A stretch of DNA of 64,000 nucleotides from an uncultured Prevotellaceae bacterium. Its GTDB lineage: Bacteria; Bacteroidota; Bacteroidia; Bacteroidales; Bacteroidaceae. The notes beneath the pieces were generated by a model, which saw only the letters and a list, made by a program, of their open reading frames with translations, made no database searches and was not told the origin of the DNA. The stretch spans positions 1 through 64,000 of the forward strand of contig CAMWSK010000008.1 in assembly GCA_947176895.1 (NCBI GenBank). The letters run 5' to 3'. The position numbers were made by a program, and so were the translations under genes. Below are positions 1 through 64,000 of the stretch, in pieces; the first letter of the stretch is position 1; each line of letters starts with the position of its first letter.

Positions 1-1
1 T

Positions 2-1264
2 CGGCTGGAGATAAAGCATCTTGTTGTCAGCGAAGGTGTGGAACAGATTGCCCAATACTCCTTTAACAGATGCCTGAGTTTGACCGACATCACTTTGCCG
101 TCCACACTACGTTATTGGAATGAGCCTACATTCGACAATTGCAGCAATTTGCGCCGCATTACCGTGTCGGAACAGAACGAAGTCTTTGACTCGCGCGACG
201 ACTGTAACGCTATCATCGAAACGGGTAAAAACACGCTCATCTTTGGTTGTATGGGCACCCGGATACCAGCTTCGGTCGAAGTCATCGGTTTCGGCGCTTT
301 CGAACGACACAGCCAGTATATGGAGCGAATCATCGTCCCCGAGGGCGTGAAGCGCATCGAGTCATACGCCTTCTCGCAGTGCATCAACCTGAAAGAGATA
401 TCCCTGCCCGCGTCCCTGGAGAGTATGGGACAGATTATATTTGAGGACTGCATGAGCCTGGAATCCGTCACCATTCCCCGGAACGTCTCCGAGATACAGG
501 GTAACGACGGGGGCACCTGCCGGAATCTGTTTAGCGGATGCTACAACCTGAAGGAAGTAAGGGTGGACAAGCGGAACCGCACATTCGATTCCCGGGACGA
601 CTGCAACGCCATCATCCGCAGCAAGACGGATGTCCTGGTGGCCGGTTGTGGTACCTCTTTCATTCCGGAAGGCATCAAGGCCATTGGCGGGCTTGCGTTT
701 TATGGAAGCTCTCTCCCGGCCATACGGATTCCCAAGAGCGTCCGGAAGATTGGAAGTGGGGCGTTTCTCAATTGCCGGTCTCTCAGTGCCATATCCGTTG
801 CTCCCGGCAATCCGGTGTACGACTCGAAGGACGACTGCAACGCCATCATTGAGACGGCATCCGCACGGCTGGTGCAGGGGTGCAGTTGCACCCTGATACC
901 GGGCGGCACGAAGGAGATTGCAGACTCTGCATTCTACATGGTCCACAACCTGCCTCCTCATCTGGTGATTCCCGAGGGCGTTGAGGTAATCGGGCAATAT
1001 GCATTCTGGAAGAGTAAACCGAACTATGTACAACTGCCGTCCACGCTGAAACGGATAAAGAGGGATGCCTTTGCCTATTGTGATCAGCTGTACTATGTAG
1101 ACATGTCAAGATGCAGCCCTCAGATAGACACTTGGGCTTTCAGTCGTTGTGAATCATTGTATTTCGTGAACCTGTCCTCTACTTCCGGCGAGATAGACGA
1201 GTGTGCTTTTGACAAGACTCCCTTTGAGGAATTGTGGAAAAAGAGGACGAAGCTGCACGAATGA
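2..1264 (+). CDS. BspA-type leucine-rich-repeat surface protein, 5' end outside window
   Basis: The frame is open from the left edge, so the true start and signal peptide lie outside the window. The 420 visible residues are tandem LRR_5 (BspA/Treponema pallidum type) repeats with phrases such as IPEGVKAIGGLAFYG and IRIPKSVRKIGSGAF, interrupted by a recurring insert containing DSRDDCNAII. Family members are exported or surface-attached and mediate adhesion to host proteins or other bacteria. It is a close paralog of the protein at 5647-7167, and the visible part starts at the point matching that protein's residue ~85. The stop overlaps the next start (ATGA), so the downstream ligase-like gene is probably translationally coupled. 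The family is certain; the ligand is unknown. Confidence 0.9.
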   Translation, partial: RLEIKHLVVSEGVEQIAQYSFNRCLSLTDITLPSTLRYWNEPTFDNCSNLRRITVSEQNEVFDSRDDCNAIIETGKNTLIFGCMGTRIPASVEVIGFGAFERHSQYMERIIVPEGVKRIESYAFSQCINLKEISLPASLESMGQIIFEDCMSLESVTIPRNVSEIQGNDGGTCRNLFSGCYNLKEVRVDKRNRTFDSRDDCNAIIRSKTDVLVAGCGTSFIPEGIKAIGGLAFYGSSLPAIRIPKSVRKIGSGAFLNCRSLSAISVAPGNPVYDSKDDCNAIIETASARLVQGCSCTLIPGGTKEIADSAFYMVHNLPPHLVIPEGVEVIGQYAFWKSKPNYVQLPSTLKRIKRDAFAYCDQLYYVDMSRCSPQIDTWAFSRCESLYFVNLSSTSGEIDECAFDKTPFEELWKKRTKLHE

Positions 1265-2910
1265 GGAAGTGGTTGGGAATGATATGTGGGGAGATTCATC
1301 TCCCCACACTCTTGCTTTGCAGTGGATGCCTGCTTCCCATTTGCGGGAATCTCCCGCAAATGCTGGAAATGATACAAGAAAAATGGGCATTGGTCGGAAT
1401 GCTCGTCATCTTCTTGTCCTCGGCCATATCGATTCTCAGGAGAACGCCGTTTCCCGTCTCTCAGGACAAAGTGTTGAAGACCTTTGTTCTGTTGGGTGCA
1501 ATAGAAATCTTGATTATTATTCTGCAATCACTGCATATAATCGCATCTCTCCACCCGTTTTTCCGCTTTACAGGCACTTTCGGGAATCCCACGCTGTTTG
1601 CAATGATGATGGCATTGTGCCTGCCAATCTGCACGTTTTACCTTGTTAAGTCTGCTGACAAGAGACATACGCCTTGGCTTTTCCTGACTATATGTGTGTG
1701 GTTCTTTTTGATTCTTTCAGAGTCCAGAACTTGCGTGATAGCCGGAATCTGCTCTTCTTTTGTCATCACCTTCATGGAAATCTCCAAAGTCCGCTCCCTG
1801 TTGACCACTTGGAAGAGCAGGCTTTTGGTGCTTCTCGGTTGCATAATACTGCTGGCAACGTTGTACTGTTATAAACGGGATTCTGCTGACGGACGGGCAC
1901 TGATATGGGCAGTCTCACTGAAAATGATTTCGGAAAAACCGTTTTGGGGGTGGGGAGAATACGGTTTTTCTTCCTCGTACATGCCGGCTCAGGCGATATT
2001 TCTCAAGGATTTCCCGGAAGGGGGACTTTCTTATCTGGCGGACAATATCTCACATCCGTTTAACGAGTTCCTGTTGTTTTGCATCAATTACGGTGTGATA
2101 GGCCTTGCTATGCTGTTGTGCTTGATGGTTCTCCTTGCAAACCGGATTGTCAGAATCGGGAATACACGAAAAAGCCTTTATCTTGCCATATTGTTAACGC
2201 TTGTAGTATTGTCGATGTTCTCTTATCCATATACTGTTCCTGTGATATGGCTTGCAAGTACATTCCTGATTTGTGTGGTCCTCCCTCTCTGTTGTTTGAA
2301 TACTCCAAGGCTGCGTATTCCAGTAGTTATACTGTTGTGTTTCGGTATCTTGTGGATACTGGTTCGAAACAGGCACATCTGTGCCGTATGGCAATGGCAG
2401 GAATTACAGACTTCATCATCCCCTATTGAAGTCGTTCATGAAAAGTATAATCGTCTGTATCGCCATCTTGACAAGAATCCCTCGTTCTTATACAACTATG
2501 GTGCATGGCTGCATCATAACGGTTATTATCGGGAAAGTTTGGGTATCCTGTCCGAATGTGTGAAAACCTATGATGACTATAATGTGGAACTGCTGATTGC
2601 CGATAACCATAAACAATTAGGAAATACAAAGAGAGCCATAGAAACATTTGAACATGCCAATGCCATGGTTCCCTGCAGATTCCTTCCGCTATATCATGAA
2701 ATGACAATTTACGAGGCCAATGGTGATTATGTCAATGCCGTTCGTATAGCAAAAAGAATTGTCACCAAGCCTGTGAAAATAGGACATTCCGCTTCAGTCA
2801 AAAAGATCATACATGAGGCAGAATGCGTTGTACATAGATGGGAGGCCATTATAAATGCCTCGGATATGCTTCAGGAAAATGACGGACAAAATTCATCGAA
2901 CTCACGTTAA
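1261..2910 (+). CDS. O-antigen ligase/Wzy-like polytopic membrane protein with C-terminal TPR-like region
   Basis: The product is 549 residues. About ten hydrophobic segments fill residues 10-380, and the Wzy_C/O-antigen-ligase signature HPFNEFLLFCINYGVIG sits in the large loop after WGWGEYGFSSS. Residues ~390-540 are soluble and helical, resembling TPR repeats. Family enzymes ligate or polymerise lipid-linked glycans on the periplasmic face; some Bacteroidales members with TPR tails sit beside surface-protein genes and may glycosylate proteins. I chose the ATG at 1261, which overlaps the upstream stop as ATGA; a GTG at 1234 would add nine residues. The last codons and the stop lie in an IS982-type terminal repeat (2890-2908), so the native C-terminus may be lost. 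Confidence 0.75.
   Translation: MRKWLGMICGEIHLPTLLLCSGCLLPICGNLPQMLEMIQEKWALVGMLVIFLSSAISILRRTPFPVSQDKVLKTFVLLGAIEILIIILQSLHIIASLHPFFRFTGTFGNPTLFAMMMALCLPICTFYLVKSADKRHTPWLFLTICVWFFLILSESRTCVIAGICSSFVITFMEISKVRSLLTTWKSRLLVLLGCIILLATLYCYKRDSADGRALIWAVSLKMISEKPFWGWGEYGFSSSYMPAQAIFLKDFPEGGLSYLADNISHPFNEFLLFCINYGVIGLAMLLCLMVLLANRIVRIGNTRKSLYLAILLTLVVLSMFSYPYTVPVIWLASTFLICVVLPLCCLNTPRLRIPVVILLCFGILWILVRNRHICAVWQWQELQTSSSPIEVVHEKYNRLYRHLDKNPSFLYNYGAWLHHNGYYRESLGILSECVKTYDDYNVELLIADNHKQLGNTKRAIETFEHANAMVPCRFLPLYHEMTIYEANGDYVNAVRIAKRIVTKPVKIGHSASVKKIIHEAECVVHRWEAIINASDMLQENDGQNSSNSR
2890..2908. repeat. Solo IS982-type terminal repeat
   Basis: The 19-bp sequence AATTCATCGAACTCACGTT is identical to the right end of the deleted IS982 copy at 49020-49539. 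Its outer side faces right. It supplies the stop codon of the O-antigen-ligase-like gene. Confidence 0.7.
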
Positions 2911-2911
2911 T

Positions 2912-2972
2912 TAATTGTCCATTTTTCCATCATAGCGTCAAAAAAACTTGCAGAAGTCGTCTGTCTATCGTA
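2912..2972 (-). pseudogene. IS982-family transposase N-terminal fragment
   Basis: On the minus strand this reads ...SASFFDAMMEKWTIN, matching the conserved start of IS982 transposases (compare KFFDAMMENISI in the 49.4 kb copy). Only about 20 codons remain and no catalytic DDE residues are present. It directly abuts the solo terminal repeat at 2890-2908 in an order that does not fit one intact element, so two IS fragments appear to be joined. Confidence 0.6.
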
Positions 2973-3011
2973 TAGATGACGATGGTGCCGGGTTGCTTCC
3001 TGCCGTTTGGG

Positions 3012-3123
3012 TGAGGAACTCCATTTTTTGACAACGCCACAAAGGAATCTGATAACACCACATTGATGATAGACAGGTAGCAGTTGCCGGATATTTGTTC
3101 GGTTTGCGGTAAGCATGTAAAAA
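3012..3123 (+). repeat. Conserved non-coding element, copy A, upstream of a DUF3244 gene
   Basis: About 110 bp closely matching 7165-7275 (core GTTGCCGGATATTTGTTCGG) and more weakly matching 45886-45928. Each copy lies 100-210 bp upstream of a DUF3244-like small exported protein gene. Copy B directly follows the BspA stop codon; copy A is separated from the first BspA gene by the ligase gene and IS fragments. The remainder of 2910-3304 shows no gene. Confidence 0.65.
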
Positions 3124-3241
3124 AGCCTGTTTCAAGTCCTTCCGTAAAACATTTGACGGCCTTGTAAAACTTTTGCTTTTTGTCGATTTGTAAATCGATA
3201 TATTCCAGTGAAATAAAAACCGCTCCGTAAAACTTTTTTTC

Positions 3242-3272
3242 TTGGAAGAAAACTTTTTAAGTTGTAACTTTG
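3242..3272 (+). promoter_or_regulatory. Bacteroidales-type promoter for the DUF3244 gene
   Basis: TTG at 3242-3244 and TAACTTTG at 3265-3272 are separated by 20 nt, matching the Bacteroidetes -33/-7 consensus. The start codon at 3304 lies about 30 nt downstream. Confidence 0.6.
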
Positions 3273-3303
3273 CCACAAATCTAATACTAAAAAAGTTTAT
3301 AAT

Positions 3304-3659
3304 ATGAAAAAACAATCATTTTGGCAGGACTGCTATTGGCAGTGGCACACACCGTGTTTGCAGAGCAGCGCGTGGCATACTTGAAGTACCAGCGTAAGAA
3401 TATTCCGGAATCTGAGAAGGATGTGAGCCGTGCCCCCATGCGCCTGCCGATAGATGTAGTCTATGACACGGACACGTACAAAATAGAAATAAACGGGAAC
3501 ACGTCGATAGATGCCGAAGTCTTTCTCTATAATGAAGATGATATTCTTGAAGACTATTCTTCATCACTGGACACGGATTTCACCATTCCTGCCCCGGGCA
3601 TTTATATAATCCGGATAGAAGGGGATGGATGGTACGCCGAGGGGGAAATCGAAGTGTAA
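3304..3659 (+). pseudogene. DUF3244-like small exported protein, apparent frameshift in a start-proximal A6 tract
   Basis: The ATG at 3304 is followed by six A's (3307-3312). In that frame the reading is nonsense. With one more A it would give MKKTIILAGLLLAVAHTVFA, a textbook signal peptide, continuing into the long open frame that ends at 3659. The mature part (~95 residues, all beta, with RAPMRLPIDVVYDTDTYKI and PAPGIYIIRIEGDGWYAEGE) resembles DUF3244, an immunoglobulin-like family of Bacteroidetes of unknown function. It could be a true pseudogene, a slippage-switched gene, or a sequencing deletion. A TTG at 3321 would restore the frame but leaves a signal peptide without its basic N-terminus. 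Confidence 0.65.
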
Positions 3660-3773
3660 CCCTCAAAATAGTAACTAAAGGTATATCATGTTCTTTTGAA
3701 AAGGAAGTCATAAGTAGATGTCCAAGTTTCCTGGTTAAAAATGATGATAGAAATAACAAAATCAAATTCATTT
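3660..3773. other. Non-coding stretch without recognised features
   Basis: AT-rich sequence between the DUF3244 gene and the terminal repeat at 3774. I see no ORF, RNA or clear promoter. Likewise 3810-4013 holds nothing recognisable apart from the AT-rich leader of the NVEALA gene. Confidence 0.5.
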
Positions 3774-3809
3774 AACACGAGCTCGATGAAATCGGAATAA
3801 CCCGAAACG
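3774..3809 (+). repeat. 36-bp terminal-type repeat, left member of an inverted pair
   Basis: The sequence begins AACACGAGCTCGATGAAATC and is the reverse complement of 8013-8048 with three mismatches in 36. Its first ~27 bases also resemble the left end of the IS982 remnant at 49020. The pair brackets 4.27 kb carrying the NVEALA, propeller, BspA and DUF3244-like genes. Confidence 0.7.
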
Positions 3810-4013
3810 ACAAGGTGGGGGACAATGATGGATGTTAAACTGATGTAAAATACGGAAAGGAGATGTCGAATATTATTATAAAAAAGAGTAATTAAAACCA
3901 AAGTGTCGATTTATGATACTTTTCAAGAGACAATGGAACATCATGCCCGATCCATTAAGAAAACGGGCACAAACGCAATCAACAAATAAAAACTTTTAAA
4001 TAAATTTATTTTT

Positions 4014-4322
4014 ATGACAAAAAAGAACACTATGCTTTCATGTGTTGCCATTGCAATCGCTACATTTATTGGCATGAAGACTTACGAGACCAATGTACCA
4101 AGGACAGATAGCCTGTTTATGAAGGATGTTGAAGCATTGGCAGATCCTGAAACAGGGAGTTATGGATACTATACACTCCATGTACCACAAGAGAACAAAT
4201 ATGGCCAAAGAACGGGTAAATGTTCCGCGACATCCTGGGCAGGAGATGAGGATCACATAGGACCATATAAAACATCTCACGATCATTTGCCGAAAGAATG
4301 CTGTAGCAGATCCAGGAATTAA
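4014..4322 (+). CDS. NVEALA-family small exported peptide
   Basis: A 102-residue product. It has a basic N-terminus (MTKKN), a hydrophobic segment (CVAIAIATFIGM), and the motif DVEALADPE at residues 38-46, a variant of the NVEALA motif defining PF14055. The C-terminal half carries cysteines (KCSA, ECCS) and is the presumed mature peptide. The family is restricted to Bacteroidetes and has no established function. It sits 160 bp upstream of a 6-bladed beta-propeller lipoprotein, the usual neighbour and the same order as at 47467-49003. Family assignment is good; any role as a signal or toxin peptide would be inference. Confidence 0.75.
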   Translation: MTKKNTMLSCVAIAIATFIGMKTYETNVPRTDSLFMKDVEALADPETGSYGYYTLHVPQENKYGQRTGKCSATSWAGDEDHIGPYKTSHDHLPKECCSRSRN

Positions 4323-4481
4323 TGGAGTTGAAAATCAAGAACGATTACTACCTATTTAGAAAAAATCATGTTAATGTAAGTCCCAAAAGGCCGTTAGGCC
4401 AAATCAAAATAGCTAATAAATGAAACCGGTTATTGATTTGCTGTCTATCGGCCTATTTGAACTGAAATATTATCTTTTGTA

Positions 4482-5486
4482 ATGAAATATAAAAGCCTGA
4501 TAGTTCTTATTTGTACATTATGTACAAGCTGTGGCCCCGACACAGGGAAACAGACAGATAATGTATGTAACATATTGGTCCGGGATTATGAGGACAAAAC
4601 CTTGGATACGGAAAGTGTTTTCTCTCAAATAGATACTTTGGCTTTGCAACCACGGAGCGGAGTCATGGTGTCACAAGTGCAAGACATGTGTGTCAATCAG
4701 CAATATATATACATATTGGATGATTATCAGGGGCTGTCGTGTTACAATAAGATGTCCGGAGAGATGGTGAAATATATTCGGACCGTCGGACATGCTGCAG
4801 GGGAGTATGTCATGCCAAAAGCAATATGTGCGTTTGGAGATGAAGTTTATTTGCTTCATGAAAGAGCCTGCAACATTTATGATATACATCTAACCTTCAA
4901 GAGAAAGATAAGTATTGATGTTTCCGCGTTGGATTTTATTAAGGTTGAGGATGGATTCCTGTTCTGTAATCTTGCACCATCCAAAGAGGTAAAACGCCTG
5001 GTATATACGGATAATAACGGCAGAATAAAAGACAGCTTCCTTTCCTCCATGGTACTGATTGATTATGCGGGATCGTCAAAGTGTTTTTTTTATGACGATG
5101 AATCAAATGTTTACTTTAGCGAACCGACTTCTGACGACCTTTACGGATGGAACAATCATGCTGTGCAGCTATGCTATCACACGGACATTAGTCATTCGTA
5201 TGATGGTAACCTCTCGGCTACTTCAGAAAAAGAAGCTTATGCTTATAATACAAAATGGTTTAAATTGAAAGACAAAGTCATTAACAGCTTTTCGTTTTTG
5301 GAGAACCGTTATTATAATATTTATGATACTCTGACGGCCATCTCTGTTTGCGGACAGGTAAATATTCAAGAAGATATTCCTTTTAACCCGCAACGACAAT
5401 TTGCAGATACATTATACGGGGTTTATCATCGTCATGATACTTCTCGTGGTGTTGACAACCCCGTAGTGACTATCTTTAGTCTGTGA
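4482..5486 (+). CDS. 6-bladed beta-propeller lipoprotein (BF3164-like)
   Basis: A 334-residue product starting with a lipoprotein signal; lipobox LCTSC places the lipidated Cys at about residue 17. Repeating blade phrases follow (YIYILDDYQGLSCY, YIRTVGHAAGEY, EVYLLHERACNIYDI), typical of the 6-bladed beta-propeller family PF17170 found beside NVEALA peptides. The YIRTVGxxxGEY phrase recurs in the paralog at 47915-49003. The protein is likely anchored in the outer membrane or its periplasmic face. Function is unknown; binding or sensing of the adjacent peptide is a reasonable hypothesis. A truncated lipoprotein gene begins 3 bp downstream. Confidence 0.78.
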   Translation: MKYKSLIVLICTLCTSCGPDTGKQTDNVCNILVRDYEDKTLDTESVFSQIDTLALQPRSGVMVSQVQDMCVNQQYIYILDDYQGLSCYNKMSGEMVKYIRTVGHAAGEYVMPKAICAFGDEVYLLHERACNIYDIHLTFKRKISIDVSALDFIKVEDGFLFCNLAPSKEVKRLVYTDNNGRIKDSFLSSMVLIDYAGSSKCFFYDDESNVYFSEPTSDDLYGWNNHAVQLCYHTDISHSYDGNLSATSEKEAYAYNTKWFKLKDKVINSFSFLENRYYNIYDTLTAISVCGQVNIQEDIPFNPQRQFADTLYGVYHRHDTSRGVDNPVVTIFSL

Positions 5487-5489
5487 TTT

Positions 5490-5603
5490 ATGAAAAAAGT
5501 ACAATGCTTGACTATTTTATGTTTGGCCCTGTTGTCATCCTGCCGGAAAGGTGCGGATAAAAGGCATCAAAAACTTGCAGAAATCATTTGTCATACTAAA
5601 TAA
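5490..5603 (+). pseudogene. Lipoprotein gene start, truncated by an IS982 fragment
   Basis: The ATG at 5490 follows the propeller stop by 3 bp and encodes a clear lipoprotein signal, MKKVQCLTILCLALLSSC, then RKGADKR. From about position 5562 the DNA becomes the transposase N-terminal remnant, and the frame stops at 5601-5603 after 37 residues. This is the surviving 5' end of a third gene of the NVEALA-propeller operon, cut off by a transposition or recombination event. Its original identity cannot be told from 25 residues. Confidence 0.65.
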
Positions 5604-5642
5604 TTCTGTAATTTTGTTTTCGGTGAACATCTTAATTATTTG
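5563..5642 (-). pseudogene. IS982-family transposase N-terminal fragment
   Basis: The minus strand reads MFTENKITELFSMTNDFCKF, matching the first ~20 residues of the IS982 transposase at 49446 (MLTEGKVTELFCMADGFYKF). The rest of the element is absent. The BspA gene begins directly after the fragment, at 5647, so this junction joins the truncated lipoprotein gene to the BspA gene. Confidence 0.7.
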
Positions 5643-5646
5643 GCTT

Positions 5647-7167
5647 ATGAAAACTTATCTGACTTCCGTTTTCTTCCTCTTTTCCCTTTGCCTGCCGGCC
5701 CACGCCAACGACGACCGTGTCAGCTTTGTGCAAGGGGGATTCAAGTATTTTGTGGAAACGGACTCCACGGTTTGCATATCGGATGCGGGGCTCGAGATTC
5801 CTCTGCCGGTGTCGGCGGACAGCACGTTGGTGACGCCGTCATCGGTATGCCACGAGGGGAAGACCTATCAGGTAAAGTACATCGAACCGGAATCTTTCGG
5901 TCTTCGGCTGGAGATAAAGTGTCTTATTATCAGTGAAGGCGTAGAACAAATTGGCCGAAGAGCCTTTAACGGATGTCTGAATCTGGCCGACATCAGTATT
6001 CCTTCTACGCTGGAATATTGGGGTGAGGCTCTATTCGAGTATTGCAGCAACTTGCGCCGCATCACCGTCTCGGATCAGAACGAAGACTTAGACTCGCGCG
6101 ATGACTGCAACGCCATCATCGAAACGGATAAGAACACGCTCATCTTTGGCTGTACGGGGACTAAGATTCCCGCTTCGGTTACGACTATCGGACAATACGC
6201 TTTCCGGCAATGCTGTCAGCATTTGGAGCAAATCGTTGTCCCCGAAGGTGTGAAACGCATTGAACGATGGGCTTTTTCGCATTGCATTAACCTGAAAGAG
6301 ATTTCCCTGCCCGCGTCTTTGGAGAGCATGGGCTATGGCATGTTCAATGACTGCATGAGTCTGGAATCCGTCACCATTCCACGCAACGTCTCCGAGATAC
6401 GGGTTGATAGGTGGGGCACCCACTGGAATTTGTTCGCCGGATGCTATAATCTGAAAGAGGTAAAGGTGGACAGGCAGAACCGCACGTTCGATTCCCGAAA
6501 GAACTGCAACGCCATCATCGACAGCAAGACGGACGTCCTGGTGGCCGGTTGCGGCAGCTCTTTCATCCCGGAAGGTGTCAAGGCCATTGACGAATTTGCG
6601 TTTGAGGGCACCTCCATCCCAGCCATACGAATCCCTAAGAGCGTCCGGAAGATTGGAAGCGGGGCGTTCCTGGGTTGCCGGTCTCTCAGTGCCATATCCG
6701 TTGCTCCCGGCAATCCTATATATGATTCAAGGGGCGATTGCAACGCCATCATCGAAACGGCATCCGCACGACTTTTGCATGGATGCAGCCGCACCGTGAT
6801 ACCGAACGACACAAAAGAGATTGCAGATTCCGCTTTCTACATGGTCTACTACCTGCCTCCTCATCTGGTGATTCCCGAGGGCGTTGAGGTAATCGGGCAA
6901 GAGGCGTTCAGCGCTACCAAGCTAAACTCTGTACAACTGCCTTTCTCGTTGAAACAAATAAAGGAGAGAGCCTTTGCCGATTGTAAGCAGTTATACTATG
7001 TAGACATGTCAAGATGCAGCCCCCAAGTAGGTTTCTTCGCTTTCTATGGCTGTGAGACGTTGAACTACGTGAACCTGCCTTCCACACCGGGCGAGATAGA
7101 CGAGACCGCCTTTTGCAAAACGCCTTTTGAGGCATTGTGGAAAAAGGAGATGAAGCAACACGAATGA
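5647..7167 (+). CDS. BspA-type leucine-rich-repeat surface protein
   Basis: A 506-residue product. I chose the ATG at 5647 because MKTYLTSVFFLFSLCLPAHA is a good signal peptide; an upstream in-frame ATG at 5551 would only add residues translated from IS remnant DNA. A ~65-residue N-terminal region (VSFVQGGFKYFVETDST...) precedes LRR_5 repeats running to the C-terminus, with the same DSR/K-rich inserts as the paralog at 2-1264. The two proteins are nearly identical in blocks (for example SLSAISVAPGNP) and diverge elsewhere. The probable role is surface adhesion. No C-terminal sorting domain is visible. The native promoter region may have been replaced by the IS fragment immediately upstream. 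Confidence 0.88.
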   Translation: MKTYLTSVFFLFSLCLPAHANDDRVSFVQGGFKYFVETDSTVCISDAGLEIPLPVSADSTLVTPSSVCHEGKTYQVKYIEPESFGLRLEIKCLIISEGVEQIGRRAFNGCLNLADISIPSTLEYWGEALFEYCSNLRRITVSDQNEDLDSRDDCNAIIETDKNTLIFGCTGTKIPASVTTIGQYAFRQCCQHLEQIVVPEGVKRIERWAFSHCINLKEISLPASLESMGYGMFNDCMSLESVTIPRNVSEIRVDRWGTHWNLFAGCYNLKEVKVDRQNRTFDSRKNCNAIIDSKTDVLVAGCGSSFIPEGVKAIDEFAFEGTSIPAIRIPKSVRKIGSGAFLGCRSLSAISVAPGNPIYDSRGDCNAIIETASARLLHGCSRTVIPNDTKEIADSAFYMVYYLPPHLVIPEGVEVIGQEAFSATKLNSVQLPFSLKQIKERAFADCKQLYYVDMSRCSPQVGFFAFYGCETLNYVNLPSTPGEIDETAFCKTPFEALWKKEMKQHE

Positions 7168-7275
7168 GGAACTTCACTTTTGATAACACCACAAAGGAAT
7201 CCAATAACAAGACATTGATGATAGACAGGTAGCAGTTGCCGGATATTTGTTCGGTTTGCGGTAAGAATGTAAAAT
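7165..7275 (+). repeat. Conserved non-coding element, copy B
   Basis: Begins at the stop codon of the BspA gene and matches 3012-3123 over ~110 bp (shared core AGCAGTTGCCGGATATTTG). It lies ~100 bp upstream of a DUF3244-like gene. Confidence 0.65.
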
Positions 7276-7310
7276 TAGCATAATATCAACAAAAAAACAG
7301 CGTGGAATGC

Positions 7311-7340
7311 TTGGTCATTAGTAATTTGTGCGTATCTTTA
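7311..7340 (+). promoter_or_regulatory. Bacteroidales-type promoter
   Basis: TTG at 7311-7313 and TATCTTTA at 7333-7340 with 19-nt spacing. The region 7285-7410 is closely similar to 46052-46170, upstream of the paralogous gene at 46141. Confidence 0.55.
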
Positions 7341-7373
7341 GAGTGAAAAACTTAAAATCTAATAGTAGTAAAC

Positions 7374-7969
7374 ATGAAAGAAAAACTAAAAATGTTCCTG
7401 CTCCTGGTATTGCCGGTGGGCACTGCCTATTCTCAAGAATGTAAGGTTCTGGAGAGAGAGTCCTATAGTGAGCCATTGTTCTCTCTTTCGCGTTTTTCAA
7501 AAAATGTTCTGAGCAAAAGAAAATGGCGAATGCCACATGGGATTTTGTATTGGAACAAGAAAACGAAAGAAAGGCGTTTGTGCAACATCATCCGGTGGAG
7601 GCTTCATTTGAAGTGGTGGCGGATCCTGATTCCGTCTACGATTGCAGTACACGGAGATACAGTATCTCGCAGGACGATTTCTCAATGAATTATGCTATCT
7701 ATGCCAACTCAGACGAGTTGAGTATTCGTCTGGGGGATATTACCTATGGAATATCAACGATAGATGGCGGTAGTGATGTTCATCTGGGGCAGTTATGTCA
7801 AAGGTTCCGTGACCGTAACGGCAGTGAGACTCTTGTTCTGACGGTCATAGACGATATGATTTTAAAAGAGAAGACGTCTCCCGGGAAAACAGAAAAGGGC
7901 AAGAGTTTAATCCTGAAACGTGGCAGCTCATTTGCCGTTACGGTTAACTATCTTGCAGATTTGAAGTGA
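7374..7969 (+). pseudogene. DUF3244-neighbour-type small exported protein, apparent frameshift
   Basis: The first frame from ATG 7374 gives a signal peptide (MKEKLKMFLLLVLPVGTAYS) followed by ~20 sensible residues. It then becomes Arg/Trp/Lys-rich and ends at 7688. A second frame, open from 7472 to 7969, gives ordinary protein sequence (MANATWDFVLEQENE..., SIRLGDITYGISTIDGG, SFAVTVNYLADLK). A single missing A in the run at 7499-7504 would join them into one ~198-residue exported protein. Its N-terminus and 5' region match those of the intact gene at 46141; the remainder is unrecognised. Independent translation from ATG 7523 is possible but leaves no export signal. Confidence 0.55.
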
Positions 7970-7974
7970 GAAAA

Positions 7975-8005
7975 GTCCGCGGAGAGGTTTCTCCTCCTTG
8001 CGGAC
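7975..8005 (+). terminator. Probable intrinsic terminator
   Basis: GTCCGC (7975-7980) pairs with GCGGAC (8000-8005) and the inner GAGAGG with CTCCTC, giving a stable hairpin 6 bp after the stop at 7969. The following T-tract is weak. Confidence 0.5.
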
Positions 8006-8012
8006 TAATGGC

Positions 8013-8048
8013 CGTTTCGGGCTATTCCGATTTCATCGAACTCGCGTT
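8013..8048 (-). repeat. 36-bp terminal-type repeat, right member of an inverted pair
   Basis: The reverse complement begins AACGCGAGTTCGATGAAATC and matches 3774-3809 at 33 of 36 positions, in inverted orientation. Confidence 0.7.
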
Positions 8049-8136
8049 AATATAAAATTGTGTGTTTGTAAGGAGGCTTCGGTCTCCTTCTTACCCCTTT
8101 CTTGTTATGGAACGGAAGAAATTCCGTGATAAAATC

Positions 8137-8166
8137 TTGCTTTTTCGCTGATAATCCTTACCTTTG
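8137..8166 (+). promoter_or_regulatory. Promoter for tRNA-Arg (and possibly korAB)
   Basis: TTG at 8137-8139 and TACCTTTG at 8159-8166, spacing 19 nt, 28 nt upstream of the tRNA 5' end. No other promoter is visible before korA, whose start is 28 nt after the tRNA. Confidence 0.6.
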
Positions 8167-8193
8167 TACCTCGTATTCTGTACAGAACGACGA

Positions 8194-8265
8194 GCCCCTG
8201 TAGTTAAATGGATAGAACGGAGGTTTCCTAAACCTTTGATCCGGGTTCGATTCCCGGCGGGGGTA
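8194..8265 (+). tRNA. tRNA-Arg (anticodon CCU)
   Basis: A 72-nt cloverleaf. Acceptor GCCCCTG pairs with CGGGGGT (first pair G-U); the anticodon arm GAGGT/ACCTT carries loop TTCCTAA with anticodon CCT; the T arm is CCGGG-TTCGATT-CCCGG. The discriminator base is A at 8265. CCA is not encoded. Confidence 0.9.
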
Positions 8266-8292
8266 CTTTTGAATTTATAAGTACAAAAATAC

Positions 8293-10134
8293 ATGAAGGA
8301 GTCCTTAGATATTAAGGAGTTGGACCACGTAGTGGTGCGCTTCTCCGGCGATTCGGGCGATGGAATGCAATTGGCAGGAAATATTTTCTCTACGATTTCC
8401 GCCACGGTGGGAAACAGTATCAGCACGTTTCCCGATTACCCGGCCGACATCCGCGCCCCGCAAGGTTCGCTGACCGGCGTCAGCGGTTTCCAGGTACACA
8501 TCGGTTCTGAAATGGTCTACACGCCCGGTGACGAGTGTGATGTGCTGGTGGCGATGAACGCAGCCGCGCTGAAGACCCAATACCGCTATGCCAAGCCCGG
8601 TGCGGCCATTATCATCGACACGGACAGTTTCGCGGCGAAGGACCTGGAAAAGGCGGCTTTCCAAACGGAAGACTATCTGGGCGAGATGGGCATCGACCCC
8701 GATCGCGTGATTGCCTGCCCCCTGACCACCATGGTGAAGGATTGTCTGAAAGACTCGGGTATGGACATCAAGAGCATCAACAAGTGCCGCAACATGTTTG
8801 CCTTGGGACTGGTGTGCTGGCTCTTCGACCGCGACCTGGACATCGCCTTCAATTTCCTGCGCGAGAAGTTCGCCAAGAAGCCTGCCATAGCCGAGGCCAA
8901 CGTGAAGGTGGTGCAGGCGGGTTACGATTACGGGCACAACACCCACAGCTCGGTGGCCAACGTCTATCGCGTGGAGACCCGGAACAAGGTGGCCGGCCGA
9001 TACATGGACATCACCGGAAACAAGGCCACGGCCTACGGCTTCATCGCCGCAGCCGAGAAGGCCGGTCTGAAACTCTATCTGGGCAGTTACCCCATCACCC
9101 CCGCCACCGACGTGCTGCATGAGTTGAGCAAGCACAAGAGCCTGGGCGTGGTGACCGTGCAGTGCGAGGACGAGATTGCTGGTTGCGCCAGCGCCTTAGG
9201 TGCTTCGTTTGCAGGCGCATTGGCCTGCACCAGCACCAGCGGTCCCGGCATCTGTCTGAAGAGTGAGGCCATGAACCTGGGTGTCATCATGGAATTGCCC
9301 CTCGTGGTGCTCGATGTGCAGCGCGGAGGGCCCGCAACGGGTCTGCCCACCAAGAGCGAGCAGACCGACCTGCTGCAGGTGCTCTTCGGCCGCAACGGCG
9401 AGAGTCCCATGCCCGTGATTGCCGCACAAAGTCCCACCGATTGCTTCGATGCGGCTTACGAGGCCTGCAAGATGGCGCTGGAGCACATGACCCCCGTGGT
9501 GCTGATGACCGATGCTTATGTGGCTAACGGAAGCGGAGCCTTCCGTCTGCCCGACCTGAATGCCTATCCCGCCATCAATCCCCCCTACGTACCCGGGGAA
9601 CTGAAAGGTAGCTGGACACCTTATATGAGAGCCGAGAACGGTTCCCGCTATTGGGCTGTACCCGGTCGTGAAGGTTTCGAACATATCTTGGGCGGACTGG
9701 AAAAAGACGACAAGACGGGTGCCATCAGTACGAACCCTGAGAACCACGACCTGATGACGCGCAAGCGTGCCCAAAAGATTCGGAATATTCCCGTGCCCGA
9801 CCTGGAGGTGCTGGGCGACAAGGATGATGCCGACCTGCTCATCGTGGGGTGGGGTGGCACGTATGGCCATCTGCACGCCGCCATGGACGAGTTGCGCAAG
9901 GCGGGCAAGAAGGTGGCCATGGCCCACTTCCGCCACATCAACCCTCTGCCTGCCAACACCCCCGATGTGTTAAGAAAATATCCCAAAGTGGTGGTGGCTG
10001 AGCAGAACATGGGCCAGCTGGCAGGCTGGTTGCGCATGAAGGTGGACGGCTTCTGCCCCGTGCAATACAATGAGGTAAAGGGCCAGCCCTTCAAGGTGAA
10101 GGAACTGGTGGACGAGTTCCTGAAGCTGATTTGA
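8293..10134 (+). CDS. korA: 2-oxoacid:ferredoxin oxidoreductase, alpha subunit (gamma-alpha fusion)
   Basis: A 613-residue subunit. The N-terminal ~190 residues form the gamma domain (VVRFSGDSGDGMQLAGNIFS). The pyrimidine-binding and transketolase-C-like alpha domains follow (LGSYPITPATDVLHEL, CTSTSGPGICLKSEA, PLVVLDVQRGGPATGLPTKS). With the beta subunit encoded 40 bp downstream it oxidatively decarboxylates a 2-oxoacid, most likely 2-oxoglutarate, to the acyl-CoA while reducing ferredoxin in the cytoplasm. This supports the incomplete or reductive TCA cycle of anaerobic Bacteroidales. Fusion length and gene order are typical for the phylum; substrate is inferred from family. korC/korD-type subunits are not present here. 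Confidence 0.92.
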   Translation: MKESLDIKELDHVVVRFSGDSGDGMQLAGNIFSTISATVGNSISTFPDYPADIRAPQGSLTGVSGFQVHIGSEMVYTPGDECDVLVAMNAAALKTQYRYAKPGAAIIIDTDSFAAKDLEKAAFQTEDYLGEMGIDPDRVIACPLTTMVKDCLKDSGMDIKSINKCRNMFALGLVCWLFDRDLDIAFNFLREKFAKKPAIAEANVKVVQAGYDYGHNTHSSVANVYRVETRNKVAGRYMDITGNKATAYGFIAAAEKAGLKLYLGSYPITPATDVLHELSKHKSLGVVTVQCEDEIAGCASALGASFAGALACTSTSGPGICLKSEAMNLGVIMELPLVVLDVQRGGPATGLPTKSEQTDLLQVLFGRNGESPMPVIAAQSPTDCFDAAYEACKMALEHMTPVVLMTDAYVANGSGAFRLPDLNAYPAINPPYVPGELKGSWTPYMRAENGSRYWAVPGREGFEHILGGLEKDDKTGAISTNPENHDLMTRKRAQKIRNIPVPDLEVLGDKDDADLLIVGWGGTYGHLHAAMDELRKAGKKVAMAHFRHINPLPANTPDVLRKYPKVVVAEQNMGQLAGWLRMKVDGFCPVQYNEVKGQPFKVKELVDEFLKLI

Positions 10135-10174
10135 ACGGTTCAGCGAGTCAACGAATCAAACATTACGAAGAAAA

Positions 10175-11173
10175 ATGAACGCACAAGACTATAAAAAAGG
10201 TCAGCCCCGCTGGTGTCCCGGCTGTGGCGACCACTTCTTCCTGGCTTCGCTGCACAAGGCTATGGCCGAGATAGGCGTTGCCCCTCATGATATCGCCGTC
10301 ATCAGCGGCATCGGCTGTTCGAGCCGTCTGCCCCACTATATGGCTACTTACGGCATGAACACCATACACGGACGCTCGGCAGCCATCGCCACGGGCGTCA
10401 AGGTTGCGAATCCCAATCTCACCGTATGGCAGGTGAGCGGCGACGGCGACGGGCTGGCTATCGGAGGAAACCACTTCATCCATGCCAACCGCCGCAACAT
10501 CAACCTGAACATGATTCTCTTGAACAACCGCATCTATGGTCTGACCAAGGGGCAATACAGCCCCACCAGCGAGCGCGGCTTTGTGTCGAAGAGCAGTCCT
10601 TACGGCACCGTGGAAGACCCTTTCTGCCCTGCCGAACTATGTTTCGGTGCGCGTGGCCACTTCTTTGCCCGTGCCGTGGCCACTGATGCTCCCGGGACCA
10701 TCGACATCTTGAAGGCTGCCTACAACCATAAGGGTGCGGCGGTGTGCGAGATTCTGCAGAATTGTGTCATCTTCAACAACGGCACGCACGATAACGTCTA
10801 TTCGGCAGCCGGTCGCAAGAAGAACGCCATCTATGTGAAGCACGGCCTGCCCTTGGTTTTCGGTGAGAACGATGAGTTCGGACTGGTGCGCGAAGGTTTC
10901 GGCCTGAAGGTCGTGGAAATTGGCAAGGACGGTTATACGATGGACGATATCCTGGTGCATGATGCCCATTGCGAGGACAACACCCTGCAAACCAAGCTTG
11001 CGCTGATGGGCAATGGCGACGGATTCCCTGTAGCCTTGGGCGTTATCCGCGATGTGGAGGCTCCCACCTATGACGATGCCGTGTATGAGCAGATTGAGGC
11101 GGTGAAGGCTCAGAAGAAGTATCATAACTTTGCCGAACTGTTGGAGACCAACGATATCTGGGAAGTGAAATAA
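10175..11173 (+). CDS. korB: 2-oxoacid:ferredoxin oxidoreductase, beta subunit (TPP-binding)
   Basis: A 332-residue thiamine-diphosphate subunit. Near the N-terminus, RWCPGCGDHFFLASLHKA is the conserved CPGCG segment of the KorB/PorB family. The TPP-binding GDGDG motif with downstream Asn residues appears as QVSGDGDGLAIGGNHFIHA (residues ~86-105), followed by LLNNRIYGLTKGQYSPTS. It pairs with the korA product to form the active oxidoreductase. The 40-bp gap and shared strand indicate an operon, and a strong hairpin at 11175-11238 ends the unit. Confidence 0.93.
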   Translation: MNAQDYKKGQPRWCPGCGDHFFLASLHKAMAEIGVAPHDIAVISGIGCSSRLPHYMATYGMNTIHGRSAAIATGVKVANPNLTVWQVSGDGDGLAIGGNHFIHANRRNINLNMILLNNRIYGLTKGQYSPTSERGFVSKSSPYGTVEDPFCPAELCFGARGHFFARAVATDAPGTIDILKAAYNHKGAAVCEILQNCVIFNNGTHDNVYSAAGRKKNAIYVKHGLPLVFGENDEFGLVREGFGLKVVEIGKDGYTMDDILVHDAHCEDNTLQTKLALMGNGDGFPVALGVIRDVEAPTYDDAVYEQIEAVKAQKKYHNFAELLETNDIWEVK

Positions 11174-11174
11174 T

Positions 11175-11238
11175 CATCTCACCCATAACGCAGAAGGAGC
11201 CGTTTTTCAGCGGCTCCTTCTGCGTTATGGGTGAGATG
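11175..11238. terminator. Long perfect hairpin between convergent genes
   Basis: A 28-bp perfect inverted repeat (arms 11175-11202 and 11211-11238) with an 8-nt T-rich loop, starting 2 bp after the korB stop. upp converges from the right. The stem is unusually long for an intrinsic terminator and lacks an immediate T-tract on the + side. Confidence 0.65.
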
Positions 11239-11264
11239 AGTGATAATCCTGCCTTTTTTAAGTA

Positions 11265-11335
11265 GGGACGTGTCTTTGGTGCGTTGAGCCCATGTTATGA
11301 TACATAAAGGCTTCAGCGTGTCAAAGACACGTCCC
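11265..11335. repeat. Compound palindromic intergenic element, copy 1
   Basis: A 71-bp element with terminal inverted arms starting GGGACGTGTCTTTG and ending CAAAGACACGTCCC. It lies between korB and the upp 3' end. The same element recurs at 51755-51822 with perfect arms. Confidence 0.75.
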
Positions 11336-11417
11336 AACTTTAAGGATGAATGGAGGTTTCGAACTTGATGAATTGGGTTTTATAACTACCCCTTTTTTAT
11401 TATATAGTGTCTTCCGT

Positions 11418-12080
11418 TTACAGTTTTTCGCCGAACGCTAAGTCGCCGGCATCACCCAGTCCGGGCACGATGTAGCTGTGTTCGTTGAGTTCGGGGTCGA
11501 TGACGGCACACCAGAGGGTGACGTCGTCGCGGTCGCCGTATACCTTCTTCAGATGCTCAACGCCCTGTTCGCTGGCAATAACGGCAGCGATATGGGTGTG
11601 GGCGGGCTTGCCTTTGGTGCAGAACGCCTCCAAGGCCAGCTCCATGCTCTCACCTGTGGCCAGCATAGGGTCCACAAGCATCAGGGTGCGTCCGTCCAGG
11701 CGTGGAGTGGCGATGTATTCGATGCGAACGTCTACCTGACTGCACTCCTTGTCCTTATAGTATCGGTAGGCCGAAACAAAAGCGTTGTCTGCACGATCAA
11801 ACACGTTCAGAAAGCCCGTGTGCAGGGGCAGGCCGGCACGGAACACGGTGGCCACGACCAGTGCGTTGTCGGGCGTGGAGGCTTTGGCTATGCCCAGGGG
11901 TGTTTGTACGTCCTTGGTGGAATAGGTGAGGCGCTGACTGACCTCGTAAGCCATCATCTGGCCGATGCGCTCAAGGTTATGGCGAAAACGCATGCGGTCA
12001 CCTTGTATGTTCACATCGCGCAACTCGGCCACGTATTGGTTCAGGATGGTGTTTCTTTGGCTTAAATTGATAATTTCCAT
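11418..12080 (-). CDS. upp: Uracil phosphoribosyltransferase
   Basis: A 220-residue cytoplasmic salvage enzyme converting uracil and PRPP to UMP. The PRPP-binding loop is seen as MLVDPMLATGESM (residues ~134-146). The family's RAGLPLHTGFL segment is near residue 82, and the C-terminal uracil-binding loop ends GLGDAGDLAFGEKL. Length is close to the usual ~210. The gene is transcribed alone, and its promoter is seen as CAAAGTTA on the + strand at 12127-12134, 47 bp upstream of the ATG. Confidence 0.95.
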   Translation of the reverse strand: MEIINLSQRNTILNQYVAELRDVNIQGDRMRFRHNLERIGQMMAYEVSQRLTYSTKDVQTPLGIAKASTPDNALVVATVFRAGLPLHTGFLNVFDRADNAFVSAYRYYKDKECSQVDVRIEYIATPRLDGRTLMLVDPMLATGESMELALEAFCTKGKPAHTHIAAVIASEQGVEHLKKVYGDRDDVTLWCAVIDPELNEHSYIVPGLGDAGDLAFGEKL

Positions 12081-12126
12081 GTGCTTTTTCTTGTGATTTA
12101 AGAAGAGTTGATATATCTGTTTACTG

Positions 12127-12134
12127 CAAAGTTA
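12127..12134 (-). promoter_or_regulatory. Promoter -7 element for upp
   Basis: The reverse complement reads TAACTTTG, matching TAnnTTTG, with an AT-rich upstream region. It lies 47 bp upstream of the upp start, back to back with the pckA promoter. Confidence 0.55.
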
Positions 12135-12197
12135 GAAAAAAGTGCGTTAAGAAACCATAAACTCCGATAAAAAGGACAGCTTTTTTGTTTTTCCCGC

Positions 12198-12229
12198 TTT
12201 GCAAATATCATGAAAAAGTTGTACTTTTG
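12198..12229 (+). promoter_or_regulatory. Promoter for pckA
   Basis: TTTG at 12198-12201 and TACTTTTG at 12222-12229 with 20-nt spacing: a full match to the Bacteroidetes sigma-ABfr consensus. The ~60-nt leader to the ATG at 12298 places transcription upstream of that start and argues against an earlier start codon. Confidence 0.75.
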
Positions 12230-12297
12230 CAGTGCCCGATAGAATGGGCTTTGGTATTAAGGTAAAAATATTAACTCATTATAAACCAACAAAGACA

Positions 12298-13899
12298 ATG
12301 GCAACATTAGATTTGACACAGTATGGCATCACCGGTAGCACCGTGATAGCCCACAACCCCTCTTACGAGCAGTTGTTCGCAGAAGAGACCAAGGCTGGTC
12401 TTGAGGGTTATGAGAAGGGGCAGAACACCGAACTCAACGCCGTGAACGTTATGACCGGCGTCTACACCGGTCGTTCTCCTAAGGATAAGTTCATTGTGAT
12501 GGACGAAAATTCCAAGGATACCGTATGGTGGACTTCTGATGACTATAAGAACGATAACAAACCTATTACCCAGGACGCTTGGGTTGCCCTGAAGGAGATC
12601 GCCAAGAAGGAGCTGTCTAACAAGAACCTGTATGTTGTGGACTGCTTCTGCGGTGCCAATGCTGACACCCGCATGGCAGTACGCTTCATCGTGGAGGTGG
12701 CATGGCAGGCTCACTTCGTGACCAACATGTTCATCCGTCCCACCGCAGAAGAGCTGGCTAACTTCGAGCCTAACTTCGTTGTGTACAACGCTTCCAAGGC
12801 TAAGGTTGAGAACTGGAAGGAGCTGGGTATCAACTCTGAGACTTGCGTAGCCTTCAACATCACCAGCCGCGAACAGGTAATCATCAACACTTGGTACGGT
12901 GGTGAGATGAAGAAGGGTATGTTCTCTATGATGAACTATTATCTTCCCCTCCAGGGTATCGCTTCCATGCACTGCTCTGCAAACTGCGACATGGACGGCA
13001 AGAACACCGCTATCTTCTTCGGTCTGTCCGGTACCGGTAAGACCACTTTGTCCACCGACCCCAAGCGTCGCCTGATTGGTGATGACGAGCACGGATGGGA
13101 CGACAACGGTATCTTCAACTTCGAGGGTGGTTGCTATGCCAAGGTTATCGGCCTTTCTAAGGAGAACGAGCCTGACATCTATGGTGCTATCAAGCGCGAT
13201 GCCCTGTTGGAGAACGTTATTGTTGACGCTAACGGCAAGATTGACTTCGATGATAAGAGCGCTACCGAGAACACTCGTGTAAGCTATCCCATCAACCACA
13301 TCAACAATATCCAGCCCGGTAGCTCTGCTCCTGCTGCCAAGAATGTGATTTTCTTGAGTGCTGACGCCTTTGGTGTATTGCCTCCTGTGAGCATTCTGAC
13401 TCCCGAGCAGACTCAGTACTACTTCCTGAGCGGTTTCACCGCCAAGTTGGCAGGTACCGAGCGTGGTATCACCGAGCCCACTCCCACTTTCAGCGCTTGC
13501 TTCGGTCAGGCTTTCTTGGAGCTGCACCCCACCAAGTACGCTGAGGAGTTGGTGAAGAAGATGAACGTATCCGGTGCTAAGGCATATTTGGTGAACACTG
13601 GTTGGAACGGTACCGGCAAGCGTATCTCAATTCCTGATACTCGTGGTATCATCGACGCTATTCTTGATGGCAGCATCCTGAAGGCTGAGACCAAGAAGAT
13701 TCCTTTGTTCGACTTCGAGGTTCCCACTTCTCTGCCCAAGGTGAACCCCGCCATCCTTGATCCTCGCGACACCTACGCTGATCCTGCTCAGTGGGAGGAG
13801 AAGGCTAAGGATTTGGCTGCCCGCTTCATCAAGAACTTTGCTAAGTACACCACCAACGAGGCCGGTAAGGCTCTGGTTGCTGCTGGTCCTCAGCTCTAA
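12298..13899 (+). CDS. pckA: Phosphoenolpyruvate carboxykinase (ATP)
   Basis: A 533-residue product. I chose the ATG at 12298 ([15 protein letters not shown]); a longer reading from 12232 would begin inside the likely transcription start region. The kinase-1a P-loop [11 protein letters not shown], the metal/PEP segment [10 protein letters not shown], and [13 protein letters not shown] are all present, and length is normal. It interconverts oxaloacetate + ATP and PEP + CO2 + ADP in the cytoplasm. In Bacteroidales it mainly runs in the carboxylating direction, feeding succinate and propionate fermentation. Codon use is strongly biased to a small set of codons (GGT, AAC, AAG, CGT), a sign of very high expression. 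A terminator follows 40 bp after the stop. Confidence 0.96.
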
Positions 13900-13939
13900 T
13901 CTGACGAATGTTCGCCGCTCAATGAGCGGGAAACATCAT

Positions 13940-13980
13940 AAAGAAAACGGACAACTCCATCGGAGTTGTCCGTTTTCTTT
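13940..13980 (+). terminator. Intrinsic terminator of pckA
   Basis: A 19-bp stem, AAAGAAAACGGACAACTCC pairing with its complement ending at 13980, with a 3-nt loop. A/T-rich flanks make it able to act in both directions. Confidence 0.8.
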
Positions 13981-14025
13981 ATCTTAATATGCAGAATAAT
14001 TTACGGCAGAGAGGCTGTGTCAAAA

Positions 14026-14073
14026 TGAACTGCACTCCAAAAGTTTTGTGTCCAACTTTTCGGGTGCAGTTCA
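14026..14073. repeat. Short imperfect inverted repeat, possible IS or MITE end pair
   Basis: TGAACTGCACTCCAAAAGTT (14026-14045) pairs with 14054-14073 with two mismatches, separated by 8 nt. It is preceded by GAGGCTGTGTCAAAA, a sequence type often seen at IS ends in Bacteroidetes. No transposase is nearby. Confidence 0.45.
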
Positions 14074-14150
14074 AAAACTTAATTAGGGCATAGCCTTTTT
14101 GCCGTAAGTGGAATGAAAAATGAAAGATAAGATGGGCTGTGGGATGGGCT

Positions 14151-15176
14151 CTATAAGTTGCTGATGAGTTCGTCCACTTCCTTTTCCGTGGTTGCCCAAC
14201 CGGTGACGAAGCGGACGATGGTTTCGGTTTCTCCGCGCGGTCCCCATAATTCAAAGGAGGCGAAGGCGGAAAGACGGTCAAGTTCGGCATTGGGAAGCAC
14301 GAAGAACTGCTGATTGGTGGGCGAGTCGATGTGCAGTCTGTGACCACGCTCTACGAAGGCCGCTTTTAGCTTCATCGCCATCTCTACAGCGTGGCGGGCG
14401 ATACGCAGATAAAGATTGTCGGTGAACAGCGTGGCGAACTGAACACCAAGCAGGCGTCCCTTGGCCAGCAACGCGCCGTGTTGCTTGATGAGCGGGAAGA
14501 AATGAGGCAGAAGTGTGGGGTTTGTCACCACCACAGCCTCACCGAATAATGCTCCCACCTTTGTGCCGCCAATATAGAACACATCACATAGCCGCGCAAC
14601 GTCACACAATGTCACGTCTGTTCCTTTGGCTGCCAGGCCGTAGCCCAAACGTGCCCCATCCATATACAAAGGAATTTTCGCCTTGTGGCAGACATCGTGC
14701 AAGGCTTCCAGTTCGGACAGCGTGTAGAGTGTGCCATATTCCGTGGGGTGAGAGATGTAGAGCATACCTGGCGCAACCATGTGCTGATAGGTATCGTCGG
14801 CGTAGAAACTTTCTATATATTGAGCCACGTCAACGGCGGACACCTTGCCATCGTGGCCGGGCAGCACAAGCACTTTGTGGCCAGAAGCCTCGATGGCTCC
14901 CGACTCATGCACGTTGATGTGTGCCGAATCTGCGGCCAATACACCCTCATGCCGAGCCAGCAGCCCGTCAATTACCGTGGCGTTGGTCTGTGTTCCGCCC
15001 ACCAGCAGATGTACTTCCGCATTGGGACATCCGCAGGCCTCGCGTATGAGTTGTTTTGCCTGACGTGTGTATGGGTCTGTCCCATAGCCCGGGGTCAGTT
15101 CCATGTTCGTTTCTACCAGTCGTCTCATCACTTCCGGGTGTGCGCCGGCCATATAGTCGCAGTCAAAATGTGTCAT
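14151..15176 (-). CDS. ltaE: Low-specificity threonine aldolase (PLP-dependent)
   Basis: A 341-residue fold-type I PLP enzyme of the beta-eliminating lyase/threonine aldolase family. The N-terminal MTHFDCDYMAGAHPEVMRRL, the cofactor contact segment VGGTQTNAT, PLYMDGARLGYGL with the Asp that contacts the PLP nitrogen, and the Schiff-base lysine in YIGGTKVGALFGEA (~residue 204) are all visible. It cleaves L-threonine or L-allo-threonine to glycine and acetaldehyde, or beta-hydroxy analogues. It is monocistronic and converges on pckA. Exact stereopreference cannot be told from sequence. Confidence 0.88.
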   Translation of the reverse strand: MTHFDCDYMAGAHPEVMRRLVETNMELTPGYGTDPYTRQAKQLIREACGCPNAEVHLLVGGTQTNATVIDGLLARHEGVLAADSAHINVHESGAIEASGHKVLVLPGHDGKVSAVDVAQYIESFYADDTYQHMVAPGMLYISHPTEYGTLYTLSELEALHDVCHKAKIPLYMDGARLGYGLAAKGTDVTLCDVARLCDVFYIGGTKVGALFGEAVVVTNPTLLPHFFPLIKQHGALLAKGRLLGVQFATLFTDNLYLRIARHAVEMAMKLKAAFVERGHRLHIDSPTNQQFFVLPNAELDRLSAFASFELWGPRGETETIVRFVTGWATTEKEVDELISNL

Positions 15177-15681
15177 AGCATGGTTTTATCTTACACGAAA
15201 ATACGAAAAAACTTTTATTGTCCGCTCTTTCCGTAAGGATATTTAAAACAGTCTTTTCGGGTATAATCCGTTTACGCTAAATCATATTGGTCAGACAAAC
15301 TTTTCTCTGTATTTCTTTTTTCTCTCTCATTTTTTTGCTATTATTGCAGAGATTTTCCTTAATCGTATCTAAATTGGAAGGTGTCCCTCCCCAGTGAGAC
15401 TCCGGACAGTAAGGGTTCGATTGAAGTCCACGCCGAGCTGAGACATGCGATGGCAACATCAAATGTGGAGGCGGGTATTGGGCGGGAATCGCCATATTAA
15501 TGGAAAGGCGTTTGCAAGCGCTTCTCTTTCTACACTCCAAACTTCGAACACTTGGATTATTCAGTGGAAAGACAGGCAACAGCAGATGTCCCGGGATGTG
15601 ATAATTCGCATTCCTTTATGTGATGGCAACGACTATCATCCCAAGAAGGGGTGTATGTTGTTGGGTATTTGCATTTAGGTG
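15177..15681. other. Non-coding stretch between the aldolase gene and the RNA candidate
   Basis: No ORF with credible composition. The short frames at 15277-15579 (-) and 15445-15678 (+) have no recognisable domain or start context. The segment includes the divergent leader of the aldolase gene, T-rich tracts at 15300-15360, and otherwise unassigned sequence. Confidence 0.5.
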
Positions 15682-15800
15682 TGCATATCATATTCGGCGT
15701 GGGCTTCGGCGTTGCTTATCTTACTGAATAGGCAAGTTCGAAGGCCCGGAGTGTGAGATAAGCAATTGTACGGATCTCACGCTTCTTTTGTTTTTGTGGG
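15682..15800 (+). ncRNA. Candidate structured RNA, 6S-like rod with central bubble
   Basis: Nested pairings give a long rod: GCGTGGG (15697-15703) pairs with CTCACGC (15776-15782), and GTTGCTTATCTTA (15711-15723) pairs with TGAGATAAGCAAT (15754-15766). An asymmetric internal loop of 7 and 9 nt separates them, and the apical part is a 30-nt G-rich loop. A closed rod with a mid-length bubble is the hallmark of 6S RNA, which in Bacteroidetes is the 6S-Flavo class. Ends, strand and identity are uncertain. Sequence from 15783 to 15959 is T/A-rich leader without other features. Confidence 0.35.
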
Positions 15801-15959
15801 TAAAAGAAAATAATCATTTCTTATAGGAGGTCGTAAGAGCAAAATCGGGGTTAGGAAGCTCATGTATGACCATGTATTGCAACGATTATTTACTTTCCGG
15901 AGTAGTCCGTTCCGCTGTCTTCACATTCATTTCTTGTATAAGGCTTAAATATTAACGAT

Positions 15960-17450
15960 ATGAGGACAATTAAAATCGGGCGTTCACACACAAATGACTG
16001 TGTTTTGGACAATCAGACCGTGTCTCGGACTCACGCTGTCATTGACGTTGATGCTGACGAACAACGCGGAAGATTAAGGGATTTGAACTCGACACATGGC
16101 ACCTATGTGAACGGGAAGAGAATCACTGCAGAGGTAATGGTTTCGTGTTCGGATACCCTGCGTTTGGGGTCCGAGGTGATAACCCTTGGTGGAATTTTGG
16201 CCAAAGCCAACAAAACCGTCATTAGAAAAACGGATGCAGGCAGTCTGCCCGGAGTGGAGAGACGGACAATCGGAAAAAGCAGTGACAACAATATCATCCT
16301 GAATCATGACGATGTTTCCAGAAGGCATGCCATTATATATAGGGAAGCTAATGGAAATGTCGTGATTGAAGACCTCAATTCGACAAACGGCACCTATGTG
16401 AATGGGATTAAAATCACCAGCCAGGTCCTGCATGCCGGGGACAAGGTGGCCATAACCAGAAATTACAATTTGGCTTGGGAGAACATATTCAAACCCACGG
16501 CACCTTCTCCGACGTCTATGGTTCAAAAGTTAATGCGTGTGGCGGCAGTCGTTGTTGCCTGTCTTGTGCTTGGGGGAGGTGCGTACTATGGATACACACG
16601 TTTTTCCAAGTGGGACAAGGAAAAGATATACAAGGAGTATCATTCTGCCGTCTGCTGGGTTTATGTCCAATATGGATATAAGGTGTTTGTGGACAACGAA
16701 GACTTTACCCCGGTGTTGTGCCGTTGCACGAATATCGAGGACAAAGGTCTTGTTTACTTTGATGGAGATGATTTGCTGGCCGGTTCCACTGCATCCCAGG
16801 GTACAGCCTTTTTTATAAGCGACGATGGCAAGCTTGCTACAAACCTGCACATTTCAAGACCTTGGCTTTTCTCGGATGATAAAGAAAAATTGGAAGAACT
16901 TGCCAACAGACTGTTGGCCCTTTTGGCAACGCAAAATCCGATGCTGTCGAGAAGTAAGGTTGAAGTAAAATGTGTCCTGCAAGGCATGTATGTGGTTCCG
17001 GACGGACTTCCTGTCAGCGAATCCAATCTTGTCGAGTGCGAAGAAATAAAGGGACATGATGACACAAACAAGGATGTGGCTGTGCTTCAGACAAAAACAA
17101 GAAGGTTGCCCACCGGGGTCAAGAGAGTAATTGATATTAACGATTCCGATGCGAGCGAGGAGGCTCTGACAGAGGGAAGAACGCTTTTCACGATAGGATT
17201 CCCCTACGGAGCGAACATCGCGCAGGACAGCCGTCGGGATTTGAAGAACCAGGTTCATGGCGGTTCGGTCACTCAAAATAAAGGGGAATATGAATTTGGC
17301 CATGATGCGGAAACGGCGGGTGGCGCCAGCGGCTCCCCCATTTTAAATGATAAGGGCTGTCTTATCGGCGTGCACCATGCGGGAGTAACGGGGTCACAAG
17401 GTTTCAATTACGCTATCAAAGTAAAATATTTGATTGACTTGATAAAATAA
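15960..17450 (+). CDS. Double-FHA, single-TM, trypsin-like serine protease
   Basis: A 496-residue product. Two FHA domains (residues ~1-80 and ~98-180) carry the phosphothreonine-binding signature: KIGRSHTNDCVL...SRTHA...LNSTHGTYVNG, then TIGKSSDNNIIL...SRRHA...LNSTNGTYVNG. A TM helix follows at ~190-209 (RVAAVVVACLVLGGGAYYG), then a trypsin/S1C domain. Its triad is recognisable as His297 (NLHIS), Asp372 (NKDVAVLQ) and Ser457 (GGASGSP). The FHA part should be cytoplasmic and the protease periplasmic. It is the first gene of a phospho-signalling cassette, 26 bp before the next FHA gene. Kinase-dependent control of a periplasmic protease is inference from architecture. Confidence 0.85.
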   Translation: MRTIKIGRSHTNDCVLDNQTVSRTHAVIDVDADEQRGRLRDLNSTHGTYVNGKRITAEVMVSCSDTLRLGSEVITLGGILAKANKTVIRKTDAGSLPGVERRTIGKSSDNNIILNHDDVSRRHAIIYREANGNVVIEDLNSTNGTYVNGIKITSQVLHAGDKVAITRNYNLAWENIFKPTAPSPTSMVQKLMRVAAVVVACLVLGGGAYYGYTRFSKWDKEKIYKEYHSAVCWVYVQYGYKVFVDNEDFTPVLCRCTNIEDKGLVYFDGDDLLAGSTASQGTAFFISDDGKLATNLHISRPWLFSDDKEKLEELANRLLALLATQNPMLSRSKVEVKCVLQGMYVVPDGLPVSESNLVECEEIKGHDDTNKDVAVLQTKTRRLPTGVKRVIDINDSDASEEALTEGRTLFTIGFPYGANIAQDSRRDLKNQVHGGSVTQNKGEYEFGHDAETAGGASGSPILNDKGCLIGVHHAGVTGSQGFNYAIKVKYLIDLIK

Positions 17451-17476
17451 ATACTAATATTCAAATTTCAAAGATT

Positions 17477-18052
17477 ATGGCAACAAAGAAATGTCCTAAC
17501 GGTCATCAGTATGACTCGGGTATCTATGGTGACAACTGCCCTTTCTGTCCCAGTGGACACACACATGTCAACAGCGGCACGGAATCTGAGACATGGGGCA
17601 CTGCGGGCAACGGTGGTATGAGCAATGAGACGGGTGCCACTATTCCACAGCCAGGCAATATGGGTAGCGGTGATACTACTTTTGGCTACCCCCTGAACGG
17701 AACAGATGCATCTAACTCTACCAGAGACCGGCGCGTCGTTGGTATCCTCGTTTCCTTTAGTGCTAATGAAGCTGGCGAGGTTTACAAGATTTACGAGGGT
17801 AGGAATATTATTGGCAGAGGCAATGAATGCGACATCCCGTTTCCCAATGACAACAATATGTCCCGTGAGCACTTGCTTATTCAATACATAGAGGCAAAGG
17901 GCGTATTTAGAGCCGTTGACAGAGGTTCTTCCAACGGCACATACATCAATGGCCAGGTTTGCGTGCTGGGTGATATCATAGAGATTAAGACCAATGATGT
18001 CATTGTGCTTGGAAGCACAAAGTTCATCTTCCTTGCCATTCCTCAATTTTAA
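17477..18052 (+). CDS. Zinc-ribbon FHA-domain protein
   Basis: A 191-residue, apparently cytoplasmic product. An N-terminal zinc ribbon (CPNGHQYDSGIYGDNCPFC, four cysteines at about 6, 20, 23 and neighbouring His) is followed by a ~65-residue Gly/Ser/Thr-rich linker. The linker has several Thr residues (GTGATIPQP-like, GDTTFGYP) that could be kinase targets. A C-terminal FHA domain (residues ~95-185) shows NIIGRGNECDIPF, SREHL and SSNGTYINGQ. Such ribbon-linker-FHA proteins commonly accompany PP2C/STK pairs in Bacteroidetes. It probably works as a soluble adaptor, phosphorylated in the linker and bound by other FHA domains. The 26-bp and 12-bp gaps to its neighbours indicate one operon. Confidence 0.82.
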   Translation: MATKKCPNGHQYDSGIYGDNCPFCPSGHTHVNSGTESETWGTAGNGGMSNETGATIPQPGNMGSGDTTFGYPLNGTDASNSTRDRRVVGILVSFSANEAGEVYKIYEGRNIIGRGNECDIPFPNDNNMSREHLLIQYIEAKGVFRAVDRGSSNGTYINGQVCVLGDIIEIKTNDVIVLGSTKFIFLAIPQF

Positions 18053-18064
18053 AGGGTCTGCGCC

Positions 18065-19756
18065 ATGAGTGATAATGCATATTTCTACTGCCACGTAGAA
18101 GGGAATACGGATGTCGGTTGCAAGCGAAAGGCCAATGAAGACTGGCTGGATTCGTTTGAGTGCGAAAACGGTCTTGTGGCAGTGGTTTGCGATGGCATGG
18201 GCGGCCATGTGGGCGGCCGGATTGCCTCGCATGTGGCCGTTGATGCAATCAGAAAATTCCTGAGTTCCCAATATATCCCGAATCCCAAGGATGCGATTGT
18301 CCAGGCTTGCCATGCCGCGAATGCAGCCATCTTGCAAAGAGCGTCGGAGCAACCGGAACTTACCGGCATGGGGTCGACATGCGTCATGTTGATTGTCAGG
18401 GACGGAAAAGTGTATATGGGTTCTGTGGGCGACAGCCGTATTTACCTTGTCAGGAGCAAGACGATACGGCAGCTCACCAAGGACCAAAGCTATGTGCAAA
18501 TGCTGGTGGATGCCGGCCAGATAACGCAGGAGCAGGCAGAGCGCCATCCCAGAAAGAACGAGATAACCAATGCGTTGGGACTCCACGGGATGCAACCGGC
18601 CACCGTCTTGGAAGACCCCATAAATCCTGAGGCGGGAGATTGTTTTGTTCTTTGCTCCGACGGGCTCAGCGGCATGGTTCCCGATCGTGAGATTGCAAAG
18701 GTGGTGGGCAACCAGATGGGCATGAGCCAGCAAGACCGTGTCAACACGTTGATTGACAAGGCACGCAGAAACGGAGGCCTGGATAATATAACCTGCCAGA
18801 TTGTGGAATTTGCCGTGACCCCTTCCGAAAGCGCAAAGCCGGTGGGTTTGAAAAAGCGGTTGATTAAGTATGGCTTGCCCGTTGTCGGCTCTCTTGTTCT
18901 TGTTTCTTGCCTTTCTTTATGGGCTTGGAACCATTTTCATCAGGAAGAAGGGGGGAAGAAGGAAAGCGGTCATGTGAAAGAGATGAGAGAAGTGGCTAAA
19001 TACATTTCATCGGAACCCGAAGACACAATAGTCTTTTCCCGTACGGCAGAGAAGGTCCTGGAAATCGAAGAGGTAACAGGCTTTGGACTCAGATTCTATG
19101 TTTACAATCAGGATGGAAGCGTTGATACAATCAACAAGAACAATCCTCTGTCTTTGTCGACCCTTTCTGTATATCCTGCCGATAGCCTGTCGTTGGAAAG
19201 AAAAGACAATCGTTGCTCCATTGCATTCAGGTGCCGCGATTACACGGAACCGGACATGACCGTAGAACTTAAGGATAAAGATGACAGCACGTATTGCTAT
19301 GTGTTTGCTGTTACCGGACCGATCAAACGCTCTGTTCCTTCCGGAAGCGGAACCGCGCTGTTCTCTCCAAGGACACTCGGAAAGAACCCTGATGAAGCTG
19401 GGCGGGTGCTGGTGGATATCACAACCCCCAAGGAGGATGAATCCGATGAAGGCGGGCAAAGTGATAAGGACACTCCCTTGTCCTATACCATACCAGTGGC
19501 TTCGTCCGAAGTGAAAACCATCACTTTATACAGTAACTTAGACGGAACAAATACGCAAACTGAAATTTACCTGAAAGACTATGCTTATGCCTTCAAGGCT
19601 GGCAAAAAAACAACCGTCTGGTATGAACTCACGAATGATGGAGCCAGGTGTGTCATTAAGATTAAGGGGGGAAAGATTCCCCCAAAGGACAATTTCATCG
19701 ACATCCCGACACAAGAAGAAGGCAAGGTAATCCGCTTGATTTTCCAAAGAAAATAA
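18065..19756 (+). CDS. PP2C-family protein phosphatase with TM anchor and C-terminal domain
   Basis: A 563-residue product. The PP2C (PPM) domain spans residues ~10-260, with metal-binding motifs KANEDW, VVCDGMGGHVGG, GSVGDSRIYLV, LCSDGLSG and the closing GGLDNITCQIVEF. A TM helix at ~268-285 (YGLPVVGSLVLVSCLSLWAW) separates it from a ~270-residue exported part, mostly beta-rich and unrecognised. It should dephosphorylate Ser/Thr residues in the cytoplasm, opposing the kinases encoded downstream. The exported tail may sense or bind something in the periplasm. The gene starts 12 bp after the FHA gene and ends 4 bp before the kinase gene. Confidence 0.9.
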   Translation: MSDNAYFYCHVEGNTDVGCKRKANEDWLDSFECENGLVAVVCDGMGGHVGGRIASHVAVDAIRKFLSSQYIPNPKDAIVQACHAANAAILQRASEQPELTGMGSTCVMLIVRDGKVYMGSVGDSRIYLVRSKTIRQLTKDQSYVQMLVDAGQITQEQAERHPRKNEITNALGLHGMQPATVLEDPINPEAGDCFVLCSDGLSGMVPDREIAKVVGNQMGMSQQDRVNTLIDKARRNGGLDNITCQIVEFAVTPSESAKPVGLKKRLIKYGLPVVGSLVLVSCLSLWAWNHFHQEEGGKKESGHVKEMREVAKYISSEPEDTIVFSRTAEKVLEIEEVTGFGLRFYVYNQDGSVDTINKNNPLSLSTLSVYPADSLSLERKDNRCSIAFRCRDYTEPDMTVELKDKDDSTYCYVFAVTGPIKRSVPSGSGTALFSPRTLGKNPDEAGRVLVDITTPKEDESDEGGQSDKDTPLSYTIPVASSEVKTITLYSNLDGTNTQTEIYLKDYAYAFKAGKKTTVWYELTNDGARCVIKIKGGKIPPKDNFIDIPTQEEGKVIRLIFQRK

Positions 19757-19760
19757 GGTT

Positions 19761-21089
19761 ATGCCATACACCCTAATAGAGGAAATAGGCCATGGCGGTA
19801 TGGGATGTGTCTATAAAGGAATGGATGCAAACGGCCGGAAAGTTGCCATAAAGATGATGAGCAACAAGGTGACCTGTTATCCGGAATACAGGCAGTTGTT
19901 TCAGTCCGAAGTAGACACGCTCAGGCGCATGGATCATCCTTCTGTCGTTCATATCGTCGGGGAACCCTATAAGGATGACAAGGGAAACTTGTATCTCCCG
20001 ATGGAATACGTTGAAGGCCGGACATTGGAGCAAAAGGTCAACGCCGAAGGCACGATTCCTATGGAGGAGGCTGTCAGCCTGATGTGCAAGATTCTCCAGG
20101 CCCTTCAATATGTGCACGACCGTAACCGGATTCATCGCGACATCAAGCCTTCGAACATCATGATTCGCCCGGACGGAAGTGTCTGTATAATAGATTTCGG
20201 CATTGCCAAGGATGCAAGGGTCGGAACGGGAAACACGGTGGGACGAATCATCGGGACGGATGGCTATATGAGTCCGGAGCAGGCAAACGGTCTGAACATC
20301 GACAGGCGGACGGACATTTATTCCTTGGGATGCGTGTTATATTACCTGCTGACAGGGAAACATGCCATTCCGAAAGGGCAAAATGATTATGAAACGATTT
20401 GCAGTATCCTGAAGAACATCCCGGCGTTGCCATCCCAGAGTGGCACAGGCGTATCCACGGCTTTGGACAACGTTTTCGTAAAGGCGGTTGACAAGAACAT
20501 GACCCTCCGCTACCAGACGGCGGCAGAATTTAAGGAGGCCATAGAGCAGGCTGTCGGAAGGGTCTCGCCAAGCGTATCGATTGGAAGATTGGAGAGTAGC
20601 AACATCGTCATCAGGAATGATGACGTCAGCCGGAAACATCTGGTCATTCGCGGCGTGGAACGGCCGATGACCGGTGGGGCGAAACAGTATTTTCTGGAAA
20701 TAGAAGATTTGGGAAGCAAAAACGGTACGGGAGTTAACGGAAGGTTGCTCAGGAGGGACATCTGCCGCATCGATTATGAAGGAACGGTGAATCTGCCCGA
20801 GGTCTTCCTGGCCGGCAAACCGGAACTGTCTGTAAACTGGCCCCAGGTGATGGCCATGTTGAGGTCAAAGGGGTGGAACCCGCAGGTATATAATCCGGAG
20901 AATCCGCCGGTAAAAAAAGAAGAATCGTTGCACTGGTTCTTGTGTGTCGTGAGCCTGGTTCCTTTGGTCGGTTGGGTCCTGTGGGGCGTTTATAAAGACG
21001 GGCATCCCCGGAAAGCCTCGCTTGCAGCCAAGTTGGCTTGGTCCGGCTTCTTGATAAATCTACTTTTGCTATTTGGCATGAGTTTATGA
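19761..21089 (+). CDS. Ser/Thr protein kinase with C-terminal FHA domain and two TM helices
   Basis: A 442-residue product with a complete Hanks-type kinase domain (residues ~3-265): glycine loop IGHGGMGCVYKG, VAIKMM lysine, HRDIKPSNIM catalytic loop, IIDFGIAKD, and activation segment ending GYMSPEQA. An FHA domain (~272-340: SIGRLESSNIVIRNDDVSRK, then GSKNGTGVNG) and a C-terminal two-helix membrane anchor follow. The FHA-linker-2TM part is homologous to most of the protein at 21297-21800. Having kinase and phosphopeptide reader on one chain suggests self-docking or recruitment of the phosphorylated FHA partner proteins. The 3' end runs into an IS982-like terminal sequence at 21078. Confidence 0.9.
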   Translation: MPYTLIEEIGHGGMGCVYKGMDANGRKVAIKMMSNKVTCYPEYRQLFQSEVDTLRRMDHPSVVHIVGEPYKDDKGNLYLPMEYVEGRTLEQKVNAEGTIPMEEAVSLMCKILQALQYVHDRNRIHRDIKPSNIMIRPDGSVCIIDFGIAKDARVGTGNTVGRIIGTDGYMSPEQANGLNIDRRTDIYSLGCVLYYLLTGKHAIPKGQNDYETICSILKNIPALPSQSGTGVSTALDNVFVKAVDKNMTLRYQTAAEFKEAIEQAVGRVSPSVSIGRLESSNIVIRNDDVSRKHLVIRGVERPMTGGAKQYFLEIEDLGSKNGTGVNGRLLRRDICRIDYEGTVNLPEVFLAGKPELSVNWPQVMAMLRSKGWNPQVYNPENPPVKKEESLHWFLCVVSLVPLVGWVLWGVYKDGHPRKASLAAKLAWSGFLINLLLLFGMSL

Positions 21090-21113
21090 AATCGGGATAA
21101 ATCAAGCTGTGTG
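21078..21113 (+). repeat. Decayed IS982-type left end
   Basis: The stretch resembles the left end of the IS982 remnant at 49020-49060: both have GAGTT, then GAA-TC-G-ATAA, then CAAGCTGTGTG. It overlaps the kinase stop codon. Confidence 0.4.
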
Positions 21114-21140
21114 TTTCATGCTGTTTGCAGAGGCTTCAAA

Positions 21141-21231
21141 AGCATGTGGATGTTTCGGGAAAAACATGGTCATCTTTTTCAGAAACATGTTCATGTTTTT
21201 CAAAAACATCTTGATGTTTTCGGGGGGGCTT
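21141..21231. repeat. 21-bp-period palindromic repeat cluster 1
   Basis: Four units in exact 21-bp register start at 21141, 21162, 21183 and 21204. The best unit is AAACATGTTCATGTTTTTCA. Each is an imperfect palindrome with arms AAACATG and CATGTTT. A run of seven G's follows. Similar clusters occur at 30260, 44054 and 63368. Confidence 0.8.
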
Positions 21232-21296
21232 CGTGGCAGGGAATTTTACAGACAATTTTAATTCATCAGACTTACGTCATTTATAAATTATCCATT

Positions 21297-21800
21297 ATGA
21301 AACCAACAATAACAATAGGACGAAGCAGTCATTGCGATATAATCATTCCCAATGGCAGTGTCAGCAGGGAGCATGCCCGTATGAGTATCGTCGGGGGCAA
21401 CTACGTTTACGAGGATGTCGGGAAAAACGGTTCGGTCATCGGAGGACGGGTCATACATGGTCAACGCATCACTGTTGCCGCAGGGGCGGAGATTCTCCTG
21501 GCCGGCAAGGTGCCCCTGCCTTGGGCACAGATATATGCGATGCTTCCGCTAAGGGGAGTAAGGCCTTATGATGGCGATACGCATTATGAACCGGTTCATA
21601 ATGATCCTCCGCAATACGTGTATGTCACAGACGAAAGCATAGGAGTGGGATATGGCATTCTTGCTTTCCTCATCCCTTTGGCCGGTTGGATCATGTATTT
21701 TGCGTGGAAAGACGATTCCCCGAAAAAAGCGTCCCAGGCCAACACGATTGCATGGGCCAGCTTTGTCATTAACCTCTTAGGAATCATTGCCGCACTTTAA
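21297..21800 (+). CDS. FHA-domain membrane protein with two TM helices
   Basis: A 167-residue product. I chose the ATG at 21297 because the FHA fold begins there (MKPTITIGRSSHCDIIIPNG); the upstream in-frame codons are palindromic repeat DNA. The phosphothreonine-binding residues are seen in IGRSSHCD, SREHARM and GKNGSVIGG. The C-terminus (FLIPLAGWIMYFAWKDDSPK, then a second helix) matches the C-terminus of the kinase upstream. The protein is probably an inner-membrane docking site for a phosphorylated partner. The last 14 bp precede the next kinase start. Confidence 0.78.
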   Translation: MKPTITIGRSSHCDIIIPNGSVSREHARMSIVGGNYVYEDVGKNGSVIGGRVIHGQRITVAAGAEILLAGKVPLPWAQIYAMLPLRGVRPYDGDTHYEPVHNDPPQYVYVTDESIGVGYGILAFLIPLAGWIMYFAWKDDSPKKASQANTIAWASFVINLLGIIAAL

Positions 21801-21813
21801 AATACAAATATTT

Positions 21814-24800
21814 ATGATTGGTAAGGAAGTATTAAACTATCGGATTGTCTCCCTGATTGGCAAGGGAGGAATGGGTTCTGTCTATCTTGCAGAGCACACG
21901 CTGATAAGAAACGAGAAAGTTGCCATTAAAGTCATTAATGCGAATATGGTCAATGACTTCACGCGTAACATGCTGAGGGATGAGGCCGAACATCTGGCTG
22001 CTTTGAACCATCCCAACATCGTTGCGTTCAAGAACTATCACATCGACAAATCGGGTAACATCTACCTGATTATGGAATATGCGGATGGACAAAGTCTGGA
22101 GGACTATATCAAGAATGTGAACGGCCTTATTGTTGAAGACAGGATATGCCCGTTGTTCGAGCCTGTTCTTGATGCCGTCGGCTACGCCCACAAGGGTTCC
22201 AAGACACGGAAAAAGATTCTGCACAGAGACATCAAGCCCGCGAATATCGTCATCACAACCGAGGGAATACCCAAAATCCTTGACTTTGGTATTGCGAAGG
22301 TGATAAAGAACCAGGGCGAGGAAGAGGCGGATTCGGTGGTCATGGGCACACCCTCGTATATGAGTCCTGAACAGGTGAGAGGGGAACACCTCGACGAAAG
22401 GTCTGATATCTATTCTCTTGGCGTGTTGCTGCATCACATGATGACGGGTAACCCTCCTTATGACACCACAACGCTCACAGAGCAGGAAATCAACACGAAG
22501 GTCGTGGAGGAACCGCTCCCGAGGATGAGGACCTACTATAAGTATGTATCCGAGAAGGTGCAGAAGATTGTGGATAAAGCCACGGCCAAGAATCCGGCAG
22601 ACCGCTACCAGTCATGCGAGGAGTTCAAGAAAGCGCTGCATAAGGCGATCTATCCCACTCGGATTCCCCAATGGGTAAAGGCTGCGGTAGCGGCAACGGT
22701 CATCCTGATTATGGGAGGGGGCTGGTATTTGTGGGACTACAACCGGATTAAAACCTATTATTATAAGGATTACGTCGAGCGTTGGGGTATTCCGGAAGGT
22801 ATCGGAGAACTGAGCTCAAGTGAGCATGGCCATATGCACCGGTCGTATAAGTTTGTCTATCAGAAAAGGAAACTGCTCCGGGTTTCGCATGTGAACAGCC
22901 TTGACTATCTGATTGACGATGACGAAAGCGAACGTAACGAACGGCCGATAGACCAGACTTTCTCTTATACGGCTGACGGCAAGGTGAGCCGCGTGAAGGT
23001 CATGGACCGCAGCGGCAAGACTCTTTACGTAAAGAGTTACAACGAAAAACTGAATACCATGGCATTCCAGTATGACGACGAACATGGCACCGAACGTGTC
23101 GTGTCTAATCAGACGGTTGGCTATGGCAGGCTTCTGGAGGACAATGCGGATGACCGCGGGCGTATCTCGCGGTGGTGGATTGATTATGATGAAAACGGAT
23201 ACGTGGCCACGGTCAGGTATGCGGGATTGGACAATTCGCCTGTTTGCGACGACAATGGAATCTATGGAAGAACGTATGTGCGCGATGCCAAGGGACGCGA
23301 GACGGAGATTCATTACATAGGAATAGACGGTGAGCCCATGGCCACCAAATGGGGTCTCGGCATAAAGAAGTTCCATTATGACGAGAAGAACAATTGGATA
23401 AAGGCCGAATACCTGACAGTCGACGGGGAAACGGCTTATGATGATACTGACGGTGTCGCTGTATATGTGATGGAGTATGACGAAAACGGAAACATTACCT
23501 ATGCCCTTCATCAGGACGGGGAGGGCAATGGCATGTTGCCCAAGAAAAGCCATGTTGCCGGTGTCCACAACGTATATGACGATAAAGGCTTTATCACTCG
23601 GATGGAATTTTTGGATGTTGACAGAAAGCCTATGTTTGTGAGAGGTTCGGGAGTTGCGATTGTCAAGAAAGAGTATGACGGGCATGGATATTTGTCGAAG
23701 TCGTCATTCTTTGATCCCGACGGAAATCCCACGGATTGCCAGGATGGCAACTCCGCCAATACGTTGGTGAACGATGAGCATGGAAATGTGCTTGAGGCGT
23801 GGTTCTATGGCAAGGATGGGAAGCTATGCGAGATTTCATCCGGCAGTGCCGGCATGAAGGCGGAGTATGACTCTGTCGGCAATCAAATCAAGGTGGTAAA
23901 CTACGGTACCGATAAACAGCCATGTGTGGGTAGCGATGGTACTTACGGAACATTGACCGAGTATGACGACCGTAATCTGGTGGTTAAAACCACATCCTTG
24001 GGCGCGGACTTACAGCCGGCTCCCGGCAATAACAACGTTATCATAGCGAAATATGATTACGACAAACGCGGTAATACCACAAAGGTCTCGTTCTATAATG
24101 CGGGTGACAGCATTTTGCGTCTTTCTCATGAAGGATGTGCGGGATGGAATGACATCTATGATGACAATGGGAATCATCTTGAAAGAAACTTCTTCGGGAC
24201 AGACGGCCAACCGATTCTTCCGGCGGGAATACATTATGCGAAGGTAAAATATACGTATGACGAGAACGGTAATCTGAAATCCTCCAGGTATTATAATTTG
24301 CAGGGTTCGTTGACTGCCGTAAACGGCGTTGCCGGAAGAGATTACAAGAATGACAAACGAGGGAATACATTGGAGGAAACCCCGATAGGCTCAAATGGCA
24401 AGTTGGCCGCCAACTATCTTATTACAAAGTACAAATATGATAAGTTCGACAATATAACGGAGATATCGCTATATGACGCTTCCGGAGCCGCGACTAATTC
24501 TACTGGCATCCATAAGTATGTATATGTGTATAACAGCCGCAATCAGGAAGTTGAAGAAAGCTACTATGGCACGAACGGTGCATTAGTTCTGTCCAACGAG
24601 ACAAAAACCGCCATCCTCAAGAATGAATATAATAGCAAGGGCGAACGTGTAAAGGCATTCTATTTCGGAACCGACCGCAAACCATGTAAATCAAAAGAGG
24701 GGTGGAGTAGCTCTACGTATGAATATGACGCTTTTGGCAATATTGTCAAACAATGTTTCTTTGGTGTAGACGGCAAACCGACAAATCCTGTTGATATGGT

Positions 24801-25611
24801 TCCGGTGGGCATAGCGAAATACGACAAGTGGGGTAATAAGATTTATATAGCAGCCCAGGATGGCCATGGTAAATTTATAAACCGTCCAAATGATAATTGG
24901 GCTATCAGCCGGAATGACTATGACAACAAGGGCAACAAGCTCTCACAGTCATATTACAATCCGCAGGACAAACCTACTTTGTCTTCTGACGGCTACCACA
25001 AAGTCAAATATGTTTATGATAATCAAAACAGAGAGACAGAGGCTTCATATTATGGTACAGACGGGAAACCTATACTTGTAAATAACTATCATAAGGAAAC
25101 TTACAAGTATGCGGAAAACTCAGATAAGATTATCGAGAACGCGATGTTTGACAAAACCGGAAAACCCGTGAATTGCTCGGGAGGGTGGCATAGACTGGTT
25201 GTTACATACAACGAGGATGGCAATATTGCGGAAACAAAGAAATATTATCTTGCAAATGGCACGTTGCTGGCAACACAGAAGTGGAACGGAGAAGAATGGG
25301 TTCTGGTGCAAAGAGAATACATTTGGCAAGAAGGTGCTCGTGAGCTTGCTGCCGAATTGCCATACCCTTGCGGAACGGACTCTTATGGCTTGACGGTTGA
25401 ATCCTTAACCATCACCGGCGAAAATTCATGTGAGTTGAAGTTTACATTCTCATACACAACCGGTCAGTTGAATGCTGATACCGTATCGAAGTTAAAGGAG
25501 GCCGTGAAAATGATGGTTGATGCGGTTGAAAGTGAATTGAGGCACAAGCCGTATGTGACAGGAAAACTTTATGACAGGAATGGGAAGATGGTCTTTTCCT
25601 ACAGGAAGTAG
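21814..25611 (+). CDS. Ser/Thr protein kinase with large exported YD-type repeat region
   Basis: A 1265-residue product. The kinase domain spans ~8-275 (LIGKGGMGSVYLAEH, VAIKVI, HRDIKPANIVI, ILDFGIAKV, SYMSPEQVRG). A TM helix is at ~287-306 (VAATVILIMGGGWYLWDY). The remaining ~950 residues are tandem ~45-55-residue repeats built on phrases such as YDENGNI, YYGTDGKP and FYGKDGK, like YD/RHS repeats. There is no RHS core or toxin-type C-terminus; the last ~80 residues form a distinct domain. I chose ATG 21814 since MIGKEVLNYRIVSLIG is the usual kinase start. The repeat region should be periplasmic or extracellular, giving a receptor-kinase layout. A strong terminator follows at 25638. Confidence 0.9.
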   Translation: MIGKEVLNYRIVSLIGKGGMGSVYLAEHTLIRNEKVAIKVINANMVNDFTRNMLRDEAEHLAALNHPNIVAFKNYHIDKSGNIYLIMEYADGQSLEDYIKNVNGLIVEDRICPLFEPVLDAVGYAHKGSKTRKKILHRDIKPANIVITTEGIPKILDFGIAKVIKNQGEEEADSVVMGTPSYMSPEQVRGEHLDERSDIYSLGVLLHHMMTGNPPYDTTTLTEQEINTKVVEEPLPRMRTYYKYVSEKVQKIVDKATAKNPADRYQSCEEFKKALHKAIYPTRIPQWVKAAVAATVILIMGGGWYLWDYNRIKTYYYKDYVERWGIPEGIGELSSSEHGHMHRSYKFVYQKRKLLRVSHVNSLDYLIDDDESERNERPIDQTFSYTADGKVSRVKVMDRSGKTLYVKSYNEKLNTMAFQYDDEHGTERVVSNQTVGYGRLLEDNADDRGRISRWWIDYDENGYVATVRYAGLDNSPVCDDNGIYGRTYVRDAKGRETEIHYIGIDGEPMATKWGLGIKKFHYDEKNNWIKAEYLTVDGETAYDDTDGVAVYVMEYDENGNITYALHQDGEGNGMLPKKSHVAGVHNVYDDKGFITRMEFLDVDRKPMFVRGSGVAIVKKEYDGHGYLSKSSFFDPDGNPTDCQDGNSANTLVNDEHGNVLEAWFYGKDGKLCEISSGSAGMKAEYDSVGNQIKVVNYGTDKQPCVGSDGTYGTLTEYDDRNLVVKTTSLGADLQPAPGNNNVIIAKYDYDKRGNTTKVSFYNAGDSILRLSHEGCAGWNDIYDDNGNHLERNFFGTDGQPILPAGIHYAKVKYTYDENGNLKSSRYYNLQGSLTAVNGVAGRDYKNDKRGNTLEETPIGSNGKLAANYLITKYKYDKFDNITEISLYDASGAATNSTGIHKYVYVYNSRNQEVEESYYGTNGALVLSNETKTAILKNEYNSKGERVKAFYFGTDRKPCKSKEGWSSSTYEYDAFGNIVKQCFFGVDGKPTNPVDMVPVGIAKYDKWGNKIYIAAQDGHGKFINRPNDNWAISRNDYDNKGNKLSQSYYNPQDKPTLSSDGYHKVKYVYDNQNRETEASYYGTDGKPILVNNYHKETYKYAENSDKIIENAMFDKTGKPVNCSGGWHRLVVTYNEDGNIAETKKYYLANGTLLATQKWNGEEWVLVQREYIWQEGARELAAELPYPCGTDSYGLTVESLTITGENSCELKFTFSYTTGQLNADTVSKLKEAVKMMVDAVESELRHKPYVTGKLYDRNGKMVFSYRK

Positions 25612-25637
25612 AGTTATTTGTATCGTGTAAACAGACT

Positions 25638-25689
25638 GTGTACCAAATAAGTTGACACAACAACTTATTTGGTACACAACTTTTTTGTG
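25638..25689 (+). terminator. Intrinsic terminator of the FHA/kinase cassette
   Basis: A perfect 17-bp stem (GTGTACCAAATAAGTTG, 25638-25654, with 25661-25677), a 6-nt loop, then AACTTTTTT. It ends the operon 27 bp after the kinase stop. Confidence 0.85.
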
Positions 25690-25704
25690 GCTGCGGTGCA
25701 ACCG

Positions 25705-26778
25705 CTAAATCTTCAGGAATATCTTGTTGTTATACATCCACCTCAGGATGAAGAAGAGGATGAGAAAGTTGGCAAAGGTGAGCAGGGTGGGGTAGTAGTC
25801 GCCTACGTATTGCTCCAGTCCGTACATCAGCGAGTGTGCCACGCCGCGGAAGTTGACCACCTCACCGATAAGATAGGCGGTGATGGAGTTCATGCCGTAA
25901 ATCTTCAGCCAGCTGAGTCCGCGGTGGTGGCCCTTGCAGTCTATCCAATAATAAAAGACGGCCATCAGCAGGAAACAATATCCTCCGGAGAGGAGCGTCA
26001 TGCTACATGTCCAGATGCGTTTGATGACGGGCATCTGCAAGCCCCAGAGCAGGCCGCCGGCCGTCAGTGCCAAGCCGATGGCCAGGAGCTTCAAGGTCGT
26101 CTTCTTGCGGTTTCCAGATCCGTTCTTCATCAGGCGGCCGGCAAAGGTGCCCAGCATCACCGTGACGCCGAAGGTGAGGCTGCTCCATATCCAGGTGTAC
26201 GTGGGGTCTCCGCGATGTTCTCCCAGGATGAGGGCATCCACCTTGTTGGCAAAGTTGCCTTCGGGCGTGAAGTCGCCGCAGAAGGTCATGGGTGTCCAGT
26301 AGATGAGCAGCAGGGCTGCGGTGGCTATAATCTGCGTCCGGACGGAACAATGCAGGAGTAGGATGGAAGCAATGAGATAGCCCGAGGCGATAGCCTGCAG
26401 GGTGTTGGTATAGTATAGCAGATAGTCGGGGTTAAGCCATAAGAGGTTTCCCTGCACAATCATGCCGAAGAGGAAGAGAAGCACAAAGCGCTTGAGCACT
26501 TTGCGGTAGATATTCAGTTTGGGAGCTCCCTTGTACTTGGAAAAGGAGAAGGGCATGGACGCACCGGTCATGAAAAGGAACAGGGGCATCACCAAGTCCC
26601 AAAAGCGAAAGCCCTCCCACACTTCGTGGTCGAGCTGGTAGAGGATGGCATCCATCCACGGTAGTCCGAGTTGTTGCCCCAAGGACAATATTACGGGTTG
26701 CAGGAAAACCAGCAGGAAGAGGTCAAAGCCGCGGAGTATATCCAAAGAGGCCAGGCGTTGCGAAGGGTTGTTTGTCAT
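25705..26778 (-). CDS. Acyltransferase-family membrane protein (DUF5009, HGSNAT/YeiB-like)
   Basis: A 357-residue polytopic protein with about ten hydrophobic segments. The N-terminal RLASLDILRGFDLFLLVFLQ is the signature of the DUF5009/heparan-alpha-glucosaminide N-acetyltransferase-like group (LDxxRG). FWDLVMPLFLFMTGASMPFS and YGMNSITAYLIGEV are further conserved segments. Related enzymes transfer acetyl groups across the membrane to glycans, and Bacteroidales members often lie in host-glycan utilisation regions. No partner genes are adjacent. Substrate is unknown. The gene is downstream of, and separated by a hairpin from, secDF on the same strand. Confidence 0.75.
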   Translation of the reverse strand: MTNNPSQRLASLDILRGFDLFLLVFLQPVILSLGQQLGLPWMDAILYQLDHEVWEGFRFWDLVMPLFLFMTGASMPFSFSKYKGAPKLNIYRKVLKRFVLLFLFGMIVQGNLLWLNPDYLLYYTNTLQAIASGYLIASILLLHCSVRTQIIATAALLLIYWTPMTFCGDFTPEGNFANKVDALILGEHRGDPTYTWIWSSLTFGVTVMLGTFAGRLMKNGSGNRKKTTLKLLAIGLALTAGGLLWGLQMPVIKRIWTCSMTLLSGGYCFLLMAVFYYWIDCKGHHRGLSWLKIYGMNSITAYLIGEVVNFRGVAHSLMYGLEQYVGDYYPTLLTFANFLILFFILRWMYNNKIFLKI

Positions 26779-26892
26779 GGCGTGGGATAAGGTTTTCGGT
26801 TGAAGTGTTGTCTGTACAAAGATATGGCTTTTCCCGGAAACTTATAGGTATATGCAAGCAAATTCCTTCTGCTTACCACAATATTAAAGGAT

Positions 26893-26941
26893 AAAGCAAG
26901 AAGTGCCGGGATTTATATCTTTTCCCGGCACTTCTTGCTTT
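26893..26941. terminator. Intrinsic terminator downstream of secDF
   Basis: An 18-bp perfect stem (AAAGCAAGAAGTGCCGGG, 26893-26910, with 26924-26941) and a 13-nt loop. It lies between the secDF stop (26968) and the start of the next minus-strand gene. Confidence 0.8.
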
Positions 26942-26967
26942 ATCTATAGAAGCCTTATCGGCTGATT

Positions 26968-29900
26968 TTACTTGGTTGCCTTAGCTTTCTTCTTCTCACC
27001 CATAATCAGGTAGGCGATGGGGGCGGCAACGAACATGGAGCTGAAGGTGCCGAACACAACGCCCAGAATCATGGCAAACGAGAAGCTGATGATGCTGGCA
27101 GCGCCGCTGAAGAACAAACCGATGATGAAGATGACAGCCAGCACGATGAAGGTGCTGATGCTGGTGTTCACGGTACGGTTCAGAGTGCTGTTGACGCTAT
27201 CGTTGAACAGTTGCAGGCGGTTATGCGTGGGATGCAGGCCAAGGTTCTCGCGAATACGGTCGAACACCACCACCTTGTCGTTGATACTGTAACCGATGGC
27301 GGTAAGGATGGCTCCCACGAAAGTCTGGTCGATGTCGAGCGAGAAGGGCACGATGTGGTGGAGCAAAGCGTATGCGCCCAGCACAATCATGATGTCGCAC
27401 ATCAAGGCAACGATGGCTCCCACAGAGAAAGCGATGTTGCGGAAACGAATCAGAATGTAGATGAAGATGGCCAGGAACGACAGGATGATGGCCTTGTAGG
27501 CACTGTCGGTCACGTCCTTTGCCATGGTGGGACCCACCTTCTGGCTGCTTTCGATGTGAGCGCCCTTGCTCTCGGAGTTGGTGAAGTCCTCGATGCTTAC
27601 GGTCTCGTCGATAACCTTCGAGGCCAACAGGGTGTTGTAAATCTTCTGCTCGATTTCCTGGTCAACCTCCAGGCCCACCTCGTCAATCTTGTAGTTGGTA
27701 GATACGCGAATCTTGTTACCTGCGCTACCCACCACAATCACGCTGGCCTGGCCGTCGAAAGCCTCTTCCATCTGGTTGTTGATGGCATCTGCACTGACGG
27801 TGTTCTCGAAGGCAACCACATAGTTGCGTCCGCCGCTGAAGTCGATACCTTTGCTGAAGCCACGGAAGAAGATGCCGCAGATGCTGATGACAACCAATGC
27901 GCCGAACACGCCGAAGCTCTTCTTATAGCTCTGTATGAACTTGAAGTTGTTGTTCTTGAAGCTCAGTTTCTCGCCCACAGGAGTGCGGAAGGTGAGGTTG
28001 AGCCACTTGTCCTTCTTGTGCATATAGGCAAACACGATGCGGGTAAGGAACACTGCGGTGAAGAAGCTGATGCAGATGCCGATACCCAGCGTGGTGGCGA
28101 AGCCGCGAACGGGACCCGAACCGAAGTGGTAGAGGATGATGGCGGTAATCAGAGATGTCAGGTTACTGTCGAAGATGGCGCTGAAAGCGTTGCTGTAACC
28201 GGCGGCCAAAGCCTCACGAACACCTCTTCCCTGAGCCAGTTCTTCCTTGGTGCGCTCATAGATAAGCACGTTGGCGTCCACGGCCATACCCAGGGTGAGC
28301 ACCATACCGGCGATACCCGTCATGGTGAGGGCGGCCTGGAAACTGGTGAGGACACCCACGGTGAAGAAGAGGTTGAGCAGCAGGGCGCAGTTGGCGACCA
28401 TACCGGCCGTGAAGCCATACATCATTATCATATAGCCCATCAGCAGGATGAAGGCGATGATACAGCTGTAGACGCCCATCTGAATGGATTCGGCACCCAA
28501 AGAGGGACCCACCACTTCATAGCTCTCGATTGTTGAGGGAGCGGGCATCTTACCGCTCTTCAGCACATTGGCCAGGTCTTTGGTCTCCTCCACGGTGAAA
28601 TGGCCGGAAATCTCGGTGCTGCCGCCGGGAATCTCGCCGTTAACGACGGGAGCGCTGTAGACGGCGTTGTCCAGCACGATGGCCACACAGCGGCCTACGT
28701 TGTTCTTGGTCAGCATCTGCCAGCGACGTGCACCCTCGCTGTGCATCTTCATGGTCACCACGGGGTTGCTGTTTTGGCCGAAGGCGTCCGTGGCGTCTGT
28801 GATAACATCGCCCGACATGGCGGGAGTATGGTTTCCCTTAGAGGAGCGCAACGCATAGAGTTGGAAGAACTCCTCACCGCTCTCTGCATTCACGTTGCCC
28901 TTCACGTCCCAGGCCAGATACAGGTCGGCGGGAAGAATCTGCTGTGCGGAGGGAGTCGTGAGCAGGCTGTCGATGATAGCCATATCGCGTTTCTTGGCAA
29001 CGCCCACCACGCAACCGCCGTTGGTCTGGAAGACGCTGAGGCGGGAGAACAAGGGATGGTCGGCCATATTGGCGGGAGTCTGTACGGCTGCGTCGGTGCC
29101 GGCTATCATCTGGTCGGCTGTCAGCTCGCTTCCCGTGGCTGTCGTGTCGGCAACAATGGTGTCATTGGTGGCAACGGTTGTGTTCTTGGCGGCAACGATT
29201 TGTTGGTCATTGTCGCTGTCGGCCAACTGGCGGTCCAAATCAACCAGATAGTTCAGCACATCCTGCACCTCATAGGTTTCCCAGATCTCCAGATTGGCGC
29301 TACCCTCGAGCAGTTTGCTTACACGGTCGCGGTCGCGGTCTTTCACGCCGGGCAACTCAACCATGATACGTCCCAGGTCGCCGTCCAGCTTCTGGATGTT
29401 GGGCTGAGCCACACCAAATTGGTCGACACGTGCACGCACCACCAGGTAGGCGTTGTCCACAGCCTCCTGGGCATTCTCGCGCAACGCGCTGATTACTTCG
29501 GCATCGGTGCTGTTGGGTTTCACTTTGTTCATTTGTGCGGTGGCGAACACGGTAGCCAGTTTGCCCTCTCCGGCAATGGCCTGGAAGTTCTTGGCGAAAG
29601 CGTCCACATAGTCACCGCCGTTCTTCGTTTCCTCGTTGGCCTTTTTCAAAGCCTCGGCGAAAGCCGTGTTGGTGGTCTCCTTGTGGTCGCTGAGGCTTTT
29701 GAACACCTCGTCGATGCCCACTTTCAACACTACGTTCATACCGCCCTTGAGGTCCAAGCCCAAGCCCAAGCCCAACGAACGGCACTCCTTCAGTGTCTTT
29801 TTCATGATACCGATGTTCCAGACGGTCTTGTTGTCAAGAGAGTCCAGGTAACGTCTTGCGGCTTCTTCGCCTTGAGCTTCTGCAATCTCCTGAGCTTTGC

Positions 29901-29997
29901 CGTCGTGATGGTTTACGACCAACGTGAAGCTCATGTAAAACAGACAGATAGCCGTAAGCAAGCCTGCGATAAGTGCTACAAATCCTTTGTTTTGCAT
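26968..29997 (-). CDS. secDF: SecDF fusion, protein translocase accessory subunit
   Basis: A 1009-residue fused SecD-SecF, the normal form in Bacteroidales. The first half has the SecD motifs (GLGLDLKGGMNVVLKV near residue 80; LVTLGMAVDANVLIYERTKEEL-type segment around 570, seen as GMAVDANVLIYERTKEE). The second half has SecF motifs (FSKGIDFSGGRNYVV; SINDKVVVFDRIRENL). Twelve TM helices are expected. It uses the proton gradient to pull exported proteins through SecYEG on the periplasmic side. A long loop with Thr/Ala-rich sequence around residue 300 is typical of the phylum. The promoter is probably TATCTTTG (complement of 30066-30073). Confidence 0.95.
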   Translation of the reverse strand: MQNKGFVALIAGLLTAICLFYMSFTLVVNHHDGKAQEIAEAQGEEAARRYLDSLDNKTVWNIGIMKKTLKECRSLGLGLGLDLKGGMNVVLKVGIDEVFKSLSDHKETTNTAFAEALKKANEETKNGGDYVDAFAKNFQAIAGEGKLATVFATAQMNKVKPNSTDAEVISALRENAQEAVDNAYLVVRARVDQFGVAQPNIQKLDGDLGRIMVELPGVKDRDRDRVSKLLEGSANLEIWETYEVQDVLNYLVDLDRQLADSDNDQQIVAAKNTTVATNDTIVADTTATGSELTADQMIAGTDAAVQTPANMADHPLFSRLSVFQTNGGCVVGVAKKRDMAIIDSLLTTPSAQQILPADLYLAWDVKGNVNAESGEEFFQLYALRSSKGNHTPAMSGDVITDATDAFGQNSNPVVTMKMHSEGARRWQMLTKNNVGRCVAIVLDNAVYSAPVVNGEIPGGSTEISGHFTVEETKDLANVLKSGKMPAPSTIESYEVVGPSLGAESIQMGVYSCIIAFILLMGYMIMMYGFTAGMVANCALLLNLFFTVGVLTSFQAALTMTGIAGMVLTLGMAVDANVLIYERTKEELAQGRGVREALAAGYSNAFSAIFDSNLTSLITAIILYHFGSGPVRGFATTLGIGICISFFTAVFLTRIVFAYMHKKDKWLNLTFRTPVGEKLSFKNNNFKFIQSYKKSFGVFGALVVISICGIFFRGFSKGIDFSGGRNYVVAFENTVSADAINNQMEEAFDGQASVIVVGSAGNKIRVSTNYKIDEVGLEVDQEIEQKIYNTLLASKVIDETVSIEDFTNSESKGAHIESSQKVGPTMAKDVTDSAYKAIILSFLAIFIYILIRFRNIAFSVGAIVALMCDIMIVLGAYALLHHIVPFSLDIDQTFVGAILTAIGYSINDKVVVFDRIRENLGLHPTHNRLQLFNDSVNSTLNRTVNTSISTFIVLAVIFIIGLFFSGAASIISFSFAMILGVVFGTFSSMFVAAPIAYLIMGEKKKAKATK

Positions 29998-30065
29998 TGT
30001 TTGATTTTTATGTTTTTATTTGTTCGTTTCAGAGGGTTTTGGGCTAAAAAGCACACATATCGGCG

Positions 30066-30073
30066 CAAAGATA
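30066..30073 (-). promoter_or_regulatory. Promoter -7 element for secDF
   Basis: The complement reads TATCTTTG, 69 bp upstream of the secDF ATG. No clear -33 partner is visible. Confidence 0.5.
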
Positions 30074-30259
30074 CACAATTATTTATAACTAACGACCATA
30101 AATGTGTGAAAAACTTAATGCTTTTCCTGCAAAACGTGGGCTTGAACGTGCTTTTTTTGAGATGAAAAAGTATATGGAAGTGGGGCTTTCCAAGGGGAAA
30201 ACCAAGAGTTAACGCATGTTAATTCCGGATGTGTCGTTTGAATCGTTGCGATGGGTTGA

Positions 30260-30370
30260 AAATACATCGCGATATTTCGGTGAATGCATCGCAATGTTTC
30301 GATAAAAACATCGCGATGTTTTTTGAAAACGTCTTCATGTTTTTGGTGAAACATCACGATGTTTTTCATG
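30260..30370. repeat. 21-22-bp-period palindromic repeat cluster 2
   Basis: Five units of an imperfect palindrome, the clearest being AAAACATCGCGATGTTTT (near 30305-30322), followed by variants with TCTTC or TCACG centres. It lies within the 480-bp gap between secDF and the EEP-family gene; the rest of that gap shows no gene. Confidence 0.7.
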
Positions 30371-30480
30371 AGTTTGCAATCGTTTGATTACAAATTGGTT
30401 GTGGTTTTCCGGCTTTCAGTACGAAGAGCGATGGGAAAAACGTGCGCGGTTTTGGTGAAAAGAACAAGAATTAATGGTTG

Positions 30481-31584
30481 TTAACGCTTGTTTTCCTGCC
30501 TTCGCAACGATACGATTTGGGGGTTGTGGTCGGAGAAGGGGGAGTGCTGTTCTATTTCCACCGATAGCGTGGTCCAGTTGTCGCTATGGAAGAAATGGTC
30601 GATGCGGAAATAGAAGAAGCGTTCGTTAAAGCTGACTCCTATGCCGTTTCCCGCATTGCGGTAGGCGTTCTGCAGACGTTTGTCCACTTGTTGGTAGGCA
30701 TAGGAAATGGGGGTGTCGTTAAAGTCTCCGCAAACGATGACGGGGTGCCCTTGGGGAAGAGAGTCGAGCAATTGGGTTATGCAGTCGGTTTGTGCGGCTC
30801 TCATCCGGGCGGATCTGGCTAATTTCCCCCATAGCGTTCGTGCCTTTCTTATGGTTTGCCTGTCAATATGATTCTCCATGGCGGCCCGGCCGTCGGCCCG
30901 GTCTTCTTTGGTGATCAGGTTGCTCTCCAGGTGGCAGTTGACGATGGTCACGGTGTCGGCATCTGCCAATACGTCCACCACGAAGATGCCGTTGGCGTGG
31001 CCGGTGGGGGCATCGGGCGACCATGAATGCAGGATGGGGAAACGGCTGTACACGACCCGTCCGTTGTCGGCGGCCTTCTTGTAGCCTCGTTGGGACAGAA
31101 ACGAGTCGACGTGGTCGACCATCTTGCCCCCATATTCTTCCTGAAAGACCATCAGGTCGGCGTTCCAGGACTTGATTTTCTCGTCGAACTCGTCCATCTT
31201 GTCGTCCACCCGATAGAAGGCCTGCATGTTCCACGAAACGACTTTCAGGTCGCTTTCATCCTTATTGGCTCCGATGTTTATGGGGTGGTAGTCCATGATA
31301 AAGTTCCATACCAGCCCCATTCCCAGGATGGGTATCCATAAGTAGCGCCAATTGACAAAAATCCAAAGAAAAAGGAAGACAAGGTTCAGGAGCAGGACGA
31401 TGGGAAACGCAAGTCCGGCCACCGTGATAACGCTATAGTGGGAGGGGGGGAGATACGTGGTGCCGCAAACCGTCCACAGCAACAGCAGGGCAACGATGTT
31501 TGCCCCAAGCATGACTCTGGAAAAGGCCTGTCGGATGGTGGCGAATCTTGTAGCGCTTCGTTTCACGCCCTGTGACTTACTCAT
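30481..31584 (-). CDS. Endonuclease/exonuclease/phosphatase (EEP) family membrane protein
   Basis: A 367-residue product. Three TM helices in residues ~25-110 (ANIVALLLLWTVCGTTYLPP, VAGLAFPIVLLLNLVFLFLW, IPILGMGLVWNF) precede an EEP catalytic domain. Its motifs are LKVVSWNMQAF (metal/substrate Asn), MVFQEEY (metal Glu), IVNCHLESN (catalytic His), VIVCGDFNDTP (Asp/Asn) and FSDHNPQIV (general-base Asp-His). The enzymatic domain would be outside the inner membrane. Bacteroidales homologs are annotated only to superfamily level, so the substrate could be a nucleic acid, a phospholipid or another phosphodiester. The start overlaps the end of the rhomboid gene by 8 bp, so they form an operon. Confidence 0.85.
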   Translation of the reverse strand: MSKSQGVKRSATRFATIRQAFSRVMLGANIVALLLLWTVCGTTYLPPSHYSVITVAGLAFPIVLLLNLVFLFLWIFVNWRYLWIPILGMGLVWNFIMDYHPINIGANKDESDLKVVSWNMQAFYRVDDKMDEFDEKIKSWNADLMVFQEEYGGKMVDHVDSFLSQRGYKKAADNGRVVYSRFPILHSWSPDAPTGHANGIFVVDVLADADTVTIVNCHLESNLITKEDRADGRAAMENHIDRQTIRKARTLWGKLARSARMRAAQTDCITQLLDSLPQGHPVIVCGDFNDTPISYAYQQVDKRLQNAYRNAGNGIGVSFNERFFYFRIDHFFHSDNWTTLSVEIEQHSPFSDHNPQIVSLRRQENKR

Positions 31585-32401
31585 TGCTGGCCTCGAAAAG
31601 CTTTTTCTTTTCTTCTTCCGTCAGGCTGCCATATCCGTGATTTCTGACCTTCTGCAGAATACGGTCCACCTCTTCCTGCCGTGCTTTTCGTTGTGCGTTG
31701 TAATCAATCTCGCTGCCGCCACGCGTGGTCCGGCGTGTTGTGGAGGAGCGTGTCGGCTTCTTTGGCTTCCGGAATTGGAATGGCTGCCGGGGCTTTTTCC
31801 AATAAACAAGCAAAAGCCAGGCGAAAAGCATACCCCCCAGGTGGGCCATGTGGGCGACATTGTCGGCGGCACGTCCCAGCAGGCTGAAGACCTCTATGGC
31901 GGCGTATCCGGCAATCAGGTACTTGGCTTTGATGGGGAAGGGGAAAGGGATGATAAACAGGCGTTGGTCGGGGAAAGTGTAGCCGAAAGAGAGCAGGATG
32001 CCATAGATGGCGCCCGAGGCACCCACCGTGAGCCATCCGTTGAGAGCCTCTGCGGGATAGCTGGACAGTTCGCTGTTGGTGTAGTAAATGTATTGCGCCA
32101 GCTCTTGCATCAGGCCGGCTCCGATGCCGCACACCATGTACAGGATAAGGAAACGCTTGGGACCCAGCACCTGCTCCATGACGCGGCCGAACATCCACAG
32201 GGCGAACATGTTGAAAAGCAAATGGGTGAAGCTGGCATGCAAAAACATATAGCTTACGAACTGGTAGGGCGAGAAGTGGGATGCCATGAAGAAGTGGAGC
32301 CCGAACAGACCCTCAAGGTTGACGGAACTGAATGCCGAGAACAGAAATACCGCAACATTGATGAGCAGAAGGTTTTTGGTTATGGGAGGCATAGGGTTCA
32401 T
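31577..32401 (-). CDS. Rhomboid-family intramembrane serine protease
   Basis: A 274-residue product. I chose the ATG at 32401 (MNPMPPITKNLLLINVAVF); an earlier TTG at 32434 would fall inside the promoter. Rhomboid features are the N-terminal helix followed by GLHFFMASHFSPYQFVSYMF, the HxxxN-like segment SFTHLLFNMFALWMFG, the catalytic serine in GASGAIYGILL and the catalytic histidine in VAHMAHLGGMLFAW. About six TM helices are present. The C-terminal ~60 residues are basic and probably cytoplasmic. It cleaves membrane proteins within the bilayer; targets are unknown. It is upstream of and overlaps the EEP gene. Confidence 0.9.
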   Translation of the reverse strand: MNPMPPITKNLLLINVAVFLFSAFSSVNLEGLFGLHFFMASHFSPYQFVSYMFLHASFTHLLFNMFALWMFGRVMEQVLGPKRFLILYMVCGIGAGLMQELAQYIYYTNSELSSYPAEALNGWLTVGASGAIYGILLSFGYTFPDQRLFIIPFPFPIKAKYLIAGYAAIEVFSLLGRAADNVAHMAHLGGMLFAWLLLVYWKKPRQPFQFRKPKKPTRSSTTRRTTRGGSEIDYNAQRKARQEEVDRILQKVRNHGYGSLTEEEKKKLFEASNE

Positions 32402-32431
32402 GTGCGTACACTTTTTTTGTTGAAATGATTG

Positions 32432-32490
32432 CAAAAGTACGTAAATTCCTATTACTAAAAGGTGTATTTAGGCTTTTTTTCGTACCTTTG
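32432..32490. promoter_or_regulatory. Divergent promoters for rhomboid (-) and argS (+)
   Basis: CAAAAGTA at 32432-32439 is the complement of TACTTTTG for the rhomboid gene, and TACCTTTG at 32483-32490 serves argS. Both match TAnnTTTG and lie ~25-35 bp from their start codons. Confidence 0.6.
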
Positions 32491-32513
32491 CACTTCGTTA
32501 AAGACAAAAACAA

Positions 32514-34313
32514 ATGAAAATAAGCGACAAGATAGCAGGTGCGGCCAAGCTGGCTTTGAGCCAATTGTATGGTCTGGAGGTGGACGGTGGTCAGATTCAG
32601 TTGCAGGAGACCCGTCCCGAGTTTGAGGGCAATTTGACGCTCGTTGTGTTCCCTTTTCTCAAGGTGAGCCGTAAGAAACCCGAGGACACCGCACAGGAAA
32701 TAGGACAGAAGCTGATGGAGCTCGCTCCCGATGTGGTGGAGCGCTTCAATGTGGTGAAAGGTTTTCTGAACCTTGTTGTTGCTCCCGCACAATGGATAGG
32801 TCTGCTGCAGGAAATCAAGGCCGATCCCGCTTTCGGGTTCCGGCCTGTGACGGAGACATCCCCCTTGGTGATGATTGAATATTCAAGTCCCAACACCAAC
32901 AAGCCCCTGCACCTTGGGCATGTGCGCAACAACCTGCTGGGATGGGCGTTGGCCAATGTGATGCAGGCCAACGGCAACCGTGTGGTGAAGACCAATATCG
33001 TGAACGACCGTGGCATCCATATCTGCAAGAGCATGCTGGCATGGCTGAAGTATGGCAACGGAGAAACGCCCGAGAGCAGCGGTAAGAAGGGTGACCATCT
33101 GATTGGTGACTATTACGTGGCTTTCGACAAGCACTATCGCAGTCAGGTCAAGGAGCTGGTGGCACAAGGCATGGAGGAGGAACAGGCCAAACAAGAGGCG
33201 CCCCTCATCAAGGAAGCCCACGAGATGCTTGTGAAGTGGGAGAACAATGACCCCGAAGTCCGCGCTCTTTGGAAGAAGATGAACGAATGGGTGTATGCCG
33301 GCTTCGACGAGACCTATAAGGCCTTGGGTGTAAGCTTCGACAAGATATACTATGAAAGCGAAACCTATCTGGAAGGAAAGGAGAAGGTGATGGAAGGCCT
33401 GGAAAAGGGTTTCTTCTATCGCAGAGAGGACGGTTCCGTGTGGGCCGACCTCACCCGGGAGGGCTTGGACGAGAAGCTTTTGCTGCGTTCCGACGGTACC
33501 AGCGTGTATATGACCCAGGATATCGGTACCGCCAAGTTGCGTTTCCGTGACTTCCCTATCGACAAGATGATATACGTGGTGGGAAATGAGCAGAACTATC
33601 ACTTCCAGGTGCTGAGCATCCTGCTGGACAAACTCGGCTTCAAATGGGGTAAGGACCTGGTTCACTTCTCTTACGGCATGGTGGAACTGCCCAACGGAAA
33701 GATGAAGAGCCGCGAGGGAACCGTGGTGGATGCCGACGACCTGGTGGCTGCCATGATTCAGGATGCCCGCGAGATGAGCGCAGACAAGGTGAACAAGCTG
33801 GAGAACATCACCGAAGAGGAGGCCCGGGAAATCGCCCGCATCGTGGGTATGGGCGCTCTGAAATATTTCATCCTGAAAGTAGATGCCCGCAAGAATATGT
33901 TGTTCAACCCCGAGGAGAGCATCGATTTCAACGGAAACACCGGCCCCTTCATCCAATACACCTATGCGCGTATCCGCAGTATCCTGCGCAAGGCCGAGGC
34001 TCAGGGCATCGGGATTCCTGCGGAATTGCCCACACAGGCGGAACTTAGCGACAAGGAGATAAGCCTTATCCAGCACCTGAACGACTTCCCCGCTGTGGTG
34101 CGCCAGGCCGGAAGCGATTACAACCCCTCGTGCATTGCCAACTATTGTTATGATTTGGTGAAGGAGTACAACCAGTTCTACCACGATTTCAGCGTTCTGA
34201 GAGAAGAGGACAAGCAGAAGCAGGCGGTACGTCTGGCTCTGTCCGCCGCCGTCAGCCAGGTGGTGAAGAACGGACTGGGCCTGCTGGGCATCGAGGTGCC
34301 GGAGAGAATGTAG
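32514..34313 (+). CDS. argS: Arginyl-tRNA synthetase
   Basis: A 599-residue class I synthetase charging tRNA-Arg. The HIGH-type motif is seen in SSPNTNKPLHLGHVRNN (residues ~123-139) and the KMSK-like loop in GKMKSREGTVVDADD (~395). The N-terminal Add-1 domain (residues 1-~110) and the C-terminal DALR anticodon-binding domain (ARIRSILRKAEAQG...) are present, and the length is normal. It is followed after 6 bp by a small RNase H-like gene in the same direction. Confidence 0.96.
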   Translation: MKISDKIAGAAKLALSQLYGLEVDGGQIQLQETRPEFEGNLTLVVFPFLKVSRKKPEDTAQEIGQKLMELAPDVVERFNVVKGFLNLVVAPAQWIGLLQEIKADPAFGFRPVTETSPLVMIEYSSPNTNKPLHLGHVRNNLLGWALANVMQANGNRVVKTNIVNDRGIHICKSMLAWLKYGNGETPESSGKKGDHLIGDYYVAFDKHYRSQVKELVAQGMEEEQAKQEAPLIKEAHEMLVKWENNDPEVRALWKKMNEWVYAGFDETYKALGVSFDKIYYESETYLEGKEKVMEGLEKGFFYRREDGSVWADLTREGLDEKLLLRSDGTSVYMTQDIGTAKLRFRDFPIDKMIYVVGNEQNYHFQVLSILLDKLGFKWGKDLVHFSYGMVELPNGKMKSREGTVVDADDLVAAMIQDAREMSADKVNKLENITEEEAREIARIVGMGALKYFILKVDARKNMLFNPEESIDFNGNTGPFIQYTYARIRSILRKAEAQGIGIPAELPTQAELSDKEISLIQHLNDFPAVVRQAGSDYNPSCIANYCYDLVKEYNQFYHDFSVLREEDKQKQAVRLALSAAVSQVVKNGLGLLGIEVPERM

Positions 34314-34319
34314 CTCGGC

Positions 34320-34727
34320 ATGGAGGAGACGAGAGAAGCCTGGTGTGTGGACGCCTCCTGCTCGGGTAACCCCGGGCCGATGGAATACCAGTGTGTCCAT
34401 TTGCCCTCGCGCCAACGTGTGTTTCATTTCGGGCCGATTCCCGGGACAAACAACATCGGAGAGTTCCTGGCCATCGTTCATGCGCTGGCACTGCAGAGGC
34501 AACGGGGGATACGTGTCACCATCTATAGCGACAGCATGACGGCTCAGACATGGGTGAGAAACCGCAAGGCAAAGACCACGCTTAAGCGAACCCCCCGGAC
34601 GGCTCAGGCTCTCGACCTCCTGGCCAGGGCGGAAAAGTGGATACAGACCTATGGAGTGAACGTGCCCATACAAAAGTGGAATACGGAGGAGTGGGGCGAG
34701 ATTCCCGCCGACTTCGGACGAAAATAG
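34320..34727 (+). CDS. RNase H-like domain protein
   Basis: A 135-residue product with the order of acidic residues of the RNase HI fold: CVDASCSGNPGPMEYQ (first Asp, ~residue 10), NNIGEFLAIVHAL (Glu, ~48), VTIYSDSMTAQTWVRN (Asp, ~70) and EEWGEIPADFGRK (last Asp near the C-terminus). Canonical RNase HI has DGS..GNPGPGG at the first motif, so this is a divergent version with M-E-Y replacing the glycines. It may cleave RNA in RNA-DNA hybrids, but the small size and missing basic handle leave that open. It lies 6 bp after argS and 20 bp before the ABC transporter. Confidence 0.7.
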   Translation: MEETREAWCVDASCSGNPGPMEYQCVHLPSRQRVFHFGPIPGTNNIGEFLAIVHALALQRQRGIRVTIYSDSMTAQTWVRNRKAKTTLKRTPRTAQALDLLARAEKWIQTYGVNVPIQKWNTEEWGEIPADFGRK

Positions 34728-34747
34728 TTGAACTGACAATAAGAAGT

Positions 34748-36580
34748 ATGAAGAATAAAGTATTCCTTGGCCTGCTGGCACCGTATAAGCGTTATGTTGT
34801 CGGAACGCTGACGATGAATATACTGGCAGCCCTGTTCAACGTAGTCAGTTTTACACTGCTGTTGCCCATCTTGCAGATTCTGTTCCGGGTGAACAACGAG
34901 GTGTATGATTTCATTCCTTGGGGCACAGGCGGGCTAAGCAACATCGTGGATGTGGGCAAGAACAACCTGTATTATTATTGTCAACAACTGATAGCCGTTT
35001 ACGGAGAAGTCACCACGCTTCTGCTTCTGGGGCTGGCCCTCTCTGCACTTACCTTTATCAAGACAGCCACCTATTTCGGAGGCAGCGCCCTTTTGATGCC
35101 GTTGCGTACGGGAGTGGTTCGCGACATACGAAGTTCGATTTATCGCAAGATTCTCTCTCTTCCATTAAGTTTCTTTTCTCAGGAGCGTAAAGGTGACATC
35201 CTCACCCGCGTGACTACGGATGTAAACGAAGTGGATGCTTCGGTCACGGCTTCGCTGGATATGCTGGTGAAGAACCCTATTTTCATTGTGGTCTATGTCA
35301 TCACCCTCATCACCATCTCGTGGCAATTGGCACTCTTCACCCTGCTTATCGTGCCCGTCCTGGCTTTGGGTATAGGAAGCATCGGCAAGCGCTTGAAGCA
35401 AAGATCCCTGCTTATGCAGAGCAGGTTGTCTGACAGCGTTTCGCAGATTGAAGAGACTTTGGGTGGTTTGCGCATCATCAAGGCGTTTATTGCCGAGGGG
35501 AAGATGCAAGAACGCTTTGACCGTGTCAACAATGAATACCGGCGTATAGCCTGTCGTGTGGCGATACGCCAGAGCGCAGCCCATCCCGTGAGCGAGTTCC
35601 TGGGCACGGTGATGATTGTCATTGTCCTTTGGTTTGGCGGATGGCTTATCTTTAACGGGAAGGCCGATATTGACGCCAACCTGTTCATCTATTATCTTGT
35701 CATTCTTTATACCACGTTGCAACCCATCAAAGAGATTTCGCGTGCGGGTTACGCTATCCAAAAGGGTATGGCATCGTTAGAGCGTATCCGGAAGATTCTG
35801 GATGCCGAGAATACGATTAAGGAGGCGGAGCATCCGCAGGCCGTCACAAGTTTGGAGAAAGACATCCAATTGCGTGATGTCAACTTCTCCTATTCCACGG
35901 GAGCACAGGTTCTTTTTGACATCAATCTCACCATCCGCAAGGGAGAAACCATTGCATTGGTAGGGCAGTCCGGTTCGGGTAAGAGCACGTTGGTGGACCT
36001 GATTCCCCGATACCATGATGTCACGGGAGGAAGCATTCTTATAGATGGTCATGATGTGCGTGACCTGAATATCAGGCAACTGCGCTCGCTTATCGGCAAT
36101 GTCAATCAGGAGGCCATTCTGTTCAACGATACCATTCGCAATAACATCGCTTTTGGCAAGCCCGATGCCACAGACGAAGAGATTCAAGCTGCCGCACGTA
36201 TCGCCAATGCCCATGATTTTATTATGCAAACCGAACAGGGCTACGATACGCTTGTTGGTGACCGGGGCGGTAAGCTTTCGGGCGGTCAGCGTCAACGCAT
36301 TTCCATAGCACGTGCGATATTGAAGAACCCTCCCATCCTTATTCTGGACGAAGCCACTTCCGCCCTTGACACCGAGAGCGAACGCCTGGTGCAGGAGGCC
36401 TTGGAACGGCTCATGTCATCCCGCACCACCATTGCCATCGCCCACCGGTTGAGCACCATCCGGAATGCTTCGTGTATCTATGTGCTGCACGAGGGACATG
36501 TTGTGGAGCAGGGCACCCACGACCGGCTCATCGCGCTCAACGGATATTACAAACGCCTTCACGACATGCAACAGCTATGA
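34748..36580 (+). CDS. ABC exporter, fused permease-ATPase (MsbA-like)
   Basis: A 610-residue half-transporter. I chose the ATG at 34748 (MKNKVFLGLLAPYKRYVVG), since the longer reading overlaps the RNase H-like gene. Six TM helices lie in residues ~15-330. The ATPase domain has Walker A GQSGSGKSTL, Q-loop NVNQEAILFND, signature LSGGQRQRIS, Walker B ILILDEATSALD and H-loop IAHRLST. The family flips lipids or lipid-linked glycans across the inner membrane, or exports other hydrophobic cargo. The stop overlaps the next start (ATGA), coupling it to two LTA-synthase-like genes and licD, so a surface-glycan precursor is a plausible substrate. Confidence 0.9.
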   Translation: MKNKVFLGLLAPYKRYVVGTLTMNILAALFNVVSFTLLLPILQILFRVNNEVYDFIPWGTGGLSNIVDVGKNNLYYYCQQLIAVYGEVTTLLLLGLALSALTFIKTATYFGGSALLMPLRTGVVRDIRSSIYRKILSLPLSFFSQERKGDILTRVTTDVNEVDASVTASLDMLVKNPIFIVVYVITLITISWQLALFTLLIVPVLALGIGSIGKRLKQRSLLMQSRLSDSVSQIEETLGGLRIIKAFIAEGKMQERFDRVNNEYRRIACRVAIRQSAAHPVSEFLGTVMIVIVLWFGGWLIFNGKADIDANLFIYYLVILYTTLQPIKEISRAGYAIQKGMASLERIRKILDAENTIKEAEHPQAVTSLEKDIQLRDVNFSYSTGAQVLFDINLTIRKGETIALVGQSGSGKSTLVDLIPRYHDVTGGSILIDGHDVRDLNIRQLRSLIGNVNQEAILFNDTIRNNIAFGKPDATDEEIQAAARIANAHDFIMQTEQGYDTLVGDRGGKLSGGQRQRISIARAILKNPPILILDEATSALDTESERLVQEALERLMSSRTTIAIAHRLSTIRNASCIYVLHEGHVVEQGTHDRLIALNGYYKRLHDMQQL

Positions 36581-38397
36581 AGTCATCACGTAAAACCTTT
36601 CTCGCCTCGTTATTCTTTTTTCTGCTCGTATGCTTCGGTTTGAGTAAAGTCGTTTTCATGCTCTACAACAGAGAGGTCGAGTCCATCGATTTCGTTGGGA
36701 TGCTGGGAGTGTGGTTGCGTGGTCTGCCCTTGGATATCCGCACGGCTTGCCTCTGTCTGCTTGTTCCTGCTCTCGTCAGTTTGCAGACACGCATCTCCTG
36801 GCGCCGTCTTCTTATTCCTTATTATATTGTTTTGGCTGTTTGCCTGGCTTGTCTCATCGCCGGAGACATCGTGATGTACGAGTTCTGGAAGTTCAAGCTC
36901 AATGCTGTGGTGCTCAGCTATGCCATGTCGCCCGAGGGAGCAACCAGCAGTGTTTCCACGTGGTTTCTGGTCAGCCGTCTCGGCACCACTCTCCTTTATT
37001 TTGCCGTTCTGCTATTCGGTTTCGTCTCCTTTACTCCCAAAGAGAAGAGGGTTAAGCCCAAAAGTTATAGCCGGCTCAAGCTCAAGAATCTGAAGCCTAT
37101 CATCAACTGGCGTCCCTACACGTGGCACATCTTTATCGTGCTTGTGGTGCTTCTTCCCATTGACATACGTTTTTGCTACCGTCAGGGCAACACGCTTATG
37201 CGCAATCATGCTGCCGTGAATCCTGTCTATGGCTTTGTGACGTCGTTTTGGGCACCTTCCACTTTTGACGTGATGCCTTCCGAAGAAGCTCATGAAGTGT
37301 TCCGGACGTTGTATGCTGACAACGATGGGGATGACATTCAGGATACGTTGCTCCGGAACCAACGTCCCAACATTCTGGTGATTCAGCTTGAAAGTTTCAG
37401 CGGGAAGTTTGTGAAAGAGTTGGGTGGAGAACCCAATGTCACGCCCCAACTTTCACGCCTTATTCCCCAAGGCGTCTGGTTCAGCAACTACTACAGCAAC
37501 TCGTTCCGCACAGACCGCGGCACGGTAAGTCTGCAGACCGGCCATACCGCCCATCCCACCGTGAGTTTGATGCGCGAAAAGAAGTATCACTCCATGCTGG
37601 CCTCGCTGCCCCGGGCTCTCAAGGATGCCGGTTACGAGACCTATTACCTGTATGCGGGTCCGATGACCAACATGGGAAAGAAGGACTTCGTCAGCCAGTT
37701 GCCCATAGACTCCATCTACGACAAGCACGATTTTACTCCCGAAGAACTTGAGACGGCTTGGGGCGCACACGACGGCACGGCGGCCTATAAGATGGTTTCC
37801 TGGCTTCAGGACATGGAAGCCGGAAAACCCTGGTATTTCACCTTTCAGACCATCTCCAGCCATGAGCCTTGGATAGTGCCTTATCATCGTCTCGCCGACG
37901 AGAAGCTGAACGCTTTTGCCTACACCGACGATGTGCTGGGTCAGCTGATCACCACGTTGCAGAACAGTCCGATATGGGATAACCTGTTGGTCATCATTAT
38001 CCCCGACCACGGCTTCCTATGGCATCAGACTTTTGAGGATCCCGAGTTCTTCCACAGTCCGATGCTTTGGCTTGGCGGAGCCGTCAAGAGCCCCGCCCAA
38101 GTGGATGTGCTCATGAACCAGAGCGATATTGCCGCAACCCTGTTGGCTCAGATGGGCTTGCCTCACAACGATTTCCGTTGGAGCCGTAATGTGCTCAGCA
38201 GGCAATACACCCATCCGGCCGTTTATTGCAATTATCCCGCAGGACTTTTGTTGCGCGACTCTACGGGTACCACCCTTTACGACATCACGGCCCGCAAGCC
38301 CATCACCCAGCAGCCCGCACCCTCGGAAGAGCGCATCCGCCGGGCGAGGGCCTTGCTCCAGGTTTCTTACGAAGAACTTCATAACGACAAAGAATGA
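36577..38397 (+). CDS. LTA synthase/phosphoglycerol transferase-like sulfatase-fold membrane enzyme
   Basis: A 606-residue product. Five TM helices fill residues ~8-215, followed by a periplasmic alkaline-phosphatase/sulfatase-fold domain. Metal and catalytic residues can be placed: Glu in VIQLESFSGKF, the Thr nucleophile in NSFRTDRGTVS, and Asp-His in IIIPDHGFLWH. Use of Thr instead of a formylglycine Cys/Ser distinguishes it from true sulfatases. Members move phosphoglycerol or phosphoethanolamine onto glycans or lipids. Gram-negative bacteria have no classical LTA, so the acceptor is probably a surface glycan or periplasmic glucan. Start and stop overlap both neighbours by ATGA. Confidence 0.85.
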   Translation: MKSSRKTFLASLFFFLLVCFGLSKVVFMLYNREVESIDFVGMLGVWLRGLPLDIRTACLCLLVPALVSLQTRISWRRLLIPYYIVLAVCLACLIAGDIVMYEFWKFKLNAVVLSYAMSPEGATSSVSTWFLVSRLGTTLLYFAVLLFGFVSFTPKEKRVKPKSYSRLKLKNLKPIINWRPYTWHIFIVLVVLLPIDIRFCYRQGNTLMRNHAAVNPVYGFVTSFWAPSTFDVMPSEEAHEVFRTLYADNDGDDIQDTLLRNQRPNILVIQLESFSGKFVKELGGEPNVTPQLSRLIPQGVWFSNYYSNSFRTDRGTVSLQTGHTAHPTVSLMREKKYHSMLASLPRALKDAGYETYYLYAGPMTNMGKKDFVSQLPIDSIYDKHDFTPEELETAWGAHDGTAAYKMVSWLQDMEAGKPWYFTFQTISSHEPWIVPYHRLADEKLNAFAYTDDVLGQLITTLQNSPIWDNLLVIIIPDHGFLWHQTFEDPEFFHSPMLWLGGAVKSPAQVDVLMNQSDIAATLLAQMGLPHNDFRWSRNVLSRQYTHPAVYCNYPAGLLLRDSTGTTLYDITARKPITQQPAPSEERIRRARALLQVSYEELHNDKE

Positions 38398-40241
38398 AAC
38401 AGCGTTTCGCGCACCTGCTGGCTGTGGCGGGTGTCTTTATCCTTGTATTTATCACGGGCAAGATAGCTTTCTTGGGGTGCAACAGCGACATCGCCCCCAC
38501 AACCTTGTCCGATGTGTGGCAAGTGGTGGTTCATGGCATGAGCATGGACCTCAGCACCACGGGTTATCTCATCATCATTCCTTGGCTTATCTTGGCTGTC
38601 AGCATCTGGTGGAAGCGAATGCCCGTTCGCCCGTTCCTTGTCACCTATTATATTATTGTCAGCATTATCGTTTCCGCCATACTGGTCGGCGACACCGTGA
38701 TGTACGGTTTCTGGAAAACCAAGCTTGATGCAACGGCCTTTTCCTATTTGGGTGAGGCTCAGGGAGCCACCAATTCGGTCAGCCTGTGGTTCATCATCGT
38801 TCGTCTTGCAGCATTCGTCCTGGTGGCTTATGTGATTGCCTTCCTGCTTGTTCATGTTACGAAGAAGAGTCTGATGCATGTGGGTGACGAGAACAAGCTG
38901 TCGGTGCGTTCTTCTGTAAAGAACAGCCTTCTTTGGCTTTTGATTGCGCCTTTCACCTTTCTGTTTATCCGAGGCGGGTGGGGAACCAGTTCGATGAATG
39001 TGGGGGTGGCCTACCACAGCTCAAGTCTTTTCCACAATCATGCAGCCATCAATCCGGCATTCGGCTTGCTCTACTCGATGATTAAGGACAACAACTATGC
39101 CGCCCAGTTCCAATACACCGATGCCGAAAAGGCCGAGGCTCTTACCCTTGAACTCTATGCTCAGCGTGGTGAGGACATCACCGATACGCTCCTCACCACC
39201 CAACGCCCCAACGTTCTTCTGGTGATGTTGGAGAGTTATGGCGCCCAGTTCATAAAGGAATTGGGGGGCGATGCCCGGGTGGCTCCGAATTTCTCCCGCC
39301 TCATTCCCGAGGGCATCTTTTGGGACAATCTGTGGAGCAACTCTTTCCGCACCGACCGAGGCTTCGTGTCGGGCTTCAGCGGGTGGCTCAGCTATCCCAC
39401 GGTATCGCTGATGCGTTTGCCCGGTTATTCCGACGGTCTGCCCTCCATTGCCCGTTCGCTTTCCGCACAAGGCTATTCCACCCACTTCCTTTATGGGGGC
39501 GACATCATGTTCCGGGGGAAGAACGGGTATCTGGTCACCACGGGTTATCAGCATATCATCAGTGATAAGGATTTCCCTCGCAGGCAGGCAGGCGAATCCA
39601 AGTGGGGCGTGAACGACAGGCTCACCGTGCAGCGCACCCTTGAGGAGGTGGAGCGCCTGAACCGGACGGAGCAGCCTTGGCACTTTGTCTTGCAGACGCT
39701 CAGCAGCCATGAGCCTTACGAGGTGCCCTACGACCGTCTTTCCGAGAAGATTCCCAATGCTTTTGCTTTCACGGATGATTGCATCGGCGAACTGGTGGAC
39801 GGGTTGAAGAACATGCCCGGATGGGAGAACCTTCTGGTTATCATCATGACGGACCATGGCAGCACCTACCGGCTCGGCTATCAGGATCCGGCCTTCTTCC
39901 GCGGTCCTCTCCTTTGGCTTGGCGGAGCCGTGCGCCAACCCCGCCGCATGCACGTCCTCATGAACCAAAGCGATGTTGCCGCCACCCTGTTGGCCCAGAT
40001 GGGTGTCTCCTCCGGGGATTTCCCTTGGAGCCGCAATGTGCTTAGCCGGAAATACACCTATCCGTTTACGTACAGCAGCTATTCCGAGGGCATCATCTTT
40101 CAGGACAGCACCGGCATCACGATTTATGACATTAAGGGGAACCGTCCCATTTACGAGCACCCCGACGCTTCTTCCGACCGCCTGACCAAGGCAAAGGCCA
40201 TCCTGCAAACCAGCTATCGGCAGCTGGGTAAACTGAAATAA
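38394..40241 (+). CDS. Second LTA synthase/phosphoglycerol transferase-like enzyme
   Basis: A 615-residue paralog of the preceding gene with the same layout: N-terminal TM helices (~8-200), then a periplasmic catalytic domain with LLVMLESYGAQFIKELGG, NSFRTDRGFVSG (Thr nucleophile) and IIMTDHGSTYR. Blocks such as VLMNQSD(I/V)AATLLAQMG are shared almost word for word between the two. Coupled tandem copies suggest either successive steps or different acceptors in one decoration pathway. It starts at ATGA overlapping the first copy and ends 11 bp before licD. Confidence 0.85.
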   Translation: MKQRFAHLLAVAGVFILVFITGKIAFLGCNSDIAPTTLSDVWQVVVHGMSMDLSTTGYLIIIPWLILAVSIWWKRMPVRPFLVTYYIIVSIIVSAILVGDTVMYGFWKTKLDATAFSYLGEAQGATNSVSLWFIIVRLAAFVLVAYVIAFLLVHVTKKSLMHVGDENKLSVRSSVKNSLLWLLIAPFTFLFIRGGWGTSSMNVGVAYHSSSLFHNHAAINPAFGLLYSMIKDNNYAAQFQYTDAEKAEALTLELYAQRGEDITDTLLTTQRPNVLLVMLESYGAQFIKELGGDARVAPNFSRLIPEGIFWDNLWSNSFRTDRGFVSGFSGWLSYPTVSLMRLPGYSDGLPSIARSLSAQGYSTHFLYGGDIMFRGKNGYLVTTGYQHIISDKDFPRRQAGESKWGVNDRLTVQRTLEEVERLNRTEQPWHFVLQTLSSHEPYEVPYDRLSEKIPNAFAFTDDCIGELVDGLKNMPGWENLLVIIMTDHGSTYRLGYQDPAFFRGPLLWLGGAVRQPRRMHVLMNQSDVAATLLAQMGVSSGDFPWSRNVLSRKYTYPFTYSSYSEGIIFQDSTGITIYDIKGNRPIYEHPDASSDRLTKAKAILQTSYRQLGKLK

Positions 40242-40252
40242 TCCTGCGTGCC

Positions 40253-41053
40253 ATGAATATCGACCATAAGGCCCTGCGCCAACAATATAACCCGGATAGT
40301 TCCCAACTGCGAAAGATGCAGATGCGTATGCTGGAGATGCTGCAGGTGGTGGACGCCATCTGCCGGCGCCACGGCATAGACTATTGGCTTTCGGGCGGCA
40401 GTATGCTGGGAGCCGTGCGCCACCGGGGCTTTATCCCTTGGGACGATGACCTGGACATCGAAATGCTTCGTCCCGATTTTGAAAAACTGATGAGGCTGTT
40501 GCCCGGTGAGCTTCCCGACAATCTGGTGTTACAATGGCACACCACCGACGAGAACTATTTTTTCCCCTTTGCCAAGATTCGCGACCGCAACAGCCGCCTG
40601 TTTGAGCGTAACGGGTACGACCGGGTGTTTCGGGAGCATGGCATCTTTGTGGACATCTTTCCCGTGGAACCTGTCCGCCCCTGGATACACCGTTTGTCCA
40701 ACATGAGTTATGGCCATGCCTATAAGATGCTGCGAACGGCTTCCGACCCCATGGCGGCCATGCCCCGCATACGTCGCTGGGTCGGCTTTCATCGCAAGGT
40801 GGTGTTCCCCGTGCTTCGCGGGTTGAACCGCCTGATGCCGACGCGCCACTACGATTTTGCGCTGGGCATTCCCTATTACCAGCGTTCGCTGCGTTCCGAT
40901 TATCTGCCCGTTCGCCGTGTTCCTTTCGAGACCCTGCAGGCTCCCGTCATGAACGAGGCCGAGAAATGTCTGGCCTGGCGCTACGGCGATTATATGCGCT
41001 TGCCCGAGAATCCGGGGTCGCAATACCACGCCGACGAGCTGGAGATTTATTGA
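40253..41053 (+). CDS. LicD-family phosphotransferase
   Basis: A 266-residue cytoplasmic protein. The LicD signature is clear: DYWLSGGSMLGAVRHRGFIP followed by WDDDLDIEM (the catalytic DxD region, ~residue 63), then FFPFAKIRDRNSRLFE and FVDIFPVEP. LicD proteins transfer phosphocholine or other phospho-groups from a nucleotide carrier onto glycans, and are nucleotidyltransferase-fold enzymes. Position at the end of the ABC exporter/LTA-synthase-like operon argues for phospho-decoration of a surface glycan. No choline uptake or activation genes (licA, licB, licC) are in view, so the group added need not be choline. The 3' end overlaps the convergent anSME gene by 7 bp. Confidence 0.85.
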   Translation: MNIDHKALRQQYNPDSSQLRKMQMRMLEMLQVVDAICRRHGIDYWLSGGSMLGAVRHRGFIPWDDDLDIEMLRPDFEKLMRLLPGELPDNLVLQWHTTDENYFFPFAKIRDRNSRLFERNGYDRVFREHGIFVDIFPVEPVRPWIHRLSNMSYGHAYKMLRTASDPMAAMPRIRRWVGFHRKVVFPVLRGLNRLMPTRHYDFALGIPYYQRSLRSDYLPVRRVPFETLQAPVMNEAEKCLAWRYGDYMRLPENPGSQYHADELEIY

Positions 41054-42204
41054 TTTCCCTTGGGCCAATACTGAGGTTCCTGCATGATGAGTGCGGGAGC
41101 CTTTTCTTGTTGCAGCAGTTGTTTCATGCGGTCCATCGACGGGGCTACGTGCTCAAAGAACCGCCGATAGCCCTCGCACAAATAGTTCAGACCGCCCTGC
41201 CAACGGTTCTTCGGGCATTCGCCGTTGCAGGCGAACAGCCATTCGCACGTGTGGCATTGCTTGGCCAGTCCCTCGTGTTTCATGCGCCCGAACTCCCGTT
41301 GGCGCGGGCTGTACATCAGCCCTACGATGGTGTCCCGGTGGATGTTTCCCAACTTATATTCGGGGAATACGAAGTGGTCGCAACAATACACGTCGCCGTT
41401 CCATTCCATCACCGCGGCATGCCCGCATTCGCGTGCCAACGTACACACGCCCGGGGGGACACCCATCCAGTTGGCCAGTGTGGAGTCGAAGATTTGGACG
41501 AATTCCGTCCCCACATCGTGGCGCACCCATTCGTCGAAGATGGTGCATAGGAAGTTGCCCCATTGCTCGGGCCGCACGTTGCAGTCCAGTCCGCGCTCCA
41601 CGATGGGTGCGAACTGGATGTAGCGGCATTCCAGCTCATCGCGGAAGAAGCGGTAGAAGTCCAGCGGGTAGTCGGCGTTGTAGTCGTTCACCACCGCCAT
41701 GGCGTTCCATTCCACCCCGAAGCGGTTGAGCAGGTCGATGCCCTTGCGCACCTTGGCCCATGTGGGCTTGCCCTGCCGCGTGAGGCGGAATTCGTCGTGA
41801 AACTCCTGTGGGCCGTCGATGCTCACCCCCACGAGCCATTGGTTGTCATGCAGGAACCGCGCCCACTCCTCGGTGATGAGCGTGCCGTTGGTCTGTATGC
41901 AGTTGGAGATGATGTGGCCGCCGGCATACTTCCGTTGCAGTTCCAAAGCCTTTTTGTAGAAACTCAGGGGGCGCATGAACGTCTCCCCCCCGTGCCAGGT
42001 GAACAAGACCTCTTGGGTGGTCTGGGCTTCGATGTATTGTTTCGTGAACTCCTCCAGCAGTTCCTCGCTCAGGATATGGCGCGGATCGTTGGGGTAAAGT
42101 TTTTTCTTGTCCAGATAGTAGCAGTAGTGGCAGGCCAGATTGCAGCCGGCCCCCACGGGCTTCAGCATCACATACAGCGGGCGGGAGAGAATATTGGGGG
42201 TCAT
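41047..42204 (-). CDS. Anaerobic sulfatase-maturating enzyme (radical SAM, SPASM)
   Basis: A 385-residue radical SAM protein. The [4Fe-4S] SAM-cluster motif CNLACHYC is at residues ~21-28, followed by WHGGETFMRPLSFY (the GGE motif). Seven-plus cysteines in the C-terminal SPASM region (CTLARECG, YCCDHFVFPEY, CHTCEWLFACNGECPKNR) hold two auxiliary clusters. It converts a Cys or Ser of sulfatases to formylglycine without oxygen. Bacteroides need it to use sulfated mucin and glycosaminoglycans. It starts 22 bp downstream of the hexosaminidase gene and is presumably co-transcribed. No formylglycine-type sulfatase is in the window. Confidence 0.92.
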   Translation of the reverse strand: MTPNILSRPLYVMLKPVGAGCNLACHYCYYLDKKKLYPNDPRHILSEELLEEFTKQYIEAQTTQEVLFTWHGGETFMRPLSFYKKALELQRKYAGGHIISNCIQTNGTLITEEWARFLHDNQWLVGVSIDGPQEFHDEFRLTRQGKPTWAKVRKGIDLLNRFGVEWNAMAVVNDYNADYPLDFYRFFRDELECRYIQFAPIVERGLDCNVRPEQWGNFLCTIFDEWVRHDVGTEFVQIFDSTLANWMGVPPGVCTLARECGHAAVMEWNGDVYCCDHFVFPEYKLGNIHRDTIVGLMYSPRQREFGRMKHEGLAKQCHTCEWLFACNGECPKNRWQGGLNYLCEGYRRFFEHVAPSMDRMKQLLQQEKAPALIMQEPQYWPKGNQ

Positions 42205-42226
42205 GCGCTCTTTTTTATGGTTTTTC

Positions 42227-43885
42227 TTAGTCGCGGAAGATGTGTTTGGAGTACTCGTATCCGCCCAAGTCCAGCATCTTCCTGTCCAAGGTCACGCGCT
42301 TCTTGAAGTCGTCCCAATCCTTGCCCTCCTGGGGTGTCCATCCGGCTTCGGCCACGCAAATCAGTCGGGGCAGTGCCAGATAATGCAGGTAACGGGGGTT
42401 CTCCACCCACTCCGTCCAGAAAGTGGCCTGCACGCCGCTATAATAAGGAAGCAGGCTCTCGGGTGTGTCGGCGGGCACGGGCACATAGTTGTAGCAGGCC
42501 TTCACGGTGTTGTTGCCATAGCCGGGGCCCTTGGGTTCGCCCGGCTCGTTGCTTTGTGTGCGGCAGATATAATAGGTGCCCTTCTCTGCGTTTGGCGTGG
42601 GCTCGTTGTATTCCGTCACGATGTTGGTCAGACCCTGTTCGGCAGCCTTCTTCGCGTCCTTCTGGCAGGGTGTCCAGCACATGATGATGGGGTCGTATTC
42701 CTTCACCTTGTCCAGGTCGGCCCCGTCGGCCCCGATGCTCTCGTTCCACATCACGGTGCGCTTGCCCTTGGTTTTCAGATAACCGGAAATCTGATTGATG
42801 AACTCGCTCTGCAGCTGGCGGTAATGGGTGTACCCCTTCTCCTTATACAGTTCCTGACACTGCTTGTTGTGTTCCCATGCGTGTGTGGGGCATTCATCGC
42901 CTCCGATGTGGAAGTAAGGGGCGGGGAAGATTTCCACCAGCTCGTCAATCACGTCCTTCACGAATTGAATGGCTTGGGGATTGGCCACGTTCATGATGTC
43001 GCTGTACACGCCGCCGTCGATGCACACCTCATGCTTGCCATCGGGCCGGCAACTGAACTCGGGATAGGCGGCCATGGCAGCGGTGAAGTGTCCGGGCATG
43101 TCCACTTCGGGTATGACGATGATGTGGCGCTCCTTGCAATATTCCACCACTTCGCGCATCTCGTCCTGTGTGTAGAAGTAGGGGCCGTAGGGGCGGTTGG
43201 TCCAATAGGTGCCCATGTCCAGGTCGGTGATGCGTGTGTTTTTTGCCGTGGCGCCGATGGTGGTGAGCTTGGGATACTTCTTGATTTCGGCTCTCCATCC
43301 CTGGTCGTCGGTCAGGTGCCAGTGGAACACGTTCATCTTGTAGGCGGCCATCAGGTCGATCATGCGCTTCACCTCGGTCACCGTGAAGAAGTGTCGGCTG
43401 ACGTCGAGCATGAAGCCGCGATAGCCGAAGCGGGGTTCGTCCTGAATGCTTGCCACGGGCAGGGCATAGGTGGCTTCCCCGTCATATTTTCCCGCCATCA
43501 CGTTGGCCGGAAGAATCTTTTTGATGCTTTGGAAGGCGTAGAAGAAGCCCGCCGATGTGGAGGCCTTCACGCTCACCTTGTCGGCGGTGATGTCCAGCGT
43601 GTAGCCCTCGGCGGAGGCGGTGGTGTCCAGTTCCATCGTAAACAATCCGTCGGTGGTGCTTTGTGCGCGGGCGTTCAGCCCCGTGGCGGCGTTCATCGCA
43701 CTCACGAAGCGGGCGGCCTCGATGCTCAGGCTGTCGGGCAGCGAGCCGTAGCTGACGCGGAAGTCCCGGGGCAGGGTAAGGGTTCCCGTGCCGACGGTCA
43801 TCTGTTTGGCCTTGGGGGTCAGGTTCACGGTTTGTGCGGCCAAGGAGAGGGGAAGCAGGCAGGCAAGGGCGAGAAAGTGTTTCAT
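42227..43885 (-). CDS. Beta-N-acetylhexosaminidase (GH20)
   Basis: A 552-residue exported enzyme. I chose the ATG at 43885, giving signal peptide MKHFLALACLLPLSLAAQ; the 38 upstream codons have no such feature. An N-terminal GH20b domain (~20-140) precedes the GH20 barrel. YRGFMLDVSRHFFTV and FHWHLTDDQGWR are conserved, and the catalytic Asp-Glu pair is seen in FHIGGDECPTHAW (~residue 327). It releases terminal beta-linked GlcNAc or GalNAc, for instance from mucin or host N-glycans, in the periplasm or at the surface. With anSME downstream, the pair points to host sulfated-glycan foraging. Promoter TATCTTTG (complement of 43925-43932) lies 40 bp upstream. Confidence 0.93.
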   Translation of the reverse strand: MKHFLALACLLPLSLAAQTVNLTPKAKQMTVGTGTLTLPRDFRVSYGSLPDSLSIEAARFVSAMNAATGLNARAQSTTDGLFTMELDTTASAEGYTLDITADKVSVKASTSAGFFYAFQSIKKILPANVMAGKYDGEATYALPVASIQDEPRFGYRGFMLDVSRHFFTVTEVKRMIDLMAAYKMNVFHWHLTDDQGWRAEIKKYPKLTTIGATAKNTRITDLDMGTYWTNRPYGPYFYTQDEMREVVEYCKERHIIVIPEVDMPGHFTAAMAAYPEFSCRPDGKHEVCIDGGVYSDIMNVANPQAIQFVKDVIDELVEIFPAPYFHIGGDECPTHAWEHNKQCQELYKEKGYTHYRQLQSEFINQISGYLKTKGKRTVMWNESIGADGADLDKVKEYDPIIMCWTPCQKDAKKAAEQGLTNIVTEYNEPTPNAEKGTYYICRTQSNEPGEPKGPGYGNNTVKACYNYVPVPADTPESLLPYYSGVQATFWTEWVENPRYLHYLALPRLICVAEAGWTPQEGKDWDDFKKRVTLDRKMLDLGGYEYSKHIFRD

Positions 43886-43924
43886 GTTATAAGTATAAGA
43901 ATGATTTAGAGTTTTCTTTCTACG

Positions 43925-43932
43925 CAAAGATA
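43925..43932 (-). promoter_or_regulatory. Promoter -7 element for the hexosaminidase-anSME operon
   Basis: The complement reads TATCTTTG, 40 bp upstream of the ATG at 43885. Confidence 0.55.
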
Positions 43933-44053
43933 CGATAAAAAGGTGCGGAAACCAAGGTTTTTCTCTGAATTTGTCAATGTTAAGTCCGCTAATCGGCAAG
44001 GGGTGGCACAGGCATTCGGATGCTCTTGTTCAAACGTCTGAGCGTTTCCACCA

Positions 44054-44117
44054 AAACATGTTCATGTTTGAGGCGAAACATGAACACGTTTTTGAAAAAC
44101 ATGAACATGGTTTTTCG
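44054..44117. repeat. 21-bp-period palindromic repeat cluster 3
   Basis: Three units starting 44054, 44076 and 44097, with AAACATGTTCATGTTT and AAACATGAACATGG cores, followed by a run of eight G's. It lies in the gap between divergent hexosaminidase and TPR genes; nothing else is seen there except promoters. Confidence 0.75.
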
Positions 44118-44189
44118 GGGGGGGGATAAAGTCGGCTCCATTCTTCAAAAAAAGACAGATGAAATTGTTCCTGTGAACGGAAGATTCAT

Positions 44190-44197
44190 TATCTTTG
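44190..44197 (+). promoter_or_regulatory. Promoter -7 element for the TPR regulator gene
   Basis: TATCTTTG, 26 bp upstream of the ATG at 44223. A possible -33 TTG is at 44165-44167. Confidence 0.5.
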
Positions 44198-44222
44198 GCA
44201 AAAGTAAGGAGAATCAAATACC

Positions 44223-45863
44223 ATGCCCACATTAAAGAAATATACGTTAAAGGTATTGCTTTTGTTGATGCCTGTTTTGCAGAGTCTTGTGGTTCTTCTC
44301 TCTTGTTCGGATGAAGGCACGGACAATAGATTGAAGAAGGTGGAACTGGCGATGGACAGTGATTCGGAAAAGTGTCTTGCGGAATTGAGGGAACTTGATA
44401 CACAGACGCTGAAAGGCGATGGAAACAAAGCCCTGTATGCCTTGCTTCTGACCCGTGCATTGGACAAGAACGACCTGTTGGAGGCGGGGGATACACTGCT
44501 GATAGACGAAGCTGTGCGCTATTTCGAACAAACGGATGACAAGCACCACAGGATGATGTCATATTATTATCAAGGGCAGGTGGGCTTTGTGGGAAACGAC
44601 ATGGCACAGGCAATCGTATCCACGCTTCAGGCATACGAGTTGGCTCGCAGTGAAAACGACCCGTTCTGGATGGGGATGTCGGCGAGGGCGTTGTCGTTTA
44701 TCTACAATGTTAATTTCAGTTCTTCCGAGGAACTTCGGTATGCTTGCGAGGAAATGGAGAATTTCCGTAAAAGCGGTCGCCAGCCATATATCAATTATGC
44801 TATTCTTGACTTGGCTCGTGCCTATGACAATAATGGCCTGCGTGACACAGCCATTTGTATGTACGCGTGTTTGGTGGATTCTGCCGTCAAATATAAGGAT
44901 GCCTGTCTGTATAATAATTCCAAGCGGAATATTGCCGTGAGCTATCTGGCGATGGATGAATATGACAAGGCTTTGTCTGTCTATGACGGGTTGGCTGCAG
45001 AAAATCTTCTTGATGTTCAGGATTCCGCTTATATGGCCTTGTTGTATGTGGGTTTGGGGGAGTTGGACAAGGCGCAATCCTTTTTTGATGCCATATCGAA
45101 AAACCCCAAATTGGAAGACGGGATTCGTAGCAAGTTGTATAAGGGACTTAAGCAATATGATATGGCGTTGGCCTTGCACGAACGATACGATGCCGTTCTT
45201 GACAGTATTTTTGAAAGCCGTACCAGACAAAACCTTACAGGGACTGTCGTAGAGTATTTCCGTATGAAAGGGGAAGCAAACATGAAAGTTCTGAAGACGA
45301 CCCGGATTCAAAGGGGATTGGTTGTTGCCTTGCTGCTATGTGTTACGTTGGCTTTGGGATATGTCATTATTCGTTCAAGAAAGAGGTATTTGAAAGAGAT
45401 ATCTCAAAAGGTATCTTTGGCAGAGCAGTTGGTGGAAGAGAATGCAAAAGCGGATGGCAAGATAAAGATGTTGCTTGCATCTCAGTTCTCGTTGTTGGAA
45501 GATGTTTATGAACATCTGGCGACAAAGAGCGGAACCCCCATGTCGGACAAGCGCATTGCTGCAGCTGTTCGTAACCTCATTAAAAAGTTGGACTTCGATG
45601 GGGCAACGGTTAGGGAGCTGGAAGCTGAAGCAAATCGTTTGCATGACAACGTGTGTCGCGATTTTAGAAAAGACATGCCGAATTTGTCAGAAGCAGAGTA
45701 TCGGTTGTTCCTGTTCTTCGTTTTGGAGTTGAAATCCTCCATAATTGCCGTTATCATGGGTAAGGACGATGTCAGGTCGATATATGAATATAAGAGGCGT
45801 CTGAAGAATAAAATAAAGAATCTTAGTCTCGAAAAGCAGGAACGCTACTTGAAGATGATGTAG
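44223..45863 (+). CDS. TPR lipoprotein/membrane regulator with cytoplasmic C-terminal domain
   Basis: A 546-residue product. Residues 1-28 form a signal with a possible lipobox (VVLLSC). TPR-like helical repeats run to ~350 (for example LAVSYLAMDEYDKALSVYDG-like units), then a TM helix (~363-383, GLVVALLLCVTLALGYVII) and a coiled coil. The C-terminal ~100 residues are helical (SEAEYRLFLFFVLELKSSII, VIMGKDDVRSIYEYKRRLKN) and resemble the HTH-like tail of Bacteroidales TPR regulators. Such proteins commonly precede NVEALA/propeller genes and are thought to be membrane-bound transcription regulators. It probably senses periplasmic state and controls the genes at 46141-49003; that link is inference. 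Confidence 0.68.
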   Translation: MPTLKKYTLKVLLLLMPVLQSLVVLLSCSDEGTDNRLKKVELAMDSDSEKCLAELRELDTQTLKGDGNKALYALLLTRALDKNDLLEAGDTLLIDEAVRYFEQTDDKHHRMMSYYYQGQVGFVGNDMAQAIVSTLQAYELARSENDPFWMGMSARALSFIYNVNFSSSEELRYACEEMENFRKSGRQPYINYAILDLARAYDNNGLRDTAICMYACLVDSAVKYKDACLYNNSKRNIAVSYLAMDEYDKALSVYDGLAAENLLDVQDSAYMALLYVGLGELDKAQSFFDAISKNPKLEDGIRSKLYKGLKQYDMALALHERYDAVLDSIFESRTRQNLTGTVVEYFRMKGEANMKVLKTTRIQRGLVVALLLCVTLALGYVIIRSRKRYLKEISQKVSLAEQLVEENAKADGKIKMLLASQFSLLEDVYEHLATKSGTPMSDKRIAAAVRNLIKKLDFDGATVRELEAEANRLHDNVCRDFRKDMPNLSEAEYRLFLFFVLELKSSIIAVIMGKDDVRSIYEYKRRLKNKIKNLSLEKQERYLKMM

Positions 45864-45885
45864 TTAACATACTGAGAAACAAATA

Positions 45886-45928
45886 GTAGTAGCCTGACAT
45901 TTTGTTTGGTTTGTGATAAACATTTAAT
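45886..45928 (+). repeat. Conserved non-coding element, copy C (divergent)
   Basis: Matches part of 3012-3123 and 7165-7275 (GTAGCxGxxGCC, then ATTTGTTxGGTTTG, then GTAA/ATAAxxATxTAA). It lies ~210 bp upstream of the DUF3244-like gene at 46141, as copies A and B do for theirs. Confidence 0.5.
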
Positions 45929-46076
45929 TTTTAGTATGTTACGGAGCATTAAATTGGTGTAATAATATTATCCCAACATTTTTATTTTTGTGTTTTTTAC
46001 TCTAACAGATAGAAATATAGTTTGTCAGGTGAATGATTCTGTAAGCCGAAAAACCAACAAAAAACAACGTGGAATG

Positions 46077-46107
46077 TTTGGCCATTAGTTGTTTATGCGT
46101 AGCTTTG
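46077..46107 (+). promoter_or_regulatory. Promoter for the DUF3244-like gene
   Basis: TTTG at 46077-46080 and TAGCTTTG at 46100-46107, spacing 19 nt. The 46052-46170 region is closely similar to 7285-7410. Confidence 0.6.
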
Positions 46108-46140
46108 CAGCGAAGAAAAACCTAAAATCTAATAATAAGT

Positions 46141-46545
46141 ATGAAAGAAAAACTAAGAATGTTCCTTCTCCTGTTTTTGTTTTGCCCTGTCGTTCATCAA
46201 ATCTCTTTTGCGAATTCGTATGGAAATACAAATATAGTAACTAAGGGAACAGACAGGAAACCAATAGTCTTTCATAAGGAAAGATCCTCACAATACCCTA
46301 AAATGCCTGCGGGTGTTCCGGCTTTTTTGTCGTATTACGATGAAGGGGAGTTTCTGATATTTGTTTTGCCGGAAGACATTTCAATGCTGGATGTTGTGGT
46401 TTTGGACGAGAAGGCAATGGTTTTGTGGCAAGGGTGGGTTACTGCAGCCGATTCGGAAATCTTCCTTCCCGGGTTAGAAGGTCTGGTGACAATAAAATGC
46501 ACGGATGAGAACGGTATACATTATATTGGCTCTGCGGTGTTCTGA
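46141..46545 (+). CDS. DUF3244-like small exported protein
   Basis: A 134-residue product. The signal peptide MKEKLRMFLLLFLFCPVVHQ closely matches that of the frameshifted gene at 7374. The mature part is all-beta with the DUF3244 pattern (PAFLSYYDEGEFLIFVLPED, VVLDEKAMVLWQGWV, then a closing LVTIKCTDENGIHYIGSAVF). The family adopts an immunoglobulin-like fold and has no known activity. Unlike its two counterparts in the left island, this reading frame is intact. It leads the MauE-like/thioredoxin-like/NVEALA genes, 46 bp upstream of the first. Confidence 0.7.
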   Translation: MKEKLRMFLLLFLFCPVVHQISFANSYGNTNIVTKGTDRKPIVFHKERSSQYPKMPAGVPAFLSYYDEGEFLIFVLPEDISMLDVVVLDEKAMVLWQGWVTAADSEIFLPGLEGLVTIKCTDENGIHYIGSAVF

Positions 46546-46591
46546 TGATAAGAGAAAATCCATGTGTTGTATAAATAATTTTAAAGAGTAA

Positions 46592-46852
46592 ATGATGAGA
46601 ATCATTCAAGTAATACTTGGCCAGGCATTGGGAGGTGTTTTTATTCTCTCATCCTTATCCAAAGCCGTCAGCTTTCTCTGCTTAGGACAAACAACCAATG
46701 ACTTTCTCGGATTATTTTGGGGTATCCGATATGGCATTGGTGTGCTCTTAGCTAATATTTTCTATGTAGCAAGACATTGTTCCTGCACTTGCAATGCGAA
46801 CGAAGATTGTTACAACACCTGCGCAACTTCGAAATTTGTAAATCAGAGATGA
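46592..46852 (+). CDS. Small membrane protein with MauE/DoxX-like N-terminus and Cys-rich tail
   Basis: An 86-residue product. Residues 5-60 form two hydrophobic helices; the first (ILGQALGGVFILSSLSKAVS) has the G..F..S..SK pattern that begins MauE/DoxX-type redox-associated membrane proteins. The last 25 residues carry five cysteines (HCSCTCNANEDCYNTC). Full-length MauE proteins have four helices, so this is short: either a reduced relative, a decayed gene, or an unrelated small protein. It ends 1 bp before the thioredoxin-like gene, which supports a shared role in disulfide chemistry. Confidence 0.5.
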   Translation: MMRIIQVILGQALGGVFILSSLSKAVSFLCLGQTTNDFLGLFWGIRYGIGVLLANIFYVARHCSCTCNANEDCYNTCATSKFVNQR

Positions 46853-46853
46853 C

Positions 46854-47453
46854 ATGAAACACAACAGCAGTCTTTCCATTTATTTTGCACTATTCGGGTG
46901 CGTTTTCTTTAGTATAAGCGTGTCAAGGTCAGGTAGGCATTCATGCAAATCGACACGACTAATGAAATCATCAGGCGCACCCCAAAAAGTCAAATTAGCT
47001 CTTAATAAAATGCAGTGTCTTCATGGGGTTGACTCTGCGTATATTAAAAACACATTTTTCGCAGAGAGTGTAAATTCATCCTACAAAATTCTGATATATA
47101 AAGATGCTACAAGCTGTACCCCTTGTGCGATTGACAGAATGTATGCTTGGAATGATATGATAAAGCAATTTGACAAATATAATGTTAGGTGGATATTCAT
47201 TATTTCTCCACAAAAAGAGCAAATAGAGAACATGTACTTAGCCATTGAGTATTCGTACCTGAAAAGTGCCATATATGTGGACACCGCCAATATTTTCCCA
47301 AAAGAGAACGAACATATCATGAGTAATGCAAAAGATCAGGTTATGTTAATAGATAAGGATAATAAAATTATTGTGATTGGCAATCCTATGCAGGACATAA
47401 ACGTACAGTCAAATATGATAAAAATACTTCAAGAGAAGTCAAGTAACAATTAA
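46854..47453 (+). CDS. Thioredoxin-like exported protein
   Basis: A 199-residue product. A hydrophobic N-terminus (SIYFALFGCVFFSISVS) likely serves as signal or anchor. A thioredoxin-like core begins near residue 78: KILIYKDATSCTPCAIDRMY, with a CxxC redox motif (CTPC), and WIFIISPQKEQIEN and DQVMLIDKDNKIIVIGNP in the expected later strands. The usual cis-proline before strand 4 is not evident. TlpA/thioredoxin-like proteins of this sort reduce or isomerise disulfides in the periplasm. Its place between a MauE-like protein and a cysteine-bearing NVEALA peptide suggests it acts on that peptide; this is inference. Confidence 0.65.
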   Translation: MKHNSSLSIYFALFGCVFFSISVSRSGRHSCKSTRLMKSSGAPQKVKLALNKMQCLHGVDSAYIKNTFFAESVNSSYKILIYKDATSCTPCAIDRMYAWNDMIKQFDKYNVRWIFIISPQKEQIENMYLAIEYSYLKSAIYVDTANIFPKENEHIMSNAKDQVMLIDKDNKIIVIGNPMQDINVQSNMIKILQEKSSNN

Positions 47454-47466
47454 AATTCTATTTATT

Positions 47467-47790
47467 ATGAAACAAAAAACTTTTTTGTTGATGTGTATTG
47501 GCATCTGCGCGATTTCTGCGTCAATCAAGATTCAGTCAGTTAAATCTGCTTCAAACTCAAGCCTTCTTATTGCTAACGTGGAAGCGTTATCTGATGAAGA
47601 AGAGGCTCCTGTGAAGATGCAGGATTGTACCAGAATTAAAATTTCCGGTTCTTGCTATCAAAAGGAAGATGGAATGTGGAGAGGCACATATATTGATGCA
47701 GTTGAGCACTATCAGGTTCCTGTCGGTTCTCCCTTAATTTGTTATCATTATAGTGTGCATGGCTGCCCTTCAGGTACAGAACGCAGGTAA
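47467..47790 (+). CDS. NVEALA-family small exported peptide with four cysteines
   Basis: A 107-residue product. Basic start (MKQK), hydrophobic helix (FLLMCIGICAISASI), then the exact motif LIANVEALSDEE at residues ~34-45, defining PF14055. The following ~60 residues carry four cysteines (QDCTR, GSCYQ, LICYHY, HGCPSG), consistent with two disulfides in a mature exported peptide. It lies 13 bp after the thioredoxin-like gene and 124 bp before a beta-propeller lipoprotein gene. Outside the motif it shares little with the 4014-4322 peptide, as is usual for this family. Function unknown. Confidence 0.82.
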   Translation: MKQKTFLLMCIGICAISASIKIQSVKSASNSSLLIANVEALSDEEEAPVKMQDCTRIKISGSCYQKEDGMWRGTYIDAVEHYQVPVGSPLICYHYSVHGCPSGTERR

Positions 47791-47914
47791 TGACAAAGCA
47801 ATACATTGGTAAATGAACAAAGTTATATATAGGAGAGTTGCTGAAGAGAATACATCAAAGCTTTAGTTTATATTTTTTGTTCGTCTACCAATTACATATG
47901 GCATATTATCTTGA

Positions 47915-49003
47915 ATGAATAATAAGAATAAAAAAATGAGAAAGGCTGTTTTTCTTATGCTAACTTGTGTCGCCTTATTAAACTCTTGCAAACCGAAAAG
48001 TGAGACAGACACGAACCTGACATTAAACTTAGAATCATCGGAAGATGGGACGGTTGATTTTAACGACCTATTCATGTGTGTTGACAGCATCATGCTGGAA
48101 AATACGATGCAAATTCCCATGCAGGTTGTGACAAAGATAGAAAAGCATGATTCACAATATTATGTAATGGGAAATCCGGACACAGAACCCCTACGGGTAT
48201 TTGACGGGGATGGCAGGTATATTCGTTCCATTGGTGCCTTTGGAAGAGGGCATGGCGAGTATACATCGATATCAGATTTCTCTGTAAGCGAGCAAACCGG
48301 TAAGATTGCCATACTTACATTTCCCATGACCATAAACATATACGACCTTAAAGGGAACTTCATAGAAAGGAAAACATTATCGGACACCTATTGTTGGAAT
48401 GTATCCGGCATCATGGACGGATTTGTCTTTTCCACAAATCATTTGCCAAATTCAGAAGGTAATCAACAGCCATTATTATACACGACAGATGACACCTTTT
48501 CAGACTTGAAAGGCTGTGTGGAGACGTTGCCTTTCCAAGTCTCGGTTCCGCCACAGGTTTCTTCCGTATTTCAAACTGACGGGAAACAATGCTATTATGT
48601 GGATAGTCCCACAAATATTGTGTATGCGTATAATAGCGAAAAACAAGGGCTTGAGAAGAAGTACGGCATCAAACTTCCCAGTCCCCTCTCTCCATCCGCC
48701 TATAAAGACATTGAGACATTCAATACGGAAGCCATAAATAAAGATTTCCTGCTTGATGTCGTAATCTTGTCGAACAGAATCATTATCAGTTATATTAAAG
48801 GACGCTTTCCCATGGTGGCGGTTTTCGATAAAAACGGGAAGCCCCTCTTGAATAAAAGACTTACAAGCCCTTTGCCAAAGATGTTTTGCATGGATGGGGT
48901 AACCGTGGTTGTTCCTGTATTGCCGTATGAACATGCCAAAGAGCACAAGGCAGATGGCCATCAGGACAGAATAAGATTTGTCATGTATAAGCAAAAAATA
49001 TAA
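47915..49003 (+). CDS. 6-bladed beta-propeller lipoprotein (BF3164-like)
   Basis: A 362-residue product. The lipoprotein signal has lipobox LLNSC (Cys at ~26 from this start). An internal ATG at 47936 (MRKAVFLMLTC) gives an equally good, more usual signal and may be the real start. Blade phrases such as LRVFDGDGRYIRSIGAFGRG followed by HGEYTSISDF, and MTINIYDLKGNFIERKTL, mark the PF17170 6-bladed beta-propeller family. It is paralogous to 4482-5486, and both follow an NVEALA gene. The deleted IS982 element begins 17 bp after the stop. Confidence 0.8.
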   Translation: MNNKNKKMRKAVFLMLTCVALLNSCKPKSETDTNLTLNLESSEDGTVDFNDLFMCVDSIMLENTMQIPMQVVTKIEKHDSQYYVMGNPDTEPLRVFDGDGRYIRSIGAFGRGHGEYTSISDFSVSEQTGKIAILTFPMTINIYDLKGNFIERKTLSDTYCWNVSGIMDGFVFSTNHLPNSEGNQQPLLYTTDDTFSDLKGCVETLPFQVSVPPQVSSVFQTDGKQCYYVDSPTNIVYAYNSEKQGLEKKYGIKLPSPLSPSAYKDIETFNTEAINKDFLLDVVILSNRIIISYIKGRFPMVAVFDKNGKPLLNKRLTSPLPKMFCMDGVTVVVPVLPYEHAKEHKADGHQDRIRFVMYKQKI

Positions 49004-49019
49004 GGATGAAATTTAACGT

Positions 49020-49539
49020 AACGTGAGTTCGACGAATTCAGAATAATGCAAGCTGTGTGTCCAATGTACGTTGTACATAGATACACGGCTTCTTAGGAAA
49101 CATACAATAGGCAGCAATAGCCCCAAGTATGTTGACGATGAAATTGTTTAAACTCCTGTGTCTGGAGTGCTCCACCCGTGCGATGTTTTTCAATTCATCG
49201 TTTATGGTTTCAATAATAGCCCGCTTCCTCAGAAGCAGCCTGTCCGACACACTCATCAACGCTCCTTTCATATTGCTTTTGAGTTTGGTGATAAGCTGTA
49301 TGCCATCCACAAACAGCCGTTGGAAGAGGTGGCGTAGATGCGTGCAAATTTTTCCAAATAGAAATGTTTTCCATCATGGCATCAAAAAACTTGTAGAAGC
49401 CATCTGCCATACAAAATAATTCTGTAACTTTGCCCTCGGTGAGCATAGCGATTATTCTTTGTAATTTAGCACCATAAAGTTACAACAATTTCGCTAATCA
49501 CCAAAATTACAGACGGCTATAATTCATCGAACTCACGTT
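49020..49539 (-). mobile_element. IS982-family element with internal deletion (520 bp)
   Basis: Imperfect 19-bp terminal inverted repeats are present: AACGTGAGTTCGACGAATT (49020-49038) and its inverted counterpart at 49521-49539. Inside, on the minus strand, are the transposase N-terminus (from 49446, MLTEGKVTELFCMADGF) and C-terminus (to 49038), with the middle ~200 codons lost. Intact members are about 1 kb. It cannot encode its own transposase but has both ends, so it could be mobilised in trans. Confidence 0.8.
49038..49446 (-). pseudogene. IS982 transposase, N- and C-terminal pieces only
   Basis: The N-terminal piece covers 49446 to ~49356 (TELFCMADGFYKFFDAMMEN). The C-terminal piece covers ~49325 to 49038 in another frame (DGIQLITKLKSNMKGALMSV, then LRKRAIIETINDELKNIARV, which includes the last catalytic Glu region). 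The two pieces are joined out of frame with the central DDE core missing. Confidence 0.8.
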
Positions 49540-49596
49540 AAATAACAAAGAACAGGCCTTCCATGTTATAAACAGGAGGATGACGGTTCTGTATCA

Positions 49597-50544
49597 ATGA
49601 TTCTTATGGAGCGTTTAAGAAATTCACTTATCGACTTCCGGCGGGCAATACTGATTTTGCTCGTTGTGCTCGTCCATATTGTCCATTTTGGTGATTTGCA
49701 TCCAAACACAAAGGACGCTATTTTGGCATTCATGATGCCGGCTTTTTTGGTGATTACCGGGTATCTCGTAAATGTTGACAAACCGATTAAGAAATTCCTG
49801 CTCTATCTTCTGAAAATCGCGCTGCCCTATACCATAATGGTTTCCGGCTATATGCTGCTTTCCATGTATCTGCCGGTGAGAGACGGTATAGAATCCTTTG
49901 ACATCCATACCCTGTGCCACGTATTGTTTGTGACCTCCATAGGTCCGTATTGGTTTTTCCGGGTGATGATTATTTGTGGCTGCTGTTACTATCTGGTTTT
50001 CCATCTATGCCAATCCTTGTTTGACAGAAACACAAGGTATATGCTTTTGGCTTCCGCCTTATTGGCTATATCGTTATTCACCCCCGTTTTGGATGTGAAG
50101 GCCGCCGCTTATTATTTTATCGGTGTCGGCATAAGAGTCTATGTTCGGGATTTCGAGAGGATATGTGTCGGCTCTCTGTGGGCTTTTGTGCCGTTCCTGA
50201 TTCTGCTTTCCCGGGAAGAATGCAGAGGTTGGGAAACATTCTATGTTCTTGCCTGTGTGATGTGTTTCTTCTCGTTCACCACCGTATTGGCAAAATATCC
50301 CAAAGGGAAAGTGCGCGAGATTCTTTTGTACATCGGAAGAAACACTTTGCCCATATACATTTTTCATCCCATATTCACGATGCTTGCGAAATTCGCATTA
50401 CCCATGTTCCAATTTGATTTGACGGGATGTCTGCATGCGCTGTTCACGATAACGATGTCTGTGGCGGGTAGCCTGGGAATAGCCTATGTGATGGAAAAAA
50501 CGCATATCTCATACATCTTTGCTTATCGGAAGCTGTTGCGCTGA
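49597..50544 (+). CDS. Acyltransferase 3 family membrane protein
   Basis: A 315-residue polytopic protein with about ten hydrophobic segments. The N-terminal RNSLIDFRRAILILLVVLVH and PAFLVITGYLVN match the start of the acyltransferase-3 (AT3) family, with the catalytic histidine in VLVHIVHFG. A late segment YIGRNTLPIYIFHPIF is also typical. AT3 proteins O-acetylate or otherwise acylate surface polysaccharides. The gene starts 57 bp after the deleted IS982 copy and shares the AT-rich composition of the island. It may modify a surface glycan; the substrate is unknown. Confidence 0.78.
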   Translation: MILMERLRNSLIDFRRAILILLVVLVHIVHFGDLHPNTKDAILAFMMPAFLVITGYLVNVDKPIKKFLLYLLKIALPYTIMVSGYMLLSMYLPVRDGIESFDIHTLCHVLFVTSIGPYWFFRVMIICGCCYYLVFHLCQSLFDRNTRYMLLASALLAISLFTPVLDVKAAAYYFIGVGIRVYVRDFERICVGSLWAFVPFLILLSREECRGWETFYVLACVMCFFSFTTVLAKYPKGKVREILLYIGRNTLPIYIFHPIFTMLAKFALPMFQFDLTGCLHALFTITMSVAGSLGIAYVMEKTHISYIFAYRKLLR

Positions 50545-50611
50545 TTTCTGCTTCAGGAGCTTGCTTGATGTCGACGGGAACGGGGGCGGCAACTTTTTTT
50601 CACGGAACAAG

Positions 50612-50643
50612 TTTGCATATCCGCCGCTTTGTGGCTACATTTG
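50612..50643 (+). promoter_or_regulatory. Promoter for the small exported protein gene
   Basis: TTTG at 50612-50615 and TACATTTG at 50636-50643 with exactly 20-nt spacing. The ATG follows at 50663, implying a short leader and ruling out the longer upstream reading. Confidence 0.7.
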
Positions 50644-50662
50644 TGGAAAATATGTTAAGGAT

Positions 50663-51100
50663 ATGGCCAAGAAACCCTTACACGTGGCTGCCGTTGCCGT
50701 GCTGGTGGCACCTCTGACACTCTGCATGACAACCCGGGCCTCCGCATCTTCCCCGGCATGCGGGGAATCGTGGACGGCGGCTCCCCCCGACAGCCTGGAA
50801 GATGATACCCTGTTGCCCGTGATCATTACGGAGGACGGCAACTTGCCCGTCAAAGTGAAGATGCCCAGGGAAATCCGGGTGCCCACGGTGAGCGACATAT
50901 TGGGAAAGAGCCTCACCGACAAGATTATGCACCCCTTTGCCTTCAGCAAGCGCAAAAGGGAGCGGCATCGCCGCAAGATGATGAAGATTCTGGAGGAGTA
51001 TGACCAGGTGAAGACACCCCGTGAGCTGTTGATCGAGGCTCTGCGCAACGAGGGTATCAACGTGGACAGTCTGCTGCAGCTGAACAAGGCCAACCCTTGA
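50663..51100 (+). CDS. Small exported protein of unknown function
   Basis: A 145-residue product from the ATG just after the promoter. MAKKPLHVAAVAVLVAPLTL begins a signal peptide. The mature part has a short acidic segment (DSLEDDTLLPVIITEDG), then a basic helical region (FAFSKRKRERHRRKMMKILE) and a hydrophobic-heptad C-terminus (ELLIEALRNEGINVDSLL). I do not recognise the family; homologs are likely Bacteroidales-specific. The gene lies 4 bp upstream of a HAD phosphatase, with which it is probably co-transcribed. Confidence 0.7.
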   Translation: MAKKPLHVAAVAVLVAPLTLCMTTRASASSPACGESWTAAPPDSLEDDTLLPVIITEDGNLPVKVKMPREIRVPTVSDILGKSLTDKIMHPFAFSKRKRERHRRKMMKILEEYDQVKTPRELLIEALRNEGINVDSLLQLNKANP

Positions 51101-51104
51101 AGCG

Positions 51105-51755
51105 ATGGTCAGGAACATTCTTTTTGACATGGGAGGCGTCATCTGCCCCATGCAATCTGCCGACGAACCGGCCAGGCGTTTCCTCCGCATTGGCCTGAGC
51201 GAGGAGTTGGCCCGGCAATATTTCGGCCGCAACGGCCAGCAGGGCATCTTTCGCGGAGCCGAGGACGGTTCGCTTTCGCCCGACGAGTTCCTGGAGGCTT
51301 ATCACCGGCTGACGGGCTATCGTGCCACTTTTGATGAGATAGCATGGGCTTGGCGCGGCTTCGTCTTTCCGCCCACGCCCGCCCGCCTGCAGGCCTTGAG
51401 GCAGTTGCGTGCCGAGGGCTATCACCTGGCATTGGCCAGCAACACCAACCCTTTTCTGCAGCGATGGGAGGAGAGTGAGGACTTCACACCCGAAGGCAAG
51501 GGCATACAGATGTATTTCGATAAACTGTGGTACAGCTATGAGCTGAAGGCCTACAAACCGGATGCCCTTTTCTTTCAGCGCATCTTGCAGCAAGGAGGCT
51601 ACCGAAGCGAAGAGACCATCTTCCTGGACGACTCGCCCAAGAACGTGGAGGCGGCCCGACAGGCGGGTCTGCAAGCCATCTACGTGCCCGACAACCGATT
51701 GTGGGAAGGGCCGTTGAGGGAAGCACTGAAAGCAAAAGATTCTGCCACACTATAG
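51105..51755 (+). CDS. HAD-superfamily hydrolase (subfamily IA)
   Basis: A 216-residue cytoplasmic phosphatase-type protein. HAD motifs: motif I NILFDMGGVICPM (nucleophile Asp ~6), motif II LALASNTNPFLQ, motif III Lys in YELKAYKPDALFF, and motif IV TIFLDDSPKNVEAA. The alpha-helical cap follows motif I, as in subfamily IA. Relatives dephosphorylate small sugar or nucleotide phosphates; the substrate cannot be predicted. It is terminated by the region 51755-51897 and converges with alaS. Confidence 0.88.
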   Translation: MVRNILFDMGGVICPMQSADEPARRFLRIGLSEELARQYFGRNGQQGIFRGAEDGSLSPDEFLEAYHRLTGYRATFDEIAWAWRGFVFPPTPARLQALRQLRAEGYHLALASNTNPFLQRWEESEDFTPEGKGIQMYFDKLWYSYELKAYKPDALFFQRILQQGGYRSEETIFLDDSPKNVEAARQAGLQAIYVPDNRLWEGPLREALKAKDSATL

Positions 51756-51822
51756 GGACGTGTCTTTGACACGTTGAACCCACGTGCAGCCCTCCGGCGA
51801 GAACGTGTCAAAGACACGTCCC
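51755..51822. repeat. Compound palindromic intergenic element, copy 2
   Basis: A 68-bp element with perfect 21-bp terminal inverted arms. Each arm is itself a palindrome around ACGTGTCTTTGACACGT (or its complement), so the element holds four ACGTGTC half-sites. It begins at the last base of the HAD stop codon. Copy 1 is at 11265-11335. Confidence 0.8.
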
Positions 51823-51855
51823 GACGGTGAGGATGATATTATTTGAGATGAATAC

Positions 51856-51897
51856 AAGGAGAAGGGGATGCGCCGCACGGCACATCCCCTTCTCCTT
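51856..51897. terminator. Bidirectional terminator between HAD gene and alaS
   Basis: AAGGAGAAGGGGATG pairs with the complement ending at 51897 (plus an inner GCC/GGC), with A/T-rich flanks on both sides. It sits between convergent genes. Confidence 0.75.
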
Positions 51898-51915
51898 ATT
51901 GATATATATCCTCGT

Positions 51916-54531
51916 CTATGCGGTCAGGTCCTCGACCATCTTGTCCACAGCACCCAGCAAGCCGTCGATGTTCTTGCCGCCGGCCGTGGCGAAGTGGGGC
52001 TGGCCGCCGCCACCTCCCTGAATCAGTTTGGCGGCCTCGCGGATGCTCTTGCCGATGTTCACGCCCTGAGCCACCAGTGAGTCGCCGGCTGCGGCGGTGA
52101 GCATGGGCTTGCCCTCGTTTTGGGAACCGATGACCACCAGGGCGTTCTCCACCTCGGCACGCAACTGGAAGGCGATGTCCTTGACGAACTCGGCGGGCAG
52201 GGCGGTGATGGCTTTCATCACGGCGATGCCGTTCTTGTCGGTGGCATTGTTCTTCATCTGCTGTTTCAGTTCGGCAGCCTTCTCCTTGAGGCTCTCCTGC
52301 ACCTGGCTCTTCAGTGTCTCGTTCTCGTCAAACACCTTCTTCAGTGCGGCCAGCGTGTCGGGTGCGTTGTTCAGCATGTGGCGAATCCGGGCAGATATGT
52401 CTACCACCTTGTATAACATCTCCTCCACCTTGGCACCGGTGATGGCCTCGATGCGGCGCACACCTGCGGCCACGCTGCTCTCGCTGAGAATCTTCACCAT
52501 GCCCAGGCAACCGGTGCTCTTGGCGTGGCAACCGCCGCAGAACTCCACGCTCTGGCCGAACTGAACCACGCGCACCTCATCGCCATACTTCTCGCCGAAG
52601 AGGGCGATAGCGCCCAGCTCTTTGGCTTGCTCCAAGGGTACGTTGCGGTGGTCCTGCAAGGGGATGTTCTCGCGGATGCGGGCGTTCACAATCTGTTCCA
52701 CTTCACGAATCTGCTCGTCGGTCACTTTCTGGAAATGGCTGAAATCGAAGCGAAGGTATTCAGGCGTCACAAGCGAGCCTTTCTGCTCCACGTGGTCGCC
52801 CAACACCTGGCGCAGGGCCTGGTCCAGCAGGTGGGTACAGGTGTGGTTGGCTTCGCTGGCGTGACGCAGGTCGGTGTCCACACAGGCCATGAAGGGAGCC
52901 TGAGGATTCTTGGGCAGTTGCTTGGTGATATGAACGGGCTGTCCGTTCTCACTCTTGGTATCAATCACTTCAATGGTCTCTTCTTCGCTCACCAGCACGC
53001 CGCGGTCGCCCACTTGTCCGCCCATCTCGGCATAGAAGGGGCTCTTGTCAAGCACAATCTGGTAATAGGTGTTCTTCTTCTGTGTCACCTGGCGATAGCG
53101 CAGGATGCGGCACTCGTGCTCGGTGAAGTCCCAGGCCACGGACTCCACGTCGCCGGCCTGTACCTCCACCCAGTCGCCGTTCTCCACTTGTGCGGCGTTG
53201 CGGGCACGCTCCTTTTGCTTTTGCATTTCGGTGTTGAAGGCCTCCTCGTCCACGGTCAGCCCTTTTTCGCGACAGATAAGCTCCGTCAAGTCCAAGGGGA
53301 AACCGTAGGTGTCAAACAGGGTAAAGGCCTTCTGTCCGTCGATGACGGTGCTGCCGGCCTTAAGGGTCTCGGCCATCACGCCGTCGAGCAGGCGGATTCC
53401 GGTCTCCAAGGTGCGCAGGAAGCTTTCCTCCTCCTCCTTCATCACCTTTGAAATCAGCTCACGCTGAGCCTCCAATTCTGGATAGGTAGCCCCCATCTCG
53501 CGGATGAGAACGGGCAGCAGGCTGTAGAGGAAGGCCTGCTTCTGTCCCAGATATTGATAGGCATAGCGGACAGCGCGGCGCAGGATGCGGCGGATGACAT
53601 AACCGGCCTTGGCGTTGCCCGGAAGTTGTCCGTCGGCAATGCTGAAAGCGATGGTACGCAGGTGGTCGGCACATACGCGCATGGCCACGTCCACATTCTC
53701 CTCCTTGCCGTATTCAAGGCCGGTGGCACCGCAGATGGCTTGAATGATGGGTTGGAATATGTCGGTGTCGTAGTTGGAGTGCTTGCCTTGGATGGCACGC
53801 ACCAAACGCTCGAAGCCCATGCCCGTGTCAATCACGTTCATGGCCAGGGGCTCCAGGTGGCCGTCGGCCTTACGCTCATATTGCATGAACACGATGTTCC
53901 ATATCTCAATCACCTGGGGGTCGTCCTTGTTCACCATGTCGCGACCGGGCACTTTGGCCTTCTCTTCGGGCGTACGGCTGTCAAGATGAATCTCGGAGCA
54001 GGGTCCGCAGGGTCCCGTCTCTCCCATCTCCCAGAAGTTGTCGTGCTTGTTTCCGTTGATGATATGGTCGGCGGGCACGTGTTTCAACCAGAAGCCTGCG
54101 GCCTCGTCATCGCGCTTCAGACCTTCCTCGGGGCTGCCTTCGAACACGGTGACATACAGGTCGTCGGGGTTGAGCTTGAGCACGTCCACCAGGTATTCCC
54201 AAGCCATGTCGATGGCTCCCTCCTTGAAGTAGTCGCCAAAACTCCAGTTACCCAGCATCTCGAACATGGTGTGATGGTAGGTGTCATGACCCACTTCCTC
54301 CAAGTCGTTGTGCTTACCGCTCACACGCAGACACTTCTGGCTGTCGGCCCGGCGGCGGGGTTCGGGGTCGCGGGCACCCAGGATGATGTCTTTCCAAGGC
54401 ACCATGCCGGCGTTGACAAACATCAGTGTGGGGTCGTCTTTGATCACCATGGGGGCACTGGGTACGATGGTGTGCCCTTTCGATTCAAAGAATTTTTTAT
54501 AGGAATCGCGGATTTCGTTAGCTGTCATCAT
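51916..54531 (-). CDS. alaS: Alanyl-tRNA synthetase
   Basis: An 871-residue class II synthetase. N-terminal catalytic domain: [34 protein letters not shown] and [20 protein letters not shown] (motif 2 region). The editing domain has the zinc/active-site HxxxH ([14 protein letters not shown], ~residue 560) and [12 protein letters not shown]-Ala domain ends with [20 protein letters not shown]. It charges tRNA-Ala and clears mischarged Ser/Gly. Length is normal. The promoter TACCTTTG (complement of 54567-54574) is 36 bp upstream, divergent from the MerR-like gene. Confidence 0.97.
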
Positions 54532-54566
54532 AGACGTTTCTGTTATAATTTACTTAAATTTAGTTG

Positions 54567-54594
54567 CAAAGGTAGCTTGTTTTTCTTATTTTTG
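54567..54594. promoter_or_regulatory. Divergent promoters for alaS (-) and the MerR-like gene (+)
   Basis: CAAAGGTA at 54567-54574 is the complement of TACCTTTG for alaS. TATTTTTG at 54587-54594 lies 33 bp before the MerR-like ATG. Confidence 0.55.
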
Positions 54595-54626
54595 CAACAA
54601 AATCAACTATAAAGGAACGTTAAGTC

Positions 54627-54977
54627 ATGGCTTTTAGCACGAAGAAAGACCTGAAGAAATATTATTCCATCGGCGAGGTGGCCCGGATGTTTGATGTGGC
54701 AGAATCGTTGCTGCGCTATTGGGAAACCGAATTTCCCACCATCAAGCCCCGGAAGAGCGGGCGCAACATCCGGCAGTACAGCGCTGACGACATCGAACAG
54801 ATACGTGTCGTCCACAACCTGGTGAAGGTGAGAGGCATGAAGCTGGCGGCTGCAAGGGAGACACTGCAACAGGGGCACGGCAAGGCAAAAAACTCGGTGG
54901 ACGTGTTTGAAAAACTGCAAAAGATACGTGCCGAACTGGTGGCTCTGCGCAAGGAACTGGACCACGCTGCCCTGTGA
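54627..54977 (+). CDS. MerR-family transcriptional regulator
   Basis: A 116-residue DNA-binding protein. The winged-helix MerR domain is at residues ~12-80: YYSIGEVARMFDVAESLLRY, then WETEFPTIKPRKSGRNIRQY and SADDIEQIRVVHNLVKVRGM. A short coiled-coil dimerisation helix (VFEKLQKIRAELVALRKEL) ends the chain. No effector-binding domain or metal-binding cysteines are present, so it resembles the short orphan MerR proteins common in Bacteroidales. Target genes are unknown; the divergent neighbour alaS shares its promoter region. Confidence 0.88.
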   Translation: MAFSTKKDLKKYYSIGEVARMFDVAESLLRYWETEFPTIKPRKSGRNIRQYSADDIEQIRVVHNLVKVRGMKLAAARETLQQGHGKAKNSVDVFEKLQKIRAELVALRKELDHAAL

Positions 54978-55005
54978 GCCACATGCAGGTGGGTATATAC
55001 AAGAA

Positions 55006-55049
55006 TAGAAACTCCGCGGCGAATCGATTGGATTGCCGCGGAGTTTCTA
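55006..55049. terminator. Terminator between the MerR-like gene and the RSH gene
   Basis: A 15-bp stem (TAGAAACTCCGCGGC, 55006-55020, with 55035-55049) and a 14-nt loop, between convergent genes. Confidence 0.7.
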
Positions 55050-55100
55050 TATGGTACTACCGTGGCGTTCTTCTTCTTTGTCACGGTGGTTTTTCGTTAG

Positions 55101-57377
55101 TTATTTGATACGTACGGCTTTTTGTACTTCCTCTATTTGTTTTAAGTCCCGGCAGATTTTCTTCACATCGTCCACATCGTGCACCTCCATTTGTATGTTT
55201 GCCGTGAAGAGACCGTTGTCTGTACTGATTTCCAAATGACGGATATTCATGTTCAGTTGTTTTGACATCACGTCTGTCATCTGGTGGAGCACGCCCACAT
55301 GGTCTATGCCGCGCACCTGGATGGTGGCGGGGAAGAAGAGCTTGTGGTGCGTGTCCCATTCAGCCGAAAGAATATGATTGCCGCCTGTGGCTTTTAGCTT
55401 TGCGGCTACAGGGCATTGCCGTTTGTGGATGGTGATTCGGTTGTTGGTGTCGAAATATCCCAGTACGGCATCACCGGGAATGGGTTGGCAACACTCGCAG
55501 ATCATAAAATGGCTGATGGTAGACTCGTTCAATATGAGCGGTTTTTTCGTGTCTACGGTCATGGGTACCTGTTTCGTGTCGGCTTCGGTGCGCTTCTTCG
55601 ACTTTTTCTTGTTGCTTTTGAAGATGTTAAGGTAGTCCGTCCACGATGAATGGTCGCGCTTGTCTTTGCCGTTGATGATGTCCATGTCGGTGTCCCCCAA
55701 CACGATTTCCCCGCTTCCGATGCCGGCGAAAAGTTCTTCACGATTGGATTTTTGATGTCCTTCGGTCAGCTTTTCGATGTTCAGACTGCTGGCCTCGCGG
55801 TCGTTTTGCCGTAAAAATTCGATGAGCATCTGTTCGCCTTTCCGCTGGTATTCGCGCTTCTCTTTTCTCAGGCTTGCCATAATCTTGCCCCGCGCCTTGG
55901 CTGTCGTGATGAAGTTAAGCCATTCGGCACTGATGTTCGGTTCCTTTCCGGTGAGCACCTCCACCTGGTCACCGCTCTTGAGCGTGTGGCTGATGGGTAC
56001 CAGGACATGGTTGACTTTCGCTCCTATGCAGTGGGTACCCAGGATGGAATGGATACTGAAAGCAAAGTCAAGCACCGAACAGCCGGCCGGCATGGTCTTG
56101 AAATCGCCCTTGGGGGTAACCACGAAAATCTCGTTGGAATAGAGGTTTAGCTTGATGGTGTCCAGAAAGTCAAGGGCGTTAGGCTGGGGGTCGTCCAGAA
56201 TCTCCTTGATGGTCTGCAACCACTTGTTCAGTTCGTTTTCACTATCCTCCGAGGTCTTTCCGCCATCCTTATATTTCCAGTGCGCCGCAAAGCCCTGTTC
56301 GGCTATCTCGTTCATGCGTTCGGAGCGTATCTGCACCTCTATCCATCGGCCTATTTTGCTCATGAGGGTGGTGTGCAAGGCCTGGTAGCCGTTGGCCTTG
56401 GGATGGTGCAGCCAGTCGCGAAGGCGTTCGGGATGGGTCTTGTAGATGCGCGAGGCCATGTTGAAGATGTGGAAACACTCGTCAATTTCCGTCTCCTCAC
56501 TTTTGGGTTTGAAGATGATTCTTACGGCCAGGATGTCGTAGACTTCCTCAAAGGGGATGTGCTTGGTCTGCATCTTTCTCCAAATGCTGTAGGGCGACTT
56601 GATGCGTTGTTTGATTTCATAGATTACACCCTCGTTGTCGAGCTGTTTGGCGATGGGAGCCACGAAATCTTCGAAAATCTTGTTCAGGTGTTCGCGGGTG
56701 TCCTCTAATTTGTTCTTTATCTGGTGGTATTCTTCGGGGTGCTCATAGCTGAAACTCAGGTCTTCCAGCTCTTCCTTTATTTTGTACAGGCCCAGCCGGT
56801 TGGCCAAAGGAGCATAGATGTATAGGGTCTCTCCGGCAATCTTATACTGTTTGTTGGGGCGCTGACTGCCCAGGGTGCGCATGTTGTGCAGGCGGTCGCT
56901 CATTTTGATGAGGATAACCCGGATGTCATCGCTCATGGTGAGCAGCAGTTTCTTGAAACTTTCGGCCTGTGCCGATGCTTTCTCACCGAAGATTCCTCCC
57001 GAGATTTTGGTCAGTCCGTCAACAATCTGCGCAATCTTGGGACCGAAGATGTTTTCGATGTCCTCCACGGTGTAGTCCGTGTCCTCCACCACATCGTGAA
57101 GCAAGGCTGCGCAGATACTGGTGCTCCCGAGGCCTATCTCCCCGCAAGCGATTTGGGCAACAGCGATGGGGTGCATGATATAGGGTTCGCCCGAGAGGCG
57201 GCGCACACCTTTATGGGCCTGACGCGCGAAGTTGAACGCCTTGGTGATCAACTCCACTTTCTTGCGGTGGCGGCTCTGCAGATAGGTGTCCAGCAGGTGT
57301 CGGAAAGCCTCCTCCACCATGATGTTGTCGCGCTCTTCGCGTGTCATCTCGTTCAGATTGTTGCCTGCGTTGTTCAT
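55101..57377 (-). CDS. Bifunctional (p)ppGpp synthetase/hydrolase (RSH)
   Basis: A 758-residue Rel/Spo homolog. Hydrolase HD domain: RRLSGEPYIMHPIAVAQI and CAALLHDVVEDTDYTVEDI (HD at ~90), then IKMSDRLHNMRTL. Synthetase domain: IKSPYSIWRKMQTKHIPFEE, VYDILAVRIIF and GYQALHTTLM. TGS domain: VVTPKGDFKTMPAGCSVLDF. A C-terminal zinc-finger/ACT regulatory part follows (MICECCQPIPGDAVLGY, HVGVLHQMTDVMSKQLNMNI). Both catalytic sites look intact. It sets the alarmone level during starvation, with the C-terminal half sensing ribosome state. It lies 15 bp downstream of the lytic transglycosylase gene in a long minus-strand block. Confidence 0.95.
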   Translation of the reverse strand: MNNAGNNLNEMTREERDNIMVEEAFRHLLDTYLQSRHRKKVELITKAFNFARQAHKGVRRLSGEPYIMHPIAVAQIACGEIGLGSTSICAALLHDVVEDTDYTVEDIENIFGPKIAQIVDGLTKISGGIFGEKASAQAESFKKLLLTMSDDIRVILIKMSDRLHNMRTLGSQRPNKQYKIAGETLYIYAPLANRLGLYKIKEELEDLSFSYEHPEEYHQIKNKLEDTREHLNKIFEDFVAPIAKQLDNEGVIYEIKQRIKSPYSIWRKMQTKHIPFEEVYDILAVRIIFKPKSEETEIDECFHIFNMASRIYKTHPERLRDWLHHPKANGYQALHTTLMSKIGRWIEVQIRSERMNEIAEQGFAAHWKYKDGGKTSEDSENELNKWLQTIKEILDDPQPNALDFLDTIKLNLYSNEIFVVTPKGDFKTMPAGCSVLDFAFSIHSILGTHCIGAKVNHVLVPISHTLKSGDQVEVLTGKEPNISAEWLNFITTAKARGKIMASLRKEKREYQRKGEQMLIEFLRQNDREASSLNIEKLTEGHQKSNREELFAGIGSGEIVLGDTDMDIINGKDKRDHSSWTDYLNIFKSNKKKSKKRTEADTKQVPMTVDTKKPLILNESTISHFMICECCQPIPGDAVLGYFDTNNRITIHKRQCPVAAKLKATGGNHILSAEWDTHHKLFFPATIQVRGIDHVGVLHQMTDVMSKQLNMNIRHLEISTDNGLFTANIQMEVHDVDDVKKICRDLKQIEEVQKAVRIK

Positions 57378-57392
57378 GACGAGTAACCTTTT

Positions 57393-58694
57393 TTATCTCA
57401 CACGTATTTTCTTTCCGGCACGGATATTGTTACCTTTAAGCCCGTTGAGTTTGCGCAATTTAGCCACGGTGGTGCCGTTGCGCTTGGCTATTGCTCCCAG
57501 GGTGTCACCATTCTTCACGGTCACCGTCTTGGCTCGTGTGGCAGAGGAGCGGGACGTTGAGGTCGGAGCGGCCTCGGCCACCTCCACCATCTTGCGGTTG
57601 AAAAGCTCATTGGCGCGGTGTACATAGATGCTGTCTCCCATCTTCAGGAACTGGCCGATGGCTTCGGTGTTCATGCGGATGGGGCAGGGGCGGGCGCTGC
57701 CCGGCACCAGTGTGGTGCGGTACTGGGGGTTAAGGGCCTTCAGTTCGCCAATCTCTATGCCGCAAAGTTCACTGATTTGCTCGAACTTCACATCACGGTT
57801 GACCATCACCGTGTCGGTGTTGGCCGGCAAGGTGGTGTTCACGGGGCAGATGTTGTGGTCGCAGTAATAGTTCATGATGTAGTTGGCGGCAATAAAGGCG
57901 GGCACATAGCCGCGTGTCTCTTCGGGCAGATAAGGGCAGATTTTCCAATAATCCTTCTCGCCATTGGCACGTTTGATGGCCTTGTTCACATTGTTGGGAC
58001 CGCAGTTATACGAGGCGATGACCAAAGCCCAGTCGCCGAAGATGTCATATAAGTCTTTTAGATAACGCGCTGCTGCGTAACTTGCTTTCACTGGGTCGCG
58101 ACGTTCGTCCACCAGGCTGGTCACTTCCAGCCCATATTGTTTGCCTGTGGTAATCATGAACTGCCATAATCCCGTTGCACCGACCTTGCTCACGGCGTTG
58201 GGATTGAGGGCGCTTTCGATGATGGGCAGGTATTTCAGTTCCAGAGGCAACCGATAGGTTTCCAAGGCTTCCTCGAAGATGGGTGTGTAGAAATTGCTGA
58301 TGCCCAGCATGAGGCTTACGGTCTGGCTCAGGCGGTTGCTGTATCTGTCGATGCACTGGCGCACTTCCTTGTTATAGGGCATCTCGATGATGTTGGGCAG
58401 ATGGCTGAGTCTGCGGATATAATCCTCCTCGGAAAAGGCGGGCGAGGATGTGCCCTGGCTGCAATCCTCACCGAAGTTTGTGTATTTAAGGGCATGCCAG
58501 TCCTTTATAAGTTGCTCGGCTTGGGCCTCGGACATTCCTTCGGGCAGGCCGAAAGCCTCGCTTTTTGTCTTCTCGTCTTGCTGAATCGTGTCGGCCTCCT
58601 GCCCATAGTCGTTGTTGTTTTCCTGTGCCGTGGCTACGGAAGCGGTGAGACAGAATGCCAAAAGGGTCAGTGTGTATTTGTTTCTTATTTGCAT
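57393..58694 (-). CDS. Membrane-bound lytic transglycosylase with LysM domain (MltD-like)
   Basis: A 433-residue exported protein. Signal peptide (YTLTLLAFCLTASVATAQ). The SLT/GH23 domain is at ~115-260, with catalytic Glu in LPIIESALNPNAVSKVGATG and LWQFMITTGKQYGL, and VIASYNCGPNNVNKAIKRA downstream. A C-terminal LysM is at ~385-433 (VKNGDTLGAIAKRNGTTVAK). It cleaves peptidoglycan glycan strands to 1,6-anhydromuropeptides, with LysM binding the wall. Two LysM-like segments are more usual; the region ~300-370 may hold a diverged one. It is followed by the RSH gene after 15 bp. Confidence 0.9.
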   Translation of the reverse strand: MQIRNKYTLTLLAFCLTASVATAQENNNDYGQEADTIQQDEKTKSEAFGLPEGMSEAQAEQLIKDWHALKYTNFGEDCSQGTSSPAFSEEDYIRRLSHLPNIIEMPYNKEVRQCIDRYSNRLSQTVSLMLGISNFYTPIFEEALETYRLPLELKYLPIIESALNPNAVSKVGATGLWQFMITTGKQYGLEVTSLVDERRDPVKASYAAARYLKDLYDIFGDWALVIASYNCGPNNVNKAIKRANGEKDYWKICPYLPEETRGYVPAFIAANYIMNYYCDHNICPVNTTLPANTDTVMVNRDVKFEQISELCGIEIGELKALNPQYRTTLVPGSARPCPIRMNTEAIGQFLKMGDSIYVHRANELFNRKMVEVAEAAPTSTSRSSATRAKTVTVKNGDTLGAIAKRNGTTVAKLRKLNGLKGNNIRAGKKIRVR

Positions 58695-58713
58695 TTTCGT
58701 GTCGACTCTTGTG

Positions 58714-59484
58714 TTAGAAGTTAAGGTTGCATTGCAGGCCGTAGCTCTGCTGGCCGAAGCGACCTGTGGTACCGAAGGCGTTGGTGGAGATGATGGTCGG
58801 CTGCAGGTTCATGCTCAGGTTCGGAGAAATGTCGAATGAACTCAGTTCTGCATCGACATAGGCATCCACGATGCTCAGCGCATAGACTCCGATGAAGGCG
58901 AAGATGCTCAGGTCACGCCATTTGCGATAGCGGTCTTTTCTTCCGCGGAAGATTTCCTGGAAGCGTTTTTCCCTGCCCTCGATGCTGTAGTTGGGAGGCA
59001 GCATTGCCTCGTAGCTCTTGGTGTTCGGGTCATCGTCCATGATGTCGAGGTAGGCCTGGCTGTAGTCCCGGTACATCATGTTGTTCCACGTGAGCGCATA
59101 CATACATCCCAGGAATCCCCCATAGAAGACGGGCAGTTTCCAGTACTTGCGGTTGTAAATCTGCCCTCCGCCCGGAAACACCAACCCCAGCCACATGGCG
59201 CGGATGGGATTGGGCATGAAATGGCTTGTGCCGCGTCCGTCGGTCTTCACCGGCTTGGGCATGGGAACCGTCAGGCTGTCGATGCGCAGAGTGTCCGGCA
59301 TCACCGTCGTGGTGTCCATTGCCACCTCCATGCTGTCCACCACGAAAGGGTCATCCGCCCACAGCAGGCCGGTGGAATCCGCCTCCACGGGTTGCACGGT
59401 CTGTGCCGACACCTCGTCTCCCATGCCCGGCATCATCATGATGCCGGCAAGAACCATCCGATATATGCCGCCCGGAAGTGTCAA
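58714..59484 (-). CDS. DUF5683-family exported protein
   Basis: A 256-residue product. The N-terminus contains a signal segment (IYRMVLAGIMMMPGMGDEVS) and a Pro/Thr/Asp-rich spacer. It then has the DUF5683 pattern PNPIRAMWLGLVFPGGGQIY followed by NRKYWKLPVFYGGFLGCMYA (two short membrane-associated helices around 85-130), and FIGVYALSIVDAYVDAEL. The function is not known. It consistently lies in Bacteroidales parB/lytic transglycosylase neighbourhoods, as here. The start overlaps the parB stop (ATGA). Confidence 0.85.
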   Translation of the reverse strand: MTLPGGIYRMVLAGIMMMPGMGDEVSAQTVQPVEADSTGLLWADDPFVVDSMEVAMDTTTVMPDTLRIDSLTVPMPKPVKTDGRGTSHFMPNPIRAMWLGLVFPGGGQIYNRKYWKLPVFYGGFLGCMYALTWNNMMYRDYSQAYLDIMDDDPNTKSYEAMLPPNYSIEGREKRFQEIFRGRKDRYRKWRDLSIFAFIGVYALSIVDAYVDAELSSFDISPNLSMNLQPTIISTNAFGTTGRFGQQSYGLQCNLNF

Positions 59485-60374
59485 TGCTTCAGACTGTCAA
59501 ACATGGCAATTAAGCGCTCCAATTCACTCTCGTTGGCAAAGGGGATGCTGATTTTGCCTCGTCCCGTTTCACTGCAAGTGAGTTGCACTTTGGTTTGGAA
59601 CATTTGGCTCAAGCCGCGCTTCAACTCGGCATATTCGGTGCTGAGACGTGTCTTCTTGCCTTTCAGTCTGCCGTTTTGCGTACTCACGCTGCCGCCCTCT
59701 TGCAGTTCTTTCACCATCTGTTCCACGGCTCTCACACTCAGGTCTTCCTTCTTGATGGCCAGGAACACCTGGTTCTGCAGGGTGGGGTCGTTCAGGCTGA
59801 GCAGTGCGCGGGCGTGTCCCATGTCCAGCTCCTTGTTCTCCAAAGCCACCTGTATGTTTCCGGGGAGCTTCAGCAGGCGCAGATAGTTGGTCACGGCACT
59901 GCGGCTTTTGCCCACGCGTTCGCTCAATCGCTCCTGTGTCATCCCATACTGCTCCAGCAGATGCTGGTAGGCCAGGGCAATCTCCATGGGGTTCAGGTCC
60001 TCGCGTTGGATGTTCTCCACGAGGGCCATTTCCATCATGTTCTCGTCATCCACCGTGCGTATGTAGGCGGGTATGCTGGTGAGCCCGGCCATTTGGCTGG
60101 CACGCCAGCGGCGTTCTCCGGCGATGATGATATAGGTGCCGTCCTGCATGTCACGGATGGTGATGGGCTGCACCAGTCCTATCTGCCGGATGGAGTCGCT
60201 CAGGTCTTGCAAAGCCTGGTGGTCGAACTCGCGTCGGGGCTGGTTGGGGTTGGGCTTTATCTTGTCCACCTCCACGTTGTTGATGCTCGAACTGCCCTGT
60301 GTCTTCACCTCTTCGGTGCTGATGAGCGCGTCCAAGCCACGTCCTAAAGCGGGAAATTTCTTGTGTGTAGGCAC
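59481..60374 (-). CDS. parB: Chromosome-partitioning protein ParB
   Basis: A 297-residue DNA-binding CTPase. The N-terminal KFPALGRGLDALIS, the ParB/Srx motif TIRDMQDGTYIIIAGERRWR, and ENIQREDLNPMEIALAYQHL followed by the HTH (LSERVGKSRSAVTNYLRLLK) are all present. A short C-terminal dimerisation region ends at FDSLKH. It loads at parS sites and, with ParA, segregates the origin region and helps load SMC. It lies 54 bp downstream of parA. I saw no clear 16-bp parS palindrome in this window. Confidence 0.96.
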   Translation of the reverse strand: MPTHKKFPALGRGLDALISTEEVKTQGSSSINNVEVDKIKPNPNQPRREFDHQALQDLSDSIRQIGLVQPITIRDMQDGTYIIIAGERRWRASQMAGLTSIPAYIRTVDDENMMEMALVENIQREDLNPMEIALAYQHLLEQYGMTQERLSERVGKSRSAVTNYLRLLKLPGNIQVALENKELDMGHARALLSLNDPTLQNQVFLAIKKEDLSVRAVEQMVKELQEGGSVSTQNGRLKGKKTRLSTEYAELKRGLSQMFQTKVQLTCSETGRGKISIPFANESELERLIAMFDSLKH

Positions 60375-60428
60375 GGTCGGTAGTGTTAGGTTAGTGATGG
60401 GTTAAGGGGTGTTGTCTTGGCGTTCCGC

Positions 60429-61199
60429 CTACATCTCGGGATGCTTCTTCACGATTTCCTTGGCCAAAGCCAGATGGTTCTTGGCACCTGCCGAGTCGGC
60501 ATCGTAGAGGATTACGGGCAGTCCGTGGCTGGGCGCCTCGCTCAGTTTCACGTTTCGCTGGATGACGGTTTCGAATACCAGCTCCTGGAAGTGGGTCTTC
60601 ACCTCGTTGTATATCTGGTTGGCCAGTCGCAGACGGCTGTCGTACATCGTCAGCAGGAAGCCTTCGATTTCAAGGTCGGGGTTCAGACTGTTCTTGATGA
60701 TGCGTATGGTGTTGAGCAGTTTGCTGATTCCCTCCAGCGCAAAGTACTCGCACTGCACGGGGATAATCACGCTGTCGGCAGCCGTGAGGGCGTTGACGGT
60801 GATAAGTCCCAGCGAAGGGCTGCAGTCAATCAGAATGTAGTCGTATTCGCTCCGCAGGGGTTGTAGCAGACGCTTGATTACTTTCTCGCGGTCTTTCAGT
60901 TGCAGCATTTCGATTTCGGCGCCCACCAGGTCGATGTGCGAGGGGATGATGTCCAGCCCCTCGATGTCGGTGGTGTAGATGGCTTCCATGGCGTCTACTT
61001 TGTCGATGAGACAATTGTAGATGGAGCAGTCCACTTGTGCCAGGTCGACACCCAAGCCCGACGAAGCGTTGGCCTGGGGGTCGGCATCGATCAGCAGTAC
61101 CTTCTTCTCCAATGTGGCCAAAGAGGCTGCCAGGTTCATGGTTGTGGTCGTCTTGCCCACACCGCCTTTTTGGTTTGCCAATGCAATGATTCTTGCCAT
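60429..61199 (-). CDS. parA: Chromosome-partitioning ATPase ParA (Soj)
   Basis: A 256-residue deviant Walker ATPase. I chose the ATG at 61199 (MARIIALANQKGGVGKTTT); the longer reading starting at 61229 would overlap the promoter. Motifs: KGGVGKTTT with the signature first Lys, VLLIDADPQANASSGLGVDL, and IDCSPSLGLITVNAL. It forms ATP-dependent dimers on nucleoid DNA that pull ParB-parS complexes. The promoter is TATCTTTG (complement of 61227-61234). Confidence 0.96.
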   Translation of the reverse strand: MARIIALANQKGGVGKTTTTMNLAASLATLEKKVLLIDADPQANASSGLGVDLAQVDCSIYNCLIDKVDAMEAIYTTDIEGLDIIPSHIDLVGAEIEMLQLKDREKVIKRLLQPLRSEYDYILIDCSPSLGLITVNALTAADSVIIPVQCEYFALEGISKLLNTIRIIKNSLNPDLEIEGFLLTMYDSRLRLANQIYNEVKTHFQELVFETVIQRNVKLSEAPSHGLPVILYDADSAGAKNHLALAKEIVKKHPEM

Positions 61200-61226
61200 T
61201 AACTTCTTTGTATTGGTTCGGTTATG

Positions 61227-61234
61227 CAAAGATA
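61227..61234 (-). promoter_or_regulatory. Promoter -7 element for parA-parB
   Basis: The complement reads TATCTTTG, 28 bp upstream of the ATG at 61199. Confidence 0.55.
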
Positions 61235-61328
61235 ATGTTTTTTCTTCGCTTCACCTTAATAATATAGGAAAAGATGCTTTTTCTGTTCATAACTCATGCC
61301 AATTGTTGATAACTTCGCAAAAATAGTT

Positions 61329-61336
61329 TAATTTTG
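61329..61336 (+). promoter_or_regulatory. Promoter -7 element for surE-lpxB
   Basis: TAATTTTG, 29 bp upstream of the surE ATG, with TTG about 20 nt further upstream (near 61307). Confidence 0.5.
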
Positions 61337-61364
61337 TGTTCCTATTATGTGAAAGAGCTTGTAT

Positions 61365-62150
61365 ATGAAGCAGGACAACGATTCCGAGAAGTTGATTTTA
61401 GTGGTGAATGACGATGGTTGCCAGGCCCGGGGTATTCGCCATCTGGCCCGTCTGATGACCCGCTTGGGCAGGGTGGTGGTTGTGGCCCCCTCGGGTGCCC
61501 GTTCAGGAGCCGGCTGCAGCATTACGCCCACACAGGCCGTGCACCTCATGCGGCTGGGCATGGATGCCGAGGGCATCGAGTGGGTGAGTTGTGGGGGAAC
61601 ACCTGTGGATTGTGTGAAGCTGGCCTTGGAGCATGTGTGTCCCCGTCTGCCCGATCTGGTGGTCAGCGGCATCAATCATGGCGACAATTCCAGCATCTGC
61701 ATCCATTACAGCGGCACCATGGGAGCCGTGCTTGAGGCCACCATGAAGGGGCTTCCCGCCATAGGTTACAGCCTGCGCACGTTCAGCCAACAATGCAACT
61801 TTCTGCCTTTTGACCAAGTCGTCCTGCAGGTGGCTTCCCATGTGCTGGATGAAGGGTTGCCGCAGGATGTGTGTCTCAACGTCAACTTTCCCGAAGTGGA
61901 ACGTCTGCAGGGCGCTCGTGTCACCCGCATGTGTCGCGGCTGTTGGAGCGGCGAATGGGCACCGGCGCACCATCCTCGCGGCGCCGAATATTATTGGCTC
62001 ACGGGCAGGTTTGATAACCTTGAACCCGAAGCTGTCGACACCGACAATTGGGCGCTGGACCATGGCTATGCCAGCATCACCCCCATTCAACTGGATATGA
62101 CGGCATACCGGGCCATGGAGGCCTTGGCCGACCGCCTGACAACGGATTAA
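61365..62150 (+). CDS. surE: 5'/3'-nucleotidase SurE
   Basis: A 261-residue cytoplasmic metal-dependent phosphatase. The N-terminal ILVVNDDGCQARGIRHLARL holds the metal-binding Asp-Asp pair, APSGARSGAGCSIT holds the conserved Ser, and VVSGINHGDNSSICIHYSGT the conserved GxNxG region. It dephosphorylates nucleoside monophosphates. I chose the ATG at 61365; a TTG two codons earlier is unlikely. Together with lpxB, 27 bp downstream, it forms the usual Bacteroidales surE-lpxB pair. Confidence 0.93.
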   Translation: MKQDNDSEKLILVVNDDGCQARGIRHLARLMTRLGRVVVVAPSGARSGAGCSITPTQAVHLMRLGMDAEGIEWVSCGGTPVDCVKLALEHVCPRLPDLVVSGINHGDNSSICIHYSGTMGAVLEATMKGLPAIGYSLRTFSQQCNFLPFDQVVLQVASHVLDEGLPQDVCLNVNFPEVERLQGARVTRMCRGCWSGEWAPAHHPRGAEYYWLTGRFDNLEPEAVDTDNWALDHGYASITPIQLDMTAYRAMEALADRLTTD

Positions 62151-62177
62151 TCACGAACCAACATCCCCATCAACATA

Positions 62178-63320
62178 GTGAAATATTATCTGATAGCCGG
62201 AGAGGCGAGCGGTGACCTGCATGCCAGCCATCTGATGGCGGAACTCAAACGACTTGACGCCGAAGCGCGGTTCCGCTGCATCGGGGGCGACATGATGCAG
62301 GCCGAGGGCGGAGATTTGCTCTGCCACTACCGCCATCTGGCCTATATGGGCGTGTGGCCCGTACTCACGCATCTGGGCACCATCCTCAGAGCCATGGGAC
62401 GATGCCGCAAGGATGTGGCTCGCTGGCAGCCCGATGTGCTCATCCTGGTGGACTATCCCGGTTTTAATCTGGGTATGGCCAAGTGGGTGAAGCGCCACAC
62501 CCGGATTCCCGTTTTCTATTATATCTCGCCCAAGATATGGGCATGGAAGGAGTATCGCATCAAGAGCATACGCCGCTATGTCGATGCCCTTTTCAGCATC
62601 CTGCCTTTTGAACCCGAATGGTTCCGCAGCAGGCATGGCTATCAGGTTGACTATGTGGGCAACCCGACGATGGACGAGGTGACCGCTTTCCTGGATGCCC
62701 ATCCTGCCTCCCCCCAACGTTTCCGTGCCGAGAACAAGCTTTCCGACCGCCCGATTATCGCACTGCTCGCAGGCAGCCGAAGGCAGGAGATACGCGACAA
62801 CCTGAGCCGCATGGTCCGTGCCACTGCCGGCCTTGAGAGCGATTATCAGATGGTGGTGGCCGGAGCACCGGGCATCGAGGCCGGGTATTATGCGCGGTGC
62901 GCCAACGGACAACCGTTGCAGGTGGTCTACGGACAGACCTATGCCTTGTTGCAGCATTCGGCGGCGGCACTCGTCACCAGCGGTACGGCCACATTGGAGA
63001 CGGCACTTTTCCGGGTGCCTCAAGTGGTGTGTTATTACATGCGCATCGGTCGTCTGGCCAATTGGGGCCGCCCCTGGCTTATCAAGACACCCTATGTGTC
63101 GTTGGTGAACCTGGTGGCAGGTGAGGAAGTGGTGCCCGAGTTGATTGGTGCAGAGATGAATCCCGTGCGTGTGAGGGAGGAGCTGGACCGTATTCTTCCC
63201 GGCGCTCCGGACCGGGAAACGATGTTGCAGGGTTATGGACGGATGGCCGAAAAGTTGGGCAGTCCCGGCGCTCCCGCCCACTGCGCAGAAGCCATTCTCA
63301 ATCGCCTGAAGGCAATGTGA
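62178..63320 (+). CDS. lpxB: Lipid-A-disaccharide synthase
   Basis: A 380-residue GT19 glycosyltransferase using a GTG start (MKYYLIAGEASGDLHASHLM). RFRCIGGDMMQAEG, LILVDYPGFNL, YYISPKIWAWKEYRIKSIRR and VYGQTYALLQHSAAALVTSG followed by TATLETAL are the family's conserved blocks. It joins UDP-2,3-diacylglucosamine and lipid X to make the lipid A disaccharide on the cytoplasmic face of the inner membrane. Length matches the family. This confirms an LPS- or LOS-bearing Gram-negative cell. Confidence 0.96.
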   Translation: MKYYLIAGEASGDLHASHLMAELKRLDAEARFRCIGGDMMQAEGGDLLCHYRHLAYMGVWPVLTHLGTILRAMGRCRKDVARWQPDVLILVDYPGFNLGMAKWVKRHTRIPVFYYISPKIWAWKEYRIKSIRRYVDALFSILPFEPEWFRSRHGYQVDYVGNPTMDEVTAFLDAHPASPQRFRAENKLSDRPIIALLAGSRRQEIRDNLSRMVRATAGLESDYQMVVAGAPGIEAGYYARCANGQPLQVVYGQTYALLQHSAAALVTSGTATLETALFRVPQVVCYYMRIGRLANWGRPWLIKTPYVSLVNLVAGEEVVPELIGAEMNPVRVREELDRILPGAPDRETMLQGYGRMAEKLGSPGAPAHCAEAILNRLKAM

Positions 63321-63367
63321 GGGCATCGCCTCGGGCCGCAAAAAGTCCCCGCCTCAAAGCCTCCGGA

Positions 63368-63452
63368 AATACATGAACATGTTTGAGCCAAAACATGAAC
63401 ACGTTTCTGAAAAACATGAGCATGTTTTTCAGAAAACATTTATATGCTTTTT
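63368..63452. repeat. 21-22-bp-period palindromic repeat cluster 4
   Basis: Four units with cores ACATGAACATGTTT, ACATGAACACGTTT, ACATGAGCATGTTT and ACATTTATATGCTT. It lies 48 bp downstream of lpxB. The rest of 63453-63640 holds no gene that I can see. Confidence 0.75.
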
Positions 63453-63626
63453 TGCAGTCTCTGCAAAACGGTATGAAACACACAACTTGCCTTATTGAGA
63501 TTTTGTCGGACTCACCTTATTTAAATATAGGCTTCCGGGCGTCTTTCGCGGCACGGCGGACCGCCCGTTTTTTACATTTATTTGGGGTTCATGTGTAAAT
63601 AACTTAAAATTACTGCCTTTTGGGTA

Positions 63627-63657
63627 TTGCTCCACTGGGGATTATGTTGTATCTTTG
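63627..63657 (+). promoter_or_regulatory. Promoter for the SusC-type gene
   Basis: TTG at 63627-63629 and TATCTTTG at 63650-63657, spacing 20 nt, 76 bp upstream of the ATG. Confidence 0.65.
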
Positions 63658-63733
63658 CGTTCATTAACAAAGAGGAATGTGCGTCTTCCGCTTGCAGCGT
63701 ATTTGCCCTTTTCTTCTTAAAACAGGAAATCTT

Positions 63734-64000
63734 ATGAAATTCCGACTTTTCTTTTCCTCGTTCGTTGTATTCACGCTGTGGATGCTGACCTTTACCCTGC
63801 CACAAGCCGTACGGGCGCAGGAAGTTGAAGAATATACGCTCACGGGGGTGGTCACAGACCCCGAAGCCCAGCCCTTGGCCGGCGCGAGTGTCCGCATCAA
63901 GGACCTGCCCTACGGAACGCTGACCGACGGGGATGGCAAGTACCAGTTGCGTGGCAAGTGGAAGAAAGGGGACTTCATCGTGTTCAGTTTTGTCGGCATG
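63734..64000 (+). CDS. SusC/RagA-type TonB-dependent outer-membrane receptor, N-terminus only
   Basis: The first 89 residues are visible and the gene runs off the right edge. Signal peptide (FFSSFVVFTLWMLTFTLPQA, cut near VRAQ), then the carboxypeptidase-regulatory-like domain that opens SusC proteins: YTLTGVVTDPEAQPLAGASV, GTLTDGDGKYQLRG, FIVFSFVGM. Such receptors import glycans or peptides with a SusD lipoprotein partner, which would lie beyond the window. The plug and barrel are not seen, so a related carboxypeptidase-like-domain protein is a small possibility. Confidence 0.85.
   Translation, partial: MKFRLFFSSFVVFTLWMLTFTLPQAVRAQEVEEYTLTGVVTDPEAQPLAGASVRIKDLPYGTLTDGDGKYQLRGKWKKGDFIVFSFVGM

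Follow-up and report, generated by a model that had tools for sequence, protein, structure and literature searches.

A compact six-gene operon of Bacteroidales encoding Ser/Thr kinases, a PP2C phosphatase, FHA proteins and an FHA-tethered trypsin-like protease

Analysis of the window, the whole 64,000-nt stretch of DNA studied here (contig C8 of a Bacteroidales genome of 2.42 Mb with 88% completeness), showed that six plus-strand ORFs at 15960-25611 make up a membrane-bound Ser/Thr phospho-signalling cassette with writers, an eraser, readers and a likely protease effector. The six-gene unit is a real, conserved and patchily distributed cassette. From gene 1 to gene 6, the domain order was FHA-FHA-TM-trypsin, zinc-ribbon-FHA, PP2C-TM, kinase-FHA-2TM, FHA-2TM and kinase-TM-YD (TM, transmembrane segment). 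All six ORFs were confirmed with their domains by ORF check, Pfam and NCBIfam, and the catalytic residues were intact. This agreed with the original prediction, including its view of the locus as a self-contained set of writers, eraser and readers with a likely protease effector. The features of the operon were as follows.

15960..17450, plus strand: gene 1, FHA-FHA-TM-trypsin-like protease, 496 aa (Pfam FHA twice, E 1e-37; Trypsin_2, E 2e-11)
17477..18052, plus strand: gene 2, zinc-ribbon-FHA adaptor with a variable linker, 191 aa (Pfam FHA)
18065..19756, plus strand: gene 3, PP2C phosphatase with a TM and a periplasmic tail, 563 aa (above the cut-off of the NCBIfam Stp1/IreP family)
19761..21089, plus strand: gene 4, Hanks kinase-FHA-2TM, 442 aa (Pfam Pkinase, E 6e-51, and FHA)
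21110..21245, no strand assigned: dispersed palindromic repeat in the gap between genes 4 and 5, in the window copy only
21297..21800, plus strand: gene 5, FHA-2TM protein, 167 aa (Pfam FHA, E 5e-12; orthologues alike in length and start)
21814..25611, plus strand: gene 6, Hanks kinase-TM-periplasmic YD-repeat spiral (predicted) and a small alpha/beta domain at the C-terminus, 1265 aa (Pfam Pkinase, E 2e-52)
25637..25678, plus strand: rho-independent terminator closing the operon, with an 18-bp stem, a 6-nt loop and a T tail

The intergenic gaps from gene 1 to gene 6 were 26, 12, 4, 207 and 13 nt, and both the tight same-strand spacing with one large gap and the strong terminator that had been foreseen were found. 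Genes 4 and 5 were separated by -4 to 30 nt in the other compact copies described below, so the 207-nt gap was unique to the window copy. For the dispersed repeat in this gap, AAACATSWTSATGTTT had 15 matches at 4 sites within the window against 0.01 expected. No Rfam element was found near the operon, and the number of promoter-like matches, 23 where shuffles gave 15.8 +/- 3.8, was too near chance for a promoter claim.

Gene 1 is predicted to hold its FHA pair in the cytoplasm and its protease domain in the periplasm, with the TM at about residues 186-204. The protease domain showed the His-Asp-Ser triad and GxSGSP motif of S1 peptidases, and the triad (H297, D372 and S457) was invariant against five other aligned loci and across all seven compact copies. 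In the first FHA domain, STHGT replaced the canonical STNGT with loss of the Asn, while the remaining FHA phosphate-binding motifs of the cassette were intact. Pfam found no PDZ domain in gene 1, and the HtrA/DegP/DegS model TIGR02037 scored 20 bits against a cut-off of 416. All 28 protease homologues examined lay with a further FHA gene together with a kinase gene, a PP2C gene or both, which ties the protease to phospho-signalling. A single-protein scan of genome contigs gave a remote protease in a Saccharibacteria MAG as its sole match.

In gene 2 the zinc ribbon reads CPNGH...CPFC, and CxNGH..CPFC was kept in seven compact copies. The adaptor linkers of orthologues carried a threonine motif, TVI[RK], which was present as a weaker DTTFG in the window copy. 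Of 23 adaptor linkers, 21 contained the pattern T[VILM][IVLFMA][RPQGKH], with 29 occurrences in all compared with about 2 (mean 1.9) in shuffles; relatedness of the sequences inflates this count, and the pattern was chosen post hoc. The recurrent motif is suggestive of a candidate phosphorylation site and recalls OdhI, in which the N-terminal Thr14 is phosphorylated (PMC2784874). Gene 3 was of the Stp1/IreP type (NF033484, 233.5 bits against a cut-off of 230), and its PP2C metal-site motifs DGMGG, SDG and DN were intact and conserved in the compact copies. The FHA-2TM half of gene 4 was a paralogue of gene 5 (blastp, 33% identity, E 6e-23), for which the best start was ATG 21297 rather than GTG 21111. 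The kinase motifs VAIK, HRD and DFG were intact in the window cassette.

Gene 6, with its best start at ATG 21814, showed a repeat period of 32-33 residues in the region past the TM. The YD repeats that had been proposed for this region fell below the Pfam cut-off (RHS_repeat PF05593, 10.8 bits against a gathering score of 22), and the ectodomain sequence had no match in the PDB. The repeat unit is of the YD type, and the predicted fold lends support to a YD-shell-like form. An AlphaFold2 model of the ectodomain, made with six relatives, had a mean pLDDT of 81 and a pTM of 0.65 and consisted of a long run of beta hairpins. The top 45 Foldseek matches of this model were related to YD shells (Rhs, teneurin and TcC; best E 2e-31, but TM-scores of only about 0.15-0.33), and VIA-align against YD shells gave Z up to 10.3. 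For the ectodomain, the prediction is a beta-spiral of YD repeats like that of Rhs and teneurin. The ectodomain would differ from Rhs, teneurin and TcC, with which it shares the predicted spiral of repeated beta hairpins, in being fixed in the inner membrane under a kinase, in its 32-33-aa unit below the RHS cut-off and in having no toxin or autocleavage domain identified. In addition, the last ~97 residues matched the T2SS pilotins AspS and EpsS (VIA-align Z 8.2-8.4 over 90-97 residues), and this pilotin likeness is offered as a lead only.

A congener encoded a protein with a TIR domain in the place of the kinase, ahead of a TM, juxtamembrane segment and repeats like those of gene 6 (blastp E 9e-37 over 547 aa; TIR_2 E 2e-16). 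Different cytoplasmic outputs under one ectodomain fit a swappable module, and by this architecture the YD ectodomain may be an exchangeable sensor. The earlier proposal of an outside signal read by the YD kinase was in this way strengthened as to the sensor role, but the sensor should be periplasmic and not extracellular.

The distribution of the cassette was determined by searching the protease-gene profile A1 in 399 family genomes. The full-length FHA-FHA-TM-trypsin gene was present in 22 of these genomes and in 12 of 30 genera, and reading of the neighbourhoods split the protease loci into two kinds, compact and extended. The compact kind holds exactly the six genes of the window in the same order. 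Complete compact cassettes were found elsewhere in G841 (L177), G575 (L179), G720 (L181), G722 (L182) and G863 (L183), while a sixth copy in G593 (L178) was cut within gene 4 by the contig end. Repetition of the six-gene order in other genomes is more than chance. An initial reading of the locus as a one-off hybrid of vWA-type kinase and PP2C genes with a protease-type effector was dropped since the family-wide search found the identical unit elsewhere. Overall, the compact kind was rare and occurred in 7 of 399 family genomes and in 1 of 139 congeners, the window's own; the congeners G014 and G489 carried the extended kind.

Compact copies had 36-60% identity per gene to the window and retained the protease triad, the PP2C metal motifs and the Lys/Asp motifs of the kinases, along with almost every FHA phosphate-binding motif. 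For the close pair G593/G575, dN/dS was 0.06/0.81 for gene 1, 0.02/1.0 for gene 2 and 0.16/0.93 for gene 3 (ratio 0.02-0.17), which shows purifying selection on these three genes in this one pair. The HRD arginine of gene 6 was absent in three compact copies, in which regulation of gene 6 may therefore differ. Domain trees of the kinases and PP2Cs, made before the compact copies were found, grouped the window PP2C and, less clearly, the window kinases with vWA-type cassettes and not with extended ones, which points to a mosaic origin of the cassettes.

The mechanism that we favour, with somewhat better than even confidence and going beyond domain identification, runs from periplasmic sensing through the kinase/PP2C balance and FHA-phosphothreonine clustering to gating of the periplasmic protease. 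The YD-spiral of gene 6, perhaps together with the periplasmic tail of the PP2C, would sense a ligand or condition of the periplasm. Linker threonines of the FHA proteins, where the T-V-I/V-type motif recurs, would then be phosphorylated by the kinases and dephosphorylated by the PP2C. Binding of the phosphothreonines by the FHA domains of genes 1, 2, 4 and 5 would gather the proteins into clusters at the inner membrane, and this inside-out clustering would activate or silence the trypsin-like domain that gene 1 is predicted to place in the periplasm. As an outcome, the cell would answer an envelope signal by local periplasmic proteolysis. Points against this scheme are the post hoc choice of the linker motif and its weaker form in gene 2 of the window, the missing Asn in the first FHA domain of gene 1 and the HRD arginine lost from gene 6 in three compact copies.

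Among the closest known systems is the T6SS threonine phosphorylation pathway (PpkA, PppA and Fha), which likewise places a receptor-like kinase with a periplasmic C-terminus, a PP2C and an FHA reader in one locus; PpkA has the same order of N-terminal kinase, TM and periplasmic domain as gene 6 (PMC12607579), and Ser/Thr kinase, PP2C and FHA genes are encoded together in the cassette. The cassette may work like this pathway. It could accordingly be read as a stand-alone relative of the module, controlling post-translationally whether a contact-dependent secretion or envelope machine is assembled, with the protease as a licensing or quality-control part, and we consider this unlikely although it is the best of the alternatives. 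Further evidence comes from the extended kind, which comprised 21 loci, counting the more remote G357, with the same protease gene alongside FHA, kinase, PP2C-TM and FHA-TM genes; in most of them a WG-repeat secreted protein and a conserved ~415-aa secreted protein were encoded as well, frequently together with a small barrel of the outer membrane. In G294 (L066/L078), G683 (L165) and G709 (L166) the cassette, with its orthologous protease, was followed directly and on its own strand by ClpV, TssB, TssC, Hcp and VgrG, and in G309 (L067) by ClpV-TssB-TssC up to the contig end. These four formed one clade (support 100/100). The smallest wider group with good support joined them to the compact clade (96/95), and the other extended loci grouped apart. 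By this topology, recruitment into T6SS was probably a single event. Contact sensing, which had also been suggested for the window cassette, gained only indirect support, from the related clade built into T6SS loci.

Several results tell against that alternative. The link is one clade and possibly one event, 17 of the 21 extended loci had no T6SS genes nearby, and the T6SS-linked cassettes carried kinase and PP2C lineages that differ from those of the window. Only 17 of 393 Bacteroidales gave a TssC match; TssC (PF17541) and PF05943 were absent from the window's genome in its 88% complete assembly, and the stretches read around the compact copies held no T6SS genes. The cassette thus lies neither in a T6SS nor in a genome with a detectable one, and the absence of TssC led us to reject it as a T6SS component. 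It also differs from the T6SS pathway in its extra FHA proteins, FHA-tethered protease and YD ectodomain. The Bacteroidota T6SS literature searched (PMC10781749, PMC4714493) mentioned no kinase or FHA protein. A combined view, in which a receptor Ser/Thr kinase with a teneurin/Rhs-like YD-spiral ectodomain acts as an inside-out switch, controlling a protease on the opposite face of the membrane via FHA-phosphothreonine clustering in the cytoplasm, and in which a related cassette lineage was recruited as phospho-control of Bacteroidota T6SS, is put forward tentatively as a possibility.

The best family matches of the kinases and PP2C were with the Stk/Stp pairs (PrkC/PknB with PrpC/PstP), and the cassette shares with these and their adaptors GarA/OdhI the Hanks kinase family, the Stp1/IreP-type PP2C and an FHA adaptor whose N-terminal part bears a threonine motif. 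Envelope homeostasis of the PrkC/PrpC kind, with cell-wall or outer-membrane biogenesis enzymes encoded elsewhere as targets and a constitutive, FHA-localised protease of the DegS/HtrA kind, would suit these matches, the housekeeping flanks described below and the WG-repeat and outer-membrane beta-barrel proteins of the extended cassettes. However, so scattered an occurrence, in 7 of 399 genomes of the family and 1 of 139 congeners, is unlike that of a core system and the protease had no PDZ match, which makes this explanation rather improbable. Compared with the Stk/Stp pairs, the cassette also has no PASTA ectodomain (no Pfam match; NF033483, 257.6 bits against a cut-off of 450) and adds a kinase-FHA fusion, a membrane FHA-protease and a six-gene operon.

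The flanks of the compact loci varied between genera and were mainly metabolic or housekeeping at the four loci tested, with one locus near a VapE-like mobile gene. The flanking genes were non-syntenic in congeners, so an empty-site comparison could not demonstrate insertion. PADLOC on the compact flanks gave only generic ATPase matches and one PrimPol-like match, on the VapE-like gene. Phage defence or abortive infection, in which infection would activate kinase signalling and the protease effector, is highly improbable: the patchy distribution, the PADLOC matches of the kinases to PD-T4-6 models and, weakly, of the protease to RT-Protease_XI, and the fusion of the same ectodomain to TIR in a congener speak for it, but the kinase models match Hanks kinases in general, the flanks tested held no convincing defence genes, and a periplasm-facing protease with a periplasmic sensor is unusual for intracellular phage sensing. 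The cassette thus showed neither the specific effector match nor the defence neighbourhood of a known anti-phage system, and the defence module raised in the original prediction was unsupported; of the pattern it had suggested looking for, the recurring gene order and the patchiness were found, but not the defence neighbours.

Kinase/PP2C/FHA signalling, FHA-regulated membrane effectors, zinc-finger-FHA adaptors and T6SS threonine phosphorylation are already known. The cassette is apparently undescribed, as the literature searched, with most subscription journals and preprints outside its scope, held no description of the exact gene set, of an FHA-tethered periplasmic protease, of a YD-spiral receptor kinase or of a link of related cassettes to Bacteroidota T6SS. 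FHA/PP2C/Hanks-kinase signalling is scantily documented in Bacteroidales, and this compact conserved operon allows all parts to be tested jointly; its concrete output would be the periplasmic protease tethered by FHA, and its receptor kinase is predicted to bear a YD-spiral ectodomain. Through the related clade embedded in T6SS loci, it can be tested directly whether certain Bacteroidota T6SSs possess their own phosphorylation pathway.

Two further systems resemble the cassette in part. Rv1747/PknF, an FHA-regulated ABC transporter with its cognate kinase, is similar in that an FHA-bearing membrane effector is encoded beside a kinase, and a triple-FHA ABC transporter is also found in related Bacteroidales cassettes of the vWA type (L063); the window cassette differs in that its likely effector is a periplasmic protease and not a transporter, and in including a PP2C and an adaptor. 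In Sulfolobus, ArnA-ArnB combines a zinc-finger-FHA protein and a vWA protein with the kinases ArnC and ArnD (PMC6509490). The shared element is the zinc-finger-FHA adaptor with Ser/Thr kinases, whereas ArnA-ArnB serves archaeal motility regulation, has no protease and works with PP2A where the cassette has PP2C. A pairing of ZnR-FHA with vWA-FHA was found on contig C13 of the window's own genome, in a second, paralogous cluster (L001; G000:C13) with the gene content ZnR-FHA, vWA-TM-FHA, FHA-TM, PP2C-TM, kinase, kinase-TM-FGE and FHA-TM.

The window's genome carries a second, paralogous kinase/PP2C/FHA cassette (locus L001, G000:C13:4128-13366), in which two proteins, one of vWA-TM-FHA and one of kinase-TM-FGE-sulfatase-like architecture, replace the protease and the YD kinase. 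A triple-FHA ABC-2 transporter of about 950-970 aa was encoded in locus L063 (6131-9046; domains FHA x3, ABC_tran and ABC2_membrane) and also in loci L020, L057 and L071. In L020 and L063 it was the first gene of vWA-type kinase/PP2C cassettes, a Bacteroidales arrangement similar to that of Rv1747.

The C-terminal domain of the receptor kinase encoded by gene 6 (residues about 1169-1265) was predicted to adopt a fold like that of the T2SS pilotins AspS/EpsS. The TM and ectodomain of this kinase were also found in a TIR-TM-YD-repeat protein of a congener (loci L108 and L114; G439:C1:1-2106, minus strand); no cassette genes lay beside its gene on the readable side, the other side being the contig end.

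In three compact loci, gene 6 was followed by a gene for a secreted protein (about 155 aa) with the motif FLKEEGF.P..DSDGDIKFKKEG; the window had no such gene at that position. One of the three proteins was tested against Pfam and gave no match. The genes were located as follows:

L179:3672-4136, secreted protein gene (genome G575)
L181:3310-3786, secreted protein gene (genome G720)
L182:16442-16915, secreted protein gene (genome G722)

A gene for a caspase-like (Peptidase_C14) secreted protein adjoined an extended cassette in genome G385 (L064:11032-12180). For the T6SS-linked cassettes, genome G294 had a second kinase/FHA set at the far side of the T6SS locus (L078:361-4109), consisting of zinc-ribbon-FHA, divergent kinase-FHA and kinase-TM genes. 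Cas1 and Cas9 genes (L067:15564-19998) were present a few kb upstream of the cassette in G309.

Finally, a palindromic repeat, AAACAT..ATGTTT, was dispersed in the window with 15 matches against 0.01 expected, and formed clusters with a spacing of about 21 bp:

21183-21219, repeat cluster
30327-30364, repeat cluster
44054-44112, repeat cluster
63369-63427, repeat cluster

One cluster lay within the gap between genes 4 and 5, in the window's copy of the cassette only.

Follow-up and report, generated by a model that had tools for sequence, protein, structure and literature searches.

The window (i.e., the whole stretch of 64,000 nucleotides [nt] analyzed here) carries six genes on its plus strand, in the order protease, Cys-rich FHA protein, PP2C phosphatase, kinase-FHA protein, FHA-transmembrane (TM) protein, and kinase with repeats. 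The cluster opens with a gene for a 496-amino-acid (aa) protein in which a pair of FHA domains is followed by one TM helix and a trypsin-fold protease (positions 15960 to 17450, ATG to stop). It is followed by genes for a 191-aa FHA protein (17477 to 18052), the Cys-rich N terminus of which (CPNGH...CPFC) by eye resembles a zinc ribbon; a 563-aa protein made up of a PP2C phosphatase, a TM segment, and a C-terminal domain (18065 to 19756); and a 442-aa Ser/Thr kinase with an FHA domain and a C-terminal TM segment (19761 to 21089). The last two genes encode a 166-aa FHA protein with C-terminal hydrophobic helices (21300 to 21800, counted from an ATG; the open reading frame as listed starts at a GTG at 21111) and a 1,264-aa Ser/Thr kinase (21817 to 25611, also counted from an ATG), in which a hydrophobic segment recognized by eye precedes approximately 900 aa of YD/GxDGxP-like repeats without a Pfam match. 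The phosphatase passed the cutoff of the Stp1/IreP model NF033484 (233.5 versus 230 bits), and both kinases have kept the HRD motif (HRDIKPSN and HRDIKPAN, respectively) and the DFG motif. Long regions extend beyond the hydrophobic segment in the phosphatase and in one of the kinases. The gaps among the first four genes measure 26, 12, and 4 nt. Because of this tight spacing and the common strand, we infer that the six genes are transcribed together, and they are referred to here as the operon. Elsewhere in the window, positions 36472 to 40241 hold two neighboring, similar membrane sulfatase-like genes (LTA synthase type by eye).

Architecture of the protease protein

The two FHA domains span approximately residues 1 to 76 (15960 to 16187) and 94 to 168 (16239 to 16463), the TM helix spans residues 191 to 213 (16530 to 16598), and the Trypsin_2 protease domain spans approximately residues 281 to 490 (16800 to 17429), all on the plus strand. 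The Pfam FHA profile (PF00498) matched in two stretches with 128.4 bits (cutoff, 20.7; best stretch, residues 103 to 165), and Trypsin_2 matched residues 281 to 471 with 45 bits (cutoff, 27.6). The sole hydropathy peak above 1.6 was the 19-residue window starting at residue 191. The predicted catalytic residues lie in the motifs TNLH (H297; codon, 16848 to 16850), KDVAVL (D372; 17073 to 17075), and GGASGSP (S457; 17328 to 17330). The domain content, the single TM helix, and the numbered triad given in a preliminary description of this DNA were thus recovered exactly in the 496-aa open reading frame by Pfam, hydropathy, and motif analyses. Two single-sequence AlphaFold models of the protein (i.e., without alignment input) had pLDDT values of 32.3 and 31.8, too low for the models to be of use.

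By sequence, the protein is assigned to the S1/PA clan of peptidases, with a Trypsin_2 score above the cutoff and His, Asp, and Ser in the expected order. In alignments of the protease profile with the DegP-like protease 5y28 and exfoliative toxin A (1agj), TN.H,.DvAi, and GaSGSP each fell on the corresponding motif, in which the aligned residues are the catalytic ones of these two proteins. The stretch from Asp to Ser was significant in both alignments (i-Evalues of 6.8e-8 and 2.9e-9, respectively); the stretch with the His motif alone was not (0.42 and 15).

Relatives, gene neighborhoods, and phylogeny

The first search set comprised 61 genomes (the genome containing the window, 36 others of the genus, and 24 of the order). 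An end-to-end match of the whole protein was found in one other genome of this set (G014, 36%). The gene is patchy: of the 36 other genomes of the genus, the majority of them incomplete, 1 was found to carry it. The genes flanking the operon were present in 47 and 28, respectively, of 61 genomes of the genus, including the genome under study. Wherever both flanking genes were listed for another genome, they lay on separate contigs, and no empty site for the operon was found.

Broader searches with a three-protein profile covering the TM helix and protease (E value, 1e-15) yielded matches in 34 of 301 family genomes and 8 of 393 order genomes, and a 22-row profile yielded matches in 12 of 395 genomes of the phylum; these counts include the genome under study and relatives lacking FHA domains, and some genomes were drawn more than once. 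Neighborhoods were fetched for all 38 places of the family-level search and for the further genomes of the order- and phylum-level searches. One protein (L120 in G159) was not refound by the local profile and was placed in neither of the groups described below.

With the window protein included, 27 proteins had the same FHA-FHA-TM-protease order. They span six families as labeled by the tool (f1, f29, f79, f101, f111, and f136), of which f136 belongs to another class of the phylum. In one of them (L101), the start codon used gives a truncated first FHA domain. The protease regions (residues 281 to 490) of the FHA-bearing members were 24 to 56% identical to that of the window protein. A further homologue, aligned over 88% of the query at 28% identity, came from a record labeled as a Phocaeicola massiliensis plasmid. 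The stretch of this record that runs from its first FHA gene through the second gene past the protease agrees with L067 (in G140) in gene order and, within a residue, in gene lengths, and the record was therefore not counted as an extra locus. By this match, which was judged by eye, family f1 is probably Bacteroidaceae. Carriage on a mobile plasmid was rejected, as this sole plasmid homologue was typed as nonmobilizable. A phage origin was likewise rejected, no match having been found among 50,697 phage records, and the one HtrA-like gene given by the contig scan, from a Saccharibacteria genome, was taken as unrelated.

The complete His297/Asp372/Ser457 triad of the preliminary description proved to be a family property, being intact in all 27 FHA-bearing proteins. 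The three residues were also kept in each of 41 aligned proteins (26 FHA-bearing and 15 FHA-less), and they are among the 17 invariant columns of the 210 protease columns in a 21-row alignment. Given this conservation across members only 24 to 56% identical to the window protein, the triad is not a chance arrangement. The putative specificity pocket varies. His472 occurs in 4 of the 41 proteins (the window protein, L054, L055, and L056), which have Ser or Thr at position 452, and the other 37 have no His at position 472. In the window protein, His472 and Thr452 align with His184 and Thr164 of V8, the residues that read Glu at P1, and this copy is predicted to cut after Glu. Because of this variation, the substrates probably differ between clusters.

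The neighborhoods connect the protease with phosphorylation. In all 27 FHA-bearing loci, PP2C and kinase genes share the strand of the protease gene, the PP2C gene at a distance of 584 to 1,007 nt and the kinase gene at no more than 2,358 nt. The searches for kinase, PP2C, and FHA genes used profiles derived from the domains encoded in the window itself, which a divergent kinase could escape, and by these profiles none of the three was detected near the protease gene in any of 26 relatives lacking FHA domains (fetched stretches, 10.9 to 19.9 kb). At least 7 kb was available on both sides in 20 of these 26 control loci, and less than 7 kb on one side in the remainder (L080, L083, L103, L113, L117, and L118). 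As judged from gene neighborhood, the link between the protease and phosphorylation is well supported (27/27).

Two layouts were recognized among the first 21 FHA-bearing loci. The window type, with the protease first and the kinase with repeats last, was represented by the window, L055, L060, L061, and L054 (in which the contig ends early). The longer type is exemplified by L062 (1341 to 7200), the one such locus scanned with Pfam, which adds a WG-repeat protein, an outer membrane barrel, a probable lipoprotein (called by eye, with LPAM_1 below its cutoff), an S41 protease, and a 416-aa protein without a match. This longer cluster is possibly an envelope-spanning device.

In a tree of the protease domain, one branch separated the FHA-bearing proteins (26 rows) from the FHA-less proteins (15 rows) with support of 97/95, and this split was present in 97% of the bootstrap trees. 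The tree leaves out L108 and the FHA-less loci fetched later, and it includes L083 as a long branch. As drawn at the midpoint, the FHA-less group adjoins the f136 proteins (89/89); this rooting was chosen for drawing and does not indicate the ancestral form. The FHA form is distributed over long branches, and its occurrence in this genome is no accidental fusion.

Membrane topology and FHA domains

The FHA-less relatives provide an independent view of where the protease domain is placed. A lipobox pattern was seen near the N terminus of 15 of the 26, and an N-terminal TM segment was seen in 3 (L072, L102, and L106). Two others (L115 and L119) are lipoprotein-like by eye, and one (L114) has an ambiguous N terminus. 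The remaining five are proteins of approximately 850 aa (L083 and L109 to L112), at the start of which neither a signal nor a TM segment was seen; they begin with MKQLI or MRQLV and have the protease domain at the C-terminal end. These sequences suggest that the protease domain is usually exported, the five larger relatives implying that the fold is not always so.

In the window protein, approximately 190 residues of FHA sequence precede the TM helix without a signal peptide. Together with the export of FHA-less relatives, this makes an extracytoplasmic protease and cytoplasmic FHA domains well supported by sequence features, in agreement with the location initially claimed for the protease. 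The reverse topology, with the FHA domains outside and the protease in the cytoplasm, would be compatible with the five relatives lacking a visible export signal and with the charges flanking the window TM helix, which are net +2 on each side. We consider it very improbable given the lack of a signal peptide before the FHA domains, the lipobox or N-terminal TM segment in 18 of the 26 FHA-less relatives, and the fact that ligands of FHA domains are made by ATP-using kinases. The positive-inside rule was set aside as a proof of topology, with the equal charges in the window protein not being decisive; summed over 21 proteins, the net charges were +30 on the N side and +4 on the C side, a weak tendency in the right direction.

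A second cluster of kinase, PP2C, and FHA genes in the same genome also argues against the reverse topology. This cluster (contig C13; L073, 4131 to 13366) contains no protease and encodes a vWA-TM-FHA protein with a signal-like start and an FHA domain beyond the TM segment. With such a start, the working domain would face outward and the FHA domain would lie in the cytoplasm. By eye, the C-terminal part of a kinase of this cluster is formylglycine type-like, and the start of its FHA protein (L073, 12743 to 13366) resembles the Cys-rich start of the protein encoded at 17477 to 18052.

We next consider the residues with which the FHA domains would bind phosphothreonine. In FHA1 of Rad53, the phosphate and peptide contacts are made by an Arg in the G-R loop, the Ser of S-x-x-H, and the Asn of NG; we scored this set as R/K, S/T, and N. 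The first FHA domain of the window protein has R8 and S22 (as well as R23 and H25) but His46 at the Asn site, and the second has K106, S120, and N143 (as well as R121 and H123), with Lys in place of Arg. Asn occupies this site of the first domain in 24 of the 26 other family members, the exceptions being L101 (Ser) and L108 (His). Of the 27 proteins, 18 have the complete set in the first domain and 11 have it in the second; 21 have it in one domain or both, and 6 (L057, L058, L059, L066, L067, and L071) have it in neither.

These six proteins, together with His46 and Lys106 in the window protein, are what might be expected if the FHA domains were tethers only, fixing the protease in a complex with FHA and kinase proteins independently of phosphate, so that proteolysis would not be regulated by phosphorylation. 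This explanation seems unlikely to us, since the contact set has been kept in at least one domain in 21 of the 27 proteins and a PP2C and a kinase accompany all 27.

Proposed role and comparison with known systems

On balance, we lean toward the view that the operon is a membrane phosphosignaling module with the protease as its output arm, in which docking of an FHA domain on a phosphorylated partner would bring about cutting outside. This reading draws on the triad conserved in 27/27 proteins, the PP2C and kinase genes at 27/27 loci compared with 0/26 for FHA-less relatives, the single branch between the two groups, the contact set kept in at least one FHA domain of 21/27 proteins, and the export signals of sister proteases. 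Weighing against it are the 6/27 proteins in which neither FHA domain has the set, His46 and Lys106 in the window protein, the His-motif stretch that does not align significantly by itself, and the five larger relatives without a visible export signal. The two Hanks-type kinases would write, the PP2C would erase, and the FHA proteins would read. The inner membrane would hold the protease protein, with the two FHA domains facing the cytoplasm and the S1-type protease domain facing the periplasm. Threonine phosphorylation of a kinase or an operon partner may allow an FHA domain to dock on it, which would gather the protease and the partner across the membrane. The gathered protease would then cut an extracytoplasmic substrate, most likely the outer domain of the partner or an envelope protein, and the PP2C would reverse the docking. 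The docking on phosphothreonine, the identity of the partner, and the substrate are steps that we infer as parts of the best explanation.

The preliminary description went further in proposing that cytoplasmic phosphorylation gates proteolysis across the membrane. Such gating may occur, and plain recruitment is as likely; recruitment and switching-on would look the same in sequence. We put forward only tentatively an inside-out switch, in which threonine phosphorylation read by the FHA domains would activate or aim a serine protease in the periplasm by way of a single chain that spans the membrane. With the same reserve, an old module of kinase, phosphatase, and FHA proteins, running parallel to its vWA-FHA versions, could have this chain as its dedicated output.

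The signal might instead run from outside to inside. The protease would constantly sense or trim an envelope protein, and its state, passed inward, would alter the hold of the FHA domains on the kinase or phosphatase, as an analogy to DegS-type proteases, which start an inward signal. The long regions past the hydrophobic segments of the phosphatase and one kinase are possible substrates for such a device, the longer cluster of L062 adds the WG-repeat protein, outer membrane barrel, probable lipoprotein, and S41 protease, and the loss of contact residues from FHA domains would be of less consequence with constitutive docking. However, the window protein has no sensor domain such as PDZ up to an E value of 0.1, and direction cannot be read from sequence. 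We regard the outside-in explanation as improbable, much as we do the phosphate-independent tether, and return to the output-arm reading.

The threonine phosphorylation pathway of type VI secretion systems (T6SS; PpkA, PppA, and Fha/TagH) resembles the operon, as far as the accessible part of its description goes, in bringing together a kinase, a PP2C, and an FHA reader to drive an envelope process, and differs from it in having a secretion machine as output in place of a protease. Among the six operon proteins, the best match to the TagH model TIGR03354 (the protein encoded at 21300 to 21800) had 29.7 bits, compared with a cutoff of 120.25. The Fha/TagH reader is not known to carry a protease.

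The KKP module likewise combines a PP2C with two kinases, of which one carries a fused FHA domain; in the accessible text of its description, the name is confined to clusters whose other kinase has a cold shock domain, prophages are given as the setting, and no protease is mentioned (PMC11341870). Pfam detected no cold shock domain in either kinase of the window, which places the operon outside KKP as so defined.

Conflict systems centered on GTPases or vWA proteins couple trypsin-like peptidases to signaling proteins, FHA domains being sporadic among their effectors, and one actinobacterial theme joins a kinase with a PP2C and a vWA protein; an FHA-TM-peptidase chain is not among the systems described in the accessible part of that survey (PMC7159879). 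Pfam searches of the six operon proteins gave no match to vWA, MoxR, or GAP1. At one FHA-less locus (L072, 7488 to 10512), a TM-protease gene adjoins a ParA/DO-GTPase1-like gene (DO-GTPase1, 22.6 bits; below the cutoff of 27), a neighborhood reminiscent of the GTPase-centered systems. Against the kinase models of PADLOC, both operon kinases scored high (up to 263.5 bits, for PD-T4-6), and only the trypsin part of the protease matched RT-Protease_XI (40.9 bits); the other three operon proteins had no PADLOC match at an E value of 1e-5. We read the kinase scores as kinase domain similarity and did not assign the operon to a defense system. A defense role is possible.

HtrA, DegP, and DegS are extracytoplasmic trypsin-fold proteases, some of which are membrane anchored and take part in signaling. 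The window protein shares with them an extracytoplasmic trypsin-fold protease but has FHA domains and no periplasmic sensor. Membership in HtrA was ruled out: Pfam detected no PDZ domain up to an E value of 0.1, the chain ends 25 residues past the Trypsin_2 match, and the best score with NCBIfam HtrA models was 31 of 450 bits, far below the cutoff. The catalytic core has V8/glutamyl endopeptidases, exfoliative toxins, and Spl proteases, together with DegP-like proteases, among its nearest sequence neighbors of solved structure. V8, the exfoliative toxins, and the Spl proteases are secreted and soluble.

No FHA-TM-protease protein appeared among the matches listed in titles and abstract starts of the open-license PMC literature, which is weak evidence of absence. 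The parts of the operon are of known kinds; within the limits of this search, a chain that connects cytoplasmic FHA domains with an outer protease and is encoded among kinase and phosphatase genes is undescribed. Our impression is that the roles of Hanks-type kinases in these bacteria have been little described, none of the papers listed for them addressing the matter by title, and the module would offer a concrete readout for them. Because writer, eraser, reader, and enzyme are encoded in one six-gene cluster, the idea is testable in one strain. Transmembrane proteases in bacterial signaling are known chiefly as outside-in devices; if the output-arm reading is true, a conserved chain with its readers inside and its protease outside would place periplasmic cutting under the control of a kinase.
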